A program made the translations under genes and the position numbers. Shown here one piece after another: positions 1 through 64,000 of a stretch of 64,000 nucleotides of DNA. The notes beneath the pieces were generated by a model that was not told the origin of the DNA, did not search any database, and saw nothing but the letters and a program-made list of their open reading frames with translations. Source of the DNA: Gemmatimonadota bacterium (lineage in GTDB: Bacteria > Gemmatimonadota > Gemmatimonadetes > Longimicrobiales > Gaopeijiaceae); contig PWLA01000262.1 in the NCBI GenBank assembly GCA_003559555.1, forward strand, positions 1 through 64,000, written 5' to 3'. Each line of letters begins with the position of its first letter. Position 1 is the first letter of the stretch.

Positions 1-1402
1 CCAGATTCCGGTGCGCCTGAGGCGGTGTGAGGGATTCGCCCACGGCCCGCAGATACAGGGCCTCCGCCGCCGCGGCCTCCCCCCGCTCTTCCAGGACCAC
101 CCCCAGGTTCACCAGGATGGGCCCCGACCAGGGGTGGTGGGTAAGCCCCTCCCGTCCCAGCCGCAGCGCCTCGTCCTCGTGGCCGGCCATGGCCGCCGCC
201 AGGATGCTGTAGGCGTAGAAGAGGGGAGGCAGCTCGGAGCCGTCCGTCTCGCTCGCGGCCGCCCGGCACCCCCGGAATTCGTCCAGGGCTTCGTCCACCC
301 GCCCGTTCTTCACCAGCGCCACTCCCCGGGCCAGACGGAGATCCGCCTCCCGGCCTTCGGGTGGCGTGGCGGCCTCCAGTGCCTCCAGTGCCTCCTGGGC
401 ACGATCCAGGCGCTCCAGCGCCAGCGCACGATTCCGGAGCCGGGAGTAGGAGGCGCCCCCCACATCGATGGCCCGGTCCAGGAGCTCCAGGCTCTCCTGG
501 TCCCTGCCGTCCCGGAGGGCGATGACCGCCAGTCGGTCCAGGGCCTCGACCTGTCCCGGGTCCTCTTCCAGGCAAGCCTTCAGCTCCCGCTCGGCGTCCT
601 GGTACATCTCGGTGCCGTAGAAGGCCCGGCCCAGCTCCAGGTGCTGCTTCGCCTCCGATGCCGTCTCGGCCGGTTCCGCCACCTCCTCCCGGCCCTCGCC
701 AGCGGATCGGACCCATCCCTCCCGGATCATCTCGTAGATGTTGCGTGCCACCTCGAACTGCACCATCCCCGAATCCCGGACGATCCGGTGGACCGTGCGC
801 TGGCCATCCAGCAAGCCCAGGACACGTTCCTGCTGGGGTGACAGCTCGACCTCCGGATCGTTGCGGGGATCGCGGGCCACCTGGAAGATCATGGAGAGGG
901 AGGGGATCTTCTCGCGGATCTGCGTCCACTCGTCCACGCGGCGGGCCCCCTCCAGGAGGAGGTTCTCTGCCGGGATGGCCACCTTGGTCGGAATGGCCTC
1001 GTCCGGGGATTCGCCGGTGCGGAAGTGGAACGAACCCTTCTCCCAGGCGAAGAGCTCGTAGACCGCCTCCTCCACCTCGATCCGGGCAAAGCGCTCCAGG
1101 TCGGAAGGGGAGAGGTCGCCCCGATCCACCAGGAGCCGGGTGTAGTGCGTCCCCGTGTCATCGTCCCGGGCCCGGGCTTCGGCCATGGCCTCCTCCGATA
1201 CGGCGTCGTTGCGAACCAGGAGCTCGCCCAGGCGCTCGCGTCGGTTCAGCACGGTGGCGTGCACCACCACACCGTCCTCGAAATAGACGTGTCCGAAGTT
1301 GGAACGATCCGTCACCGAGAGACGGCCCGTCTTCCGGCCCATGGCCAGAAGCTGGCAGATGTCCGCCAGACCAACGTCCTGAAGCTTTCCCTCAATCGCC
1401 AT
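1..1402 (-). CDS. DUF4388 and TPR-repeat protein (C-terminus cut by window edge)
   Basis: The reading frame is open from an ATG at 1402 to the window edge, so about 467 residues are visible and the C-terminus is missing. Residues 1-110 have the DUF4388 pattern: a start 'MAIEGKLQDVGLADICQLL', then 'KTGRLSV' near 24-30 and 'FEDGVVVHA' near 41-49. DUF4388 is found in regulatory and motility proteins of Myxococcota and relatives. A middle region (about 165-232) looks like a small helical or winged fold, and from about 250 onward TPR-like helical pairs follow ('AKQHLELGRAFY', 'ALDRLAVIALRDG'). No enzymatic motif or signal peptide is visible, so a cytoplasmic scaffold role is inferred. It lies 48 bases downstream of the tandem DnaA-like gene and is probably cotranscribed with it. 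Confidence 0.8.
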   Translation of the reverse strand, partial: MAIEGKLQDVGLADICQLLAMGRKTGRLSVTDRSNFGHVYFEDGVVVHATVLNRRERLGELLVRNDAVSEEAMAEARARDDDTGTHYTRLLVDRGDLSPSDLERFARIEVEEAVYELFAWEKGSFHFRTGESPDEAIPTKVAIPAENLLLEGARRVDEWTQIREKIPSLSMIFQVARDPRNDPEVELSPQQERVLGLLDGQRTVHRIVRDSGMVQFEVARNIYEMIREGWVRSAGEGREEVAEPAETASEAKQHLELGRAFYGTEMYQDAERELKACLEEDPGQVEALDRLAVIALRDGRDQESLELLDRAIDVGGASYSRLRNRALALERLDRAQEALEALEAATPPEGREADLRLARGVALVKNGRVDEALDEFRGCRAAASETDGSELPPLFYAYSILAAAMAGHEDEALRLGREGLTHHPWSGPILVNLGVVLEERGEAAAAEALYLRAVGESLTPPQAHRNL

Positions 1403-1450
1403 CCCGTCTCCCTGCGTGACTGGGGATCGATCCGCCGACCTTTCCCCTCA

Positions 1451-3283
1451 TCAGAAGTCCTCCACCACCCGATCGTCCACCGAGGGCCAGTCCCATACCA
1501 CCCGCTCCCGGGAGGGGGTCCATGGCTTGTCGTCGCCATCTTCGTCTTCCGGGGGACCCTCGGGCTCCCGGGAGCGGTCGGTCCTTCGCCGAGCTCGTCC
1601 GACGCCTGCCAGCTCCTTGAGAGCGGCCAGGTCATCCATCTCGTCGGCTGGCACCACGACCTCGTCATCCAGGGAACCGGTCGCCAGAACCGGCTCGTCC
1701 TCGGGCTCGGGCCGCCGTTCCGTGACCAGATCGTCGGGGAGGGGGTCGTCGCCCAGTTCCACCACCAAGCCCCCTTCGAAGCGGGAGCGGAGGCGGTCAT
1801 CCAATTGCTCCATCTCGGAGGGAAGCCGGTCCGAAGCCAGAAAGATCCTGGCATCGCGGCGTCTCAGCGCCTCGAAGAGGTGGAAGAACTCCTCCTGGGC
1901 CCGTTCGGTCACCGTGAGGCGCTCCAGTCCGTGCAGGAGGAGCACCTCCACCGTCCACCAGCGCTCCCGCCAGGCCCCGGCCACACCCTCCGAGATGGCA
2001 TCCACGAACTCGTTGGAGAAGGCCTCCACCGAGATGAGGGCCACTCGAGCCTCCGGAGCTCGGCTCCGATGCGTTCGTCCCACCGCCTCCAGAAAGATCC
2101 GGGCTCGATGAGGGTCCGCCGAGTGCACGTACAGCGGATTGTAGTCCGGGCGCTCGGCGGTAAGGAGCCGGTCGGCAGCCCGCTGGGCCAGCGCCGGCAC
2201 ATGGGCCTCGAGCTCTGAGAGATCCGGTCCCGGAGGAACGTCGGCGAAGGGGCGTGCCCGCTCTCGCGCCGACGCCAGGAGCGACTCCGACTCGTCCAGG
2301 CGACCCGGATCCCGAAGGAGGGTGGCTGCCGCCTCGGGCCAGGGGTTGCCCAGCTCCTCCAGCTCACGGGCGATCTCCCGACTCCGCTCCAGGTTGGCGG
2401 AATACCGCTCCAGCGCCTTCTCCCATCCCTCGGGCTCCTGGTCCCCCTCGAGCATTCGGCTCAGGCTTCGGACCACGAATCCCTCCGCCTCGGCTTCTTC
2501 CACCATCCGGCGGAGCCGTCGGCGCCACTGGGGCTCCTCCGGCTCGTCTGGAGCCTCCAGGTGGGCCTGGGGAAGACCACCCACCGCCTCCGGAAGCTCT
2601 TCCACCGTCACGGCCCGGTCCTCCAGCTCCTGCAGGACCAGGACCCGATTCAGGGCGCCCTGGAGCTCCCGAACGTTCCGGAAGGCCGAACGGGCCAGCA
2701 CCTCGGCCACGCCCGGTGCCAGTTCGGCGCCCCGGTCCCTGGCCTTCCGCCTCACGATGGCCACCCGGGTCTCCAGGTCCGGAGGCCCCAGGTCCACGAT
2801 GAGACCTCCCGAGAAGCGGGAGAGGAGCCGGGCGTCCAGATCCTCCATGTCGGCGGGGGGGCGGTCCGAGGCCAGAGCCACCTGCCCGCCCCTGGACGTG
2901 ATCCCGTCCAGGGTCCGTAGAAGCATCTCCTGGGCCTGTTTCTGGCCGGCCAGAAACTGCACGTCGTCCAGGAGGAGGATGTCCAGGGACGCGTAGCGGG
3001 CCTCCAGCTCGATCCCCTGGCCCCGTTCCAGCGCCTCCGTCAGCTCACCCAGGAACACCTCCAGAGGCTGCAGCACCACCTCCCGCTCCGGATCCTGCCG
3101 GAGGGCATGGTGGGCGATCGCCGTGAGGATGTGGGACTTCCCCAGACCGGAGGCGGAATACATGAAGAGGGGGTTGTAGCTCCGACCGGGATGCTCGGCC
3201 ACACGGCGTGCGGCGGCGCTGGCCAGACGGTTGGCCGGCCCCACCACAAAGCTGTCGAAGGTCATCCGCGGGTCGAAGTTCAT
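1451..3283 (-). CDS. Tandem DnaA-type AAA+ protein, second module degenerate, no domain IV
   Basis: I chose the ATG at 3283 because AGGAGA lies about ten bases upstream; the frame could extend to 3382 but that part looks non-coding. The protein has 610 residues. Module 1 (about 8-235) resembles the DnaA AAA+ domain: 'YNPLFMYSASGLGKSH' at 36-51 with Lys49/Ser50, Walker B 'LLLDDVQF' at 103-110, 'ASD' sensor 138-140, and 'NVRELQGALN' at 203-212. The first P-loop glycine is replaced by Ser43. A charged helical linker follows (250-350). Module 2 (about 375-512) repeats the pattern, but the Walker A site reads 'VHSADPHRARIF' and the Walker B site 'LLLHGLERL', so it should not bind or hydrolyse ATP. 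The C-terminus is acidic and disordered, with no DnaA domain IV helix-turn-helix. It is therefore not the replication initiator. Its function is unknown; an Hda-like or scaffold role is possible. Confidence 0.85.
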   Translation of the reverse strand: MNFDPRMTFDSFVVGPANRLASAAARRVAEHPGRSYNPLFMYSASGLGKSHILTAIAHHALRQDPEREVVLQPLEVFLGELTEALERGQGIELEARYASLDILLLDDVQFLAGQKQAQEMLLRTLDGITSRGGQVALASDRPPADMEDLDARLLSRFSGGLIVDLGPPDLETRVAIVRRKARDRGAELAPGVAEVLARSAFRNVRELQGALNRVLVLQELEDRAVTVEELPEAVGGLPQAHLEAPDEPEEPQWRRRLRRMVEEAEAEGFVVRSLSRMLEGDQEPEGWEKALERYSANLERSREIARELEELGNPWPEAAATLLRDPGRLDESESLLASARERARPFADVPPGPDLSELEAHVPALAQRAADRLLTAERPDYNPLYVHSADPHRARIFLEAVGRTHRSRAPEARVALISVEAFSNEFVDAISEGVAGAWRERWWTVEVLLLHGLERLTVTERAQEEFFHLFEALRRRDARIFLASDRLPSEMEQLDDRLRSRFEGGLVVELGDDPLPDDLVTERRPEPEDEPVLATGSLDDEVVVPADEMDDLAALKELAGVGRARRRTDRSREPEGPPEDEDGDDKPWTPSRERVVWDWPSVDDRVVEDF

Positions 3284-3422
3284 CTGATTCCGTTCTCCTG
3301 AGGCTCCCACTCCGGGTTTCTGCACGTCCACACTCAGCTTCTCATGACTGCAAGGTATTGGCAAGCTCCCCAGGGAGCACAACGCTCCAGCCCCTACCCC
3401 CCATGCAGGCGGTAGATCGGTG

Positions 3423-4409
3423 TCAGGCCTCCACCGATTCCCGGGCCCAGCGGGCTACCTCGTCCAGATCCGAGGGAAGCGGAGCGTGGAAGCGCTGGAT
3501 CTCACCGGTGGCCGGGTGCCGGAAGGCCAGCCGATAGGCGTGAAGGAACTGCCGGGGCGTCCGGCTCGCCAGCGCCCGGGCCCACTGCCGGTGGCGGCCG
3601 CCCATTCCCTTCTCCCACCCCTTCCCGTAGAGTTCGTCAGCCACCACCGGATGTCCGATGTGGGCCAGGTGCACCCGGATCTGGTGTGTGCGACCCGTCT
3701 CGAGTCCCACTTCCAGGAGCTCGGCGGTGGGCCAGCTCTCCTGGACCCGGACATGGGTCACCGCCCGCCGCCCCCCCTTCTCCACCACCGCCATCCGCTG
3801 GCGGTTCGACGGATCCCGGCCGATGGGGCCCTCGATCTTCCGGGGACTCCGATCCAGGTGTCCCCACGAGGCCGCCAGGTAGAACCGCTTCACTCTACGC
3901 TGCTTGAGCAGCTGCGAGAGGGCGCGATGGGTTGGGTCGTCCTTGGCCACCACCAGGAGGCCGGAGGTGTCCCGGTCCAGCCGATGCACGATCCCGGGAC
4001 GGCGGGTGCCCCCGATCCCCGAGAGGTCATCCACGTGGTGGAGGAGCGCGTTCACCAGGGTTCCCCTGGGATGTCCCGGGGCCGGATGCACCACCATCCC
4101 CGCGGCCTTGTTCACCACCAGGAGATGCTCGTCCTCCCACACCACGTCCAGTGGGAGATCCTCGGGCTCGGCCCGGGCCGGTTCGGGGGGCGGAATGCGC
4201 ACCCGGATCCGATCCCCCGGCGTCACAGGCTCGGATTTCCGGGGAACCTCTCCGTTCAGAGAGATCCAACCCTTCTCCAGGAGCCGGGCGATTCGGGTCC
4301 GGGATAATTCCAGCTGACCGGCCAGCCAGAGGTCCAGGCGGGTCCCCTCATCCCCCTCCGGGACCACCAGCGTGCGCTCTTCCGCCTCGTCGGTCGTCTT
4401 CATTGCCAT
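3423..4409 (-). CDS. rluD: 23S rRNA pseudouridine synthase, RluA/RluD family
   Basis: This 328-residue protein has an N-terminal S4 RNA-binding domain (about 15-70) and a RluA-type catalytic domain. The family signature 'HRLDRDTSG' is at 142-150 with the catalytic Asp145, and 'GRTHQIRVHL' follows further on. The family isomerises uridines of helix 69 of 23S rRNA; assignment to RluD rather than another RluA paralogue rests on length, the S4 domain and the position next to ileS. The start may be 4409 (MAMK) or 4403 (MKTT). It lies about 20 bases downstream of ileS and probably shares its transcript. In many bacteria lspA sits between these two genes; here it does not. Confidence 0.92.
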   Translation of the reverse strand: MAMKTTDEAEERTLVVPEGDEGTRLDLWLAGQLELSRTRIARLLEKGWISLNGEVPRKSEPVTPGDRIRVRIPPPEPARAEPEDLPLDVVWEDEHLLVVNKAAGMVVHPAPGHPRGTLVNALLHHVDDLSGIGGTRRPGIVHRLDRDTSGLLVVAKDDPTHRALSQLLKQRRVKRFYLAASWGHLDRSPRKIEGPIGRDPSNRQRMAVVEKGGRRAVTHVRVQESWPTAELLEVGLETGRTHQIRVHLAHIGHPVVADELYGKGWEKGMGGRHRQWARALASRTPRQFLHAYRLAFRHPATGEIQRFHAPLPSDLDEVARWARESVEA

Positions 4410-4428
4410 CTCGCGGGGCGGGGGTCAA

Positions 4429-7400
4429 TCACTCGCCGGACCCGGCGACGCGACTCAGCGAGACCCTCAGCTCCGTTCCGTCGACCTCATCGGCCAGGGT
4501 TGCCTGGTACTCCCCAGAGGCGTCGTCCGCAGGTCCCTGCAGCTCCAGCGCCAGTGTCTCGCCGGCAATGAAGCCGTGGAAGCGCTCCACGGCGTCCGCC
4601 ACCGGACCGGGGCCCTCCACCCGCAATCGGATCCGGTCGGTGATCTCGAGTCCGGCATCCCGTCGGAGCCGCTGGATGCGGTTCACCAGCTCCCGGGCCA
4701 TTCCCTCGATACGGAGGTCCTTGTCCAGGGTGGGATCCAGCGCCGCCGTGTATCCCTCCTGCGCCTTCACCACCAGGTCCCCGGCGGCCTTTCGCTCGAT
4801 CTCGAGCCAGTCGCCTTCCAGGGGGATCTCCTCTCCCGCCACTTCCACCGTCACCGACCCGCCGTCCCGGAACGCCGCCAGTTCCGCCGAGCTCAGCGCG
4901 CGGATGGCGTCGCCGGCCTCCTGGCTCTGCTGCTGGAACCGGGGACCCAGGACCCGGAAGTCGGGGCGGGCCTGGAGCTCCACCAGGGAGTCGGTGGAGT
5001 CCAGGAGCGAGACCTCCTTCACGTTCAGCTCCTCCCGAAGGAGTTCCAGGAGCTCGTCCCGGGGCACCCGGCTCCCCTGGGGAAGCACGGCGTGGAGCCG
5101 CGGTAGCGGCTGTCGGACCCGGATCCGGACATCTTCCCGGGCCGAACGGCCCAGCGACACCAGCGTCCGGACCGTGGTCATCTCGACTTCCAGGTCGGCG
5201 TCCAGGAGGGCTTCGTCGGCTTCCGGGAAGGCCGCCAGGTGAACGCTCTCGTCGTCGGTGAGGGCCCGGTGGAGCCAGTCGGCCACGAAGGGAGTGACGG
5301 GGGCCGTGAGTCGGGCCACCGCCACCAGCGCCTCCCACAGGGTGCGGAAGGCAGCCCGGGCATCGGCGTCGTCGGCGTTTCCCCAGAACCGCGGCCGTGA
5401 GCGACGCACGAACCAGTTCGAGAGGTCCTCGTTCAGGAAGTCGCCCACCAGCCGGTAGGCCCGGGTGAGCTGGTACTCGCTCAGTTCCCGAGCCACCTCG
5501 CGCACCGTCCTGTGCAGCCGGGAGAGAAGCCAGCGATCCAGGATCGTGCGCTCCTCCGGCGCCGGCACGGGGTCGGACGGACTCCACTCCTCCACGTTTG
5601 CGTAGAGGGAAAAGAACCGGTACGTGTTCAGCGCGGTATCGAAGAACTTCCGGGCTGCCTCCCGGACGCCTTCCGGATCGTACCGCTTCGGCACCCACGG
5701 GTTGGATGAGACGATGAGGTACCAGCGAAGCGCATCGGTGCCGAACTCATCGATGGCGTCCCAGGGATCCACCGTGTTGCCCTTGGACTTGGACATCTTC
5801 TGGCCATCTGCGTCCAGAATGAGGCCGTTCACCATCACGTTGCGGTAGGCCGGCCCCAGATCCAGCATGGAGGCGATGGCCAGGAGCGAATAGAACCATC
5901 CCCGGGTCTGGTCCAGTCCCTCGCAGATGAAGTCGGCGGGAAAGTGGTTCCAGAAGGTCTCGTCGTTCTCGTGGGGCCAGTGCCACTGGGCGTAGGGCAT
6001 GGCGCCGGAGTCGAACCAGACGTCCACCACCACCGGGTCCCGACGCATGACCCCCTTCCCGTCGGCGGCGGGCCAGGTGAGGTCGTCGATGAAGGGCCGA
6101 TGGGGATCGAAGTCGTCGGGCAGCCCCCCCACCTTCTCGGAGAGCTCCTCCAGCGAGCCGATCCACTCCACCTGGGTCGGATCCCGGTCGTTGACCCAGA
6201 CCGGAAGCGGCGTGCCCCAGAAACGGTCCCGGGAGAGCGCCCAGTCCACGTTGTTGGCCAGCCACTCGCCCATCCGGCCTTCGCCCACCTCCGGAGGGTG
6301 CCACTCCACCTTCCGGTTGTTGTCCAGCATGACGTCCTTCAGGGTGGAGGTGGCGGCAAACCACGAGTCCCGGGCCATGTAGATCAGGGGAGACGAGCAG
6401 CGCCAGCAGTGGGGGTAGGAGTGGACCACCTCCTCGATCCGGAACAGCCGCTCCCGGGTGCGCAGCTCCTCCACCAGGAGGGGATCCGCCTCCTTCACGA
6501 AGGTGCCCCCCACCACCGGGATCTCCTCCCGGAATCGTCCGGAATCGTCCACCGGCCGGAGGAGGGGAAAGCCGTGCCGCTGTCCGGCAGCGTAGTCGTC
6601 GGCGCCGAAGGCCGGGGCCATGTGCACGATTCCGGTCCCTTCGGCATCGGAGACGAAGTCCTCGGCCACCACCAGCCAGGCCCGCTCGGCCTCCTCCTCC
6701 GGCACCTCCACCAGGTCCAGGGGACGCTGGTAGCGTCGTCCCACCAGCTGCTTGCCGGTGTAGCGCCGGAGGATGGGGGTATCGGCGCCGAAGATCTCCT
6801 CCACGCGGGACTCGGCCAGCACGATCCGCCAGTCACCCCAGGCCACCTCGGCGTAGTCCAGGTCCTCCCGTACGGCCAGCGCCGTGTTGGAGGGCACCGT
6901 CCAGGGCGTGGTGGTCCAGGCCAGAAAGGCCCGGTCCTCGCCGCCTTCGTCCTCGACCCAGGGACAGAGGAAGAAGAGCGAAGGATCGGCAACCTCCTCG
7001 TAGCCCTGCGCCACCTCGTGCGAGGAGAGGGCGGTCCCGCAGCGGGGGCAATAGGGGACTGACTTGTGGCCGCGGTAGAGGAGACCCCGGTCCGCCAGCT
7101 TCTTCAGGATCGCCCAGACCGACTCGATGTATTCGGCATGGAAGGTCACGTAGGGCCGGGAGTAGTCCAACCAGTATCCGATTCGCTCGGACAGCCGCTC
7201 CCATTCCTCCTTGTACGTGAAGACCGACTCCCGACAGACCCGGTTGAATTCGGCGATCCCCACCTCTTCGATCTCCGGCTTCCCCGAGATCCCCAGTTTC
7301 TTCTCGGCCTCGATCTCCACCGGGAGCCCGTGGGTGTCCCACCCGGCGATCCGGGTCACGCTGCGACCCAGCATGGTCCGATGTCGGCACACCAGGTCCT

Positions 7401-7596
7401 TGATGGTCCGGGAGATGATGTGGTGGAGTCCGGGACGACCGTTGGCCGTGGGCGGGCCCTCATAGAAGACGAAGGGCTCGCCGTCGGCCGTGGCCTCCAT
7501 GGTCAGGGCGAAGAGATCGTCCTGGCGCCACCGCTGGAGGAGCCCCTCCTCCATCTCGATGAGAGTGTCGGGGACGTGGGGATAGGTCATGCGCAT
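4429..7596 (-). CDS. ileS: Isoleucyl-tRNA synthetase
   Basis: This cytoplasmic class I synthetase attaches isoleucine to tRNA-Ile. At 1055 residues it matches the longer IleRS form. The HIGH site reads 'GRPGLHHI' (about 53-60), a variant common in the longer type, and 'KMSKS' is near residue 600. A zinc site 'CPRCGTALSSHE' and the editing-domain text 'CWRCSSPLIYMARDSWF' are present. The long form is often associated with lower mupirocin sensitivity; whether that holds here is unknown. The start is ATG 7596 (alternatively 7590); neither has a clear Shine-Dalgarno sequence. It begins 12 bases after divIVA. Confidence 0.97.
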   Translation of the reverse strand: MRMTYPHVPDTLIEMEEGLLQRWRQDDLFALTMEATADGEPFVFYEGPPTANGRPGLHHIISRTIKDLVCRHRTMLGRSVTRIAGWDTHGLPVEIEAEKKLGISGKPEIEEVGIAEFNRVCRESVFTYKEEWERLSERIGYWLDYSRPYVTFHAEYIESVWAILKKLADRGLLYRGHKSVPYCPRCGTALSSHEVAQGYEEVADPSLFFLCPWVEDEGGEDRAFLAWTTTPWTVPSNTALAVREDLDYAEVAWGDWRIVLAESRVEEIFGADTPILRRYTGKQLVGRRYQRPLDLVEVPEEEAERAWLVVAEDFVSDAEGTGIVHMAPAFGADDYAAGQRHGFPLLRPVDDSGRFREEIPVVGGTFVKEADPLLVEELRTRERLFRIEEVVHSYPHCWRCSSPLIYMARDSWFAATSTLKDVMLDNNRKVEWHPPEVGEGRMGEWLANNVDWALSRDRFWGTPLPVWVNDRDPTQVEWIGSLEELSEKVGGLPDDFDPHRPFIDDLTWPAADGKGVMRRDPVVVDVWFDSGAMPYAQWHWPHENDETFWNHFPADFICEGLDQTRGWFYSLLAIASMLDLGPAYRNVMVNGLILDADGQKMSKSKGNTVDPWDAIDEFGTDALRWYLIVSSNPWVPKRYDPEGVREAARKFFDTALNTYRFFSLYANVEEWSPSDPVPAPEERTILDRWLLSRLHRTVREVARELSEYQLTRAYRLVGDFLNEDLSNWFVRRSRPRFWGNADDADARAAFRTLWEALVAVARLTAPVTPFVADWLHRALTDDESVHLAAFPEADEALLDADLEVEMTTVRTLVSLGRSAREDVRIRVRQPLPRLHAVLPQGSRVPRDELLELLREELNVKEVSLLDSTDSLVELQARPDFRVLGPRFQQQSQEAGDAIRALSSAELAAFRDGGSVTVEVAGEEIPLEGDWLEIERKAAGDLVVKAQEGYTAALDPTLDKDLRIEGMARELVNRIQRLRRDAGLEITDRIRLRVEGPGPVADAVERFHGFIAGETLALELQGPADDASGEYQATLADEVDGTELRVSLSRVAGSGE

Positions 7597-7608
7597 CAGG
7601 GGTTCAGG

Positions 7609-8217
7609 TCAGGATCGGGCGTCTTCGTCGGCCGGATCGTCATCGGCATTCGGGGCGTCATCGTCGGCCGGGTCGTCATCCGCTGGATCGGCCTCGTCCG
7701 GCAGGGGCGGAAAGTCGTCGGCCGGAGTCTTCTCCTCTTCCAGCTCCAGGGCGTCCATCTCCCGTTCAAGGAGCGAGCGGAAGGCCCGGAGGAAGCGGGA
7801 TCGGGCGCGATTCAGCTCCACGAGCTCGTGCCGTCGCTCCGCAAGAAGCCGCTCCGCGTCGTCCCGGGCGCGGCGGGCCTCCTCCTGAGCGGCGCGACGA
7901 AGTTCTTCGGCCTCGCCCCGGGCCTCCCGGAGGGTGAGGTCCGCCTCCCGGCGCGCCTGGTCCCGGATCTCCTCCCGGAGCTCCTGTGCCGTCACCAGCG
8001 CCTCCTGCACCGCCTTCTCCCGGCCTTCCTGGCCCTCCACCTGCTGGCCCAGTCGTTCCACCCGCTCCCGCAGGGTCAGGTTCTCCTTGACCACCTCCTC
8101 GAGGCGCTCCGACACCAGCTCCAGGAACTGGTCCACCTCCTCGGGATCATAGCCCCGGAGCCCTCGACGAAAGTCGCCTCGCTTCTTTCGAACGTCCAGC
8201 GGTGTCAGGTCCATCAT
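7609..8217 (-). CDS. divIVA: DivIVA-domain coiled-coil protein with acidic tail
   Basis: The first 45 residues carry the DivIVA lipid-binding signature ('TPLDVRKKRGDFRRGLRGYD' followed by 'EEVDQFLELV'). A coiled coil rich in Glu, Arg and Ala runs to about 165. The last 35 residues are a low-complexity acidic tail built from 'ADDDP'-like units. DivIVA proteins sense negative membrane curvature and recruit division or polar-growth factors. The 202-203 residue product starts at ATG 8217, whose ATGA overlaps the yggS stop; an immediately following ATG (8214) is equally possible. The order yggS-divIVA-ileS matches the division cluster of Gram-positive bacteria, but sepF and yggT are absent here. 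Confidence 0.88.
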   Translation of the reverse strand: MMDLTPLDVRKKRGDFRRGLRGYDPEEVDQFLELVSERLEEVVKENLTLRERVERLGQQVEGQEGREKAVQEALVTAQELREEIRDQARREADLTLREARGEAEELRRAAQEEARRARDDAERLLAERRHELVELNRARSRFLRAFRSLLEREMDALELEEEKTPADDFPPLPDEADPADDDPADDDAPNADDDPADEDARS

Positions 8218-8939
8218 TCCGGTCGCTCCCCGAAAAGGACCGTGCCGAGGCGAACCAGGGTGCTCCCCTCCTCCACGGCCAGCTCGTAGTCGTTGGACAT
8301 GCCCATCGAGAGCTCCCGGCCCCGGTAGTCGGCATGCGTCTCCCGGGCCTCCTCCTGGAGCTCCCGGAGCCGGCGGAAGGTGGTCCGGATGAGATCTCGA
8401 TCCTCCGTGAGTGGCGCCATGGTCATGAGGCCCTGCACTTCCAGGGAGGGCATCTCCAGGATCTCTTCCACCTGGCTCCGGAAGTCCTCCGGCGTGAAGC
8501 CGTATTTGCTCTCCTCTCCGGAGGTGTTGACCTGGATGAGGGTCGGCAGGGGGTCGCAACCATCGGGCGCCGTACGCTCGAGCCGCCGGGCCAGGCGCAA
8601 CGAATCGAGGGAGTGGAGGAGATGGGCGGCCTTCCGGACACCGGGCGCCTTCCGCCGCTGCAGGTGCCCCACCATGTGCCAGCGCGGTACCGCGCTGTCG
8701 GGACCGGGACCATCCGCCATCTCCTCCAGCCTTCTGCGCTTCTCTTCCAGCTCCCCCAGGCGGTTCTCTCCCAGCTCCCGGACGCCGCAAGCCAGGGCGG
8801 CCCGGATGGCCTCAAGGGGGTGTCCCTTGGTCACGGCTACGAGCCGGATCGACGTGGGCTGCCGCCCGGCCCGTGTGGCGGCCTCGGCGATTCGTTCCCG
8901 CACCTGTGGGAGGGTTTTTTCGAGTCGGGTCTGGTACAT
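8214..8939 (-). CDS. yggS: PLP-binding protein of the YggS/PROSC family
   Basis: This 241-residue protein has the alanine-racemase-like N-terminal fold that binds pyridoxal phosphate. The PLP lysine is in 'VAVTKGH', followed by 'GENRLGE', 'HMVGHLQRRK', 'LIQVNTSGEESKYGF' and 'SMGMSNDYELAVEEGSTLVR', all family hallmarks. YggS controls free PLP levels and has no known catalytic turnover. I place the start at ATG 8939 (MYQTRLE), which matches family length; the frame stays open to 8987. Its stop overlaps the divIVA start. Confidence 0.93.
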   Translation of the reverse strand: MYQTRLEKTLPQVRERIAEAATRAGRQPTSIRLVAVTKGHPLEAIRAALACGVRELGENRLGELEEKRRRLEEMADGPGPDSAVPRWHMVGHLQRRKAPGVRKAAHLLHSLDSLRLARRLERTAPDGCDPLPTLIQVNTSGEESKYGFTPEDFRSQVEEILEMPSLEVQGLMTMAPLTEDRDLIRTTFRRLRELQEEARETHADYRGRELSMGMSNDYELAVEEGSTLVRLGTVLFGERPE

Positions 8940-8992
8940 GGCCTCCAATTGTATCGTAGTGGCGGGCAAGACGGAACCGTAACACACACGCA

Positions 8993-9029
8993 GAAGCCCC
9001 GCCGGCCACGGAAGGGCCGGCGGGGCTTC
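8993..9029 (-). terminator. Strong hairpin terminator after tonB
   Basis: A perfect 15-bp inverted repeat (8993-9007 paired with 9015-9029) encloses a 7-base loop. It begins 26 bases past the tonB stop and lies before yggS. The minus-strand sequence after the stem is only weakly T-rich (TGCGTGTGTG), so termination may depend mainly on the very stable GC stem. It separates the Ton operon from the yggS-divIVA-ileS operon. Confidence 0.75.
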
Positions 9030-9054
9030 ACCCGCTCGAGTCAGTGGAGGTGAC

Positions 9055-9747
9055 TCAGCGGGACTGGAAGGTAATGGGCAACGAGATCCATACCGGAACC
9101 TGCTGATCCCGGTTCAGAGCCGGCGAGAACTCGAACTGCATGGCCACTCGCTCGGCTGCGGCATCCAGGGAGGCGTGTCCAGAACTCTCCTGGACCACCA
9201 CGTTCTGCACGTCACCGTTCTCGTCGATGAAGAAGTGCATGTTCACGGTACCGCCGATCCCGGCGTCCCGGAGGCTGGACGGATACTCGCGCTGGAGAAT
9301 CCGCGCCACCTCTTCCCTGTTGCGCACCTCGGGCGCTACGGTGAAGGGCGTGAACTGGGGCTGTTCCCCGAGGCCCGCACCGGAGTCCGACGGAGGCGGC
9401 GGCAGATCATCCGGCTGGTTGTCGTCGAAGGTCGTGGGCGAGATCGTGACGTCGTCATCGATCTGCGCCTCGGAGACCACCGGGTTGGCCGGTCGCTGAA
9501 TCTGCTCGGGGGGCGGGGGAATCTCGATCTCGGGCGGCAGGTCCACCGCCTCCATGTCCTCCATGGTGAAGGACACGTCGGATGCCTCGAGGTTGGGCCA
9601 CAGGGCCATCACCGCGAAGTGGACCAGCACAGCCGCCATCATCGAACCCCAGAACCACGAGCCGAACGACTGCTTGAGACGGTCATTGGCCGTCTCGAAG
9701 GGCGTCAGCCCGCTGGATTCCTGTTTTTCGGTCGGCTCAGTGCTCAT
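9055..9747 (-). CDS. tonB: TonB-family energy transducer
   Basis: This 230-residue inner-membrane protein has a short cytoplasmic N-terminus, one membrane segment (about 32-50) and a proline-rich periplasmic region ('LPPEIEIPPPPEQIQRP'). The C-terminal TonB domain (about 145-228) contains 'EYPSSLRDAGIGGTVNMHF' and 'FSPALNRDQQVPVWISLP'. It couples the proton motive force harvested by ExbB/ExbD to outer-membrane transporters. No TonB-dependent receptor lies in the window. Its start overlaps the exbD stop (ATGA), so stoichiometric coupling is likely. Confidence 0.93.
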   Translation of the reverse strand: MSTEPTEKQESSGLTPFETANDRLKQSFGSWFWGSMMAAVLVHFAVMALWPNLEASDVSFTMEDMEAVDLPPEIEIPPPPEQIQRPANPVVSEAQIDDDVTISPTTFDDNQPDDLPPPPSDSGAGLGEQPQFTPFTVAPEVRNREEVARILQREYPSSLRDAGIGGTVNMHFFIDENGDVQNVVVQESSGHASLDAAAERVAMQFEFSPALNRDQQVPVWISLPITFQSR

Positions 9748-10193
9748 CGTCTCTCCCTCTGCATGCGGCGCTCGAGATCGGTGGCGAAGACCACGTAGAT
9801 GGCTCCGGCCCGCTGAATCTCGCGCTGCACCGCGTCAATGTAGCGATATGGCGCCTCAGCATCAGCCCGGAGGGAGATCCGGAGGCGCCTGCCTGATTCT
9901 ACCCACCTGGGGGCCACGAGGTCCGCGACCTGGTCCATGGCGACCAGACGATCATTGATCCAGATGTCCCCGTCCCGCTCCACCCAGATGTACATGATGT
10001 TGTCCCGGGTCTCATCGATCTGCTGGGTGGCCTCGGCCTCGGGCCACTCGATGGGCCGGTCGGCCTCGGTCCGGAAGACCGTGGTCACCATGAAGAAGAT
10101 GAGGAGCAGGAAGGCGATATCAGCCAGGGACGAAGAGGGGATCTGGTCCGATGCCTTCGATTTGCGCTCGAGTCCTCCACCTTTGAGCGACAT
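9744..10193 (-). CDS. exbD: ExbD/TolR-family biopolymer transport protein (first copy)
   Basis: This 149-residue protein has one N-terminal membrane helix (about 21-42, 'SSSLADIAFLLLIFFMVTTVF') with the conserved Asp of the proton path in 'LADIAFLLLIFF'. A small periplasmic domain follows. It differs clearly from the second ExbD encoded just upstream, especially after the membrane helix ('PIEWPEAEATQQ'). It lies three bases after the second exbD and overlaps tonB by four. The start is ATG 10193. Confidence 0.9.
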   Translation of the reverse strand: MSLKGGGLERKSKASDQIPSSSLADIAFLLLIFFMVTTVFRTEADRPIEWPEAEATQQIDETRDNIMYIWVERDGDIWINDRLVAMDQVADLVAPRWVESGRRLRISLRADAEAPYRYIDAVQREIQRAGAIYVVFATDLERRMQRERR

Positions 10194-10196
10194 GGA

Positions 10197-10619
10197 TCAA
10201 CCCTCTCCCATCTGGAGTGAAATTCGTTCGGCGTTGGCCATCTGCAACGCATCCAGCACCTGGATCATGAACCGGTGGGGTGCGTCGGGATGGGTCCGGA
10301 CCCCTGCGATGAGGTTCGGGTTCTGGGCCACTTCCTGGCGCCAGACCTGCTGGATCTGGTGCGGTCGATGGAAGGACTCGTTCTGGGAGTCACCCCGCCG
10401 CACGCCCACCGACCCGTCAGGGTTGATGTTGATGTGCAGGATGTTCCGCTGGGAGATCTCCACCTCTTCCTGCTCTTCGGGCAGGACGATGGGCAGCCCC
10501 CGGTCCTTGGGGAACACCGTCGTCACCAGAAAGAAGATCAGGAGGAGGAACGCGATGTCCGCCATGGAGGCGGAAGGGATCTCATCGCTGACCTTCGACT
10601 GTTTCTTCAGAATTGCCAC
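10197..10619 (-). CDS. exbD: ExbD/TolR-family biopolymer transport protein (second copy)
   Basis: At 140 residues, this is a paralogue of the neighbouring ExbD: membrane helix about 19-38 ('MADIAFLLLIFFLVTTVFP') and a periplasmic domain rich in Gln and Asn. Both copies keep the membrane Asp. ExbD works as a dimer inside an ExbB pentamer, so two different ExbD proteins could form a heterodimer; this is inference. The 81 bases between exbB and this gene contain no obvious terminator. Confidence 0.9.
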   Translation of the reverse strand: MAILKKQSKVSDEIPSASMADIAFLLLIFFLVTTVFPKDRGLPIVLPEEQEEVEISQRNILHININPDGSVGVRRGDSQNESFHRPHQIQQVWRQEVAQNPNLIAGVRTHPDAPHRFMIQVLDALQMANAERISLQMGEG

Positions 10620-10700
10620 GCTCGCTCGCTCCTTGGCGTCAGGGCCACACTATGTATTTGATACAGGCCCCGGAGTCGCAGGTTCCGGGGCATTCCCCCG

Positions 10701-11480
10701 TCAGTCCCCGGGCCGGTCCTTCCCCGTGGGCTCATCCGGTCCGGGGGCCGGCGGGCTGAAGGGCTCGGCCCCGCCTGCAGGGGGTTCCTGGCGAGTGGGT
10801 CCGGCAGTGGGCACAGCTCGCCCCACCATCTCCAACTCACCTCGCTCCTCCATGCCCCAGACCAGGTTCAGGAGCTGCTGGGTTCCCTGCTCCATGTCCA
10901 CGATGAGCTTGTCGATCCGGGTCACGAAGAAGTTGTACCCGATGTTCGTGGGAATCGCGATGAGGAGCCCGGTGGCCGTGGTCAGAAGCGCCACCTTGAT
11001 GCCCCCGGCCACCAGCGTCGGATCCACGTCGCCGGACATCTCGATGGACTCGAAGGCCATGATCATGCCGGCCACCGTTCCCAGGAAGCCCATGAGGGGT
11101 GCCACGTTGGCCACCGTGGCCAGGATCACAAGACCCCGCTCGAGGAAACCCAGCTCGATGGTGCCCGTGGTGTTGATGACCTGCTCCAGCTCGTCCTCCC
11201 GGACCTTTCCGTCTTCGATCCGACGGAGGCCGGCCAGGAGAATGGCCGATGTGGGCCCGGGCGTGTCCACACACCGCTGGATCGCTTCGTTCATGCGACC
11301 CTGTTCGGTGAGCTCGGCCACCTCGCTCAGGATCTGCTCGGTATCCCGGTGGGCCACCCAGAGGGTGAATCCCTTGGCGATGATCACGCCGAGGGCCACC
11401 AGCGAACAGAGGACGAGGGCGTACATCATGGGCCCTCCGTCCGCGAAGAGCGTCAGAAGATTGTATTCGAGGTCGTCCAA
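10701..11480 (-). CDS. exbB: ExbB/TolQ/MotA-type proton channel protein
   Basis: This 259-residue protein has three membrane segments (about 14-36, 110-134 and 155-180) and the family text 'ERGLVILATVANVAPLMGFLGTVAGMI'. The last 45 residues are a proline/glycine-rich tail unusual for ExbB. I take the TTG at 11480 as the start because AAAGGAGC lies about eight bases upstream and no ATG gives a complete first helix. It is the first gene of the exbB-exbD-exbD-tonB operon, driven by the promoter at 11566-11595. Confidence 0.92.
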   Translation of the reverse strand: MDDLEYNLLTLFADGGPMMYALVLCSLVALGVIIAKGFTLWVAHRDTEQILSEVAELTEQGRMNEAIQRCVDTPGPTSAILLAGLRRIEDGKVREDELEQVINTTGTIELGFLERGLVILATVANVAPLMGFLGTVAGMIMAFESIEMSGDVDPTLVAGGIKVALLTTATGLLIAIPTNIGYNFFVTRIDKLIVDMEQGTQQLLNLVWGMEERGELEMVGRAVPTAGPTRQEPPAGGAEPFSPPAPGPDEPTGKDRPGD

Positions 11481-11565
11481 GCCCGGCTCCTTTCAGGCAG
11501 CGCCACGGGCCGGAGCGTCGTCCGGAGTCCGCGGGACCGTTTCACGTTCTGGATGAGTTGGCGGC

Positions 11566-11595
11566 AATGTACGGGGTCGTTCCCGTCCCTGTCAA
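11566..11595 (-). promoter_or_regulatory. Sigma-70-like promoter of the exbB-exbD-exbD-tonB operon
   Basis: On the minus strand TTGACA (11590-11595) matches the -35 consensus exactly. TACATT (11566-11571) matches four of six -10 bases, with an 18-base spacer. The predicted start of transcription lies about 80 bases upstream of exbB, inside the longest gene-free stretch of the window (11481-11759). I see no iron or Fur-box-like repeat beside it. Confidence 0.6.
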
Positions 11596-11759
11596 CGAAG
11601 GTTGAAGCCTGCATGGCTCCAAGTCAAAGGGTTCGTGGCTCTGCCCCGGCAACGTCCCGTTCTCAAGCCACCGTCGCTGTCCGCCTGCCGCCGACGGCGA
11701 TGTCTCTCGGACCCATGTACCCCGGAGCCCGCCGGGGGGATTCATGGGGCTGTCATGGT

Positions 11760-12563
11760 TCAGCCCGGACTGGCCATCATCTGAATGCCCTTCTGACCTT
11801 CCGGCAGGCTCCCCTCCAGCACCTCCCGCAGACGGTCCAGCTCGACGCCCACCTCCATTCGGCCGGCCTGGGCGATGGAGATGCGGGACGTCTCCTCGCT
11901 CACCACGATGACCAGGGCGTCCGATTCCTCCGAGAGCCCCAGCGCCGCCCGGTGGCGCGTTCCCATGGATTTGTCGGCCAGCGGCGTCTGGGTCAGCGGG
12001 AGAATCGCTCCCGCCGCCGCGATGGTGTCGCCCACGATGATCACCGCACCATCGTGGAGGGGAGAGTGGGGCGTGAAAATGGTGGTGAGCATGTCGGAGG
12101 AGACCTGGGCCTTCACCGGACTGCCGGTGCCGGCGTACTCGTCGAGCCCCATCTCGTTCTCCAGGGCGATAATGGCGCCGGTGCCCGCCCGTGAAAGCTG
12201 ATCCACCGCCTCCACGATCTCGTCCACCACCAGACGGCCCTCCAGCTTCGCGAAGAGCCTCAGCATGCGGCTCTGTCCCAGTCGGGCCAGGGCCGCCCGG
12301 AGCTCGGGCTGGAAGACCACCAACGCCGCGATGGCGCCATACTGGAAGAGGGTTTCCAGGAGGGTGCGGATCAGGGAGAAGTCCAGCAGCCGGGCCAGGA
12401 CGTAGACGCCCGCCAGGAGGCCCACGCCCAGGATCATCTGCATGGCCCGGGTGCGTTGCAGGAGAAGCAATATGCGATACACCAGCGCCGCCACGATGAC
12501 GATCTCGATGAGATCGATCCACCCTGGCCAGAGGAACTGAAGCTGCTCCCAGAACGCTCTCAA
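11760..12563 (-). CDS. cdaA: Diadenylate cyclase CdaA (c-di-AMP synthase)
   Basis: This 267-residue membrane enzyme makes cyclic di-AMP from two ATP. Three hydrophobic segments fill residues 14-85, and the DAC domain follows with 'HDGAVII' (170-176) and 'GTRHRAALGLSEE' (201-213), both catalytic signatures. I choose TTG 12563 because it gives the normal CdaA N-terminus and sits ten bases after the folP stop with a GGGAAGG-like ribosome site. The regulator CdaR and phosphoglucosamine mutase GlmM, common neighbours in Firmicutes, are absent. Position after folP-ftsH suggests one transcript. Confidence 0.92.
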   Translation of the reverse strand: MRAFWEQLQFLWPGWIDLIEIVIVAALVYRILLLLQRTRAMQMILGVGLLAGVYVLARLLDFSLIRTLLETLFQYGAIAALVVFQPELRAALARLGQSRMLRLFAKLEGRLVVDEIVEAVDQLSRAGTGAIIALENEMGLDEYAGTGSPVKAQVSSDMLTTIFTPHSPLHDGAVIIVGDTIAAAGAILPLTQTPLADKSMGTRHRAALGLSEESDALVIVVSEETSRISIAQAGRMEVGVELDRLREVLEGSLPEGQKGIQMMASPG

Positions 12564-12573
12564 CCGCCTTCCC

Positions 12574-13500
12574 TCACTGCGAGATATCCTCGACCATGCG
12601 CGACCCCGAACGCGCGCCTGAATGCACAACCCCGGCGGATCCCGGTGGGTCCCCCGAGGCACTGGCCTTCGTGATGGCCCGGGCCACGGAGAGAGCCTGG
12701 ACCGTCTCCTCCACGTCGTGGACCCTGAAGATCCGGGCCCCTCGCTCCCAGGCCAGGGCGCAGGAGACGGCCGACCCCACGACCCGCTCCTCCGGCGGCA
12801 GATCCAGGAGCTCCCCCAGGAAGCTCTTCCGGGACGGTCCCACCAGGACGGGGAAGCCCAGAGCCGCCAACCGCGGCAGCTCCGCCAGGAGCTCGAGGGA
12901 CTGGCTCCGGTTCTTGGCGAAGCCGATTCCCGGGTCCAGGACGACGGCCTCGTCCGGAACACCGGCCGCCCGGGCCCGCTCCACCGACTGGAGGAGCTCC
13001 CGGATCACCTCGGCCACCAGGTCCTGATATCGGGCCCGTGTCCGCATGTCGGCGGGCGTGCCCCGCATGTGCATGATCACGAGCCCCGCCCCGGTCCGGG
13101 CCACCAGCGGCGCCATCTCGCGGTCGAACGTCAGGCCCGAAACGTCGTTCACCACCCCGGCTCCGGCCTCCAGGGCCCGGCGGGCCACACCGGCCTTTCG
13201 GGTGTCCACCGAGATGGGGAGGGCCAGCTTCCGTGCCAGGGCTTCGATGACGGGAACGACCCGACGAAGCTCCTCCTCCAGGGGCACCGCCGGCGCACCC
13301 GGTCGGGTGGACTCGCCGCCCACGTCCAGAATGCCCGCTCCCGCCCGGGCCATGGCCTCCCCCCGGCGGAGGACGTCGGACACGCTCTGGAGTTCACCTC
13401 CGTCGGAGAAGGAGTCCGGAGTCACGTTGAGGATCCCCATGACCAGAGGCTCGTCCAGGGGAAGGGAGCGACCGGAGATCCTCCAGGACGAAGGGCTCAT
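12574..13500 (-). CDS. folP: Dihydropteroate synthase
   Basis: The enzyme joins p-aminobenzoate to the pterin pyrophosphate in folate synthesis and is the sulfonamide target. The 308-residue protein shows 'MGILNVTPDSFSDGG' (about 21-35), 'DVGGESTRPG' and 'VLVGPSRKSFLG', the three standard motifs. Its C-terminus is about 25 residues longer than usual, with a polar tail. The start ATG overlaps the ftsH stop (ATGA), so it is coupled to ftsH. Confidence 0.95.
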   Translation of the reverse strand: MSPSSWRISGRSLPLDEPLVMGILNVTPDSFSDGGELQSVSDVLRRGEAMARAGAGILDVGGESTRPGAPAVPLEEELRRVVPVIEALARKLALPISVDTRKAGVARRALEAGAGVVNDVSGLTFDREMAPLVARTGAGLVIMHMRGTPADMRTRARYQDLVAEVIRELLQSVERARAAGVPDEAVVLDPGIGFAKNRSQSLELLAELPRLAALGFPVLVGPSRKSFLGELLDLPPEERVVGSAVSCALAWERGARIFRVHDVEETVQALSVARAITKASASGDPPGSAGVVHSGARSGSRMVEDISQ

Positions 13501-15611
13501 CCCCGAGGGGTATCCGGGTCCGGCTCCCGGCGGCTGCGACGTGCGGTGGGGCTCGGAACCGAGGACTCCCGGCTCTCCCGCTCACCGGCGGCGTCGGCTC
13601 CGCCGTCGGCGCCGTGGGCCTCCTCCGCCTCGTCCGGGCCGTCGGGGCGCGTTTCTCCTGGATCCTGTTCGGCAACGGCCGACGACGCCGGGGCGTCCGG
13701 GGGACGGGAAGACTCGTGGTCCTCCACCGGTTCCATGGGGGGCAGGGGCTCGCCCTCTGCCAGGAGCCCGATGTCCGTCCGATCCAGCGTTTCCCGCTCC
13801 AGGAGTGCCTGGGCGATCCGTTCCAGCAGGTCCTCCTCCCGTCCCAGGACCTCCCGGGCCTCCTGGTGCGCTTCGTCCAGGATCCGCTTCACCTCCTGGT
13901 CCACCAGCTGGGCCGTGTGCTCGGAGATGTCGCGCTTCTGGGTCATCTCGCGGCCCAGGAAGACCTGGTGATCCGAGTCGCCGATGGCCATGAGCCCCAC
14001 GGCATCGGACATTCCGAACCGGGTGACCATGCGCCGGGCCATCTGGGTGGCCCGTTCGATGTCGTTTCCGGCTCCGGTCGTCACCTTCTCCGCGCCGAAG
14101 ATCATCTCCTCGGCCACCCGTCCTCCAAAGAGCATGCAGAGCTGCGCCTCGAGCCAGTCCTTGGTGTAGGAATGGCGGTCCTCCTCTGGAAGGGACGCGG
14201 TGATCCCCAGGGCCCGCCCCCGGGGCACGATGGTGACCTTGTGAATGGGATCCAGGCCGGGCACCCGGAGGCCGATGACGGCGTGACCCGCCTCGTGGTA
14301 GGCGGTGAGCTTTCGCTCGTTCTCCGTGAGAACCATGCTCCGGCGCTCGGTGCCCAGCATGATTTTGTCCTTGGCCTGCTCGAAGTCCTCCATGGAGACG
14401 GTGTCGGCGTCGCGCCGGGCGGCCAGGAGGGCGGCCTCGTTGCAGATGTTGGCCAGGTCGGCGCCGGACAGTCCGGGCGTTCCCTTGGCGATGATCTGGA
14501 GGTCCACGTCGCCCTCCAGGGGGAGCTTGCGGGCGTGGACCCGGAGGATCATCTCCCGTCCCTTGACGTCGGGGGAGTCCACCACCACCTGGCGGTCGAA
14601 GCGACCGGGCCGCAGGAGGGCCGGATCCAGCACATCGGCCCGGTTGGTGGCGGCCAGGAGGATCACCCCTTCGTTGGACTCGAAGCCATCCATCTCCACC
14701 AGGAGCTGGTTCAGCGTCTGCTCACGTTCGTCGTGACCGCCGCCGAGGCCGGCACCCCGATGTCGGCCCACGGCATCGATCTCGTCAATGAAGATGATGC
14801 AGGGAGCGTGGGTCTTCCCCTGCTCGAAGAGGTCCCGGACCCGGGAAGCTCCCACCCCCACGAACATCTCCACGAAGTCGGAGCCCGACATCTGGAAGAA
14901 GGGCCGGCCCGCCTCGCCGGCCACGGCCTTGGCCAGAAGCGTCTTCCCGGTCCCCGGGGGCCCCACCAGGAGCACACCCTTGGGGAGTCGCCCCCCCAGT
15001 CGGCCGAACTTCTGGGGATCCTTCAGGAACTCGATGATCTCTTCCAGCTCGTGCTTGGCCTCGTCCGCCCCGGCCACGTCGTCGAAGGTGACCTTGGGGG
15101 TGTCGGGCGAGATCAGCTTGGCCTTGGACCGTCCGAACTGGAACGCCTTGTTCCCCCCACCCTGCATGGTCCGGATGATCCAGAACCAGAACAGGATCAG
15201 GATGATCCAGGGGAGCGCGGTGATGAGGAAGGTCCACCACGGGGTCTGCTCGGGCTCACCGGTGAGGATGACTCCCTGGGCCTCCAGGTCCTCGATGAGG
15301 CTGTCGCTGATGGGCCCCAGGAGATGAGTCCGGAAGTGGGTGTGCTCTTCTCCGTCCCGCTCCACGGCGCGGCGGAACTCCCCCTCCATGGTGACGCCCT
15401 CGATGACCTTCACCGAGTGGACGTTCTCCCTGGTCAACTCGGCACGGAATTCGGAAAAGGAGAACTCGTAGTGTTCCTCCTCGTCGCCGGCCATGTAGTT
15501 GAAGAGGACCAGGGGGACCAGCACCAGGAGCATCCAGAAGGGGAGGGCCCGGGACATACGGGACCACGGACTCTTCTGGGGTTCCGGACGCTTCGGCTCG
15601 GGGTCGGCCAT
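13497..15611 (-). CDS. ftsH: ATP-dependent membrane zinc protease FtsH
   Basis: FtsH degrades misfolded membrane proteins and selected regulators. The 704-residue form starting at ATG 15611 (MADPEPK) has membrane helices at about 24-40 and 126-147, Walker A 'GPPGTGKT' at 217-224, '[15 protein letters not shown]' at 272-286 and the zinc site 'HEAGH' at 439-443. The final 75-80 residues form a Glu/Asp/Pro-rich tail longer than in E. coli FtsH. The frame extends upstream to 15725 but that part overlaps hpt and is not needed. It sits between hpt and folP. Confidence 0.96.
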
Positions 15612-15669
15612 CAGATGATACTCGGTTCGTTGGGACGCCACAGGGCGGAACGCGCCACGCCAGGCGCCT

Positions 15670-16227
15670 TCAGAGGCTGCCGATGAAGGGCAGGTGCCGG
15701 AAATCCTCGGCGTGATCCAGTCCATACCCCACCAGGAACTCGGAGGGTGCGTTGAAGCCCACCCAGCGGGGTTCCCGCTCCAGTTTCACGAGCCGCTTGT
15801 GGAGAAGGGCGCACACCTCCAGGCTCGCGGGATTCCGGTCCTCCAGGACGGGCAGGATCTGCTGCAGGGTGTTTCCGCTGTCCACGATGTCCTCCACCAG
15901 CACCACGTGACGACCTTCGATGGAGGTGTCCGGATCGTACAGGAGCTGCACCTCTCCAGACGAGACCATTCCGGTGCCGTAGCTGGCGGCCACCAGGAAG
16001 TCCACCTGGAGCGGACGCTGGATGGTGCGAACCAGATCCGCCAGAAAGATAAAGGATCCCTTCAGGAGACCCAACACGAGGATCGCCTCCTCCTCGGGAT
16101 AATGATCCGAGATCTCGGCGCCCATCTCCCCGACGCGACGCGCCAGCTCCTCCTGCGAGTAGACCACGCGCCGAAAGTTCGTCGCTCCTGCCAGTCTCGC
16201 CACCCGTTCAGGTGTTTCCGTCTTCAT
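15670..16227 (-). CDS. hpt: Hypoxanthine phosphoribosyltransferase
   Basis: This purine-salvage enzyme converts hypoxanthine or guanine plus PRPP to the nucleotide. The 185-residue protein carries the PRPP motif 'VVLVEDIVDSGNTL' (about 108-121), 'LKGSFIFLADL' and 'YGLD' near the C-terminus. It overlaps the 3' end of tilS by 20 bases. The tilS-hpt-ftsH order is conserved in many bacteria, which supports all three calls. Confidence 0.95.
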   Translation of the reverse strand: MKTETPERVARLAGATNFRRVVYSQEELARRVGEMGAEISDHYPEEEAILVLGLLKGSFIFLADLVRTIQRPLQVDFLVAASYGTGMVSSGEVQLLYDPDTSIEGRHVVLVEDIVDSGNTLQQILPVLEDRNPASLEVCALLHKRLVKLEREPRWVGFNAPSEFLVGYGLDHAEDFRHLPFIGSL

Positions 16228-17611
16228 CCCAGACCCCGAGGTACCAGATGTTTTCGTCGGTCCGCGGTCGGGCCACCGGCGCCCGGTGCCACCGCGGAAT
16301 CCAGATCACTTCGTCCCGGCCGTCGGCCACCACCGGGATTCGTCGCCTCACGTCTACGGAGAGCCGGAGCTCGCCAAAGAGCTTCTTCAGCTTGCGGCGT
16401 CCCGCAGGGGAGGTCGTCCGGTCCCCCGGCCGCCAACGGCGCACCACCAGGGGGAAGTGCAGTTGCCGAGCGTCGAAGCCTTCCACCACCCCCCCCGGCA
16501 TCTCGGGTGGACTCGGCCCCCAGGCCACTCCCAGGGTCCGTCCCCCCAGCCGGGCCATCCCACGCCCGGCGGGATCGGGTGCGGAAAGCGTGAAGGGGGC
16601 GTCCGCCGTCTCCGGGTGGTCCCTCTGATCCAGCGATCGCCCCGTTCCCCACTCCAGGCGAACGAGGTCGAAGTCCCTGGCCAGCCGGACCGATCCCGGA
16701 AGTTGCAGTCGCCCCCCGCTGACTCCGCGGCTGATAAACTCCAGGGCGGCCCCGGTTCCCGCTTCTCCCAGCGCCACACCCGCCTCCCGGGCCAGGGCAC
16801 GGAAGATAGCGCTCCGAACCGGAAAAGGGTATGAGAGGAAAGGGTCCCTGGCAACCGTGATCCGCCCCGGTCCCCGCTCCCGAACCAGTTGATCCAGGAC
16901 TGGCTCCAGGAGGCTGTCGAGGGCCGCCGTGGTGCGTCGGGCGTTACGGGCCAGTCGCAACATGGCGGGCCGGGCTCCGGGATGGATCTCCTCCAGGCGG
17001 GGAAGGAGTTCGTGCCGGATCCGGTTGCGGGCCGCGTGCAACTCCAGGTTGGTGGGATCGGGTCGGCCACCGAGTCCCACCCGTTCGGCGTAGGCCTCCA
17101 GCTCCTGGCGGAACTCCCGAAGGAGGGGGCGGGCCACCCCCGGCTCCCGTCGCCCCGCGATCCCGGCCAGCCCCCGCACCCCGGTGCCCCGGAGAATGCG
17201 GAAGAGGATGGTCTCCACCTGGTCGTCGGCGTGGTGGGCCGTGAGCACCAGCCGTGCATCCACCTGGCGGCGGACCCGGTGGAGGAAGGCGTAGCGGAGG
17301 GTCCGGGCCTCGGCTTCGTCCCCGGGGCGCCGGCCGGCCCGCTCAACGTGGATGGGCAGCTTCCACGCCCGGGCCAGGCCCCTTACCCACCGGGCATCGC
17401 CGGCGCTTCCCGGACGCATGGCGTGGTCGAAGTGGGCCACCGTGAGCCGCAGGCCCAGGTCCGCCAGGGGAAAGCGAAGGAGATGGAGGAGGACACAGGA
17501 ATCCAGCCCTCCGGAAACCGCCACCACCACCCGGGCGCCCTCCTCGCCCCATCCGGACTCCCTCCAGCGAGCCGCCACCCGGCGGGCCAGCGCCTGGGGC
17601 TCGGTGGTCAC
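16208..17611 (-). CDS. tilS: tRNA(Ile)-lysidine synthetase
   Basis: TilS attaches lysine to C34 of the CAU-anticodon tRNA-Ile so that it reads AUA. The 467-residue protein has the PP-loop 'AVSGGLDSCVLLHLL' near residue 30, 'HFDHAMRPGSAGDARWV' and 'TAHHADDQVETILFR', then a C-terminal TilS domain with 'RRWRPGDRTTSPAGRRKLKKLF'. I choose GTG 17611, which overlaps the preceding stop as GTGA; the frame stays open to 17836 inside the phosphodiesterase gene. A CAU tRNA gene lies 1.6 kb away. Confidence 0.95.
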   Translation of the reverse strand: MTTEPQALARRVAARWRESGWGEEGARVVVAVSGGLDSCVLLHLLRFPLADLGLRLTVAHFDHAMRPGSAGDARWVRGLARAWKLPIHVERAGRRPGDEAEARTLRYAFLHRVRRQVDARLVLTAHHADDQVETILFRILRGTGVRGLAGIAGRREPGVARPLLREFRQELEAYAERVGLGGRPDPTNLELHAARNRIRHELLPRLEEIHPGARPAMLRLARNARRTTAALDSLLEPVLDQLVRERGPGRITVARDPFLSYPFPVRSAIFRALAREAGVALGEAGTGAALEFISRGVSGGRLQLPGSVRLARDFDLVRLEWGTGRSLDQRDHPETADAPFTLSAPDPAGRGMARLGGRTLGVAWGPSPPEMPGGVVEGFDARQLHFPLVVRRWRPGDRTTSPAGRRKLKKLFGELRLSVDVRRRIPVVADGRDEVIWIPRWHRAPVARPRTDENIWYLGVWDEDGNT

Positions 17612-18447
17612 CGGCCCGAGTCCCGTTCGCGATGCCCCGGCGGGAGCGGGCGCCCGGACTCCTCGTGGAGGATCCGGGCCAGGATGTCGGGACGATCGGT
17701 CTGGATTGCGTCGGCTCCCCATCCCAGGAGGCGACTCATGAGGTCCGGAGCGTTCACCGTCCAGACATGGACCGGCAGGTTCCGGCGATGCGCCTCCCGG
17801 ATGAGACGGGGCGTGGTGACCTGGCGCCCCTCCCACCGATACGGGATCTGCAGGGCGTCGGTGGCGGGGGTGTAGGGGCCTCCCAGGGGAAGTCGGTGGA
17901 GGAGGTAGAAGAGTCGGATCTGCCGCCGAGTGGCGGAGACGGGTCCCCGGTAGCCCAGCCGATCCGCCCGGCCGTCCTCCTCGGCCGAGGCCAGCAGGAC
18001 CCGGTCGCGGGCACCCAGGGATTCCACCAAGCGGATGAGTGGAGCGGTGGCCCGGGGGTCCTTGGCGTCCACGTTCAGGCGGGTATGGGGGAAGCGCTCC
18101 AGAATGGTCCGGAAGCGGGGGATCCGCACGCCTCGTCCCCGGAAGGGCGTCTCGCCGCTGGAGTTCTGATAGCGGAAACCGGCGTCCAGCGCCTGGAGCT
18201 CAGCCAGGGTGAACGATCGAACCGGCCCCGAGCCGTCGGTGGTCCGGTCCACCGTGGGGTCGTGGATCACCACCAGCTCGCCATCGCGGGTCAGGTGGAC
18301 GTCCATCTCGAGAACGTCCGCCCCCCATGTCTCCACCGCCCCGATGAACGCCTCCAGCGTGTTCTCCGGCGCCAGGAGCGCGCCTCCCCTGTGGGCGAAC
18401 AGGAGGGGAGCGCCGGCCAGGTACGGGTGTCCCGGCCGGGCCTTCAT
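17608..18447 (-). CDS. Glycerophosphodiester phosphodiesterase family protein
   Basis: The 279-residue protein is a GDPD-type TIM barrel. It shows 'AHRGGALLAPENTLEAF' (about 18-34), 'EMDVHLTRDGELVVIHDPTV' (metal site) and 'HVWTVN' with 'GADAIQTDRP' near the C-terminus. These enzymes split glycerophosphodiesters to glycerol-3-phosphate and an alcohol. I see no signal peptide, so it is probably cytoplasmic and acts on lipid turnover products. Both ends overlap neighbours by four bases. Confidence 0.9.
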   Translation of the reverse strand: MKARPGHPYLAGAPLLFAHRGGALLAPENTLEAFIGAVETWGADVLEMDVHLTRDGELVVIHDPTVDRTTDGSGPVRSFTLAELQALDAGFRYQNSSGETPFRGRGVRIPRFRTILERFPHTRLNVDAKDPRATAPLIRLVESLGARDRVLLASAEEDGRADRLGYRGPVSATRRQIRLFYLLHRLPLGGPYTPATDALQIPYRWEGRQVTTPRLIREAHRRNLPVHVWTVNAPDLMSRLLGWGADAIQTDRPDILARILHEESGRPLPPGHRERDSGR

Positions 18448-19001
18448 TTCTGATCCGCCGCAGGCCTCCCCGGAGCGTTCGACTGGGTGGAGGGGCTCCC
18501 GGGCTGGTCGGGACCCACATCTTCGGGAGAGATGCCGTGGTAGGTGAGGAGCACCTGGTCCAGGAGCTCCGAGGTGAGGGACAGGTCCTGTGCTTCACCG
18601 TTCCCATCCGCCTCCGCCGTCGCCTCCTCCAGCGCCAGGATCCGGCCGGCCAGGAAGTGGAGGAAGTCCTCCACCACCTGGGGCCGGGGAGAGGGTCCCA
18701 CCGGCGAGTCGTCGGGGACCTCGGTGAGGAGGAGGCCCCGGACGAAGGCCAGGACCCCGGGAAAAGTGAGCTCGATGAGGTGGCCGCCCTCCAGCTCCTC
18801 CTCGCCCGTGACGTTCTCCCACTCCAGGTCGTTCCAGTAGAGGTCCTTGACCTCGTCCAAGAGGTACTTGCGCCGTTCCTCGGTGAGGGGTGAGCCGTCG
18901 GCCGGCGGTGTCTGGAGGGATCGGCCCACCGTTTCCCGCAGAGATCGGCGGCGGGCTTCCAGGAGGGCTTCCGGCGAGGTGGCGTGAGCGCTGGTATCCA
19001 T
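18444..19001 (-). CDS. Acidic protein of unknown function
   Basis: I do not recognise this 185-residue protein. It is acidic, mostly helical by eye and lacks cysteines, membrane segments and a signal peptide. Distinct stretches are 'EERRKYLLDEVKDLYWNDLEWENVT'-like text (about 41-65), a hydrophobic segment 'GVLAFVRGLLLTEVPDDS' and 'DFLHFLAGRILALEEA'. The last 20 residues are Pro/Ser/Gly-rich. Its stop overlaps the phosphodiesterase start (ATGA), so the two are coupled, and it begins the operon running down to cdaA. Codon use matches its neighbours. Confidence 0.8.
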   Translation of the reverse strand: MDTSAHATSPEALLEARRRSLRETVGRSLQTPPADGSPLTEERRKYLLDEVKDLYWNDLEWENVTGEEELEGGHLIELTFPGVLAFVRGLLLTEVPDDSPVGPSPRPQVVEDFLHFLAGRILALEEATAEADGNGEAQDLSLTSELLDQVLLTYHGISPEDVGPDQPGSPSTQSNAPGRPAADQK

Positions 19002-19116
19002 GGACCGTGAATCCGGGGAACGGGAATCGAGGAATCGCGGGCCCGTCCCATCGGGCTCCGCAGATCAAGAAGTACACCACGACCTCGCACCAGGCAAGCG
19101 AGTGGCGCCGGGGCCC

Positions 19117-19155
19117 AAAAAAGCGGACCCCCCGAACGGATGCGCGAGGGGACCG
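19117..19155 (-). terminator. Rho-independent terminator after the CAU tRNA
   Basis: On the minus strand, 19148-19155 pairs with 19124-19131 in an 8-bp stem with one mismatch and a 16-base loop. A run of six T (19117-19122) follows almost at once. It begins 44 bases after the tRNA and ends the eno-ftsB-tRNA transcription unit before the unknown acidic gene. Confidence 0.7.
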
Positions 19156-19198
19156 CGGGCCCGTACGTACTGTGTGCGTCGGGCGACTCCTGTTTCAG

Positions 19199-19272
19199 TG
19201 CCGGAGGAGGGACTCGAACCCCCGACTCGCGGATTATGATTCCGCTGCTCTAACCAACTGAGCTACTCCGGC
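19199..19272 (-). tRNA. tRNA with CAU anticodon, probably elongator tRNA-Met
   Basis: A complete 74-base cloverleaf is visible: 7-bp acceptor stem (GCCGGAG/CTCCGGC), D arm GCTC/GAGC, anticodon stem GCGGA/TCCGC with loop ATCATAA, 5-base variable loop, T arm GGGGG/CCCTC with TTCGAGT, and discriminator A. The 3' CCA is not encoded. The anticodon is CAU. The fully paired acceptor end rules out initiator tRNA. The remaining choices are elongator Met and the lysidine-modified Ile tRNA; overall similarity to bacterial elongator Met favours the first, but the nearby tilS keeps the second open. Confidence 0.95.
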
Positions 19273-19311
19273 CAAATGAGCAAAAAAGGCTACCGTCGCC
19301 GGGACCGGGTG

Positions 19312-19602
19312 TCAAGACCCGGAGGCATCCGCATCTCCAGTGTAGCGGTAGAGGATCTCGCCGTCGCGGATCATCCCGAAGCGCTCCCGGGCCAGCGTCT
19401 CCAGGGTCCGGTCGTCGTGCTCCAGAGAGTCGGCCCTCAGGGCCAGGGAGTCGGCCAGCTCCCGGAGCTCCTGGAGCTGCTCGGTGGCCACCTGACTCTC
19501 CTGCTGGATGCTGCGAAGATCCAGGACCGTGTATTCGCCCCCGAAGAGGGCGTAGTACGCGGCCACGATCAAGACTGCAGGAAAGACGAATCGTCGGAGC
19601 AT
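19312..19602 (-). CDS. ftsB: FtsB/DivIC-type septum formation initiator
   Basis: This 96-residue bitopic protein has an N-terminal membrane helix (about 5-21), a coiled coil (30-66) and the typical C-terminal 'ETLARERFGMIRDGEILYRY'. FtsB/DivIC links FtsL and FtsQ in the divisome. It follows eno by five bases, the standard eno-ftsB arrangement in many bacteria, and precedes the tRNA by 39 bases. Confidence 0.9.
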   Translation of the reverse strand: MLRRFVFPAVLIVAAYYALFGGEYTVLDLRSIQQESQVATEQLQELRELADSLALRADSLEHDDRTLETLARERFGMIRDGEILYRYTGDADASGS

Positions 19603-19607
19603 ACGGC

Positions 19608-21669
<2,062 letters not shown>

Positions 21670-21673
<4 letters not shown>

Positions 21674-22659
21674 GGATCTCCCGCCTCCGGGACTGCCAGG
21701 TGATCGAATCCCCCCCGCGCCAGGGCTTCCGGGGGACCGCCCCCGGTAGGCACGAGGCTCACCCCCGAGCCGGTTTCCACATCTCCGATCCGGGTGAGGG
21801 GGAGCTGGAAGCGGCGGGCGAACTCATCCACCAGCTCCCGGGAGAGCGTACCCGGGGCCACCGCAAGGAGCACTTCGTAGTCCTCGCCTCCGTGGAGGGC
21901 CAGCTCCAGGGTGTCACCTCCCGGCAGATCCGAGGCCAGCGGGAGGGCCCCGGCCTGCAGCCGCAGGGCCACCGCCGACGCCGCCGAGAGGTGTCCGGCA
22001 TCGCCGGCCAGTCCGTCGGAGAGGTCGATGGCCGCCGTGACCCGGACCCGGGATGTCAGCCACCGGACCTCCTGCAGGCGGGGCTCCGGGCGCACGAACG
22101 CCTGCCGGAGACCCGGGGGAAGCGGGTCGCCGGCCTGCCAGCAGGCCACCGCGCCGGCGGCGGCACCCAGGAAGCCCGTCACCCACAGCTCGTCGCCGGC
22201 ACGGGCTCCGGAGCGGAGGAGGGGCCGGGGCGCCCGCCCCAGTACCACCACGTCCACCAGAAGGGGCCCCGGGGACCGGGTGAGGTCGCCGCCCAGAAGG
22301 TGGCCTCCCAGCTCTTCGGTCCGGCTGCGCACCCCGCCCATGAGCTCCTCACCCAGGTCACCGGGAGGAGGGGTGGCCACCGAAGCCAGCACCCCGATGA
22401 GCTCTCCTCCCATGGCCGCCAGGTCACTCACCGCCGCACCCACCGCCCGTATGCCCGCCTCCCGGGCCGAGATCCAGTCCAGGCGAAAGTGGACCCCCTC
22501 CACGGCCAGATCGGTGGAGACCACCACGTCCGGGGCCAGGACCGCCGCGTCGTCCCCCGGGCCCACCACGACGTCGTCGGGAAGGGGCGGCGCGCCGGCC
22601 AGCGTTCGACGGATCTGGTCGAACTCCCGCCCCGGTCCCAGTGCCGCAGGGCTTACCAC
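21670..22659 (-). CDS. thiL: Thiamine-monophosphate kinase
   Basis: ThiL phosphorylates thiamine monophosphate to the active pyrophosphate. The 329-residue protein carries 'VGPGDDAAVL' (about 32-41), 'STDLAVEGVHFRLDW', 'AAVSDLAAMGG', 'GGDLTRSPG', 'DLSDGLAGDAGHL' and 'GGEDYEVLLAV', a full set of family motifs. The start is GTG 22659, overlapping the 3' end of nnr by seven bases. Confidence 0.95.
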
Positions 22660-24260
22660 GGGGGCGGGAGATCCAGGATCACCGCGGGAAGCTCCACCGA
22701 CCCGTCCCCTCCTCCCTCGAACCCCAGGGCCCGGGCCAGGCCTTCGGCCACGTCACCGGGAAGCAGCGACTCGCCCTGGCCGGCCAGGAGAGCCGCCATC
22801 CCGGTGAAGTGGAGCCCCAGCCCTCCGGCCACCGCTGGACCGGCCCCCCGGGCCAGGAAGGCCCCCACCGAACCCGTCAGCACGTCTCCCATCCCGGCCC
22901 GGGCCAGATCCGACGACCCGGTGGCAGAAAAGAAGAGGGGGCCTTCCCCTCGAGGCGGCGCCACGATGGAGGGGGCGCCCTTCAGGAGGACGGCGGCGTC
23001 CCAGCGCCGGGCCAGCTCCCGGGCCGCGCCCACGGGATCGCCTGCCACCTCTCCGCTGGAACGGTCCAGGAGGCGACCCGCCTCGCCGGGGTGAGGGGTC
23101 AGGAGGGCCGCCTCGGGGCCGGTCCCGTCTGAGCGCCACCGACCGAATCGGCCGGCGGCCAGGAGGTTCAGGGCGTCGGCATCCAGCAGAACCGGCCGGG
23201 ATCCCACCTCCGCCAGGAGTTCGTCCAGGAGATCGGCCGTAGCCGGCTCGGTCCCGAGCCCCGGGCCGGCGGCCAGGGCGTCGGACTGGGCCAGAGCCTC
23301 CCGGAGCGCCTCCCGGTCGTCCCGGTCCACCTGCACCGCTTCGGGAACGGCGGACTGGAGCACCCCTCGGAGAGCCGCGGGCGCCGCCACCCGCAGGTAG
23401 CCCACCCCGGAACGGAGGGCCCCACGAGCGGCCAGGACGGCGGCGCCCCCCATCCGGGATGAGCCAGCCACCAGGAGGAGCCGACCGGCGGCGTTCTTGT
23501 GAGTGACCAGGGGACGGCGAGGCCGATGGCGGCCGGCCCAGCCCGGGGTGAGGAGGCGTCCGGAGGCATCCTCGTCCGTCCAGGGCGGAAACCCGATCTC
23601 CACCGCCAGGAGCCGTCCCGCCATCTCCCGGCCGGGGTGAAGGAGGCTCCCCCGCTTCGGCGCGCCGAAGGCCACCGTGGCCCGGGCCCGCACTGCATCC
23701 CCTTCCACGGTCCCGGAGTCGGCGTCCACCCCGGACGGGATGTCCAGGGCGAGGACCGGCCGACCGGACTCGTTCATGGCCCGGATGAGCCGGGCCTGCG
23801 GCGGGCGGGGTGCGCCACGAATGCCGGTGCCCAGGAGGGCGTCCACCACCACGTGGGCACCCTGGAGGCGGACGGCCAGGTCGGCAGAGTCATCGGAGAT
23901 CGGGCCGCCGGGGATCTCCCAGCCGTGGAGGAGCGGGTCGGGGTGGGGACGTCCGGCGTCGGTCAGCAGCTCGACCCGGCGCCCCCAGCTCCGGAGGGTC
24001 CGGGCCAGAACCACGCCGTCCCCCCCGTTGTTGCCGGAGCCGGCGAGAACCAGAACCGATCCCCGGGGAAATAGGCGAGTGAGCAAGGTGGCGGCGGCCC
24101 GCCCGGCGTTCTCCATGAGAACGGACTGGGGCACCCCTGCCGATTCGATGGCTCTACGGTCGAAGGCGGCGGCTTCGGACCCGGTGGGCACCGGAACCCG
24201 CTCCTGCCCCATGAAGGCGGATGCGGTCGCGGCATCCCGCCCCGGACCGGCGCTACGCAA
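22653..24260 (-). CDS. nnr: Bifunctional NAD(P)H-hydrate epimerase / ADP-dependent dehydratase
   Basis: This 535-residue repair enzyme restores hydrated NAD(P)H. The N-terminal YjeF epimerase domain (about 20-225) has 'GSGNNGGDGVVLAR' and 'DIPSGVDADSG'. The C-terminal dehydratase domain (about 240-530) has 'LLTPHPGEAGRLL', 'LKGAPSIV' and 'GSSDLARAGMGDVLTG'. I choose TTG 24260 because GGAGGTGA lies about five bases upstream; the first ATG (24212) has no such site. It is fused in the common bacterial order. Confidence 0.95.
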   Translation of the reverse strand: MRSAGPGRDAATASAFMGQERVPVPTGSEAAAFDRRAIESAGVPQSVLMENAGRAAATLLTRLFPRGSVLVLAGSGNNGGDGVVLARTLRSWGRRVELLTDAGRPHPDPLLHGWEIPGGPISDDSADLAVRLQGAHVVVDALLGTGIRGAPRPPQARLIRAMNESGRPVLALDIPSGVDADSGTVEGDAVRARATVAFGAPKRGSLLHPGREMAGRLLAVEIGFPPWTDEDASGRLLTPGWAGRHRPRRPLVTHKNAAGRLLLVAGSSRMGGAAVLAARGALRSGVGYLRVAAPAALRGVLQSAVPEAVQVDRDDREALREALAQSDALAAGPGLGTEPATADLLDELLAEVGSRPVLLDADALNLLAAGRFGRWRSDGTGPEAALLTPHPGEAGRLLDRSSGEVAGDPVGAARELARRWDAAVLLKGAPSIVAPPRGEGPLFFSATGSSDLARAGMGDVLTGSVGAFLARGAGPAVAGGLGLHFTGMAALLAGQGESLLPGDVAEGLARALGFEGGGDGSVELPAVILDLPPPW

Positions 24261-24280
24261 GCCTCACCTCCGGGCCAGGC

Positions 24281-24478
24281 TCACTTCTGGCTCTGCCCGA
24301 TGGCACGCCCGAAGCTGATCTCGCCGTTGTCGATGCGGATGTTGAAGCCGCAATCGGGACTGCTGCAAACCCACGCCTTGTAGCGAATGGTCGCCCCGTC
24401 CCTTCCGTAGTCGGAAAGGGGAATCAGAAGGCCGGCGCCGCACTTCTGGCAGGCGGGAAAGGGCCGTGCGTCTTCCAT
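24281..24478 (-). CDS. Small zinc-ribbon protein
   Basis: The 65-residue product starts at ATG 24478 after a GAGGGGTGG ribosome-binding stretch. 'CQKCG' (about 10-14) and 'CSSPDCGF' (about 38-45) form a likely CxxC...CxxxxC metal site. The remainder is a short beta-rich core. I do not recognise a specific family. It lies 20 bases upstream of nnr and probably shares its transcript. It could regulate or bind RNA, but nothing shows which. Confidence 0.65.
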   Translation of the reverse strand: MEDARPFPACQKCGAGLLIPLSDYGRDGATIRYKAWVCSSPDCGFNIRIDNGEISFGRAIGQSQK

Positions 24479-24570
24479 GGTCCACCCCTCACGTCGTCGT
24501 GGTCCAGATCGAGAATGGGGCAGGCGTTCCAGCCGTCCGGGTGTCGGGCCAGCACGCTCCCCCGGTGCAT
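24424..24570 (-). CDS. Possible 48-residue ORF overlapping the zinc-ribbon start
   Basis: An ATG at 24570 opens a 48-codon frame in the otherwise empty stretch before the zinc-ribbon gene, ending inside it (24424). Its first 30 codons have about 85 percent G or C at third positions, as real genes here do, and encode 'MHRGSVLARHPDGWNACPIL' followed by 'DLDHDD'. No clear ribosome site precedes it, and the last 18 codons overlap the zinc-ribbon gene out of frame. I cannot name a family. It may be a genuine small protein or chance. Confidence 0.3.
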   Translation of the reverse strand: MHRGSVLARHPDGWNACPILDLDHDDVRGGPWKTHGPFPPARSAAPAF

Positions 24571-24640
24571 CTTGTAATCCCCGACCCATTTTGGATGTTT
24601 CTTCTGCTATGAGCGTGTCCGAGCAATGGGCCCGGCAACC

Positions 24641-25039
24641 TCACTCCCGAACGTCCCATGGGTAGTTCTGCTCGAAGGCCTCCTCGAAGTCGAAGAGGTT
24701 CTCGAAGTCGTCCAGGCGATCCTCGTCCTCCTTGACCAGGACCCCTTCCTCCACCAGGGCGAAGACGATCCGGCCCACGTCGCCGGTACGGTGGATGCCC
24801 CAGTGCTCCAGGACGGTCCGGGCCATGGGACCGAACTCCTTGAGGGCCAGGGTTCGCACGCCCTCCGCCAGTTCGGCTCCGGAGATGTGGCGGGGCGACT
24901 CCAGGTGCTCCATGACGTGATGCAGGGACGAGAGCACGAACAAGTACGCCTTCCCCATGTAGCGGGGATTCCGCTGGCGGAGGCGATCCAGGATCTCGTC
25001 GGCAAATTGGACTTCAGTCATGGCCGAATTCTGTGGCAT
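24641..25039 (-). CDS. Minf_1886-family protein of unknown function
   Basis: The 132-residue protein matches a conserved bacterial family of unknown function: 'RNPRYMGKAYLFVLSSLHHVM' (two lines of family text, about 24-44), 'SGAELAEGVRTLALKEFGPMA', 'GDVGRIVFALVEEGVLVKED' and the acidic end 'DFEEAFEQNYPWD'. No cysteine, signal or membrane segment is present. The start may be 25039 or ATG 25021 (MTEVQFADEI). It is separated from glyA by 119 bases and from the downstream zinc-ribbon gene by 162. Confidence 0.8.
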   Translation of the reverse strand: MPQNSAMTEVQFADEILDRLRQRNPRYMGKAYLFVLSSLHHVMEHLESPRHISGAELAEGVRTLALKEFGPMARTVLEHWGIHRTGDVGRIVFALVEEGVLVKEDEDRLDDFENLFDFEEAFEQNYPWDVRE

Positions 25040-25158
25040 GTGGAGCCTGGGCGCCAGGGATGGCTTCCTCCGGCGCCCCTGCCGGGCTCCTCACTGGCGA
25101 GACGTCATCGGTCCCGGCAGGACCGTGTTCTGAGTCTCGCTGGTCCCCCCTCTACGCG

Positions 25159-26430
25159 TCAACCGCAGGCGTTGCGGAGCTCGGGGTAGAGGGGGAATGC
25201 GCCACATAGCTCCAGGACCTCGTCCCGGATCTCCTTCTGGCGATCCTCGTCGTCGGGCGCCTCCAGGACATCGGCGATCCAGTCGGCCACCTGCACCATC
25301 TCCGGCTCCGTCATCCCCCGGGTGGTGAGGGCCGAGGTCCCGATCCGGAGCCCGGAGGTCACGAACGGCGACCGGCTCTCTCCGGGAACGGTGTTCTTGT
25401 TCACGGTGATCCCGGCGGCATCCAACGCCCGTTCGGCATCCTTGCCGGTGAGCTCGCCCCGGTCCTGGAGGTCCACCAGGATGAGGTGCGTGTCGGTTCC
25501 TCCGGCCACGAGCTGGAAGCCCCGCTCCATGAGACGCTGGCCCAGGACCCGCGCGTTGGCCACGATCTGTTCCTGATAGCGTTTGAAGGAGGGCTGGAGG
25601 GCTTCACGGAAGCTGACTGCCTTGGCGGCGATGACGTGCATCAGGGGACCGCCCTGCATGCCGGGAAACACCGCCTTGTCCACCTTCTTCTGGTGTTCCT
25701 CGGTGGTCAGGATCAATCCTCCCCTGGGGCCACGGAGGGTCTTGTGGGTGGTGCTGGTCACCACGTCGGCATGGGGCACCGGGCTGGGATGGACCCCGGC
25801 AGCCACCAGCCCTGCGATGTGGGCCATGTCCACCATGAGCCTGGCCCCCACCTCCCGGGCAATCTCCCCGAAGGCGGCGAAGTCCAGAGTGCGGGGGTAG
25901 GCGCTGGCTCCTGCCACGATGAGTCGTGGACGGACCTCCCGGGCCCGATCTCTGACCACGTCGTAGTCGATGAGACCGGTGGATTCGTCCACGCCATACG
26001 CGTGGACTCGATACAGGATTCCCGAGGCGTTCACCGGCGACCCGTGGGTGAGGTGCCCTCCGTGAGTCAGATTCATCCCCAGCACCGGATCGCCGGCGTC
26101 GAGGAAGGCCAGGTAGGTGGCCATGTTGGCCTGAGCTCCCGAGTGGGGCTGGACGTTGGCGTGGTCCGCACCGAAGAGTTCCGTGGCCCGATCCCGGGCC
26201 AGTTCCTCGGCCACATCCACGAACTCGCAGCCCCCGTAGTACCTTCGGCCGGGAAGCCCCTCGGCGTACTTGTTGGTCAGGACCGTGCCCACCGTCTCCA
26301 GAACCGCCATGGACACGAAATTCTCCGACGCGATGAGCTCCAGCCCCTCGTCCTGGCGCTGGAGCTCGGAACAGACGGCCCCATAGATCTCGGGGTCGTT
26401 GGATCGAAGGTTCTGATACGGATCGCTCAT
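25159..26430 (-). CDS. glyA: Serine hydroxymethyltransferase
   Basis: This PLP enzyme interconverts serine and glycine and loads tetrahydrofolate with a one-carbon unit. The 423-residue protein shows 'LIASENFVS', 'GYR'-equivalent '[14 protein letters not shown]', '[12 protein letters not shown]', '[11 protein letters not shown]' and the PLP-lysine motif '[14 protein letters not shown]'. About 124 bases separate it from the leucine dehydrogenase 3' side. No clear ribosome-binding site precedes the ATG. Confidence 0.97.
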
Positions 26431-26554
26431 GGGGATTGGAAGGCCTTTGAAGGACTCGGGGATCAGGCTTGGAACGGACGGTCAATGGGCCGTGGATGGG
26501 ATGCGCGGCCGACCGAACGATCCCCGCGCACCCTCCCCACCCGGCCCCCTTCCG

Positions 26555-27610
26555 TCAGACGTACGACCGTTGGAGGTGCCGGGACAGCCGGATGCGCTGT
26601 TCGGCCAGCTTGTCGGCAGCGGCGGCCGTGGGAACGCCCTCGTCGTCGGCCGTCTCAAAGATCCGCAGGAGGGTGCCGAAGATCTCCATGGCCTTCCGCT
26701 TGCTCCGGTCGGCGGTCCAGTCGTGGAGCTCACCGTACACGTTGATGAGCCCTCCGGCATTGATGACGTAGTCCGGCGCGTAGAGGATCTTCCGCTCGTG
26801 GAGAATCTCGCCGTGTCGAGTCCGGGCCAACTGGTTGTTGGCGGCGCCGGCCACGATGTCCACCTTCAGCACCTTGAGGGTGTCGTCGTTGATGACGGCC
26901 CCCAGCGCGCAGGGCGCGAAGATGTCAGCATCGACGGAGTAGATGTCGTCGGGCTCCGAGGGCTCGGCTCCGAATTCCTCACAGACCGCTTCGACCCGGG
27001 CCTCGTCGATGTCGGTGACCGTGAGGCGTGCCCCCTCGTCGGCCAGAAAACCGCAGAGGTGATACCCCACGTTTCCCACGCCCTGCACGGTGACGTGGCG
27101 GCCGGCAAGAGACGAATCGCCGTACTTCTTCTCGGCGCAGGCCCGGATTCCCTGGTACGTGCCGAAGGCAGTCACCGGTGAGGGGTCACCGGACCCTCCG
27201 TGCACACCCACCACCGCATCGGTTTCCATCCGGACGAACTCCATGTCGTCCACCGACGTTCCCACGTCCTCGGCGGTGATGTACCGACCTCCCAGCGACT
27301 CCACCGCCCGACCATGGGCACGGAAGATCATCTCCCGATCCCGCGTTCGGTTGTCTCCGATGATGACCGACTTGCCTCCTCCCAGGTTGACCCCGGCGAT
27401 AGCCGCCTTGTAAGTCATCCCGTGGGAGAGTCGGAGCACATCCACAAGCGCCTCCTCGTCGGAGGAGTAGTTCCAGAAACGGGTTCCGCCCAGGGCGGGT
27501 CCCATCGTGGAATCGTGGATCGCGATGATGCCGCGATAGTCCAGTTCAGGCTCAGACCAGAAGACCACCTGCTCGTGGCCCTTTCTGGAGAGCAGCTCGA
27601 ATACGTCCAT
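26555..27610 (-). CDS. ldh: Leucine dehydrogenase (Glu/Leu/Phe/Val dehydrogenase family)
   Basis: The 351-residue protein starts at ATG 27610 (MDVFELL), matching family length; the frame stays open far upstream but is not coding there. It has 'GPALGGTRFW', the catalytic region 'MTYKAAIAGVNLGGGKSVI' and the Rossmann motif 'VQGVGNVGYHLC'. The family deaminates branched-chain amino acids to 2-oxo acids with NAD. Choice of leucine over valine or phenylalanine rests on overall text and is not proven. It lies next to a beta-oxidation-type operon, which fits amino-acid catabolism. Confidence 0.88.
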   Translation of the reverse strand: MDVFELLSRKGHEQVVFWSEPELDYRGIIAIHDSTMGPALGGTRFWNYSSDEEALVDVLRLSHGMTYKAAIAGVNLGGGKSVIIGDNRTRDREMIFRAHGRAVESLGGRYITAEDVGTSVDDMEFVRMETDAVVGVHGGSGDPSPVTAFGTYQGIRACAEKKYGDSSLAGRHVTVQGVGNVGYHLCGFLADEGARLTVTDIDEARVEAVCEEFGAEPSEPDDIYSVDADIFAPCALGAVINDDTLKVLKVDIVAGAANNQLARTRHGEILHERKILYAPDYVINAGGLINVYGELHDWTADRSKRKAMEIFGTLLRIFETADDEGVPTAAAADKLAEQRIRLSRHLQRSYV

Positions 27611-27776
27611 CCGTATCGGCTCCCGGTTTGTGTCATGTCCCGAGGTACGCTCCCGCACCCGGGCAGGGGCGGCCGTCAAGGCAAGCCCCCCTAACGATGT
27701 CGTCTCCGGCATCGCGCCCCCCCTGCAGGAGGACGCTGCCGATTTCCTTCCGTGTGCTCCCTGCCGGACTTCGCCC

Positions 27777-28958
27777 TCAGCTCCCGCCGTCGAACTCCCG
27801 GACCGCATCTCCGGCCACGACCATCCGCAGCACCTCGTTGGCACCCTCGTAGATCTGGGTGCCCTTGGCGTCACGCATGAGCCGCTCCACCGGATAGTCC
27901 CGCATGTACCCGTAGCCTCCGAAGATCTGGACGGCCTCGTCGGTGATCCACATGGCCGCCTCACTGGCCGCCACCTTGGCCATGGAGGAGAGGGCCCGGG
28001 GAGACGAAGGCAGGTGCGTGGCATCGTCTCCGGGCTCCCCGTCCAACCGAACGGCCGCATCCAGGGTCAGCAGTCGAGCCTGGCTCAGACGGACGGCCAT
28101 GCCGGCCAGCTTTTCCCGCACCGCTCCGAAGCGGTGGAGCGAACGGCCGAACTGCTCCCGCTCCCCGGCATACCGCAGCGCATGCTCGTAGGCCGCCTGG
28201 CCGATCCCCAGGGCCTGCGCCGCCACCCCGATCCGACCCACCAGGAGGGCGTCCATGGCGATCTCGTACCCGTCACCCGGGGCTCCCAGGAGGGCGTTCT
28301 CCGGCAGCTCCACCCCGTCCAGCTCCAGCGACACCGTCTCCGAAGCCGCGAGCCCCAGGGTTCGTTCCCGCCCCGTCACGCGGATCCCCGGGGTGTCCCG
28401 GGGAACCAGGAAGGCGGAGATCCCCTCACGCCCCGAATCCTCGTCCCCGGTCCGGGCAAAGAGAAGGATGAGGCCTGCCCGGTCGCCATTGGTGACCCAG
28501 CTCTTGGTTCCGTCCAGGACCCATGTCCCATTTCGGGAGCGGGCCCGGGTGGTGAGGGCTGCCGGGTCACTTCCGGCCCCGGGCTCGGTGAGGGAGAAGG
28601 CCCCCAGCACATCGCCGGCAGCCAGCGCCGGAAACCACCGCTCCTGTTGCTCGGCCCGTCCCCAGCCCTCCAACGCCCGGGGGATCGGACCGTTGTGGAT
28701 GGCCACGGCCAGCGCCACGGACGCGTCACCCCAGGCCAGGGCCTCCACGACCATGGCGAAGGTGGGAGCATCCACCCCCAGGCCGCCGTGGGCTTCCGGC
28801 ATCCGCATGCCCAGAAAACCCAGCTCCGCCAGGGTGGCGAAGAGGGCATCCGGCAGGTTGCGATCCGCATCCCACGTTTCCACGTGTGGACGGATCTCTC
28901 CGGCGGCGAACTCCCGGGCCAGGGCCCGGAACTCCAACTGGTCCGAGGTGGGAATCAA
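27777..28958 (-). CDS. Acyl-CoA dehydrogenase
   Basis: This FAD enzyme oxidises acyl-CoA to enoyl-CoA. The 393-residue protein shows '[17 protein letters not shown]' (about 118-134), '[10 protein letters not shown]' and the C-terminal '[22 protein letters not shown]' with the region for the catalytic Glu '[12 protein letters not shown]'. The text resembles short-chain/butyryl or isovaleryl forms, which I cannot separate. It starts at TTG 28958, four bases after the 3-hydroxyacyl-CoA dehydrogenase stop, and is third in the thiolase operon. Confidence 0.92.
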
Positions 28959-28962
28959 GGCG

Positions 28963-29820
28963 TCAATCCTCGTAGGTGTGGAAGCCTCGGCCGCTCTTGC
29001 GCCCGAGCCAGCCGGCGGCCACGTACTTGCGGAGGAGGGGGCACGGGCGGTAACGGTCGTCGCCCAGCTCCCGGTGCAGCACCTCCAGGATGTTCAGGCA
29101 GGTATCCAAGCCGATGAGGTCGGCCAGTGCCAACGGACCCATGGGATGGTTCATTCCCAGCTTCATGACGGTGTCGATGGCGTCCACCTCGGCCACGCCC
29201 TCCATAAGGGCGAATACGGCCTCGTTGATCATGGGCATGAGGACCCGGTTCGACACGAAGCCCGGGTAGTCGTTCACCTCCACCGGGATCTTCCCCAGGG
29301 CCCGGGAAAGCTGCATCACCGATTCGGTGGTGGCGTCGTCGGTGGCCAGCCCCCGGATCACCTCCACCAGCTTCATGACCGGCACCGGGTTCATGAAGTG
29401 CATCCCGATGACCTTCTCGGGCCGGGAGGTCCGGGCCGCGATCTCGGTGATGGAGATGGAGGAGGTGTTGGAGGCCAGGATGGTATCCGGGCCCGCTTCC
29501 CGGTCCAGGGTGCCGAAGAGCTCGTACTTGAGCTCGGCCCGCTCCGGGATGGCCTCCACCGCGAGTTGAACGCCCTGGACGGCTTCCGCAGGGTCGGTGA
29601 AGGTCTGGATCCGGCGCATGGCCGCCTCCTTCTCCTGGGCGGTCATCCGCTCCTTCTTCACCTGCCGGTCCATGTTCCGATCGATGGTGGCGAGCCCCTG
29701 TTCCAGCGCCTCGGCCGAGACGTCCACCATGTGCACCTGCAACCCACTCTGGGCCGACACATGGGCGATCCCGTTGCCCATGGTCCCGCCACCGATCACC
29801 GCCACCGAGTCTATGGTCAT
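28963..29820 (-). CDS. hbd: 3-hydroxyacyl-CoA (3-hydroxybutyryl-CoA) dehydrogenase
   Basis: The 285-residue NAD enzyme has an N-terminal Rossmann site '[19 protein letters not shown]' (about 6-24), '[13 protein letters not shown]', the catalytic '[17 protein letters not shown]' and '[17 protein letters not shown]'. It oxidises 3-hydroxyacyl-CoA to the 3-oxo form, or runs backward. Its ATG overlaps the thiolase stop (ATGA). No enoyl-CoA hydratase gene is present in this operon. Confidence 0.95.
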
Positions 29821-31034
29821 GCCGACCCCCGCTCCACCGAGAGGGCCACCGCGTTGCCGCCGCCCAGGCAGAGGGTGGCCAGTCCGGTCCGGGCATCCCG
29901 GTCTTCCATGGCATGGAGAAGGGTCACCAGGATCCGGGCGCCGGAGCAGCCGATGGGATGGCCCAGAGCCACCGCGCCTCCGTTCACGTTGACCCGCTCC
30001 GGGTCCATCCCCAGCTCCTTCATGTCGGCCAGCGCCTGGACCGCGAAGGCCTCGTTCACCTCGATGAGGTCGTAGTCGTCGATGGAGGCGCCGGTCCGCT
30101 CCATCAGGTTCCGCACCGCCGTGATGGGGGCAAAGAAGAGATCCTCGGGCTCGGTCCCGCCGGCTGCGTAGCCGTTGATCCGGGCCTGCACCTCCAGGCC
30201 GTGGGTTCGGGCGAACTCCAGAGAGGTCACCACCAGGGCGGCGGCCCCGTCGTTCAGGCCGGGGGCGTTGCCGGCGGTGACCACCAGCTCTTCGATCCCC
30301 TCCGGTGCGTCACGGGGAAAGGCGGGGCGGAGCCGTCCCAGAGCCTCCATCGAGGTGTCCCGCCGGGGACCTTCGTCGGTGTCCACCACCGTGGTACCCT
30401 TTCGACCCTCGATCTCCACCGGGACGATCTCCGCCTCGAACTTTCCGCCATCGATGGCGGCCACCGCCCGCTGGTGCGAGCGCAGGGAGAAGGCATCGGC
30501 CTCGTCCCGGCTGATTCCGGCCTTCTGGGCGGTGTACTCGGCGTGCCCACCCATGTGGCACTCCCCGAAGGAGCACCAGAGCCCGTCGTAGATCAGGCCG
30601 TCCTGGAGCTCCTGGTCACCGAACTTGACGCCGGTGCGAAGTCCCCGGGCATAGAAGGGGACGTTGGACATGGACTCGAATCCGCCGGCCACGATGGCCC
30701 GGGCATCCCCGGCCCGAATGGCCTGGGCCGCCAGCATCACCGCCTTGAGACCCGAACCGCACACCTTGTTGATGGTGACGGCGGGGATGGTAGCCGGGAG
30801 TCCGCCCCGGATGGCCGCCTGCCGCGCCGGTGCCTGCCCGGCCCCGGCCTGGACCACGTTGCCCAGGATCACCTCGTCGATCTCGCCGGCATCGACGCCG
30901 GAACGTTCCATGGCAGCGCGGACCGCCACGGCACCCAGAGCGGGTGCGCTGAGGGGACTGAGTCCACCGAGAAATCTCCCGACGGGGGTGCGGGCACCGC
31001 TGACGATGACCGGAGTGCGTGCGTCTTCGCTCAT
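29817..31034 (-). CDS. Acetyl-CoA C-acyltransferase (thiolase)
   Basis: The 405-residue protein starts at ATG 31034 after a CGGAGAG ribosome site; the frame stays open to 31442 but the extension is non-coding. It has the acylation cysteine motif '[18 protein letters not shown]' (about 88-105), '[20 protein letters not shown]' (His and second Cys) and '[11 protein letters not shown]'. Thiolases cleave 3-oxoacyl-CoA or condense acetyl-CoA. It heads the thiolase-hbd-acyl-CoA-dehydrogenase operon. Confidence 0.95.
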
Positions 31035-31242
31035 ATCTCTCCGAAGCCTGTTGCTGGATGTACGGGTCGGTCCGCGGCGACGGACCGCCCGAGGGGGGGC
31101 GGCCTTTGACCGGAGGAACGCTCCGGGCCGGGTCGCAGACCTGCTGTGGAATCGGCCGCCATCTCCCCACGGGGGGACTCGGCCGTTTCGGTCTTGGGTG
31201 GGATCGGGACCGGTCCCCGGTCTCCGAGCCGGGTAAAGATAG

Positions 31243-31266
31243 AAAAAAAGGGCGCTCAGGTCACCC
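31243..31266 (-). terminator. Compact Rho-independent terminator overlapping a stop codon
   Basis: On the minus strand GGGTG (31262-31266) pairs with CGCCC (31250-31254) around a 7-base loop, with one G-U pair, followed immediately by seven T (31243-31249). The stop codon of the metallo-hydrolase (31256-31258) lies inside the loop. It insulates the thiolase operon, whose first gene starts 208 bases further on. Confidence 0.6.
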
Positions 31267-32164
31267 TGCGACCCTCTTCGTCCAGCCGGCCCCACGGGAC
31301 CCACGGGTCGTGTTCGAAGACCAGAAGCCAGTCTTCGTCCCGGGCCTGCGTCCAGAGGGTGCGCTTCGACTCCAGGGTGACCAGGGGCTCCAGGTCGTAT
31401 CCCATGATCCACGGCAGAGGCACGTGGGCCGTGGTGGGACACACGTCGGCCAGGTAGAACGCGATCTCGCCGCCGGAGTGCACCTGGACGGATTGGTGGT
31501 GGGGCGTGTGACCCGGTGTGGGGATCAGGCGTACCCCCCGGGTCAGCTCGGTCTCGCCGTCCACCAGATCCCAGAGATCGGCGTCGGTTACCGCCTTGAA
31601 GTTGCGGGGGACGTAGCTGGCCCGAATCCGCTCGTTCCGCCGGCCGGCGAACGCCAGCTCCCGCTCCTGCACCACATAGCGGGCATCCGGAAAAGCGGGC
31701 ACGATCTCTCCGTCGTCCCGGATGACGGTGGCGCCGCCGGCATGGTCGAAGTGGAGATGCGTCAGGACCACCAGGTCGATCTGGGCCGGCTCGAACCCCG
31801 CCGTCCGGATCCCCTCCTCCAGGCGCGTGGGATCTCCGGGATTCTGGATGCCGTAGATGTCGCAGAACTTGTCATCCTCCTTGTTCCCCACCCCGGTGTC
31901 CACCAGGATGAGCGCCTCGGGCGCTTCGATGAGCAGGCATCGGAGGGCCAGGGGGATGCGGTGCCGCTCGTCCGGAGCGATCCGCTTCTCCCACAGGGGA
32001 CGGGGCACCACCCCGAACATGGCCCCACCATCCAGGCGCTGCAGGCCGGCCTCCACCGCATGAATCGTGATGCCGCCCACCTCCCTGGAACGGACCAGGG
32101 GAAGATCGTCCAGCTGGGGAATGGGGGCCGGGGGCTCGCGACGGGAGGCATCTGGATCGGGCAT
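31256..32164 (-). CDS. Metallo-beta-lactamase-fold hydrolase
   Basis: The protein has about 302 residues from ATG 32164; a GTG start slightly upstream is possible and neither start has a clear ribosome site. The zinc motif 'LTHLHFDHAGG' is present, followed by further ligands in 'PTPGHTPHHQSVQV' and 'DVCPTTAHVPLPWIMGYD'. These match the AHL-lactonase-like / glyoxalase II-like branch, but the substrate cannot be told from the sequence. No signal peptide is visible. It is the last gene of the rex-exonuclease group. Confidence 0.85.
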   Translation of the reverse strand: MPDPDASRREPPAPIPQLDDLPLVRSREVGGITIHAVEAGLQRLDGGAMFGVVPRPLWEKRIAPDERHRIPLALRCLLIEAPEALILVDTGVGNKEDDKFCDIYGIQNPGDPTRLEEGIRTAGFEPAQIDLVVLTHLHFDHAGGATVIRDDGEIVPAFPDARYVVQERELAFAGRRNERIRASYVPRNFKAVTDADLWDLVDGETELTRGVRLIPTPGHTPHHQSVQVHSGGEIAFYLADVCPTTAHVPLPWIMGYDLEPLVTLESKRTLWTQARDEDWLLVFEHDPWVPWGRLDEEGRRVT

Positions 32165-32267
32165 GGTCGACGCGGTTGGAGGCTCGGGAGGAACGGGTCC
32201 GACCTTCACAAGGTGGCACCCTTCCCGCCCTGGGGGAAAGCCCCCCGCACCCTGCGACGCGGCCTCG

Positions 32268-33065
32268 TCAGGACATGGCCCGCCGCAGCGCGTGCAGGTC
32301 GCCGATCCCCCGGGCTTCGGCCAGGTCCAGGAGCCGGAGAAGGAGTCGTGCCGTGGCCAGGGCATCGCCGTGCGCCCGATGTCGTCGCTGGACCGGGATC
32401 CGAAAGTGCCGGGTCAGGGCATCCAGATTGTAGCGCCGAAGCCGAGGAACCAGGAAACGCCCCAGGCGCACGGTGCACAGCCGTTCCAGGTCCGGCACAT
32501 CGCCGCTTGCCGCCAGGAGCTCGCCGCGAATGAAGCCCCAGTCGAAGGGGGCGTTGTGCGCCACGAAGATCCGCCCCTCGAGAGCACTTCGCACCTGCGG
32601 GGCCACCCCCTCGAAGGAGGGGGCCGAAGCGACCATCTGGTCGGTGATCCCGGTGAGTCCCTGGATTCGGGGCGGGATGAGCCGCCCGGGATTCACCAGC
32701 GTCTCCAGACTCTCCTCCACCTGACCGTGGGCCACGGTGACCACGGCCACTTCGGTGACCCGGTGCCCCCGGCTCCAGGCTCCTCCGGTGGTCTCCACAT
32801 CCACGACGGCATAGCGAAGGTGTCGCAGGGGAGGGCCCGGGATCGGCTCTGCCACGTTCAGATGCCACACTCCGCCCTGGTCCACCCGAAAGCGGGGATC
32901 GGAGCCCAGCAGGGTGAAAACCGCCCGCGCCGCCGCCTCCGGGGCCCCCCGGAGTCCCATGACCGCCTCGGCGACCTCCAGGGTGTGAGCGGGCCCTGTG
33001 GCCAGGAGCTGGGCGGCCCGCTGCACCAGGCCGGAGGGCGCCGTCTCCCTCCGGTCTCCCTTCAC
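32268..33065 (-). CDS. DEDDh 3'-5' exonuclease, DNA polymerase III epsilon-like
   Basis: I choose GTG 33065, overlapping the rex stop as GTGA; this gives 265 residues. Residues 1-75 form a small helical/winged region ('RAAQLLATGPAHTLEVAEAV'). The exonuclease domain (about 84-255) has 'YAVVDVETTG' (first Asp/Glu pair), 'VAHNAPFDWGFI' (Asp) and 'HRAHGDALAT' (His and Asp), a full DEDDh set. No polymerase or helicase domain is attached. It could proofread for a DnaE or act in repair. Confidence 0.88.
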   Translation of the reverse strand: MKGDRRETAPSGLVQRAAQLLATGPAHTLEVAEAVMGLRGAPEAAARAVFTLLGSDPRFRVDQGGVWHLNVAEPIPGPPLRHLRYAVVDVETTGGAWSRGHRVTEVAVVTVAHGQVEESLETLVNPGRLIPPRIQGLTGITDQMVASAPSFEGVAPQVRSALEGRIFVAHNAPFDWGFIRGELLAASGDVPDLERLCTVRLGRFLVPRLRRYNLDALTRHFRIPVQRRHRAHGDALATARLLLRLLDLAEARGIGDLHALRRAMS

Positions 33066-33721
33066 CCGCCTTCTCCGGAACCGAGTTCCGAGGCGGTACG
33101 CAGGGCAAAGGATAGGGCTTCCATCTCCAGCGTCAGGTTCACGTCGTTGACCACCACGTGGGACCCCAGGTGGAGCTGCACCGGAGCGAAATTCAGGATT
33201 CCGCGCACCCCGGCATCCACCAGCGCCTCGGCAGCGGCCTGTGCATCGGTGGCGGGGATGGCCAGAATGCCAAGCTCGGCCCGGCACTCCCGGACCAGCG
33301 TGGGAAGCGCCTCCACGGACTGGATCTTCACGCCGTTCCACCGACGGCCGACCTTGGCCGGATCCCGGTCCACCACGGCCACGATCTCGAAGCCCCGCTC
33401 TCGAAAATACGGGTACTCAAAGAGGGCCGACCCGATGCGCCCGGCCCCCACCAGTACCACGGGCCAGCGGCGCTGGAGGCCAAGGATGTCCCGGAGATGG
33501 TTCTGGAGGGGTGCCACCGAGTACCCGAGGCCCCGCTTCCCGAAAGAGCCGAAGCGGGAGAGGTCCTTGCGAACCTGCGCTGCGCTGGTCCCCGCCAGCT
33601 CGGCGAGCCGGCGGCTGGAGACGGTGGGTTCCGCCTGGTCGTCCAACCCCTCCAGGGCTCGCAGGTACAGGGAGAGGCGCCGGATGGTGGAATCGGAAAC
33701 CGCTGGTAAATCCGTGGACAC
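33062..33721 (-). CDS. rex: Redox-sensing transcriptional repressor Rex
   Basis: Rex represses fermentation and respiration genes and leaves DNA when NADH is high. The 219-residue protein has an N-terminal winged helix (about 10-80, with 'VSSRRLAELAGTSAAQVRKD' and 'FGSFGKRGLGYSV') and a Rossmann domain starting at 'VVLVGAGRIGSALFEY', then 'AVVDRDPAKVG' and 'LNFAPVQL'. A perfect Rex operator lies 52 bases upstream, at its own promoter. Confidence 0.96.
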   Translation of the reverse strand: MSTDLPAVSDSTIRRLSLYLRALEGLDDQAEPTVSSRRLAELAGTSAAQVRKDLSRFGSFGKRGLGYSVAPLQNHLRDILGLQRRWPVVLVGAGRIGSALFEYPYFRERGFEIVAVVDRDPAKVGRRWNGVKIQSVEALPTLVRECRAELGILAIPATDAQAAAEALVDAGVRGILNFAPVQLHLGSHVVVNDVNLTLEMEALSFALRTASELGSGEGG

Positions 33722-33772
33722 GGACCGGACGTCTGGGTTGAGGTGGCCTGGATCGGGGCGACGGCCGCCGTC

Positions 33773-33790
33773 TTGTGAAAATCTTCACAA
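33773..33790 (-). promoter_or_regulatory. Rex operator (ROP) at the rex promoter
   Basis: TTGTGAA (33773-33779) and TTCACAA (33784-33790) form a perfect 7-4-7 inverted repeat matching the known Rex consensus TTGTGAANNNNTTCACAA. It lies just downstream of the predicted -10 element and 52 bases before the rex start codon, where bound Rex would block transcription. Direct negative autoregulation is the simplest reading. Confidence 0.88.
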
Positions 33791-33799
33791 ATCAGGGGA

Positions 33800-33829
33800 A
33801 TAGTATCCCCCCGGCCGGCGTGTCGTCAA
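33800..33829 (-). promoter_or_regulatory. Promoter of rex
   Basis: On the minus strand TTGACG (33824-33829) and TACTAT (33800-33805) are separated by 18 bases. The Rex operator begins ten bases after the -10, around the expected transcription start. The rsmA stop codon lies 11 bases upstream of the -35. Confidence 0.55.
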
Positions 33830-33839
33830 CGGGGAACCT

Positions 33840-34664
33840 TCAGGGAAGGAGCCGTGCCATGGCGACGAATCCCTCCGGCGACACCGTCTCCGGCCGATCG
33901 GTGGGACGGGCTCCGGCGGCGGCCAGGAGATCAGCCAGGGCCTCGGGCCCCAGACCCAGGTCGGGATGGTCCTTCAGGATCTTGCGAAGCTGTTTTCGCC
34001 GCCACTGGAAGAGGGCCCGGGTCAACCGCCGGAGTGCCACCTCCTCGTCCGGGCTCAGGGGCGGGGGGACCAGGGGCCGGAGTCGAATCACCTCGGAGTG
34101 GACCCGGGGCCTGGGCCGAAAGACCTCCGGAGGCGCCCGGAGAACCCGCTCCACCGATGCCACCGCCCGGACCCCCACCGAGAGGGCGCCGTACTCCCCG
34201 GATCCGGGATCGGCCGCAATGCGCTCCGCCACCTCTCGCTGCACCATCAGGAGGATCTCGGCGGGCCGGGGCCGTTCCAGGAGATGAAAGAGGATCGGGG
34301 TGGTGACGTTGTACGGGATGTTCCCCACCACCTTCAGTCGAGACGGCTCGCCGGTGACCTCGGCCAGGTCCAGTTCCAGGATGTCACCCTGGATCACGAT
34401 CACATCGGGACGCCCCTGGAATTGCCGGGAGAGACGTCGGGCCAGGGCCCGGTCCAGCTCCACCAGGATGAGGCGCCCCCCCTGCACTTCCACCTCCCCA
34501 GCCAACCCCTGGGTGAGGGCACCCCGGCCGGGACCGATCTCCAGGACCGTTTCCCCTTTCCCCACCCGGGCCTCCTCCACGATCCGCCGCCGGAGGTTTC
34601 CGTCCACGAGGAAGTTCTGCCCCATGGACCGTCGGACCGGAGGAAACTCCGAGTCGGAGCTCAC
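33840..34664 (-). CDS. rsmA: 16S rRNA (adenine1518/1519-N6)-dimethyltransferase
   Basis: RsmA (KsgA) dimethylates two adenines near the 3' end of 16S rRNA. The 274-residue protein shows 'MGQNFLVDGNL' (about 14-24), the SAM motif 'VLEIGPGRGALTQGL', 'VVGNIPYNVTTPILFHLL' with the catalytic NIPY, and a helical C-terminal domain. The start is GTG 34664, overlapping the rsbU stop as GTGA. Confidence 0.96.
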   Translation of the reverse strand: MSSDSEFPPVRRSMGQNFLVDGNLRRRIVEEARVGKGETVLEIGPGRGALTQGLAGEVEVQGGRLILVELDRALARRLSRQFQGRPDVIVIQGDILELDLAEVTGEPSRLKVVGNIPYNVTTPILFHLLERPRPAEILLMVQREVAERIAADPGSGEYGALSVGVRAVASVERVLRAPPEVFRPRPRVHSEVIRLRPLVPPPLSPDEEVALRRLTRALFQWRRKQLRKILKDHPDLGLGPEALADLLAAAGARPTDRPETVSPEGFVAMARLLP

Positions 34665-36244
34665 ACCTTCAGGACCAGGGCGGTGCGGTCATCCGCTTCC
34701 CCACCGGCTTCCTCCCCCTCGGCCAGGAGGAAGAGGGCCTCGACGATCCCGTACGCCGGAGCCTCGCGGGTCTCCACCGCCTCGTCCACAAGCCGCTCCT
34801 CACCGGCCCTGCGGGAACCGGGGATGACCGGATCGGACAGGCCATCGGTAAAGAGGAGGAGCAGGTCCTCCCCGGACGTCCACGGGACCCGGGTCTCGTG
34901 GTATTCGCCGCCCTCGGCGATACCCATGGGCGGATCCATGGCCTCGAGGCGACTCCGGGACCCGTCCCCGCGGATGACGAAGGCATGGGGATGCCCGGCG
35001 TTGGCGTAGACCAGCTCACCGGCCTCCGGATCCACCACGGCATAGACCAGGGTGAGGTACATCTCGGTGCTCTCGAGCTCGTCCTGGAGCGCCTTGCCCA
35101 TCTCGTTCAGCACCTGGGCCGGGGACTCACGGTCCGGCGCGTAGATGGTGGCGGCACTGAGCGCCAGGGCCATGATGAGAGCGGCGGGAAAGCCGTGGCT
35201 GGACACGTCGCCCACCATGACGCCCACCCGACCCTCTGGAAGACGCAGGAGGTGGTAGAAGTCGCCCCCCACCGATTCCGCCGGACGGACGCGGGCAGCC
35301 AGCGCCTCGGGATCGAAGCCGTCAAGAGACGGCAGCAGCTTCATCTGGAGGTCGTGGGCCAGCTCCATCTCCCGACCCACCCGCTCCCGCTCCAGGCTCT
35401 CCCGGATCAGCCGGCTGTTCTCCAACGCCGCACCCACCTGGGAGGCAATGGCGGAAAGCAGCTTCTGATCCGAGGCCGTGAACCGACCGCCCCGCCGTCG
35501 ACCGATGAGGTTGATCACCCCCACCGTCCGCGCCGCCCCGTCGGGAGGCGTATAGCGAATGGGTACCGAGAGGATGGAGTCGCCCTGCTCCCGGCCCACC
35601 AGCCCGCTGTGCTGTGGAGTTTCCGAGGGGTCGGCCGCCAGGACCAGGGAGCGCCCCTCGCGGAAGACCTGGGAGGTGACCGCCGAGGGGTCGTCGGCGT
35701 CGAGTGGGCCGTCGCGGCCGTCGTCGCCCACCGAAGCCACCAGATGCAGACGGCCCTCGTCCGGCCGGTACACCCAGAGGGAGCCCCGACGGGCCGCAAG
35801 GACCCCACAGACCTCCGACAGGATGAGGCGGCTGGCCTCCTTCACCTGCAGGAGGGAGCCCAGCGTCTCGGCGATGAAGTAGAGGAGGTTGATCTCCTCG
35901 TACCGCTCCGATACCTCGTAGGTGAAGAAGCGGATCTCCTCGTGGTACTCGTAGAGCTGCTCCAACGAGGTCCGGAGCGCGTTGGCCGCCGACTGAACCG
36001 TGGTCGTCGCCGAGGTGCGGACCTCCAGGATCAGGTCCGAGCCGTTTCGGGTGGGCACCTCCAGGAGGATGGAGTCGTGGCGCGGTCCGGAATCCTCCTC
36101 GCCGGATGGGAAGAGGTGGAAGGGGTCCTCACCCTCCCGGGGAAACCAGAGGTGGAGGTTCAGGGAAAATCCCCGGCGAAACTCCTCCAGGACCTGAACA
36201 ACCGCATCCGGGAGAAGCTCCCGGGCGGTTCGGTCCGGGGTCAT
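34661..36244 (-). CDS. rsbU: RsbU-type PP2C phosphatase with GAF sensor domain
   Basis: The 527-residue protein has an N-terminal region of unknown fold (1-105), a GAF-like domain (about 118-275, 'INLLYFIAETLGSLLQV' to 'ASQVGAALENSRLI'), a short coiled linker ('ERVGREMELAHDLQMKLLPS') and a SpoIIE/PP2C domain (about 300-527). The metal Asp residues are in 'VGGDFYHLL', 'MVGDVSSHGFPAALIM' and 'LLLFTDGLSD'. Such phosphatases dephosphorylate an RsbV-type anti-anti-sigma factor, releasing a sigma factor. It directly follows rsbW and rsbV. The input to GAF is unknown. Confidence 0.92.
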   Translation of the reverse strand: MTPDRTARELLPDAVVQVLEEFRRGFSLNLHLWFPREGEDPFHLFPSGEEDSGPRHDSILLEVPTRNGSDLILEVRTSATTTVQSAANALRTSLEQLYEYHEEIRFFTYEVSERYEEINLLYFIAETLGSLLQVKEASRLILSEVCGVLAARRGSLWVYRPDEGRLHLVASVGDDGRDGPLDADDPSAVTSQVFREGRSLVLAADPSETPQHSGLVGREQGDSILSVPIRYTPPDGAARTVGVINLIGRRRGGRFTASDQKLLSAIASQVGAALENSRLIRESLERERVGREMELAHDLQMKLLPSLDGFDPEALAARVRPAESVGGDFYHLLRLPEGRVGVMVGDVSSHGFPAALIMALALSAATIYAPDRESPAQVLNEMGKALQDELESTEMYLTLVYAVVDPEAGELVYANAGHPHAFVIRGDGSRSRLEAMDPPMGIAEGGEYHETRVPWTSGEDLLLLFTDGLSDPVIPGSRRAGEERLVDEAVETREAPAYGIVEALFLLAEGEEAGGEADDRTALVLKV

Positions 36245-36681
36245 GCCGAGGCCGTACCCCGCAGGGCCTCCCCATCGGCGAGATGGAGCGTCAGCGTCAC
36301 CGAGTTGCCCCGGTCGTTGAAGTGCACCTCATCCATGAGCTGACGCATGAGAAACAGCCCCCGGCCACCCTCCCGGGTGAGGTTCCGGGGCGTGGTGGGG
36401 TCGGGAACTCCGTCGGGATCGAATCCCCTTCCCTGGTCGGTGACCCGGGCGATGACCCGCCCCGCCATCAAGGTGACCTCGACGCGAACCCGCTTGTGCG
36501 GATCCCGACCATTGCCGTAGATCATGGCGTTGGAGAGGGCTTCCACCAGGCTCACCCGGAAGTTGAGGCGCAGCTTGCGGGCCACCTCCTGACAGGTGGA
36601 GCACCGACCCACCACGAACTCCACCGCCTCCTCGATGCATCCGAGGTCGTTGGGGAGTTCAAAGACCAGCTCTCGTTCCAT
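36241..36681 (-). CDS. rsbW: RsbW-type anti-sigma serine kinase
   Basis: The 146-residue protein is a GHKL-fold kinase: 'LRLNFRVSLVEALSNAMIYGN' (N box, about 37-57), 'VTDQGRGFDPDGVPD' (G1 box) and 'REGGRGLFLMRQLMDEV' (G2 box). It binds and inhibits a sigma factor and phosphorylates RsbV. I choose ATG 36681 with GGAGG upstream; the frame stays open to 36774 over the rsbV gene. Its stop overlaps the rsbU start (ATGA). No sigma factor gene lies in the window. Confidence 0.9.
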   Translation of the reverse strand: MERELVFELPNDLGCIEEAVEFVVGRCSTCQEVARKLRLNFRVSLVEALSNAMIYGNGRDPHKRVRVEVTLMAGRVIARVTDQGRGFDPDGVPDPTTPRNLTREGGRGLFLMRQLMDEVHFNDRGNSVTLTLHLADGEALRGTASA

Positions 36682-36736
36682 CAGTGATCCAACCTCCACC
36701 TGAGGGAGAACGGAACCTACCCGTCCGATCGGACTG

Positions 36737-37069
36737 CTAGAAGCCCTCCAGGGCTTCCTCCCGGGAATCAGCAATCCGGAAGAGGGTGTCCAGCTTGGTG
36801 AGCTCGAAGAGGGTCCGGAGATCCTCGTTCAGGCTGGCCAGCCGGAGCTCGCCTTCCTGTTCCCGGATCTTCTTGGAGAGGCTCACCAGCACGCCCAACC
36901 CGGACGAATCAATATAGCCCGTCTTGGTGAAGTCCACGAGGAACTTCCGTTCCCCCTTCTCCAGCTCGTCCAGAACCGCCTTCTTCAGCTCCTGCCGGTT
37001 GCCGACGATCAGTTGACCGTCCACGTCCAGGACGGTGACATCGCCCTCACGGTTCACGTGAAACGCCAT
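36737..37069 (-). CDS. rsbV: RsbV-type anti-anti-sigma factor (STAS domain)
   Basis: The 110-residue protein is a single STAS domain. 'DFTKTGYIDSSGLGVLVSL' (about 46-64) has the phosphorylatable Ser in 'DSSGLG'. When unphosphorylated it binds RsbW and frees the sigma factor. It is first of three genes rsbV-rsbW-rsbU; AGGAG lies about 14 bases before the ATG. Confidence 0.93.
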   Translation of the reverse strand: MAFHVNREGDVTVLDVDGQLIVGNRQELKKAVLDELEKGERKFLVDFTKTGYIDSSGLGVLVSLSKKIREQEGELRLASLNEDLRTLFELTKLDTLFRIADSREEALEGF

Positions 37070-37200
37070 GGCTGTCTCGAAACTCCTGGACCCCGTGGGG
37101 TCCGGATGGATGAACGCCGACCCCGCAGCGTGCGGGCCACCTTCAGCTGTCGGCTCGTGACGGGAGACCGGGCGCTTGCTCCGGACACCTCGCCAAAAAA

Positions 37201-37237
37201 CTTAAAGAAAAGCCGCTCGGCCGGGCAAGGGAGGCCG
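37201..37237 (-). terminator. Possible terminator upstream of the rsbV operon
   Basis: In the 231-base gap between pta (stop at 37301) and rsbV, a 5-bp inverted repeat (37233-37237 with 37218-37222) is followed on the minus strand after six bases by CTTTTCTTT. A run of six T (37194-37199) comes soon after. The stem is short, so this is a weak call. I see no convincing promoter for rsbV in this gap. Confidence 0.3.
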
Positions 37238-37300
37238 ACGCGCCCGACCGGGCCGCCCCGGCGTACCCGGGACTCGACGTGAGTTCCACGGGCCTGCGGC

Positions 37301-38293
37301 TCAATCGGCCATGAGGCTGGTGATGCATGCCACGTTCACGATGTCTTCGGCGGTGGCGCCCCGGGAGAGGTCGTTGCAGGGCTGCCGGAGCCCCTGAATG
37401 ATGGGCCCGATGGCCTCGGCAGCCCCCAGCCTCTGGACCAGCTTGTAGGCGATGTTGCCGGCGTCCAGGTCGGGAAAGACCAGGACGTTGGCCTCGCCCC
37501 CCACTGCCGAGTGGGGCGCCTTGCGCCGGGAGACGGCCTCCACCAGGGCCGCGTCGGCCTGGAGTTCGCCGTCGGAGGGGACCCCGGGCTCCATGTCCCG
37601 GAAGAGGGCCAGCGCTTCTCGCACCTTCTCCACCGATGGCCCCTCTGCACTGCCCTTGGTGGAGTACGAGAGGAAGGCCACTGTGGGGGAATCCCCCACC
37701 ACCTTGCGCCTGGCCCGGCTGGCCGCGGCCGCAATCTGGGCCAGCTGGGGTCCCGTGGGATCGGGCACCACCGCCGCGTCGGTGAAGGTGAGCACTTCGG
37801 GATCGGGCGAGCGGAAGGGGTCCACCACCATGTAGAAGGCCGAGGAGACCACCTTGATCCCATCGTCCGGCCCCACGCACCAGAGCGCGGCCCGCAGGAC
37901 GTCGGAGGTGCTGTTCACCGCTCCGGCCACCGAGCCGTGGACCTCCTGAAACCGGACCATGAGCGCGCCCCTGATGAGGGGCTCCCGGACCCGTTTCCGG
38001 GCGGTTGCCCTGTCCATTCCCCGGGCCCTCCGGAGCTCCAGGAGCGTTTCCACGTAGCGGCCGGAGCCCTCCCCGCGCCGGGGGTCCACCCCCTCCAGAT
38101 CATCGGGATCGCCGCCGACCGACTCGAGCTCGGAACGGATCCGGTCCGGGTCGCCCAGGACCACCGGATAGAGCAGCCCCTCGTCCTGGATGCGGGCCAC
38201 CGCCTCGATGGTTCTGGACTCCTCACCCTCGGGGAAGACGACCCTGCGGGGGCGGTCCCGGGCGCGTCGCCGGATCTCGGCCAGAAAGTCCAT
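37301..38293 (-). CDS. pta: Phosphate acetyltransferase
   Basis: Pta interconverts acetyl-CoA and acetyl phosphate. The 330-residue protein is the short PTA form without the N-terminal regulatory DRTGG region: 'VVFPEGEESRTIEAVARIQD' (about 18-37), 'VAGAVNSTSDVLRAALW', 'VVGDSPTVAFLSYSTKGSA' and 'ANVLVFPDLDAGNIAYKLVQRLG'. No acetate kinase is in the window, so its partner is unknown. It lies three bases after coaD. Confidence 0.94.
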   Translation of the reverse strand: MDFLAEIRRRARDRPRRVVFPEGEESRTIEAVARIQDEGLLYPVVLGDPDRIRSELESVGGDPDDLEGVDPRRGEGSGRYVETLLELRRARGMDRATARKRVREPLIRGALMVRFQEVHGSVAGAVNSTSDVLRAALWCVGPDDGIKVVSSAFYMVVDPFRSPDPEVLTFTDAAVVPDPTGPQLAQIAAAASRARRKVVGDSPTVAFLSYSTKGSAEGPSVEKVREALALFRDMEPGVPSDGELQADAALVEAVSRRKAPHSAVGGEANVLVFPDLDAGNIAYKLVQRLGAAEAIGPIIQGLRQPCNDLSRGATAEDIVNVACITSLMAD

Positions 38294-38296
38294 GGC

Positions 38297-38806
38297 TCAC
38301 TTTTCCTGCTTCTGGAATCGTTCCTGAAGTCGTCGGAGCACCGGTGGCGACACGAAGGGCGACACGTCGCCACCCAGGGACGCCACCTCCCGGACCAGCG
38401 AAGCCGAAAGGAAGGAGAGGTGGGCGTCGGGGGTCAGGAAGATGAACTCCATGCTGGGGTGCAGCTCCCGGTTCATCTGCGCCATCTGAAACTCGTACTC
38501 GAAGTCGGATACGGCCCGGAGTCCCCGGACCACCACGTCGGCGCCGATCTCCCGGGCGAAGTTCACCAGGAGGCCCTCGAAGGTCCTGCACTCGATCCGG
38601 TCCTCGTCGGCGAAGACCTCCTCCAGCATGGCCAGCCGGTCGTCCATGGAGAAGGCGGGCTTCTTGGCCTGTGTCGCCGTCTGGGCCACTCCCACCACCA
38701 CGCGGTCGGCCACCGTCAGAGTGCGGCGGGCGATGTCCTCGTGTCCCAGGGTCACTGGATCGAAGGAGCCGGGGTAGAGGGCCGTAACCGTTCGGGAAGG
38801 AGTCAT
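38297..38806 (-). CDS. coaD: Phosphopantetheine adenylyltransferase
   Basis: CoaD carries out the fourth step of coenzyme A synthesis. The 169-residue protein shows 'ALYPGSFDPVTLGHEDI' (nucleotide binding, TxGH), 'VVRGLRAVSDFEYEFQMA' and 'FLSASLVREVASLGGDV'. It overlaps the rsmD stop by four bases; rsmD-coaD is a common pair. Confidence 0.96.
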   Translation of the reverse strand: MTPSRTVTALYPGSFDPVTLGHEDIARRTLTVADRVVVGVAQTATQAKKPAFSMDDRLAMLEEVFADEDRIECRTFEGLLVNFAREIGADVVVRGLRAVSDFEYEFQMAQMNRELHPSMEFIFLTPDAHLSFLSASLVREVASLGGDVSPFVSPPVLRRLQERFQKQEK

Positions 38807-39330
38807 TCGGGTGCCTCGACGATGGAAATGGACGTATCTCCGTACCTTCGGGTCCGGAGGCCTTCGATCTCGGGGAGGGCCTCATCGGTCCGGTGCTCCA
38901 CCCAGAGCTCAGCGGCGAAGGGGATGCGGTGGAAGTGTCGGAGGAGGTCCGCTGCGTGCCCTTCTCCGTACGGGGGATCGGCCAGAGCCACATCGAAGGC
39001 ACCGGGCTCCAGCCGCTGGACGTAGGAGAACGCATCGCCCACCACCACCTCCACCCGGTCGCCGGCCTCCAACTCCTCCACATTGGCCCGAAGGGCCCGG
39101 AGCGCGCCCCGGGCCCGCTCCACCAGCACCGCCTCCCTTGCACCCCGGGAGAGGCATTCCAGACCCAGGGCGCCGGACCCGGCGAAGAGGTCCAGCACCC
39201 GGGCGTCCACCACCGCCGCCCCCAGCGCCGACATCCAGGCCTCGCGAATCCGATCGGTGGTGGGGCGGGTGTCCCGGCCCCGAGGTGCCCGGATCCGCCG
39301 GCTTCCCCACTCCCCCGCGATGATCCTCAC
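38803..39330 (-). CDS. rsmD: 16S rRNA (guanine966-N2)-methyltransferase
   Basis: The 175-residue SAM enzyme shows 'MRIIAGEWGSRRIRAP' with 'RPTTDRIREAW', 'VLDLFAGSGALGLECLSRGA' and the catalytic 'ADPPYGEG'. It modifies G966 of 16S rRNA. The start is GTG 39330 overlapping the recJ stop as GTGA. Confidence 0.95.
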   Translation of the reverse strand: MRIIAGEWGSRRIRAPRGRDTRPTTDRIREAWMSALGAAVVDARVLDLFAGSGALGLECLSRGAREAVLVERARGALRALRANVEELEAGDRVEVVVGDAFSYVQRLEPGAFDVALADPPYGEGHAADLLRHFHRIPFAAELWVEHRTDEALPEIEGLRTRRYGDTSISIVEAPE

Positions 39331-41096
39331 GCCGGGCCTCCCGCAGACTCACCGGGGCCCCGCAAGTCCACGAGCCGTGCCTGGAGGGAGCGGACGCCCC
39401 GGTATTCGTTCTCCCGGAGTTGGAAGAGGGCCTCCAGGGGTCCCCTGCTCACCCGGCTCGGCGGCAGTCGCCGGGCCAGGTCGAAGCCGATGGCCTCCAG
39501 CTCGCCGCCACCGTCGGCCAAGCGAAGCTTGAGGTGACCCCGGCCCACCTCCCGGGGCGCTCCAGCGGGGCGCAGCTCCCGGGCCCAGAAGACGGGCCGG
39601 GGATTGCCGATCCCGAAGGGCCCCAGGTACTGGAGGTAGTGGTGGAGCTCGTCGGTGGCTTCCGAGAGGCTCAGGGGAGCGTCGCCCCGGAGCACCGGAC
39701 GGGGGGGGATCCCCTGGAGCTGCTCCCTGACCTGGCGGTTGAAGGCCTCGCGAAAGGCCGGGATCTCCTGAGCCCTGAGGTCCATGCCCGCCGCCTGCCG
39801 GTGGCCCCCGAAGCGGGAGAGGTGCCGGGCGCATCCCCGGACCGCCTCCAGGAGGTGCACCCCCGGCACCGACCGAGCACTTCCGCGAGCGGTCCCGTCT
39901 TGCACGGCCAGGAGAACCACCGGCCGGTGAATCCGCTCCACCACCCGCGAGGCCACGATGCCGATGACCCCTGGATGCCATCCCTCCCCCCGGAGCACCA
40001 CGCCGAAGTCCTCCGCCGGGTCGTAGTGGGCAGCCAGCTTCTCCAGCGCCTCCTCCAGGGTGCGGCGATCCTCCTCCCTTCGCTCGGTGTTCAGCCTCTC
40101 CAGCGCCCCGGCCAGCTCCCGGGCCTCCCCGGGATCGTCGGTGAGGAGGAGCCGGAGGGCGTCGGAGGCGCCTCCCATCCGCCCGGCGGCGTTCAGTCGG
40201 GGAGCCAGGACGAACCCCACCCGGCCCGCGTCGATGGGCCGGTCCCGAAGACCCGTGACCTGGATCAGCGCCTGAAGCCCCGGCCGGCGAGTCTGTTCCA
40301 GCGCCCGGAGGCCGAAGCGGACCAGGACCCGGTTCTCACCCCGGAGGGGAACCAGATCCGCCACCGTGGCCAATGCCACCAGGTCCAGATGGGGCAGGAG
40401 CTCTTCCAGGGGACGGCCCCGGAGCCGGGCCAGGAGCTGGCAGAGTTTGAAGACGACGCCCACCCCGGCCAGACGGTCGTCGGGGTAGTCGCAGTCGCTC
40501 CGCTGGGGGTTCACCACCGCCAGGGCGGGAGGGAGGGTCGTCCCGGGGGTGTGGTGGTCGGTGACGATGACATCCAGCCCCAGCTCCCGGGCCCGGATCA
40601 CGGCGTCATGGGCCACGATCCCCGAGTCGCAGGTGACCAGGAGGGAAGCTTCGGCCTCCCGGGCGGCCTGGAGCCCGGCCTCCCCCAGGTCGTAGCCGTC
40701 CCGGAGCCGGTGGGGGACGAAGGGCACCACGCGCCCCCCCAGGTGCCGGATCCAGAGGGTCAGCAGGGCGGTGGAGCAGACACCGTCCACGTCGTAGTCG
40801 CCATGCACCAGGATCGTCTCGCCTGCGTCCACCGCCTGCAGGATCCGCTCCGCCGCCTTCCGGGCATCAGCCAGGAGTTCCGGCGGGTGCAGGTGATCCA
40901 GCAGGGGTCGCAGAAAGGCCCGGGCCTCGGTGGGCTCGAGGATGCCCCGGGCCACCAGCACCCGGCAGAGCGCCGGAGGAAGGCCCAGGTCCTCGGCGAG
41001 AGCCTGCACCGCGGCCTCGGAGGGCTCCGTCGCCAGCTTCCAGACCGCCGGCGGAGGCGGGGACAGTGCCGCCGTTGCGGGCGAGCCGGAGCTCAC
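39327..41096 (-). CDS. recJ: Single-strand-specific 5'-3' exonuclease RecJ
   Basis: The 589-residue protein is a DHH-family nuclease. It shows 'LVHGDYDVDGVCSTALL' (motif I, about 96-112), 'VTCDSGI', 'IVTDHHTPG' (DHH, motif III) and the DHHA1 region 'GGHRQAAGMDL'. A C-terminal OB-like domain completes it. RecJ acts in recombination and mismatch repair. GTG 41096 overlaps the downstream gene's stop (GTGA). Confidence 0.96.
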   Translation of the reverse strand: MSSGSPATAALSPPPPAVWKLATEPSEAAVQALAEDLGLPPALCRVLVARGILEPTEARAFLRPLLDHLHPPELLADARKAAERILQAVDAGETILVHGDYDVDGVCSTALLTLWIRHLGGRVVPFVPHRLRDGYDLGEAGLQAAREAEASLLVTCDSGIVAHDAVIRARELGLDVIVTDHHTPGTTLPPALAVVNPQRSDCDYPDDRLAGVGVVFKLCQLLARLRGRPLEELLPHLDLVALATVADLVPLRGENRVLVRFGLRALEQTRRPGLQALIQVTGLRDRPIDAGRVGFVLAPRLNAAGRMGGASDALRLLLTDDPGEARELAGALERLNTERREEDRRTLEEALEKLAAHYDPAEDFGVVLRGEGWHPGVIGIVASRVVERIHRPVVLLAVQDGTARGSARSVPGVHLLEAVRGCARHLSRFGGHRQAAGMDLRAQEIPAFREAFNRQVREQLQGIPPRPVLRGDAPLSLSEATDELHHYLQYLGPFGIGNPRPVFWARELRPAGAPREVGRGHLKLRLADGGGELEAIGFDLARRLPPSRVSRGPLEALFQLRENEYRGVRSLQARLVDLRGPGESAGGPA

Positions 41097-41848
41097 CCTT
41101 CGCCTGTCTCGCTGTCGGCCTCGTCGTCGCCCCCCGTCTCCAGGTCGGCGCTCAGGATCACCCCGCAGGCTTCACACCGGATGACGGCGGACGAGTGGCG
41201 GATCTCGTTCTGCACCTGAAGGGGAACCACCCCGAAGCAGTGGCCGCACGCCCCGTCGGGCAGGAGGGCCGCCACCACCACCGAGCGACCTGAATTGTGG
41301 AAGGAGTCGTAGACCTTCCGCTCCCGGTCTCCCACGTCCTCCAGGAGCGCCTGTCGCTGCGCCTCCAGGGCCTCCAGCTCCTCTTCCAGCGCCTGGCGTT
41401 CGGCCATGAGGGCCTCCTGGGAAGGCTCCACCTCGGCCCGGGCCGCTTCGGCCTTCTCCCGGAGCTCCTCGGCCTCCTGCTCGGCCCGCTGGGTCTCGCC
41501 CATGAGCTGGAGCGCCTCCTGCTCATCGGCGTCCACCGCCTTGCGGACCAGGTCCAACTCGGTGCGGACCGCCGCTTCCTCCCTGAGGTTCTGCACCTTG
41601 TTCAGGCGCTCCTCCAGTTTCTTGATCCGGGCCCGCTTGTCGTCGGCGTTGCGGTCCAGCCGGCGGGTGTCGGCCTGCATCTCCGCCAGGCGCTTCTCGA
41701 TGCTGGCCAGCTCCGATTCCAGGGCCAACGCGGGCTCCTCGATCTCGGCAAGCTGGGGTTCGAAGGCCCGGATCGCCTCCTCGAGCTCGGAAATTCTCTC
41801 GTCGAGTTTCTGTACCTGCTGCAGCGAATCCATGGTCGTGTTGGTCAT
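41093..41848 (-). CDS. Coiled-coil protein with C4 zinc ribbon (CT398/CdsZ-type)
   Basis: The 251-residue protein starts at ATG 41848 (overlapping the dnaG stop). Residues 8-175 form a long antiparallel coiled coil rich in Glu, Ala, Leu and Arg. A C-terminal zinc ribbon follows with 'CGHCFGVVPLQVQNEIRHS' and 'CEACGVIL', and an acidic tail ends the chain. The family is a widespread accessory protein; a role in late flagellar or type III assembly was suggested for chlamydial and Helicobacter members, but is unproven here. It lies between recJ and dnaG. Confidence 0.85.
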   Translation of the reverse strand: MTNTTMDSLQQVQKLDERISELEEAIRAFEPQLAEIEEPALALESELASIEKRLAEMQADTRRLDRNADDKRARIKKLEERLNKVQNLREEAAVRTELDLVRKAVDADEQEALQLMGETQRAEQEAEELREKAEAARAEVEPSQEALMAERQALEEELEALEAQRQALLEDVGDRERKVYDSFHNSGRSVVVAALLPDGACGHCFGVVPLQVQNEIRHSSAVIRCEACGVILSADLETGGDDEADSETGEG

Positions 41849-43734
41849 GTATCCATCCTTCCTGACGCTTGATCTGAAGCGGAGGGCTGTGCCCTCCGGA
41901 TGACATTCCACTGGCCCCGTCGCTCTCGGCGAAGCCGTTCCAGTTCCTCCAGGAGCTCTCGCTTTCTGGAGGGATCGTCGGAGCGCCGGAGCTCCGACTC
42001 CACTTCCTGCTGCCTGAGCTGCTGGCTCCGGTCCCGGAGCTCAGCCACAGACTCCTCGAAGACCCGACCGGTGTGCTCCAGCTCTTCGGGATCGCCCACG
42101 AGATGCTCCAGCCGGCGCCGCACCGTGGGGTCCAGCCCTTCATGGTCCAGGGAAAGGTCCGGATCGTCCAGGAGGAGCTGGAAAATCTCCCGGTAGACCG
42201 CATCCTGGAAGTCCTCGGGCCCCACCTGCTCCAGCGCCCGCTCGATCCATTCCCGGGCGTTGAGGAGCACCAGGAGGAGCTGTCGCTCCGGTCCCAGACC
42301 CACCGGTACCCTGGAGCGCCCTCGCCCAGCGGAGGCGGTGCTCCGGCCACGCCTCCCTTCCCCCACCCCTCCCGAACGGGACCGTCCCGGCGGCGACGAA
42401 CCCGAGGTTGGGCCCGGTCCGCTACGACCCGCGGTGTGCCTGGACTCGGCTCGGGCCACCTCCTCCTCCAGCGTCTCGCGGCGGATCGAGGTGCGCTCGG
42501 CCACCTTCGCCACGTAGAGGTCCCGAAGCGCCGGATCCCGGGCCGCCCGGATGGTGGGGAGCAGCTTGTCCACCGCTCGGCGGGTCCCGTCGATGGAGTC
42601 CAGAAATCCACGCTCATCCAGGAGCTGGATCTTGCGGTCCAGGATGTCCACCGCTGATGAAAGGTAGCGGCGAAGTCCCTCGGCGCCCTCCCCCCGCACC
42701 ACCGTATCCGGATCCTCGCCCGGGGGAAAGGTCACCACCGAGGGGTGGATCCCCGCCGCCAGAAGCACGTCGCCGGCCCGAAAGGTGGCCTTGAGACCCG
42801 CCGTATCCGAATCGAAGAGGAGAATCGCCCGGCTGGTATAGCGCTTCAGGAGCCGGGCGTGCTCCTGGGTCATTGAGGTGCCCAGGGTCGCCACGCTGTG
42901 CTCGACACCGCCGGCGCCCAGCGCCACCACGTCCATGTACCCTTCTACAACAAGCGCCACCTCCTCCCGGCGGATCGCGTTCCGGTTCCAGCCCAGGCCG
43001 TAGAGGATCTCGCCCTTTTGATAGACCGACGATTCCGGCGAGTTCAGGTACTTGGGCACCCCGGATCCGGCCGCACCCAGGACCCGCCCGCCGAAGGCCA
43101 CCACCTTTCCGGTAACGGACTCGATGGGGAAGATGATCCGGTTGCGGAATCGGTCGTAGGGCTCGCTGGTCCGCTCCGAGGTGGTGAGCAGCCCCACCTC
43201 CATGAGGAGCTCGTCGGAGAGTGCGTGCTGGGCGGCGTGATCCCTCAGGCCTCGCCAGTTGTCCGGCGCGAAGCCCAGACCGAAGCGCTCCGCCGTCTCC
43301 ATGTCGATGCCCCTCTCCTGGAGGTATGTCCGGGCCGAGGCCCCGACCCCGGGGTCCAAGAGCTGCTCCCGGAACCAGTCCCGGGCGAAGGCGTTGGCCT
43401 CGAAGAGGGGCCGTCGGGGATCCTCCTCCTCCCGGTCGCCTCCCACCTCCCGGACCTCCACGCCGAACTGGGCCCCCAGGCTCTTCACCGCATCGGTGAA
43501 GTTCATCCCGCTCCGCTTCATGACGAAACCGAACACGTCGCCGGATTCGCCGCAGCCGAAGCACTTGTAGAAGCCCTTGTCCGGGACGACGTAGAAGGAG
43601 GGGGTGCGATCGTCGTGGAAGGGACACTTCCCCTTCCACTCCTTTCCGGATTTCTTGAGCTGTACATGCTCACCCACCACCGCCACCAGGTCCGCCCTGG
43701 CCCGGACCTCCTCGACCACGTCGTCCGGAATCAT
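41845..43734 (-). CDS. dnaG: DNA primase
   Basis: DnaG lays RNA primers at the replication fork. The 629-residue protein has the CHC2 zinc finger ('CPFHDDRTPSFYV' and 'CFGCGESGDVFGFVM', about 39-71), the catalytic-core text 'RNRIIFPIESVTGKVVAFGGR', TOPRIM 'VALVVEGYMDVVALGAGG' and 'ILLFDSDTAGLKA', and a helical C-terminal domain for DnaB binding. It overlaps mutS2 (ATGA) and the zinc-ribbon gene. rpoD, its usual neighbour in other bacteria, is absent. Confidence 0.97.
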   Translation of the reverse strand: MIPDDVVEEVRARADLVAVVGEHVQLKKSGKEWKGKCPFHDDRTPSFYVVPDKGFYKCFGCGESGDVFGFVMKRSGMNFTDAVKSLGAQFGVEVREVGGDREEEDPRRPLFEANAFARDWFREQLLDPGVGASARTYLQERGIDMETAERFGLGFAPDNWRGLRDHAAQHALSDELLMEVGLLTTSERTSEPYDRFRNRIIFPIESVTGKVVAFGGRVLGAAGSGVPKYLNSPESSVYQKGEILYGLGWNRNAIRREEVALVVEGYMDVVALGAGGVEHSVATLGTSMTQEHARLLKRYTSRAILLFDSDTAGLKATFRAGDVLLAAGIHPSVVTFPPGEDPDTVVRGEGAEGLRRYLSSAVDILDRKIQLLDERGFLDSIDGTRRAVDKLLPTIRAARDPALRDLYVAKVAERTSIRRETLEEEVARAESRHTAGRSGPGPTSGSSPPGRSRSGGVGEGRRGRSTASAGRGRSRVPVGLGPERQLLLVLLNAREWIERALEQVGPEDFQDAVYREIFQLLLDDPDLSLDHEGLDPTVRRRLEHLVGDPEELEHTGRVFEESVAELRDRSQQLRQQEVESELRRSDDPSRKRELLEELERLRRERRGQWNVIRRAQPSASDQASGRMDT

Positions 43735-46190
43735 CGGAATCGGGCGATGGTCACACCGCCCCCTCCCTCGCTGGGTCCGCCGGAACGAAACTCCTGGATC
43801 CGGCCGTCTTCCCGGAGGAGCTCCTGCACCCGGGCCTTCACCGCACCGGTGCCCTTTCCGTGGATGATCCGGAGCTCCGAGAGGTTCCCCATGATGGCGG
43901 AATCCACCGCCCGACTCAGTTCCAGCTCCACCTCGGCGACCCGCAGCCCCCGGAGGTCGGCCTCCGGGCTGGCCTCCAGGTCGGGACCCGACCAGCCTCC
44001 GCTCCGGCCCGGGTCCCGGGCACCGTTGCCGCCCTGGGCCTCCAGGACCTCGACTTCGGTGGCCGGCACTTCGAGGCGGAGGCCGCCCACCTCCACGGTG
44101 ACCCGTTGGTCCCGGACTTCCCGGACCTGGCCCTCGGCGCCACTTCCCAACACCCTCACCCGCTGGCCCTCGCTGACCCGGGGCGGGGGCCCGGACCGGT
44201 CGGGGCGGCGAGGCGTGGGCGCCTTCTCCCGCTGCTTGCGGGCTGCCTTCTCCACCCTGCGCCGGGCCTCCCTCTCCACCTCTTCCCGCTCGTCTTCGTC
44301 GGCGGTCCGGACCTCCCGGATCGCCGACTCCACCTCCTGGCGGGCCTCCAGGAGGAGCTGGCGGGCTTCCTCCCGGGCCCGGGTTTCAGCGGACGCTTCC
44401 CGGGCCTCCAGCTCCGACTCCCTCTTCTCCGCCTCCTCCTCCAGGCGTCGGGCCCGTTCCCGGGCCTCCTCGGCTTGGGCCAACGCCTGGGAGAGCTCCC
44501 GTTCCTTCTCCTGCAGGGTGGCCAGGAGGTGCTCGACCTCCAGCTCTCCCGAGTCCACGAAGGTCTCGGCCCGCTCCAGGACCGGTTCAGGGAGCCCCAG
44601 CCGGCGAGCGACGGCCAGTCCGTAGCTCCGTCCCGGCCGACCTTTCTGCAGATGATAGGTGGGGGCGATCCGCTCCGGGTCGAAGGCCAGCGAGGCGTTC
44701 ACGATGCCGCTGCCCTCGGCGTCCAGACGCTTGAGGGCCCCCAGATGCGAGGTGACCACCGCCCGGGCCCCCCGCTCCACCAGTGTCTCCAGGATCGCCC
44801 GGGCCAGGGCGGCCCCCTCGGCAGGATCGGTTCCGGTCCCCATCTCGTCCATGAGCACCAGGGCGGCCGGCCCGGCTCCGTCCAGGATCTCGATGGCGTT
44901 GCTGAGGTGGGCTGAGAAGGTGGACAGGGACTCTGCAATGGACTGCTCGTCACCGATGTCGGCGAAGACATCCCGGACGATGTGAAGCCGGGTGCCGGGG
45001 CCCACCGGGGGAATCACGCCACACTGAGCCAGCAGGTGCAGGAGCCCCATGGCCTTGAGGAAGACCGTCTTTCCGCCGGTGTTGGGCCCGGAGACCACCA
45101 CCGCCCGCTCCCCCGGCTCCAGCTCCAGGTCGAAGGGCACCACCGGGTCGCCCTCTCCGGCCAGCTCCTGCTCCAGGAGGAGGGGGTGGCGGCCCTCCCG
45201 GATGCAGAGAAGGCCGTCGCCGGGAGGCACCAGCTCCGGCAGGTGGGCCTCCCACGCCCGGGCAGTGCGGGCCCGGGCCCAGAGGGAGTCGAATTCCACC
45301 AGGGCCTCCAGCCCCCGAACCAGCTCGGCGTGTATGCCCCGGGCCCGCTCCGTGACCTCTTCCAGGATCCGCTGGATCTCCCGGGCCTCGGCCCGCTCCA
45401 GGTCGTGCACCTCGTTCATGAGGCGGATGGCCAGGGGCGGCTCCACGAAGAGGGTGGAGCCGGTGGAGGACTCGCCGTGGATGATTCCGCCCACCTCCGA
45501 CTTGCCCTCGCGGCGGATGGGGATCACGTAGCGGCCGTCCCGAACCGAAACCGAGGCATCGGGCACCCGGATCCGGTCGGCCAGCGAGTTGAGGTACCGC
45601 TCCAGCTTCTGCACCATCCGCGAACGGGCGCTCCGGAGCTGGCGGCGAAGGGACCGGAGCTCGGAGCTGGCATCGTCCCGGACCGTCCCGTCGGGATCCA
45701 CCACCTCCTGGATTCGCTTCAGCAGCGGGACGTTTTCCGGAAGGCGATGCCGGAGGGCCCGAAGGCGGGGAAGGGTCGGATCCACCGGTGGTCCCTCCTG
45801 CTTCTCCCGGACCGGGGCGCCCGGAAGCCCCGAATCCCCGACGTCGTCCTCGTGGGGATCCTCCGGAGCCAGCGCCGCTCGGAGCTGTCCGGAGCTGTCC
45901 AGGAGTCGGCCCACCAGCAGGAGCTGCTCAGGCTCCAGCACATTGCCCTCGACCTCGAGCCGACGCAGGGGTACGCGGGCGTCCGGAACCGCCGGCGGGG
46001 CCCAGTCGGGATGCTCGTAGTGGTAGCGCAGGGTCTCGGCCACCCGGAGCAGTTCGGTTCGTGCCGACTCCGCATCGGTGCCGGGCTCCAGCGAGGCCAC
46101 CGCGTCGCGGCCCAGCGGGCTTCCGGCTCGGGCGGCGACCCGTTCCAGCGCCTGGCGAAACTCCAGGACCTGCAGGGCGTGCTGGTTCAC
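43731..46190 (-). CDS. mutS2: MutS2 recombination inhibitor / ribosome-rescue endonuclease
   Basis: The 819-residue protein lacks the MutS mismatch-recognition domain. It has the Walker A 'GPNTGGKTVFLKAMG' and Walker B 'LVLMDEMGTGTDPAEG', a long charged coiled coil (about 535-640), a KOW-like region and a C-terminal Smr domain (about 735-819, 'DLRGLRVAEVELELSRAVD' and 'IIHGKGTGAVK'). MutS2 suppresses recombination and, in some bacteria, splits collided ribosomes. The start is GTG 46190 with a GAAGGTG site. Confidence 0.95.
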   Translation of the reverse strand: MNQHALQVLEFRQALERVAARAGSPLGRDAVASLEPGTDAESARTELLRVAETLRYHYEHPDWAPPAVPDARVPLRRLEVEGNVLEPEQLLLVGRLLDSSGQLRAALAPEDPHEDDVGDSGLPGAPVREKQEGPPVDPTLPRLRALRHRLPENVPLLKRIQEVVDPDGTVRDDASSELRSLRRQLRSARSRMVQKLERYLNSLADRIRVPDASVSVRDGRYVIPIRREGKSEVGGIIHGESSTGSTLFVEPPLAIRLMNEVHDLERAEAREIQRILEEVTERARGIHAELVRGLEALVEFDSLWARARTARAWEAHLPELVPPGDGLLCIREGRHPLLLEQELAGEGDPVVPFDLELEPGERAVVVSGPNTGGKTVFLKAMGLLHLLAQCGVIPPVGPGTRLHIVRDVFADIGDEQSIAESLSTFSAHLSNAIEILDGAGPAALVLMDEMGTGTDPAEGAALARAILETLVERGARAVVTSHLGALKRLDAEGSGIVNASLAFDPERIAPTYHLQKGRPGRSYGLAVARRLGLPEPVLERAETFVDSGELEVEHLLATLQEKERELSQALAQAEEARERARRLEEEAEKRESELEAREASAETRAREEARQLLLEARQEVESAIREVRTADEDEREEVEREARRRVEKAARKQREKAPTPRRPDRSGPPPRVSEGQRVRVLGSGAEGQVREVRDQRVTVEVGGLRLEVPATEVEVLEAQGGNGARDPGRSGGWSGPDLEASPEADLRGLRVAEVELELSRAVDSAIMGNLSELRIIHGKGTGAVKARVQELLREDGRIQEFRSGGPSEGGGGVTIARFR

Positions 46191-46245
46191 GGCGCACCTT
46201 CGGGTGGGAGGCCAGGGATCCCTCCCGCGGTCCGCAGGGCGGGGC

Positions 46246-46686
46246 TCACGTCGAAAGCTCCTCCCTCACGATGCGGTTCGCCTCCTTTCCGTCAAAGCGG
46301 CCCTGGATGCGGGGCATGAGCGCTCCCATCACCGGGCCCATCTCGGTGGTCCCGTCCTGGATGATCTCCCGCACCATGGCACGGACCTCCTCCTGGTCCA
46401 GCGGCGGAGGGAGGAAGGCGGCCAGGATCTCAGCCTCCTTCTCCTCCTTCCGGGCGAGCTCCTCCCGACCTCCCGACCGCATCTGGTCGGCGGCCTCCTT
46501 TCGCTGCTTGAGGGCCCGGGTGAGGACCCGCTTCACCATCTCGTCATCGGCCTCCCCTCCCTCCTCGATCTCCAGGTTCTTCAGCTCGGAGAGGGTGGAG
46601 GAGAGGACGGTGGTGCGGAGGCGGTCCCGCTCCTTGCGAGCCTCCTTCATCTCCCGCTCCAACTGGGCTTTCAGCGACTCGGTCAC
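46246..46686 (-). CDS. yqeY: GatB/YqeY domain-containing protein
   Basis: The 146-residue protein starts at GTG 46686 with AGGAG six bases upstream. It shows the YqeY pattern 'RLRTTVLSSTLSELKNLEIE' (about 23-42), 'ALKQRKEAADQ', 'LPPPLDQEEVRAMVREII' and 'PRIQGRFDGKEANRIV'. YqeY resembles the tRNA-binding tail of GatB but its role is not settled. rpsU, its frequent neighbour, is absent here. Confidence 0.92.
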   Translation of the reverse strand: MTESLKAQLEREMKEARKERDRLRTTVLSSTLSELKNLEIEEGGEADDEMVKRVLTRALKQRKEAADQMRSGGREELARKEEKEAEILAAFLPPPLDQEEVRAMVREIIQDGTTEMGPVMGALMPRIQGRFDGKEANRIVREELST

Positions 46687-46799
46687 GGAACTCCTGGGTC
46701 TGGGGTCATGGCCATGGGGCAGGCACCGCCGATCCGGTGCATCGCCCTTCTTCAAGCTATCAGAGACCCCGAGGGAGGGTCAACGAGTTCGAGCTCGCC

Positions 46800-47150
46800 T
46801 CAGCCAGGCGGCCACGTCATGGAGCGCCCGCCCAGCACGTGGAGGTGCAGGTGCGGAACGGTCTGGCCGCCCTGGTCTCCCACATTGGCCACCACACGGT
46901 ACCCCGACGACTCCAGGCCCCGCTCCCGGGCCACGCGGCCGGCCACCACCATCAGGTGCCCGGCCAGCTCCCGGTCCCCTTCCTCCAGCGACGCCACCGA
47001 GGTCGTGTGGCGGCGGGGAATGACCAGCAGGTGTTCCGGCGCCTGGGGGTTCAGGTCCTCGAAGGCGATGGCGTGGTCGTCCTCGTGCACCACGGCGGCG
47101 GGGACCTCGCCGGCCACGATCCGGCAGAACACGCAATCTTCATTGGGCAT
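46800..47150 (-). CDS. hinT: HIT-family nucleotide hydrolase/transferase (HinT type)
   Basis: The 116-residue protein starts at ATG 47150 after AGGAGAAGCC. It shows 'CVFCRIVAGEVPA' (about 6-18), 'HLLVIPRRH' and the histidine triad 'HLHLHVLGGRSM'. HinT-type enzymes cleave AMP-lysine and related phosphoramidates. The start faces away from the plus-strand gene, with a 207-base divergent region between. Confidence 0.95.
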   Translation of the reverse strand: MPNEDCVFCRIVAGEVPAAVVHEDDHAIAFEDLNPQAPEHLLVIPRRHTTSVASLEEGDRELAGHLMVVAGRVARERGLESSGYRVVANVGDQGGQTVPHLHLHVLGGRSMTWPPG

Positions 47151-47173
47151 TGGCTTCTCCTGGTGCTGGTGGA

Positions 47174-47202
47174 CGAGACGTCTCGACGCTCCGGACGTCC
47201 GG
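47174..47202. promoter_or_regulatory. Pair of 12-bp palindromes with shared GACGTC core
   Basis: Between divergent hinT and the lone plus-strand gene lie two perfect palindromes, CGAGACGTCTCG (47174-47185) and CCGGACGTCCGG (47191-47202). They share a GACGTC core, and their centres are 17 bases apart. Such a tandem pair suits a dimeric regulator binding twice. I cannot tie it to a known operator. Confidence 0.45.
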
Positions 47203-47357
47203 GGGAGGGCCCGAGGCCCGTTCCCCCGCCGACGACGACCGGCGCGATCTGCCATGGCCGAGACCCCGGAGCCAGTCTACCGTATCGATCCCCCGTCGGC
47301 GGAGGAGTGTTCCCGGCGACCGTCATCGAGAATCCCAAGCATATCCGGAGGCAGCCC

Positions 47358-47783
47358 ATGAACGACGGTCTGAAGCGAACGGCGCAGGAGGTGCTGGATC
47401 GACACCCGGCCCCGGCCCTCCCCCTCCACGAGCTCCACACACTGGTGGCACGGGAACGGAGCGGCATCGCACCCAGAGTGGAGCAGCTCGTGCGAAGTCT
47501 CCGACCCCGGTCCACCGGCATCCGGCTCGTGGAGACCGACCCCCTTCGCCTTGCGAAGGTGGCGCCCCGGGGATGGGCCGTAGCGCCCCCGGGTCGCCAG
47601 CGCGGCGGTGTGTCCCATCGCTCCGTGAACGGAAAGCTCCGGGAGAGCGTACGAGCGCTGGGCGAGGCGCTGGAGCCCGGCTCGAACATCGCGCTTGCCC
47701 GCTGGGCCCGGCTTCTGCACGAAGAGCGAAGGGCTCGTCGGGCACTGGCCCGCCGGTCGTCGAGCCGGTGCCGTCCCGGGTAG
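47358..47783 (+). CDS. Uncharacterised basic protein, possible winged helix (only plus-strand gene)
   Basis: This is the only gene I support on the plus strand. ATG 47358 follows GGAGG at proper spacing, third-codon positions are GC-rich, and no minus-strand gene covers the stretch. The 141-residue product has an N-terminal part of helix-helix-strand character ('LHELHTLVARERSGI', 'VEQLVRSLRP', 'GWAVAPPG', about 23-79), which could be a winged helix. A basic Arg-rich C-terminus follows. The frame is open far upstream but that part is the hinT shadow. It converges on prmA, 28 bases away. Confidence 0.7.
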   Translation: MNDGLKRTAQEVLDRHPAPALPLHELHTLVARERSGIAPRVEQLVRSLRPRSTGIRLVETDPLRLAKVAPRGWAVAPPGRQRGGVSHRSVNGKLRESVRALGEALEPGSNIALARWARLLHEERRARRALARRSSSRCRPG

Positions 47784-47811
47784 GAGGCCGATCAGGCTCC
47801 CGGAGGGAGGT

Positions 47812-48693
47812 TCAGCTGGTGAAGGCTCCGCTCCACCATCCCTCCTCCACGTCCTCCTCCTCCAGCTCCAGCCCCAGCGATCGGGCCGTGGCCCGGATGT
47901 CCTCCGCCTCCGACTCCAGGATACCGGACAGGATCAACCATCCGCCGGGGCGGAGGCCTCCCCGGAATCCCTCCAGGAGGGGGATGAGAACCCCGGTCTC
48001 GATGTTGGACACGATTCCGTCGAAGGCCGGCTCCTCGGGAAGAAACTCCGGGTCCGCCGACTCGGCGCGGACCTGGACCCGATCCCCCACCCCGTTGAGC
48101 CGGGCGTTCTCCCGGGCCACCTCGCAGGCCCACGGGTCCATCTCCAGGGCCAGGACGAAGTCGGCGCCCAACTGTGCCGCCGCAATGGCCAGTATGCCGG
48201 ATCCGGCTCCCACATCGGCAATCCGCTGGCCGGGTTCCACCCGACGATCCAGGAGCCGAAGGCAGCCCCGGGTGGTGGGGTGTTCGGCGGTTCCGAAGGC
48301 CATGCCGGGATCGATGGCGATGAGGACCTCTCCCGGCTCCAGGCCGGGGTCGGTCCACGAGGGCGCCACCACCAGACGCGGGGAGATCCGCCGGGGCTCC
48401 AGTCCCTGCCGCCACGTCTCCTCCCAGGCCTCGTGGGCCTGCCAGTGATGAGCCACGCCCCGGAACTCGTCCCCCAGGAGCGACCGGATCCGCTCTGTTA
48501 CCGTCGCGACCACATCGTCGACTTCGGCTTCCTCCGGAGGCGGGAGGTAGACGACCAGTTCATCGCCATCCTCCTCCACGCCCCGAACCGGGAGTTCCAT
48601 GAGCTCGGCCACCACCATTCCGGACAGCTCCGGATCGTCGGGGCGGGGAGCCCGGATGACGAGCCAGCGATCCGGGACCCGGTCCGCCCTCAT
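47812..48693 (-). CDS. prmA: Ribosomal protein L11 methyltransferase
   Basis: PrmA trimethylates L11. The 293-residue protein has a small N-terminal domain (1-115) and a SAM domain with 'DPGMAFGTAEHPTTRGCLRLL' (two lines, about 128-148), 'IADVGAGSGILAIAAAQLGA' and 'IVSNIETGVLIPLL' where NIL is usual. The final text 'GWWSGAFTS' differs from most. ATG overlaps the dnaJ stop; dnaJ-prmA is a common pair. Confidence 0.93.
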   Translation of the reverse strand: MRADRVPDRWLVIRAPRPDDPELSGMVVAELMELPVRGVEEDGDELVVYLPPPEEAEVDDVVATVTERIRSLLGDEFRGVAHHWQAHEAWEETWRQGLEPRRISPRLVVAPSWTDPGLEPGEVLIAIDPGMAFGTAEHPTTRGCLRLLDRRVEPGQRIADVGAGSGILAIAAAQLGADFVLALEMDPWACEVARENARLNGVGDRVQVRAESADPEFLPEEPAFDGIVSNIETGVLIPLLEGFRGGLRPGGWLILSGILESEAEDIRATARSLGLELEEEDVEEGWWSGAFTS

Positions 48694-49862
48694 CGGGTCG
48701 AGAAGGCCTCCTTGACCCGCGACCAGAAGCCCTTGCGCTCTCCCGCCTTCTCCATCCGCTCGGGGGCGGCGTCCTCGACCTCCCGGAGACGTTTCAGGAG
48801 CTCTTCCTGTTCATCGCTGAGACGAACAGGTGTCCAGACCCGGAGTCGGACCAGGAGGTCGCCTCGGCCCCGACCGTTCAGATCCGGAACGCCTTGCCCC
48901 TTCAGGCGAAGGGCCTCACCGCTCTGCGTACCTTCGGGCACCGTGACCCGGGCTCGTCCGGTGACGGTCTCCACTTCGATCTCGTCCCCCAGTGCGGCCT
49001 GGGAAAAGGTGATGGGCACCTCGGTGACCAGATCGTTCTCGTGGCGCACGAACCGCGGATCGTCCTCCACCTCCAGGAGGACCATGATGTCGCCCCGGGG
49101 TCCACCGCGGGCGCCTGCATTTCCCTTCCCCCGAAGCGTGATGAAGTTCTCGGCGGACACCCCCGGGGGCACCTCCACCTCCACCTCCCGCTGTTGCCGG
49201 GTTCGTCCCTCCCCGTGACACTCCTGGCAAGGGTCGCTGATGGTCTTTCCCTCACCGCGACAGGCCCTGCAGGGGGCCACCGAGACGAACTGGCCGAAGA
49301 CGGAACGCTGGGCCACTCGCTCCTGACCGCTGCCGCCACAGTTGCCGCAGGTGGTGGGGGCGCTTCCGGCAGCGGCCCCGCTTCCATCGCACTCCGGGCA
49401 GGGCTCCAGGACCGCGACCCGGATCCGCTTGGTGGCTCCCTCCACCACCTCCTTGAGCGTCAGAGGAAGTCGCACCCGGATGGACTCACCCTTGCTGGTG
49501 CGCCGCCCCCCGCCCCGGCGGCGGCGTCCGCCTCCGCCGAAGAGGTCCTCGAAGCCGCCTTGCCCACCGAAGTCCCGCATGAAGATCTCGATGGCGTCAT
49601 GGAGGTCGAAGCCCTGCTGAAAGGGCCCCCCGGCACCGGCCCGCTTCGCCCCCTCCTTGCCGAACCGATCGTAGGCGGCCCGGCTCTGGGGATCCTTCAG
49701 GGCCTCGTAGGCCTCGGAGAGCTCCTTGAAGCGGGCTTCCGCCTCGTCGGAGCCGTTGTTCCGGTCCGGGTGGTACTTCATGGCGAGCTTCCGGTACGCC
49801 TTCTTGATCTCTTCTTGATCGGCGTCCCGGGATACGCCCAGGATATCGTAGTAGTCAGCCAT
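48690..49862 (-). CDS. dnaJ: Chaperone DnaJ
   Basis: The 390-residue co-chaperone has the J domain (1-70) with 'YHPDRN', a Gly-rich region with arginine repeats (about 105-140), the zinc-finger domain with four CxxCxGxG-like repeats ('CPECDGSG', 'CGNCGGSG', 'CRACRGEG', 'CQECHGEG') and the C-terminal substrate domains. I choose ATG 49862 (MADYYDIL), the standard start. dnaK and grpE are not in the window; hrcA lies 66 bases upstream. Confidence 0.97.
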   Translation of the reverse strand: MADYYDILGVSRDADQEEIKKAYRKLAMKYHPDRNNGSDEAEARFKELSEAYEALKDPQSRAAYDRFGKEGAKRAGAGGPFQQGFDLHDAIEIFMRDFGGQGGFEDLFGGGGRRRRGGGRRTSKGESIRVRLPLTLKEVVEGATKRIRVAVLEPCPECDGSGAAAGSAPTTCGNCGGSGQERVAQRSVFGQFVSVAPCRACRGEGKTISDPCQECHGEGRTRQQREVEVEVPPGVSAENFITLRGKGNAGARGGPRGDIMVLLEVEDDPRFVRHENDLVTEVPITFSQAALGDEIEVETVTGRARVTVPEGTQSGEALRLKGQGVPDLNGRGRGDLLVRLRVWTPVRLSDEQEELLKRLREVEDAAPERMEKAGERKGFWSRVKEAFSTR

Positions 49863-49927
49863 TATGTCCAATATTGCGTAACGGCGTGGTCCCCTGCGAC
49901 CCTCCCGAACGGAGGGGCGTCATGGGA

Positions 49928-51013
49928 TCACTCCAGGATGCGATTGACCATCGAGGAGGTGTAGTCCACGATGGCCATGACCTTCTCGTAGGGCATTCGG
50001 GTGGGGCCGATGACCCCGATCACTCCCTTCAGCCCCCCTACCCTATACTCGGCGGTCACCAGTGTGAAGTCCGAGAGCTCCTCGGTGGGGTTCTCACCCC
50101 CGATGGTCACCTTCAGGCCCGCGGGGTGGATCCGCTCGCCCAGAACGCGGGAGAGCAATTCCCGGCGTTCGATGAGCTCCAGCAATCCCTTCAGGCGGTC
50201 TCCCGAGGTGAACTCGGGCTGCGAAGCCAGGACGCTGGTGTTGCCCAGGTGGATCTCCGATGCCTCCATTTCGGGCCAGTCGAAGATCTCCGGCCCCGAC
50301 TGCATGAAGATGTTCAGGATCTCCTCGGCGGCGGGATCATCTCCGGGAGCGGCGTCTCGCATCCGCTCCGCCACGCTCTGCCGGATTTCCTTCAGGGTGA
50401 GCCCCGCCAGTCGTTCGTTCAGGAGGAGCGTGAGAGTCACCAGAGTGTCCTCCGGGACCTCGCAGGGCAGATCCACGTAGACGGTTCTCACGACGCCACT
50501 GCGGATCTGGGCCACCAGGAGAACCTTGCTGGAGGACACCCGGACCAGGTCCAGCCGGTCCAGGACCGCGGTCTGCAGCCGGGGGGCCGCAGCCACCCCC
50601 AGTTCCTGGGAGAGGAGCCCCAGGGCCTGGATCGCCTGTCGGACCAGCCGCTCCACCGCCGAAGTGCCCACCCGGTCCAGTTCGGACGCGATCTGCTCCA
50701 TCTCCTGCTCGCTCAGCGACGCCGGCTGCATCAGGTGGTTGACGTAGATCCTGTACGCCAGGTCCGTGGGAACCCGACCGGCCGAGGTATGGGGATGCAG
50801 CAGGTACCCCTTCTCCTCCAGGTCGCTCATGGTGTTTCGGACGGTCGCCGGCGAGACCCCCAGGTCGAAGGTCCGAACCACGTTTCGGCTCCCGGCGGGT
50901 TCGGCGGTATCCACGTAGATACGCACCACCGCCTCCAGGACGCGACGCTCACGCTCGGTGAGCTCGCTCCCGTCCAGAAGCTCCAGGGGTTTTTCGGCGC
51001 TGTCGTCAGGCAT
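49928..51013 (-). CDS. hrcA: Heat-inducible transcription repressor HrcA
   Basis: HrcA represses chaperone genes by binding CIRCE operators. The 361-residue protein has an N-terminal winged helix ('LTERERRVLEAVVRIYVDTA', then 'VSPATVRNTMSDLEEKGYL' and 'HTSAGRVPTDLAYRIYVNHL') and the long HrcA core ending in 'GVIGPTRMPYEKVMAIVDYT'. ATG 51013 gives family length; the frame stays open above it. No CIRCE repeat is visible before hrcA or dnaJ. Confidence 0.95.
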   Translation of the reverse strand: MPDDSAEKPLELLDGSELTERERRVLEAVVRIYVDTAEPAGSRNVVRTFDLGVSPATVRNTMSDLEEKGYLLHPHTSAGRVPTDLAYRIYVNHLMQPASLSEQEMEQIASELDRVGTSAVERLVRQAIQALGLLSQELGVAAAPRLQTAVLDRLDLVRVSSSKVLLVAQIRSGVVRTVYVDLPCEVPEDTLVTLTLLLNERLAGLTLKEIRQSVAERMRDAAPGDDPAAEEILNIFMQSGPEIFDWPEMEASEIHLGNTSVLASQPEFTSGDRLKGLLELIERRELLSRVLGERIHPAGLKVTIGGENPTEELSDFTLVTAEYRVGGLKGVIGVIGPTRMPYEKVMAIVDYTSSMVNRILE

Positions 51014-51021
51014 GTGGCCTC

Positions 51022-52077
51022 TCAGGGGTGGCGGGGCTCGACCTCGGGATCCGGCGAAAGCTCCTCCGCCGGAAGCCGCGACGCCAACTCCACCGCCAGG
51101 GTGTCCAGCAGGAGCCACCCTCGTTCGCTTAGACGGAGTCGCGATGGGTCGTCGTGGGCCCAGCCCATGGTCACCCACCGCCCATGAACGGCTCCAGCCG
51201 CCGGAGGAAGGCGATCCAGCGCAAGGCCTTCGCGTAATCTGAGCCGACTCCACAGCCATTCCAGCGCCCGTGCCTCGATATCGGGGCGCTCCCGTCCCGC
51301 GGTGGGGTCTTCTCCTTGCTGAATCTTGAAGAAGTATGCTTCCCAGGGCTCCAGGTTCCAGATCCGGACGCCGCCGGAGAAGGAGTGGGCCCCGGGTCCG
51401 AGACCCATGTAGGGACAGCCGCGCCATACGGCCCGGGCGTGACGGGGAACATGATCGGGAAGGGCAAAGGAGCTGAGCTCCCATGCCCGGTATCCCAGCT
51501 CGTCGAGGAGGCCGGCGATCTCCAGATACTCCTGGGCGACCCGATCCGGGTCCCATGGATCGTCGGCCTCGGTGAGGGAAAGATGTGGCACAGCGAACTC
51601 ACGGGCCAGCCGGGCCACCGTGTCCACGGCCCCCGGGGCCGCCGGCCCGCCGAACTCCACGTCCACGCTCCAATGCAACCCCGGCGCTCCGTCCAGGACT
51701 TCGGCGGCACCGCGCACCTCCGCCAGGGTTCCGGGCCGGAGGACGATCCGGCTGACCCCCGCCGCCACCCACGCCTCCAGGAGTGAGGCGGAGAGGCGCC
51801 AAGGCTCGAACTCCACCGCCCATTCGGCTCCGGGAGCCAGGGCCACCTCCAACGCCTCCAGGAGAGATCCCGGCACCCGGGCGTCCAAGACCGACGCGCA
51901 TCCTCCACCCACGTGAATGGAGCGGAAGGCCGGCGCCAGCGGCCACCCCTGATCCCGCCGGCGCCGGGCCTCGAGGGCCAACGCCGGGCCCCATCGGGCC
52001 CCTGCGTCCTCCACGTCCGGGAGGCCCAGATAGAGGTCCCGGATGACAGGGCTGCCGGCCCGATCCGGATCCTTCAA
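51022..52077 (-). CDS. HemW-like protein without radical-SAM cysteines
   Basis: The 351-residue protein aligns by eye with HemW (heme chaperone, formerly 'oxygen-independent coproporphyrinogen oxidase-like'): 'SIHVGGGCASVL' (53-64, for GGGTPS), 'LLDELGYRAWELSSFALP' (190-207, for YEISNFA), 'YMGLGPGAHSF' (223-233) and 'RIWNLEPWEAYF'. The N-terminal CxxxCxxC cluster motif is absent: where 'YIHIPFC' with further cysteines should stand, the chain reads 'LYLGLPDVEDAGARW'. The SAM-binding GGGTP motif is also altered. It should not carry a radical-SAM cluster. The start is TTG 52077, overlapping the dprA stop as TTGA. No cysteine cluster exists in other frames just upstream. Confidence 0.82.
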   Translation of the reverse strand: MKDPDRAGSPVIRDLYLGLPDVEDAGARWGPALALEARRRRDQGWPLAPAFRSIHVGGGCASVLDARVPGSLLEALEVALAPGAEWAVEFEPWRLSASLLEAWVAAGVSRIVLRPGTLAEVRGAAEVLDGAPGLHWSVDVEFGGPAAPGAVDTVARLAREFAVPHLSLTEADDPWDPDRVAQEYLEIAGLLDELGYRAWELSSFALPDHVPRHARAVWRGCPYMGLGPGAHSFSGGVRIWNLEPWEAYFFKIQQGEDPTAGRERPDIEARALEWLWSRLRLREGLALDRLPPAAGAVHGRWVTMGWAHDDPSRLRLSERGWLLLDTLAVELASRLPAEELSPDPEVEPRHP

Positions 52078-53312
52078 CGGGACATCCTTCCCTTGCGCTT
52101 CCGCCTGCGGCGACGCTCGGAGGTGGCGGCCACCACCCGCCGGTCCACCTCCCGTTCCGGAAGGCGCCAGCCCTCCGGATACCGCACCGCCCCTCCCAGG
52201 AGCTCCAGCTCGCTCAGGGCCACCAGGAGCTCCGAGGGGGGAAGTCCCGTCTTCCGGCTCAGGACGTCGGCGGCCAGGGGCCGGGCTTCAAGGAGATCCA
52301 GGAGTCCGTGGGGATCCGGAATCTCGCCCAATCCCCGGGTGTCCGGCAGGGTGTCTCCCGTCGGCCCGTCGGAGGCGGAGTCCTCCGAGGCGAGAAACCC
52401 CTTCTCCTTCAGATCCAGCACCAGGTCACCGGGACGGGTGAGGGGGATCGCGCCGTCCTTGAGGAGCTCGTTGGTCCCCCGGGACTGGGGGTAGTCCACC
52501 GATCCGGGGACCGTGTAGACCCGGCGACCCATGTCAGTGGCCATGTCCGCGGTGATGGTGGCTCCGCTGGGCACGCCCGCCTCCACCACCGCCACGGCGT
52601 GTGGAAGGGCGGCCAGAATGCGATTTCGACGGGGAAAGTGGTGGGGTCGGACCTCCTCACCCGGCAGGAACTCGCTGACCAGCAGACCCCCTTCGCGCAG
52701 GATCCGGGCCTGCAGCTCCCGGTGGGAAGGCGGGTGCGCACGATTCAGCGCCGATCCCAGGACCGCGACCGTGGAACCGGGACCCTCCAGGGCACCCCGG
52801 TGGGCGGCGGCGTCGATTCCCAGGGCCAGGCCGCTGGCCACCGGGACGCCGGCCCGGGAGACCACCCGGCCCAGCTCCCGGGCGAAACGACGACCGGCTC
52901 CGGTGGCCTTCCGGGTGCCGACGATGGTGACCACGGTCCCGTCCAGGAGTCCGGTCCGGCCCAGGAGAAAGAGGATCGGCGGTGGGTCGGCCAGGTGGGC
53001 AACCCGCGGCGGGTAGCCCGGCAGTCCCAGACCCACGACGGCGACCCCGGCCTCCCGGGCCCACGCCAGGACCTCCCGGATCCGTGGCTCCACGCCGGCG
53101 TCGTGTCGGTGGCGGGCTGCCGTCCACCCGGCGATCCGGGCAAACGCCTCCGCCGGCGCCTCCAGCGCCGCCCGGGCCGATCCGAACTCCTCGTAGAGAC
53201 GGGCTCCGGCCAGGTCTCCCACTCGAGGCGTCAGCCGCAGCCGGAAGAGGGCCAGGAACTCCTCCCGGTGGGCGGCGCCGTAGCCTACAACTCCTCGTCC
53301 ACGCGACTCCAC
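52074..53312 (-). CDS. dprA: DNA-processing protein DprA (Smf)
   Basis: DprA loads RecA on incoming single strands in natural transformation. The 412-residue protein shows 'GYPPRVAHLADPPPILFLLG', 'VTIVGTRKATGAGRRFA', 'SGLALGIDAAAHRGAL', 'VLGSALNRAHPPSHREL', 'EFLPGEEVRPHHFPRRNRI' and 'SGATITADMA', all family text. A C-terminal winged-helix (about 330-390) and a basic tail follow. The start is uncertain; GTG 53312 overlaps obg by 28 bases. Confidence 0.94.
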   Translation of the reverse strand: MESRGRGVVGYGAAHREEFLALFRLRLTPRVGDLAGARLYEEFGSARAALEAPAEAFARIAGWTAARHRHDAGVEPRIREVLAWAREAGVAVVGLGLPGYPPRVAHLADPPPILFLLGRTGLLDGTVVTIVGTRKATGAGRRFARELGRVVSRAGVPVASGLALGIDAAAHRGALEGPGSTVAVLGSALNRAHPPSHRELQARILREGGLLVSEFLPGEEVRPHHFPRRNRILAALPHAVAVVEAGVPSGATITADMATDMGRRVYTVPGSVDYPQSRGTNELLKDGAIPLTRPGDLVLDLKEKGFLASEDSASDGPTGDTLPDTRGLGEIPDPHGLLDLLEARPLAADVLSRKTGLPPSELLVALSELELLGGAVRYPEGWRLPEREVDRRVVAATSERRRRRKRKGRMSR

Positions 53313-54427
53313 CAGTCCTCCTCCTCTGCTGCATCCCCTTCCTGCGCTCGATCCGGGCCGACCCGATCCGCCGACTCCCCCGCCCCGGGCCCCAGTTCCC
53401 GGGGCGGGGGTGCGTGGACGTCCGCCGCGTCGACATCTTCACGAGCCCGAACCTCCTGGATTCGGGCCCAGAACCCCTCCAGGAGCTCATCCAACCCCTG
53501 GCGGGCCACCGCGGAGATCCGATAGACCCCCCAGGCGTCTGGCGCCTCCACCGGGGGGACGTCCTCGTCAGGGGGAAGCAGGTCCGCCTTGGTGAACACC
53601 AGGCAGTGCGGTCGGCTGGCCAGCTCTTCGCTGTACTGGGCCAGCTCGGTGCGCAGCCGCTGGTAGGTGGCTTGGGGCTCGGGATCGTCCAGGGCCACCA
53701 GGAGGGCCAGCGCTCGCGTCCGTTCGATATGTCGAAGGAAGCGATGCCCCAGTCCCTTCCCTTCGTGGGCCCCCTCGATGATACCCGGAATATCGGCCAT
53801 GACGAAGGACCGGAAATCCGAGAGTTCCACCACGCCCAGATTGGGGACCAGGGTGGTGAAGGGGTAGTCCGCCACCCGGGGCCGAGCCGCCGAAATGGTG
53901 GCCAGCAGCGTGGACTTGCCCGCGTTGGGCTCCCCCACCAGCCCCACGTCCGCCAGGAGCTTCAGGGTCAGCTCCACCGTGCGGTGCTCTCCCTCCGCTC
54001 CAGGCTCCCAGTTTCGCGGGGCCTGACGGGTCGCCGTGGCGAAGCGGGCGTTCCCTCGACCGCCCCGGCCGCCCCGGGCCACCACCATGCGCTGACCCTC
54101 GGTGAGAAGCTCGCCCAGGAACTCGCCGGTCTCCACGTCCCGGACCTGCGTGCCGGGAGGGACCCGGAGCACCAGATCCTCGCCGCTCCGACCTGTCTTG
54201 TTGCTCCCCTCGCCGTGCTGTCCCCGGGGCGCCCGATACGATGAACTGTACCGGTAGTCGCGAAGGGTGGAGAGCTGGGGATCCACCTCCAGAATCACAC
54301 TCCCACCGTCACCACCGTCGCCCCCCGACGGCCCGCCACGGGGAACGCCCGATTCCCGGCGGAAGGCATCGGCGCCAGATCCGCCGACGCCCCCTTCCAC
54401 CTCGAGCCGTACCTGATCTACGAACAT
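53285..54427 (-). CDS. obg: Obg-family GTPase
   Basis: Obg works in late 50S subunit assembly and stress control. The 380-residue protein has the glycine-rich Obg fold (1-155), G1 'VGEPNAGKSTLLATIS', 'DYPFTTLVPNLGVVELSD', G3 'ADIPGIIEGAHEGKGLG' and G4 'VFTKADLL'. The acidic C-terminal tail is typical. I choose ATG 54427 (MFVDQV) because AGGAG lies six bases upstream and family members start so; ATG 54433 directly abuts the AGGAG. Confidence 0.95.
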   Translation of the reverse strand: MFVDQVRLEVEGGVGGSGADAFRRESGVPRGGPSGGDGGDGGSVILEVDPQLSTLRDYRYSSSYRAPRGQHGEGSNKTGRSGEDLVLRVPPGTQVRDVETGEFLGELLTEGQRMVVARGGRGGRGNARFATATRQAPRNWEPGAEGEHRTVELTLKLLADVGLVGEPNAGKSTLLATISAARPRVADYPFTTLVPNLGVVELSDFRSFVMADIPGIIEGAHEGKGLGHRFLRHIERTRALALLVALDDPEPQATYQRLRTELAQYSEELASRPHCLVFTKADLLPPDEDVPPVEAPDAWGVYRISAVARQGLDELLEGFWARIQEVRAREDVDAADVHAPPPRELGPGAGESADRVGPDRAQEGDAAEEEDWWSRVDEEL

Positions 54428-54531
54428 CGTCATCTCCTGCCGAATGCATGTGGGCCCCATCAACAGGACCGCGTCCCCAACCCCTTCAACCCTCGACTCG
54501 TCCGCGCGCTCCCGGCGTGCCGCGCCCGATC

Positions 54532-56148
54532 TCAGCCCCGTCGCGCCCGGACCCGCGTCCAGACCTGTTGGGCCCGGCTCCACTCCTCCGGATCCATGAG
54601 GTCCCGAAGTGCCTCGAGTGTCGCCGTCACCATGGATTCGGAGGCGCCCACCTGCAGGGCGCCCCGAAGGTGCGAATAGAGCTGGACCGGAACTCCTCCC
54701 ACTGCCAGGAGGGCCACGATGCAGAGCTCCCGGTCCCGGAGGCCGGGCCCGCTGCGTCCCAGCACCTTTCCGTATCCCTCCTCCACCATCCAGCGATCCA
54801 TGTCGGGATGCAGCCGGGCGATGTTTCGTCGCAGGGCGGGGTACTGATCCCCGTATACGCGGCTGCACACCTCCCTGCCCCGGTCTTTCCGGCTGGAGGG
54901 CTCGTCGTGCCGGGCCGGGGGCGGGGGCCGACCGGACAGCCGGCGCCAGAGCCCCAGGGTGTTCAACGCCCCTGGAAACCCCACGAAGAGGTGACTCTGC
55001 ACCAGCACCTCCTCCACCGTCGCCGGATCGGCCACCTCCAGCGCCGCCTCCAATGCGGCCCGTTGTCGGAGCCTGTCGCCGGTGGCCACCGCCCCGCTCA
55101 CCCGCACCAGCGCCTCCAGCCCTGGAGGAAGCGCTCCCTGCCACTCCCGACGACTCCGGGTGAGTTCGCCCCGGCTCCGCAGGAAGGCCGCAGGCTCACC
55201 CAGGGTGTTGGGTACCGGCGGCTGGTGCCAGGCAGCCAACCGCTCCCGGTGGGCATCATCCAGAAGTCCCACTTCCATGAGGACGGCCAGGAGCGCGACC
55301 TCGGCGGCCCGCCGACTCCCGTCCTGCACCTTGAGAGCCACGCCCAGCTCCGCCTGGCGATCCAACGCGCAGTAGATCCCTTCGGCGCCCACCTTCACCA
55401 CCAGGCGCCGGCCCGCCTGCATCATGAGCTCGGTGCACAAGCGGTCGGTCCCCGCCACCTGAACGGGGTGGGAGGTCATGGCATCGAGGACGACCCCCGC
55501 TGGGCTCTCGCCCTCAGAGGCCGCGGCGGCCAGTCCTGCGAAGGCCCGGGCCATGGCGGAGAGGGGCAACCCAAAACAGGGGACCCCACAACCGTCGACC
55601 CCCTGGACGATCTCCTCCCGGGACACCCCGGTCCATTGCTCCACCTCGGCCAGGATCCGCTTCTGCACCGGATGCCCGGGGCGACTGTAGCCCTGGGTGG
55701 ACCACCCCTTCTGGCGGGCCAGGGCCAGCATACCGGCGTGCTTCCCCGAGCAGTTGTTGTGGATGGGTCGAGGCTTTCCCCCCGCCCGCAGCAGCTCGTG
55801 AGCCGAGGCCTCGTGCACGGGCAGATGAGGCCCGCACTCCAGGGCGGACTCGTCCAGTCCGACCCGGGCCAGCAGGCTCCGCACCTGCGCCAGGTGCCGC
55901 GGCTCTCCTCCATGCGACCCACAACAGACCGCCAGCTCGATCCCGGGGATCCCCCGGGCCTCCACCACACCCTCGGCCACCAGCGGGAGGACCTGGATGG
56001 GCTTGGCCGCCGAACGCATGTACGTTCGTCGATGGGGGTCCCCGCTCCAGGCCACCAGTGAGCCGTCGGGGCGCACCACCGCGACGTGCACCCCATGGAG
56101 CGACTCCTCCAGCTCTCCCCGCACCAACTCCACGGCCAGCGACATCAT
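54532..56148 (-). CDS. Asparaginase II fused to carboxymuconolactone-decarboxylase-like domain
   Basis: Residues 1-315 match the thermolabile asparaginase II family (AnsA type): 'SAAKPIQVLP' (46-55), 'CCGSHGGEPRHL' (75-86), 'HNNCSGKHAGML' (130-141) and 'DGCGVPCFGLPL' (185-196). Residues 335-515 contain two CMD/AhpD-like repeats: first 'EEVLVQSHLFVGFPGALNTL' (379-398), then 'RDRELCIVALLAVGGVPVQL' (471-490) and 'SHLRGALQVGASE'. The CxxC of AhpD is absent. The asparaginase should hydrolyse asparagine or a related amide; the CMD part is of unknown role. I do not know this fusion from other bacteria. It lies behind tauE. Confidence 0.88.
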   Translation of the reverse strand: MMSLAVELVRGELEESLHGVHVAVVRPDGSLVAWSGDPHRRTYMRSAAKPIQVLPLVAEGVVEARGIPGIELAVCCGSHGGEPRHLAQVRSLLARVGLDESALECGPHLPVHEASAHELLRAGGKPRPIHNNCSGKHAGMLALARQKGWSTQGYSRPGHPVQKRILAEVEQWTGVSREEIVQGVDGCGVPCFGLPLSAMARAFAGLAAAASEGESPAGVVLDAMTSHPVQVAGTDRLCTELMMQAGRRLVVKVGAEGIYCALDRQAELGVALKVQDGSRRAAEVALLAVLMEVGLLDDAHRERLAAWHQPPVPNTLGEPAAFLRSRGELTRSRREWQGALPPGLEALVRVSGAVATGDRLRQRAALEAALEVADPATVEEVLVQSHLFVGFPGALNTLGLWRRLSGRPPPPARHDEPSSRKDRGREVCSRVYGDQYPALRRNIARLHPDMDRWMVEEGYGKVLGRSGPGLRDRELCIVALLAVGGVPVQLYSHLRGALQVGASESMVTATLEALRDLMDPEEWSRAQQVWTRVRARRG

Positions 56149-56224
56149 GATGGCCCTTCAAACGGGTCGGGGCCATGGGAGGAGGGGAAGGGCGACCCCG
56201 GTGCGACGGGTCCCCGGGCTCCCG

Positions 56225-57073
56225 TCACCATCCCATCAACTCCCCTCCATTCGCCCAGAGCAGGGCCAGCCCCATGAGGAGGAGGAAGCTGGAGAAGACC
56301 CGGCGCAGCACCCGGGTGGGCATCCGGTGATTCCATGCCGCCCCCACCGGAGCCATGAGGAGCGCCCCGGGGAGCATCGCCGCCAACAGGGGCAGGTGCA
56401 CGAAACCCGCCGATCCCGAGGGAAGCCCTTCCACCCCCCACCCGGCCACGGCGTAGCCCAGGGTGCCGGCCAGCGCCGCAAAGGCGATGATGCCAAGCGA
56501 GGCCGCCGCCACCCGGTCCAGGTCCATGCGGACCCACTGAATCAGGATGGGAATCGCTACCACACCGCCGCCCACCCCCAGGAGCGCCGACATGAACCCC
56601 ACGATGCCACCTCCACCCAGGGCCGCCGGCCAGCGAACCCGCCCGTTCGGGGTCGTCTCCGTAGCCGGCGCCACCCTCCCCCGGGCCAGTCGCCACGCCA
56701 TGAGAACGAGGAAGGCGCCGAAGAGCGTCTTCAGGAGAAGGGAGGGAAGCTCGATGGCCACCCGGGCTCCCACCACCGCCGTGAAAGCCGCGCCCAGGCC
56801 CAGGGGAACGACAGTGGACCACGAGACCATCCCTCGACGGCCATAGGCCACCAGGCCGGAGAGGGCCGTGGGGATGATGAGGGCCAGAGAGGTGGCATGA
56901 GCCAGGGCCGCCTCGTGCTCGGGAAGGACCACCAATCCGCTCCAACCGACGCCCCCGATGAGCAGATAGAGGAAGGGGACGATGAGCACGCCCCCTCCGA
57001 TGCCCAGGAGCCCCGAGACCGCACCCACCACACCGCCAACGACCAGAGCGATCAGGAGGGCGATGACGCTCAG
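56225..57073 (-). CDS. TauE/SafE-family sulfite or organic-anion exporter
   Basis: The protein is an integral membrane permease with about eight hydrophobic segments. It shows the two internal repeats 'GLLGIGGGVLIVPFLYLL' and 'ALLGVGGGVVAIPILIQ' of the family. The substrate (sulfite, sulfoacetate, others) cannot be told. The first conventional start, GTG 57031, cuts the first helix. A CTG at 57073 overlaps the preceding stop as CTGA, in line with the other nTGA junctions, and would give a complete helix; I use it with reserve. Confidence 0.82.
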   Translation of the reverse strand: MSVIALLIALVVGGVVGAVSGLLGIGGGVLIVPFLYLLIGGVGWSGLVVLPEHEAALAHATSLALIIPTALSGLVAYGRRGMVSWSTVVPLGLGAAFTAVVGARVAIELPSLLLKTLFGAFLVLMAWRLARGRVAPATETTPNGRVRWPAALGGGGIVGFMSALLGVGGGVVAIPILIQWVRMDLDRVAAASLGIIAFAALAGTLGYAVAGWGVEGLPSGSAGFVHLPLLAAMLPGALLMAPVGAAWNHRMPTRVLRRVFSSFLLLMGLALLWANGGELMGW

Positions 57074-58890
57074 CGGTCGCCTTCTCCCCGGGAATCGGCG
57101 GCGGGATCGGTACCGTTGTCCGACTCACCGGTGACGGGATTGGCCGACGCCGCAGGAATGGGGCTTCCGGCCCGGGCAAAGAGGTCGGCCCGATCCTCAA
57201 CGCCTGCCAGGAGCTCCATGGATCTCCGTACGAGGGCGTCGTCGGGCGCCTGCCGGAGGAATCGACCCCGTTCCCCCCCGGCCTGTCCGGCGATCTCGCC
57301 CCCCAGCTGCCGAAGGAGGAAGCGGCGGGCGCCGGAGGCCGTCTCCGTCTCCACCTCGAGGCCCTTCTCGGCCAGACGCTCCAGGAGCCGGTCCAGCTCG
57401 TCATCCCGAAGCGCGAAGTCCTCGGGATCCACCTCGTGCTCCTGAAGGAAGCTCACGGCGTGGTTGAAGATGGCCGTGTTCACCTGTCCCGCCCTGCGGA
57501 AGAGGGACTGGACGGCCAGTTGCTCGTCGGTGGCCAGGGTATCGGGAAGCACCAGGAGATCCGGCACGATGCCTCCACCCCCGTAGAGAGTGCGGCCTGC
57601 ATAGGAGGTCACCACGGGCCGACCGGTGGTGTCCGGCACCTGGACGAACTGGCCGTCCACCGTCAGGATCGACCGCCGATCGGTGGAAGGCTCGGCGTCG
57701 TCCCGGGGTGACTCGTCCGTCTCCGGGAGCTCCTGGGGCTCCATCTCCGCATCCGGGTCAGCCTCGGGCTGCGGCTGGAGCTCCGGATGGCCCTCCGGAA
57801 GCTCGGCCACCGTGGCCTCACCCTCCCGGGGGCTCTCGATGGATCGACCCCGGGGAGTGTACCAGCGGGCGGTGGTCAGCTTCAGGACGTTCCCGCCGGT
57901 GAGGGAGAAGAGGCTCTGGACCGAGCCCTTTCCAAAGCTGGGCATCCCCACCACCACGGCCCGATCATGGTCCTGGAGGGCGCCGGCCACGATCTCCGAG
58001 GCCGACGCGCTCCCCCGGTCCAGGAGGACCACCAGGGGAAGGTCCTGGAAACGGTCCGGAGACGAGGCCGTCAGCCTCGTGTTCTGCTCCCGGGCCTGCC
58101 CCCGGGTCTCGGCCACCACGTCGCCCTGGTCCAGGAAGAGATCGGCCACCTGGATCCCCTGATCCAGCACGCCTCCGGGATTCCCCCGGAGGTCCAGGAT
58201 CAGCGAGGTGGCCCCCTCACCCACCAGGGAGTCGGCCGCCGCTCGGAGCTCTCCGGTTGAGGTCTCGCTGAAGAGGCGGAGGGGGAGGTATCCCACACCG
58301 TCGTCCAGGAGGGCCGCAAAGGGAACCGACCGGATCTGGATCTGCTCCCGGGTGAGGGTGAAATCGATGGGCTCAGCCACCCCGGCACGCCGAATCCTCA
58401 CCTCGGTCTCGGCGCCGGGCCGTCCCCGGAGGACCTGCACCGCCTGCTGGGAGGACCACCCCCGGGTCGACTCTCCTTCCACCTCGATGATCTCGTCGCC
58501 GGCCCGGATACCGGCCCGGGCCCCCGGTCCCTCCGGAAGGGGGCTCACCACCGTGATGTAGTCGTCGCGATCCACGATCTCGAGGCCCACCCCGCCGTAA
58601 TCTCCCTCGGTCTGGATGCGGAAGTTCTCGTAGGCGTCCCTCGAGAGCAGGGAGGTGTTGGGATCTCCCAACCCGCGGATCATCCCCTCGATGGCCGACT
58701 GGTAGAGGGCCTCCCGCTCCACCGGATCCACGAACCGGTCGGCGATGTGGTCCGCCACCTCCTGGAGGAGGCGAGTCTGAACGTAGACGTTCTGGTCCTG
58801 GGCCACACCCTGCTGGAGGAACCAGCCCCCGATGAGGAGGGCGAGCACCAGGATGATCCCCGGTCCCAGAACCGAACGCGAAGGTTGCAT
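57070..58890 (-). CDS. ctpA: C-terminal processing peptidase, S41 family
   Basis: The 606-residue periplasmic protease has one N-terminal hydrophobic helix (about 8-28, signal anchor), a PDZ domain (about 95-175, 'GGVGLEIVDRDDYITVVSPL') and the catalytic domain with 'LILDLRGNPGGVLDQGI', the Ser in 'LDRGSASASEIVAGALQDH' and the Lys in 'GMPSFGKGSVQ'. A long C-terminal part (410-606) with acidic tracts and a Gly/Asp-rich tail is unusual. It lies 55 bases downstream of tmk, with four TGGA tetranucleotides in between. Confidence 0.93.
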   Translation of the reverse strand: MQPSRSVLGPGIILVLALLIGGWFLQQGVAQDQNVYVQTRLLQEVADHIADRFVDPVEREALYQSAIEGMIRGLGDPNTSLLSRDAYENFRIQTEGDYGGVGLEIVDRDDYITVVSPLPEGPGARAGIRAGDEIIEVEGESTRGWSSQQAVQVLRGRPGAETEVRIRRAGVAEPIDFTLTREQIQIRSVPFAALLDDGVGYLPLRLFSETSTGELRAAADSLVGEGATSLILDLRGNPGGVLDQGIQVADLFLDQGDVVAETRGQAREQNTRLTASSPDRFQDLPLVVLLDRGSASASEIVAGALQDHDRAVVVGMPSFGKGSVQSLFSLTGGNVLKLTTARWYTPRGRSIESPREGEATVAELPEGHPELQPQPEADPDAEMEPQELPETDESPRDDAEPSTDRRSILTVDGQFVQVPDTTGRPVVTSYAGRTLYGGGGIVPDLLVLPDTLATDEQLAVQSLFRRAGQVNTAIFNHAVSFLQEHEVDPEDFALRDDELDRLLERLAEKGLEVETETASGARRFLLRQLGGEIAGQAGGERGRFLRQAPDDALVRRSMELLAGVEDRADLFARAGSPIPAASANPVTGESDNGTDPAADSRGEGDR

Positions 58891-58945
58891 GAATGAGGCG
58901 GTGGGTGGATGGATGGATGGACCTGCCGATGCGCGGGTCCCGTCT

Positions 58946-59617
58946 TCAACCCTCCGGCGGGCCGAAGGGTTCCGGGAAACGGCGGCGCAGAATCTGCCGG
59001 ATCACCAGGTGGAGCTCCATGGCTTCGCCCCGGGCCGGCACCACGTGCGCCACCGGGTCCGCGGCGGCCAGCTTCCGGTACCCCTCACGGATCCGGGCCA
59101 TGAAGTCCTCCCCCTCTTCCTCGATCCGGTCTGCTACCTTCCCGCCCTCCCGTTGGCGCCGAACGCCCTCGTCGGGAGGCACGTCCAGGACCAGCACCAG
59201 GTCGGGCTCGATCCCGCCGGTGGCGAACCGGTTCAGCTCCCGGGTCCGCTCCAATCCCAGGCCCCGGCCGATCCCCTGGTACACGAAGGTGGAGTACTCG
59301 AAGCGATCGGCGACCATCCCCTCGCCTCGGTCCAGCGCCGGCTGGACCACTCCCTGGACGAAGGCGGCCCGGGCGGCCAGCATCAGGAGGAGTTCGGTCT
59401 GGGCCGGCATCTCCAGGTCCCGCTCCTCCAACAGGAGTCCCCGGATGGCCTCTCCCACCGGGGTGCCGCCGGGCTCCCGGCCCAGCCGGTGAGGCATCCC
59501 CAGGCCATTCAGCCAATCGGCCAGGAGGGCCGCCTGGGTGGTCTTCCCCGACCCTTCGCCGCCCTCCAGGACAATGAAGAGCCCCCGTTCCGGCGTCGCC
59601 TCGGGCTCGGCACTCAC
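58946..59617 (-). CDS. tmk: Thymidylate kinase
   Basis: Tmk makes dTDP from dTMP. The 223-residue protein has the P-loop 'VLEGGEGSGKTTQA' (about 16-29), 'REPGGTPVGEAIR' and the DR motif 'VADRFEYSTFVYQG'. The start is GTG 59617 with GGGAG about ten bases upstream. Its gene follows ino1 by 40 bases. Confidence 0.95.
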   Translation of the reverse strand: MSAEPEATPERGLFIVLEGGEGSGKTTQAALLADWLNGLGMPHRLGREPGGTPVGEAIRGLLLEERDLEMPAQTELLLMLAARAAFVQGVVQPALDRGEGMVADRFEYSTFVYQGIGRGLGLERTRELNRFATGGIEPDLVLVLDVPPDEGVRRQREGGKVADRIEEEGEDFMARIREGYRKLAAADPVAHVVPARGEAMELHLVIRQILRRRFPEPFGPPEG

Positions 59618-59657
59618 CGGCAGGCTCCCGCCGCCCTCGGTCCGTCGATGGCTCCAC

Positions 59658-60971
59658 TCACTCGTAGTATTCCAGGCCCAGGTGGGTCAGCGGCTCCTCC
59701 CCGCCCAGGTAGCGCAGGGTGTTCTTCAACTTTCGGTGCTGGATGAAGAGGTCGTGCTCGGGATAGAGGCCGGGAGCGGTCTGGGGGCTCTTGAAGTAGA
59801 AGGAGAGCCACTCCTGGATGCCGCCCCATCCGGCGCGTCCGGCCAGGTCCAGGAAGAGGGCCAGGTCCAGGACGATGGGCGCCGCCAGGATGGAATCCCG
59901 GCAGAGGAAGTCCACCTTCACCTGCATCTTGTAGCCCATCCACCCCACGATGTCGATGTTGTCCCAACCCTCCTTGTTGTCGCCCCGGGGCGGATAGTAG
60001 TTGATCCGCACCTTGTGGTAGAGCTGACCGTACAACTCGGGATACATGTCGGGCTGGAGGATGTGCTCCAGGACGCTGAGCTTGGACTCCTCCTTGGTCT
60101 TGAACGAGTCCGGGTCGTCCAGGACGGCCCCGTCCCGATTCCCCAGGATATTGGTGGAGAACCAGCCGTCGATCCCCAACATCCGGGCCTTGAAGCCCGG
60201 GGCCAGGATGGTCTTCATGAGGGTCTGGCCGGTCTTGAAGTCCTTCCCGGCCAGGGGAACACCCCGCTCATCGGCAGCCTGCTCCAGCGCCGGCACGTCG
60301 GCCGAGAGGTTCGGCGCACCGTTGGCGTAGGGCACCCCCTCCATGATGGCGGCGTAGGCGTAGATCATGCTTGGTGCAATGGCCGGATCGTCGGCCTTCA
60401 TGGCGGCCTCGAAGCTCTCCAGCGTCTCGTGGGCCGATCCGACGCGGAGGAAGATCTCGGTGGAGCCGCACCAGATCATCACCAGTCGGTCGCAGTCATT
60501 CTCGTCCCTGAAACGGCGGATATCGTCCCGAAGCTGCTGGGCCAGCTCGAACTTGTTGGCCCCGGACTTCACGTTGGGTCCATCCAGCCGGCGTACGTAC
60601 TCCTTGTCGAAGACCGCCGGCATGGGCTTCACCGACCGGAGGAAATCCTCCATGGCGTCCAGGTGATGGCGCTCCAGGACGCCCGCCTCCAGGGCGCTCT
60701 CGTATCCGTCGTCGGGGATGGGGTCCCAGGCCCCGAAGACCAGGTCGTCCAGCTCGCTCAGCGGAAGGAAGTCCTTGATGAGGGGAGTCCGACCTTCGGT
60801 GCGCTTGCCCAGCCGGATCGTGTTGAGCTGGGTCAGTGACCCGATGGGTCGGGCGATTCCTCGCCGTGCCGCTTCCACTCCTGCCACCACCGTGGTGCCC
60901 ACCGCGCCGAATCCGGGCAGGAGAACGCCGAGGCGTCCCTCCGCCGGACGAATGTCCGGTTGATCGCTCAC
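59658..60971 (-). CDS. ino1: Inositol-3-phosphate synthase (MIPS)
   Basis: MIPS makes L-myo-inositol-3-phosphate from glucose-6-phosphate with NAD. The 437-residue protein has the NAD site 'LGVLLPGFGAVGTTVVAGVEA' in the first 35 residues, 'DDPAIAPSMIYAYAAIMEG', 'PLAGKDFKTGQTLMKTILAP' and 'FLCRDSILAAPIVLDLALF', hallmarks of the longer MIPS group. The start GTG 60971 overlaps the CDP-alcohol transferase stop (GTGA). The pairing points to inositol lipid synthesis. Confidence 0.93.
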   Translation of the reverse strand: MSDQPDIRPAEGRLGVLLPGFGAVGTTVVAGVEAARRGIARPIGSLTQLNTIRLGKRTEGRTPLIKDFLPLSELDDLVFGAWDPIPDDGYESALEAGVLERHHLDAMEDFLRSVKPMPAVFDKEYVRRLDGPNVKSGANKFELAQQLRDDIRRFRDENDCDRLVMIWCGSTEIFLRVGSAHETLESFEAAMKADDPAIAPSMIYAYAAIMEGVPYANGAPNLSADVPALEQAADERGVPLAGKDFKTGQTLMKTILAPGFKARMLGIDGWFSTNILGNRDGAVLDDPDSFKTKEESKLSVLEHILQPDMYPELYGQLYHKVRINYYPPRGDNKEGWDNIDIVGWMGYKMQVKVDFLCRDSILAAPIVLDLALFLDLAGRAGWGGIQEWLSFYFKSPQTAPGLYPEHDLFIQHRKLKNTLRYLGGEEPLTHLGLEYYE

Positions 60972-61639
60972 TTGAGCTTCTCCGTTGGTTGAACTGGGTT
61001 CGAGGCGTTCCCGTCATCGAGGGGAACGCCCGCTGCATGTTGGTAGACCCACACCATCCGCTGCCCGGCGGTGAGGATCGAGGTGACAGCCAGGATGATG
61101 ATGATGATCTTCAGGATCAAGCCGTCCCACATGAGCCCGAAGAACAGGGACCCCACACCCAGGAGTACCACCCGCTCGGCCCGCTGCATGAAGCCCACGT
61201 CGCAATCCAGCCCCAGAGCCTCGGCCCGGGAGCGGGTGTAGCTCACCATGAGCGATCCCCCCATGGCCAGAAAGATGACGTAGACCATCCAGACGTCGGC
61301 CAGCTCCGCCCCGTACTGGTTGTAGAGCGAGAGGAGACCGATGAAGACCACGATCTCGCTGAGCCGATCCATGGTGGAGTCGTAGAAGGCCCCGAACTTG
61401 GACGCCAACCCGCTCTCCCGGGCCACCCGTCCGTCGAAGATGTCCAGGACACCCCCCACCAGAATCAGGAGGCCGGCCCACCGGACCCGGTCCAGGTGGT
61501 ACAGATAGCCGGCCCCCACCGTCGACAGGAAGCCGATGGTGGAGATGGTGTTGGGGTGCACGCCCCAACGGACCAGAGCCCGGGTCACCGGATCGATGAT
61601 CCGGTAGACCGGGTCCCGGAAGACCTTGAGCGAAGGCAT
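60968..61639 (-). CDS. CDP-alcohol phosphatidyltransferase, probable phosphatidylinositol-phosphate synthase
   Basis: The 223-residue membrane protein has the full CDP-alcohol motif: Asp66, Asp69-Gly70, Ala73-Arg74, Gly83, Asp87 and Asp91, and five or six hydrophobic segments. The family joins CDP-diacylglycerol to an alcohol phosphate. Overlap with ino1 makes inositol-phosphate the likely acceptor, so the product would be phosphatidylinositol phosphate. It could instead be PgsA-like; the sequence alone does not decide. ATG 61639. Confidence 0.85.
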   Translation of the reverse strand: MPSLKVFRDPVYRIIDPVTRALVRWGVHPNTISTIGFLSTVGAGYLYHLDRVRWAGLLILVGGVLDIFDGRVARESGLASKFGAFYDSTMDRLSEIVVFIGLLSLYNQYGAELADVWMVYVIFLAMGGSLMVSYTRSRAEALGLDCDVGFMQRAERVVLLGVGSLFFGLMWDGLILKIIIIILAVTSILTAGQRMVWVYQHAAGVPLDDGNASNPVQPTEKLK

Positions 61640-61654
61640 AGCCGAACTCCGGGA

Positions 61655-62035
61655 TCAGGACGGCATGATGATCCGACCCTCGGCGCCCTCCTGGATTCCC
61701 TTCGAAATCGTCTCGTTCACCTTCTGCAAGAGCTTGTCGAAGTTGGACTGAGCCGCCACGAGCCTCTGGTATTCGGGCCGTCGCTGCAGGTCCCGGGCCA
61801 GCTCCTCGTAGCGCTCCTTCTTCTCCTCCGGCGGTTCCTTTCCGCTTCGGAGTTGGGTGACCATCTCCGATTCGAGCTTCTCCAGCTCGGTCCGGAGGGC
61901 GGCCAGGTCTCCCTCGTCGTCCACCGCCTCGGCGGCCCGCTTGAGGGCCTGGTACTCGTCGGTGCGGCCCAGCGCCTGTCCCAGGTCTTCGGCCATTCCC
62001 ATGATCTTCTTCATCCGTCCGTCCCATCTGGTCAT
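61655..62035 (-). CDS. YlbF-family helical protein
   Basis: The 126-residue protein is helical and resembles the YlbF/YmcA (RicF/RicA) family: 'MAEDLGQALGRTDEYQALK' (about 14-32) and 'EYQRLVAAQSNFDKLLQKVNE'. In Bacillus such proteins bind RNase Y and steer RNA processing; here no cognate partner is present. A start at ATG 62014 (MKKIMG) after GGACGG is as likely as 62035. It lies 15 bases upstream of the CDP-alcohol transferase. Confidence 0.78.
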   Translation of the reverse strand: MTRWDGRMKKIMGMAEDLGQALGRTDEYQALKRAAEAVDDEGDLAALRTELEKLESEMVTQLRSGKEPPEEKKERYEELARDLQRRPEYQRLVAAQSNFDKLLQKVNETISKGIQEGAEGRIIMPS

Positions 62036-62127
62036 TCAAGAGTGCGCCCCGCGGGTCGATCCCGCAGACGTGCCACGAACCGCTTGTCGTTTTGCCGTTC
62101 CCGCTTGTCGTTCCCGCCGGGTGGGCG

Positions 62128-63057
62128 TCAATCCATCCGGGTCGCGGTGACGATCCGGTCCCGGCGGGACAGGTCCCGAAGAACCACCGGCGCGCCCAGC
62201 TCCGCTTCATCCCGAATCGCTCCGGCCACCTCTTCGGCCTGCCCCGCACCTACCTCCAACGCCAGGAGGCCTCCCGGCTGGAGGGTGCCGGGCGCCTCCC
62301 GTATCAACCTCCGCAGGATCTCCAGCCCTCCGCCGGCAGCCACCAGGGCCTCCTCCGGCTCCCACACCCGCACCTCGGGGGCAAGCTCGCCGTACTCCCC
62401 AGGTGAAACATAGGGGGGATTGGAGACCACCACATCGAACCGTTCCCCCGGTTCCAGGGCAGCCAGGAGATCGCCCTGTCGCAGCTCCACCACCTCACGA
62501 ACCGACTCGTCCAACCGCTCCCGGTTGGCCCGGGCCACCACCAGGGCCTCGGCCGACCGGTCGATCCCCACCACCCGGCCAAACGGACCCTCCCGGGCCA
62601 GGGAGAGGGCGATGGCTCCGCTGCCCGTTCCCACGTCCACCGCCGAGAGCCCTTCCCTGCCCCATTCTCGTACCCGGGCCAGGACCGCTTCCACCAGTTC
62701 CTCGGTCTCGGGCCGGGGGATGAGAACCCGCGGGTCCACCTCCAGCTCCAGCTCCCGGAAGTGGGCCCTGCCCAGGATGTACTGGAGCGGCTTCCGGCCC
62801 GCTCGCTCCAGGAGGAGGGGCTTGAAACGTCCCAGCTCGTCCGGGGTCACGGGCCGCTCGAACTGGAGGTACAGCTCCAGACGGGTGGTGTCCAGGACGT
62901 GGGCCAGCAGGTGTTCCACGTCGAGCCGGCCGTCGTCGACCCCCTTCTCCCCCAGGTACTGGGTGCTCCACCGCAGGAGCCGCAGCACCGTCCACGGCGA
63001 CCCGGCGGGAGGCGGGCTCACCGGATCGTGGAAGGCCGGGCGCGGAGTGGAGGTCAT
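62128..63057 (-). CDS. prmC: Peptide chain release factor N5-glutamine methyltransferase
   Basis: PrmC (HemK) methylates the GGQ glutamine of release factors. The 309-residue protein has a helical N-terminal domain (about 20-105, '[21 protein letters not shown]'), '[14 protein letters not shown]', the SAM motif '[16 protein letters not shown]' and the catalytic '[13 protein letters not shown]'. Its ATG overlaps the prfA stop (ATGA), the standard prfA-prmC pair. After its stop is a 92-base gap with a 12-base direct repeat (62080 and 62101). Confidence 0.96.
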
Positions 63058-64000
63058 CCGTCCTCCTGGAGGCGTTCCTCCTCGGCCGCCAGACGAAGAC
63101 CATCCAGGAGCTCGTCGAGCCCCCCATCCAGCGTCTCATCCAGGCGGTGGAGGGTGAGCCCGATCCGGTGGTCCGTCACGCGGTTCTGGGGGAAGTTGTA
63201 GGTGCGGATCTTGGCGGAGCGGTCGCCGGTGCCCACCTGCGCCTTCCGGTCCCGGGCCCGCTCGGCCTCCTGCTCGGCCACCTTCCGGTCCAGGAGTCGG
63301 GAGCGCAGGACCCGCATGGCTTTTGCCTTGTTCTTGTGTTGAGATTTCTCGTCCTGACAGGTCACCACGAGTCCGGACGGGACATGGGTGATGCGGACCG
63401 CCGAGTCGGTGGTGTTCACCGATTGTCCCCCGGGGCCGGACGACCGAAAGACGTCGATCCGGAGATCGCCGGGATCCAGTTGCACGTCCACCTCTTCGGC
63501 CTCGGGGAGGACCGCCACCGTGGCAGCCGAAGTGTGGATCCGCCCCCCGGACTCTGTCTCGGGAACCCTCTGTACCCGGTGCACGCCGGACTCGTAACGC
63601 AGAGTCCCGTAGGCCTCGGCCCCCCGCACCACGAAGACGGCTTCGCGAACGGCGCCGGGGATTCCCTCGGAGACGTCCAGGAGCTCCACGGCCCACCCCT
63701 GGCGCTCGGCGAATCGGCGGTACATGCGGAGGAGGTCGGCGGCGAAGAGGCCGGCCTCGTCGCCCCCGGTACCGGCGCGAATCTCCACCACCGCCGGACG
63801 ATCGTGAAGGGGATCTTTGGGCACCAGGAGTCGCCGGGCTCGTTGGGCCAGGCGCCCGATCCGGTCCTCCAGCTCATGGACCTCGGCCCGGGCCAGCTCC
63901 CGGATCTCCTCGTCGTCGGCGTCCCGGGCAAGCTCCCGGGCGCCCTCCAGCTCCGTGCGAAGGGTCCTCAGCTCCCGGGCCGTTTCCACCACCGGCTCCA
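63054..64000 (-). CDS. prfA: Peptide chain release factor 1 (N-terminus cut by window edge)
   Basis: RF1 ends translation at UAA and UAG. About 315 C-terminal residues are visible; the frame is open to the window edge and some 45 N-terminal residues are missing. The stop-codon tripeptide region reads '[15 protein letters not shown]' (PET where many have PAT) and the catalytic '[18 protein letters not shown]' has GGQ. PrmC, encoded just downstream, should methylate that Gln. Confidence 0.95.

Follow-up and report, generated by a model that had tools for sequence, protein, structure and literature searches.

A tandem DnaA-type AAA+ protein family associated by gene context with MglA, chemosensory and DUF4388 genes in Gemmatimonadota

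The window, that is, the whole 64,000-nucleotide stretch of DNA analyzed, carries on its minus strand a gene (P0001) that runs from an ATG at 3283 to a stop codon at 1451–1453 and encodes a product of 610 amino acids. A gene for a protein combining DUF4388 with TPRs begins 48 bp past this stop codon, in the downstream direction. The features of the two genes are as follows:

1451..3283, minus strand: tandem DnaA-type AAA+ protein gene, stop included (coding part 1454–3283)
2792..3274, minus strand: module 1, alpha-beta AAA+ base, residues 4–164, catalytically complete by motif (Pfam Bac_DnaA, 167.9 bits; top PDB match, B. subtilis DnaA)
3134..3157, minus strand: module 1 Walker A, SASGLGKS, residues 43–50
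2963..2977, minus strand: module 1 Walker B, LLLDD, residues 103–107
2582..2791, minus strand: module 1 lid, residues 165–234, with sensor 2 NVREL at residues 203–207
2246..2533, minus strand: middle helical domain, residues 251–346, present in all architectures of the protein family
1745..2230, minus strand: module 2, residues 352–513, DnaA domain IIIa fold with neither ATP site nor lid
2096..2128, minus strand: module 2 degenerate Walker A, VHSADPHRARI, residues 386–396
1955..1984, minus strand: module 2 VAGAWRERWW, residues 434–443
1922..1945, minus strand: module 2 degenerate Walker B, VLLLHGLE, residues 447–454
1763..1801, minus strand: module 2 box VII segment with the invariant R497 and R501 (putative finger arginines)
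1529..1744, minus strand: acidic linker, residues 514–585, mostly disordered (pLDDT below 50 over most of it)
1454..1528, minus strand: C-terminal peptide, residues 586–610, containing WTPSRERVVWDWPSVDDRVVEDF, conserved at the extreme protein end in all architectures
2..1402, minus strand: DUF4388-TPR partner gene, with DUF4388 at about 926–1393 plus TPRs, cut by the contig end

An earlier note on this stretch, made from the letters alone, had proposed two DnaA-type AAA+ modules, the second of them stripped of its ATPase residues, and both parts of that description held. All the motifs it quoted were located: in module 1, GLGKS with K49/S50, LLLDDVQF at residues 103–110 and NVRELQGALN at 203–212, and in module 2, the fold landmarks YNPLYVHSAD at 381–390 and ASDRLPSEMEQLDDRLRSRF at 483–502. 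The Pfam model Bac_DnaA was found twice, module 2 alone reaching 103.9 bits (2.0e-29), so that both modules lie well above its cut-off of 23. Module 2 has no GK[ST], no Walker B acidic pair (LLLHGLE is found instead) and no lid or sensor 2. When compared alone with the solved structures, it matched only DnaA chains (1.1e-25). Residues 370–515, on which the note had made its reading depend, were modeled with an AAA+ fold: module 2 on its own gave a mean AlphaFold pLDDT of 96.1 and was superimposed on domain III of B. subtilis DnaA (8bv3) with a TM of 0.86, an rmsd of 1.6 Å and 36% identity, and in the Foldseek ranking DnaA domain III came first, followed by Hda and then by IstB and DnaC-like folds. 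The fold ends at about residue 513, after the alpha-beta part, and the chain beyond is mostly disordered. With an AAA+ fold predicted and the Walker A and B motifs gone, module 2 is an apparent AAA+ pseudo-ATPase. The model of the whole protein, built by AlphaFold on 20 family members, had a pLDDT of 82 overall and of about 95 across module 2, with residues 522–549 and 555–586 disordered. Three features had escaped the earlier reading, namely the retained R497 and R501, the helical domain at residues 251–346 and the conserved C-terminal peptide of about 25 residues.

Both modules are of the DnaA type by profile, tree and fold, and module 1 retains the Walker A and B motifs, box VII and sensor 2 of DnaA domain III. 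The tandem protein differs from DnaA in having two modules, a new middle domain and the C-terminal peptide, while domain I and the DNA-binding domain IV are absent. The lack of domain IV, already pointed out from the letters, agrees with the profiles: no Pfam match to the DnaA C-terminal domain was obtained in the protein, and the best TIGR00362 stretch in it spans profile positions 103–335 of 437, against 1–437 for the orthodox DnaA of the same genome. The latter is a separate gene (G000:C287), followed by dnaN, and one orthodox DnaA was found in each of the 15 relatives checked. Besides these two, no further proteins above the Bac_DnaA cut-off were found in the window's genome. Hda/HdaA is likewise a DnaA-group AAA+ protein without domain IV. 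It differs from the tandem protein, which scores 111.5 bits against the Hda model (TIGR03420), below the cut-off of 194.8, has two modules and a signaling gene context, and shows, by eye, no Hda-type clamp-binding motif at its N-terminus (MNFDPRMTFDSF). Membership in Hda was rejected on the score and the gene context. By the tests run, the tandem proteins form an AAA+ family derived from DnaA but belonging neither to DnaA nor to Hda.

A search for the same architecture across Gemmatimonadota, which the earlier note had recommended, was carried out with a profile of the middle domain, and the family was found in 235 of the 395 genomes drawn across the phylum, representing 100 of 138 genera; the protein was also common among 37 relatives examined. 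The families are referred to here by working numbers, f1 to f9, the genome of the window being in f1. Two-module forms occur in f1, f2 and f4 to f6. Both modules are complete in f4, f5 and f6, where each of the two carries Walker A, Walker B and a lid in most members; in f2, the Walker A of module 2 is present in five of six members. The proteins of f3 and f9 have about 400 amino acids and module 1 only, and the single module of f3 additionally lacks sensor 2 and part of box VII. The Walker A of module 1 is retained in every member read, in all families. A scan of one genome per species yielded 42 confirmed loci, all titled Gemmatimonadetes, Gemmatimonadales or Gemmatimonas, by means of a single 8-residue pattern that distant relatives could escape; in a wider alignment, no stretch was conserved enough for a pattern scan.

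In a tree of 81 base domains, modules 1, modules 2 and DnaA were each separated from the rest by a single branch (SH-aLRT 99, 95 and 97, respectively), and the two modules grouped together against DnaA (SH-aLRT 97). Both modules thus derive from a single duplication of a DnaA-like module, early in Gemmatimonadota and before the families split, and f3 and f9 have lost module 2. One f1 locus (L083, in G160) has a middle-domain match with no recognizable module 2 in the stretch read, the family being otherwise two-module.

The pairing of an active module with a pseudo-ATPase, which the earlier note had inferred from one protein, is conserved in f1. In 33 of 33 distinct f1 species, module 2 has lost the Walker A and the acidic pair, and in the same 33, despite this loss, R497, R501 and the segment VAGAWRERW are identical. 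Between close f1 pairs, dN/dS was 0.06–0.24 for module 2 versus 0.03–0.27 for module 1. Because the two ranges are equally low, the dead module 2 is under ordinary purifying selection. Chance or a frame artefact was rejected as the source of module 2, given the Bac_DnaA scores, the structure matches, the confident model and the dN/dS values.

The surroundings of the gene are those of a signaling cluster. Outside f1, the gene order is largely fixed: CheY, CheA, CheC, a TPR protein of about 900 amino acids, a short DUF4388 protein, a TPR-roadblock protein, an MglB-like protein, MglA and then the tandem gene, which is followed by DUF4388-TPR, CheR, CheD, CheB, CheW, a TPR protein and a peptidase. 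By tblastn, MglA was found upstream of the tandem gene in 31 of 32 non-f1 loci, the exception being a contig of 3.2 kb, and in most of them its match starts about 0.6 kb ahead of that of the tandem gene. The MglB-like gene was found, also by tblastn, in 31 of the 32, and CheA in 25 of them within the stretch read. The DUF4388-TPR gene lies downstream of the tandem gene in all 41 loci, window included (tblastn). The cluster MglA matches M. xanthus MglA in the PDB (1.3e-77), and the MglB-like protein matches MglB (2e-11). This conserved context fits one of the two roles that the earlier note had offered, that of a new signaling ATPase.

Around the tandem gene of f1, the che and mgl genes have disappeared in 9 of 9 loci, and the order left is rluD or other upstream genes, the tandem gene, DUF4388-TPR and the peptidase. 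In the window itself, the DUF4388-TPR gene alone remains of the cluster. No CheA match was obtained in the window's genome (90% complete) or in the single-contig f1 genome G008. Since the window's genome has no CheA match and there is no MglA at the locus, the pathway in that genome is reduced or rewired. One f1 locus (L039) has, 464 bp ahead of the tandem gene, an MglB-like stretch that is an apparent remnant of the ancestral cluster. Another MglA gene adjoins dnaX-ybaB-recR-like genes in f1 (L162, L163), also where the cluster MglA is gone, and may or may not be a partner of the f1 tandem protein.

The loss of the cluster raises the alternative that the f1 protein is a relic on its way out, its module 2 merely degenerating. 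The absence of the tandem gene from many f1 genomes and the long stem branch of f1 module 2 (1.14 changes per site) are in line with such decay, as is the emptied neighborhood. However, the frames are open in the f1 species read, the residues listed above are invariant in all 33, and module 2 is as constrained as module 1. Decay was rejected on the dN/dS and the residue invariance; the selection test largely refutes it, and we regard it as very improbable.

The DUF4388-TPR protein is, in turn, the constant partner, as indicated by co-loss in 37 genomes: the tandem gene and any DUF4388 were both present in 29, both absent in seven and discordant in one (Fisher p = 8e-7, n = 37, kinship not corrected). 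This pattern also bears on the other role proposed in the earlier note, that the protein caps or regulates DnaA filaments. As an Hda-type regulator, it would present the module 2 arginines in trans to ATP-DnaA, bringing about hydrolysis or filament capping and tying replication to signaling. The fold and the arginines are shared with DnaA and Hda, the finger arginines have been retained in a module with no ATP site, and no Hda was found in the window's genome by the Bac_DnaA cut-off test. Even so, the conserved neighbors are MglA, Che and DUF4388 genes and not replication genes, the tandem gene is missing from many genomes that have DnaA, and it is lost along with the DUF4388-TPR gene and not with a replication gene. 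The failure of the Hda model, with no N-terminal clamp-binding motif seen, and the two complete ATPases of other families also speak against it. The filament role is thus unsupported, and we consider an Hda-type function quite improbable.

As for the output of the pathway, we take DUF4388 to be the PATAN domain. In five genomes (G001:C205; G008:C1:808681-811846; G013:C105; G016:C54; G021:C2), a further DUF4388 gene lies no more than about 2 kb from a gene of the pilT family and shares its strand. The best pilT score was at least 480 bits in 28 of 29 carriers of the tandem gene versus two of eight non-carriers, a suggestive co-occurrence at a threshold that was set after seeing the data. Neighborhoods of MglA and PATAN genes are on record (PMC4316618), and the cyanobacterial PATAN protein PixE has been proposed to act on PilB1 (reviewed in PMC7690835), so type IV pili would be the end point to which our partner gene, with its DUF4388, leads. 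In contrast to the cyanobacterial proteins, the partner here combines DUF4388 with TPRs, and its gene is paired with that of a DnaA-type ATPase. A working analogue is offered by M. xanthus, in which PilB is brought to the pole by a TPR protein acting with MglA, and MglA and MglB form a polarity module with SgmX, FrzS and SopA (PMC11580455). Similarly, most of the Gemmatimonadota families read encode the tandem family together with MglA, an MglB-like protein, a large TPR protein and chemosensory genes. No DnaA-type AAA+ protein was seen in the M. xanthus account as consulted, and the large TPR protein is a possible relative of SgmX. In the ancestral cluster, the TPR protein of about 900 amino acids sits between CheC and DUF4388 (L094, L098).

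Outside the two modules, the middle helical domain gave no convincing relative when compared with Pfam and the PDB, just weak scattered matches. The C-terminal peptide has the rough form REKVVWxWPxxxxRLIEE. In 44 of 45 proteins, the spacing between its second tryptophan and the chain end hardly varies, and 42 of the 45 have an acidic end, whatever the architecture. Because the peptide closes a disordered tail and the gene adjoins that of a TPR protein, a docking role is suggested.

Taken together, these observations make it fairly probable that the tandem protein is not a replication factor but a DnaA-derived, ATP-switched assembly factor or scaffold of a polarity pathway composed of the small GTPase MglA, MglB, CheA/C/R/D/B/W and DUF4388-TPR proteins. 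Positioning or gating of type IV pilus motors is the most likely task, a step that draws on the gene context and on the equation of DUF4388 with PATAN. In DnaA, the ATP of one subunit is reached by box VII arginines of its neighbor, and clamp loaders contain a subunit that is ATP-dead yet contributes a finger arginine. By analogy, module 1 would bind ATP, and the f1 module 2 would pack on that ATP, in the same or a second molecule, its box VII arginines reaching module 1 and completing one composite site; a built-in dimer of the two modules, as first imagined in the earlier note, is plausible. Assembly would then stop at a small complex, as with clamp-loader delta-prime, which works in a like manner (an ATP-dead AAA+ module keeping a finger arginine for its neighbor) and belongs to another AAA+ family and context, the role given here to module 2 being a proposed one. 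Whether the DUF4388-TPR protein can be held by the middle domain or the C-terminal peptide would depend on the ATP state, and the pilus motor ATPases would receive the signal through this partner. An arrangement of two modules is not required in all families, since in f3 the Che/Mgl cluster is found with a one-module protein.

Module 1 might instead hydrolyze ATP as a DnaC/IstB-like remodeler, loading, unloading or pulling apart an MglA-MglB complex or a pilus motor ATPase, with no scaffold function. Among AAA+ folds, DnaC, DnaI and IstB come closest once DnaA and Hda are set aside, and module 1 retains its Walker A and B almost throughout, single-module forms included. Yet f3 has lost sensor 2 and kept Walker A, which suits ATP binding over obligatory hydrolysis, and no pore-loop or helicase-binding element was identified, so we find remodeling unlikely. 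Returning to the ATP-switched scaffold, its evolutionary extension is offered more tentatively, as an idea that may well prove wrong: an ATPase module of a replication initiator would have been recruited as the AAA+ component of a Ras-like GTPase/chemosensory polarity pathway controlling type IV pili, and half of the protein would, in one family, have become a dedicated arginine-finger donor, turning a filament-forming ATPase into a closed nucleotide switch.

Replication is the role for which DnaA-type AAA+ modules are known. In Gemmatimonadota, one such lineage appears to have been captured by a signaling pathway before the sampled families diverged and kept in most genera sampled, adding to the MglA/PATAN/chemosensory network an ATPase that was not found described in the literature searched. 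The domains are of known kinds; no description was found there of the tandem family, its placement among MglA, Che and DUF4388 genes or its stepwise loss of ATPase motifs. Searches joining DUF4388 with DnaA, DUF4388 with MglA, or MglA with roadblock and AAA+ returned nothing, nor did a wider one for DnaA paralogues, and DUF4388 alone returned one unrelated paper. The living families show each stage, from two working ATP sites through one dead module to a lost module, and these natural forms make the use of a catalytically dead AAA+ module testable by comparison.

The tandem architecture also calls for caution in annotation. The window protein scores 353.7 bits against TIGR00362, the DnaA equivalog model of NCBI (cut-off 343.9), and members of f2 and f5 score 420–513 bits. 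They pass just because the two modules add up, those of the window protein giving 256.5 and 103.3 bits alone, and public records may name tandem members (the window protein; L015, L090, L091) DnaA.
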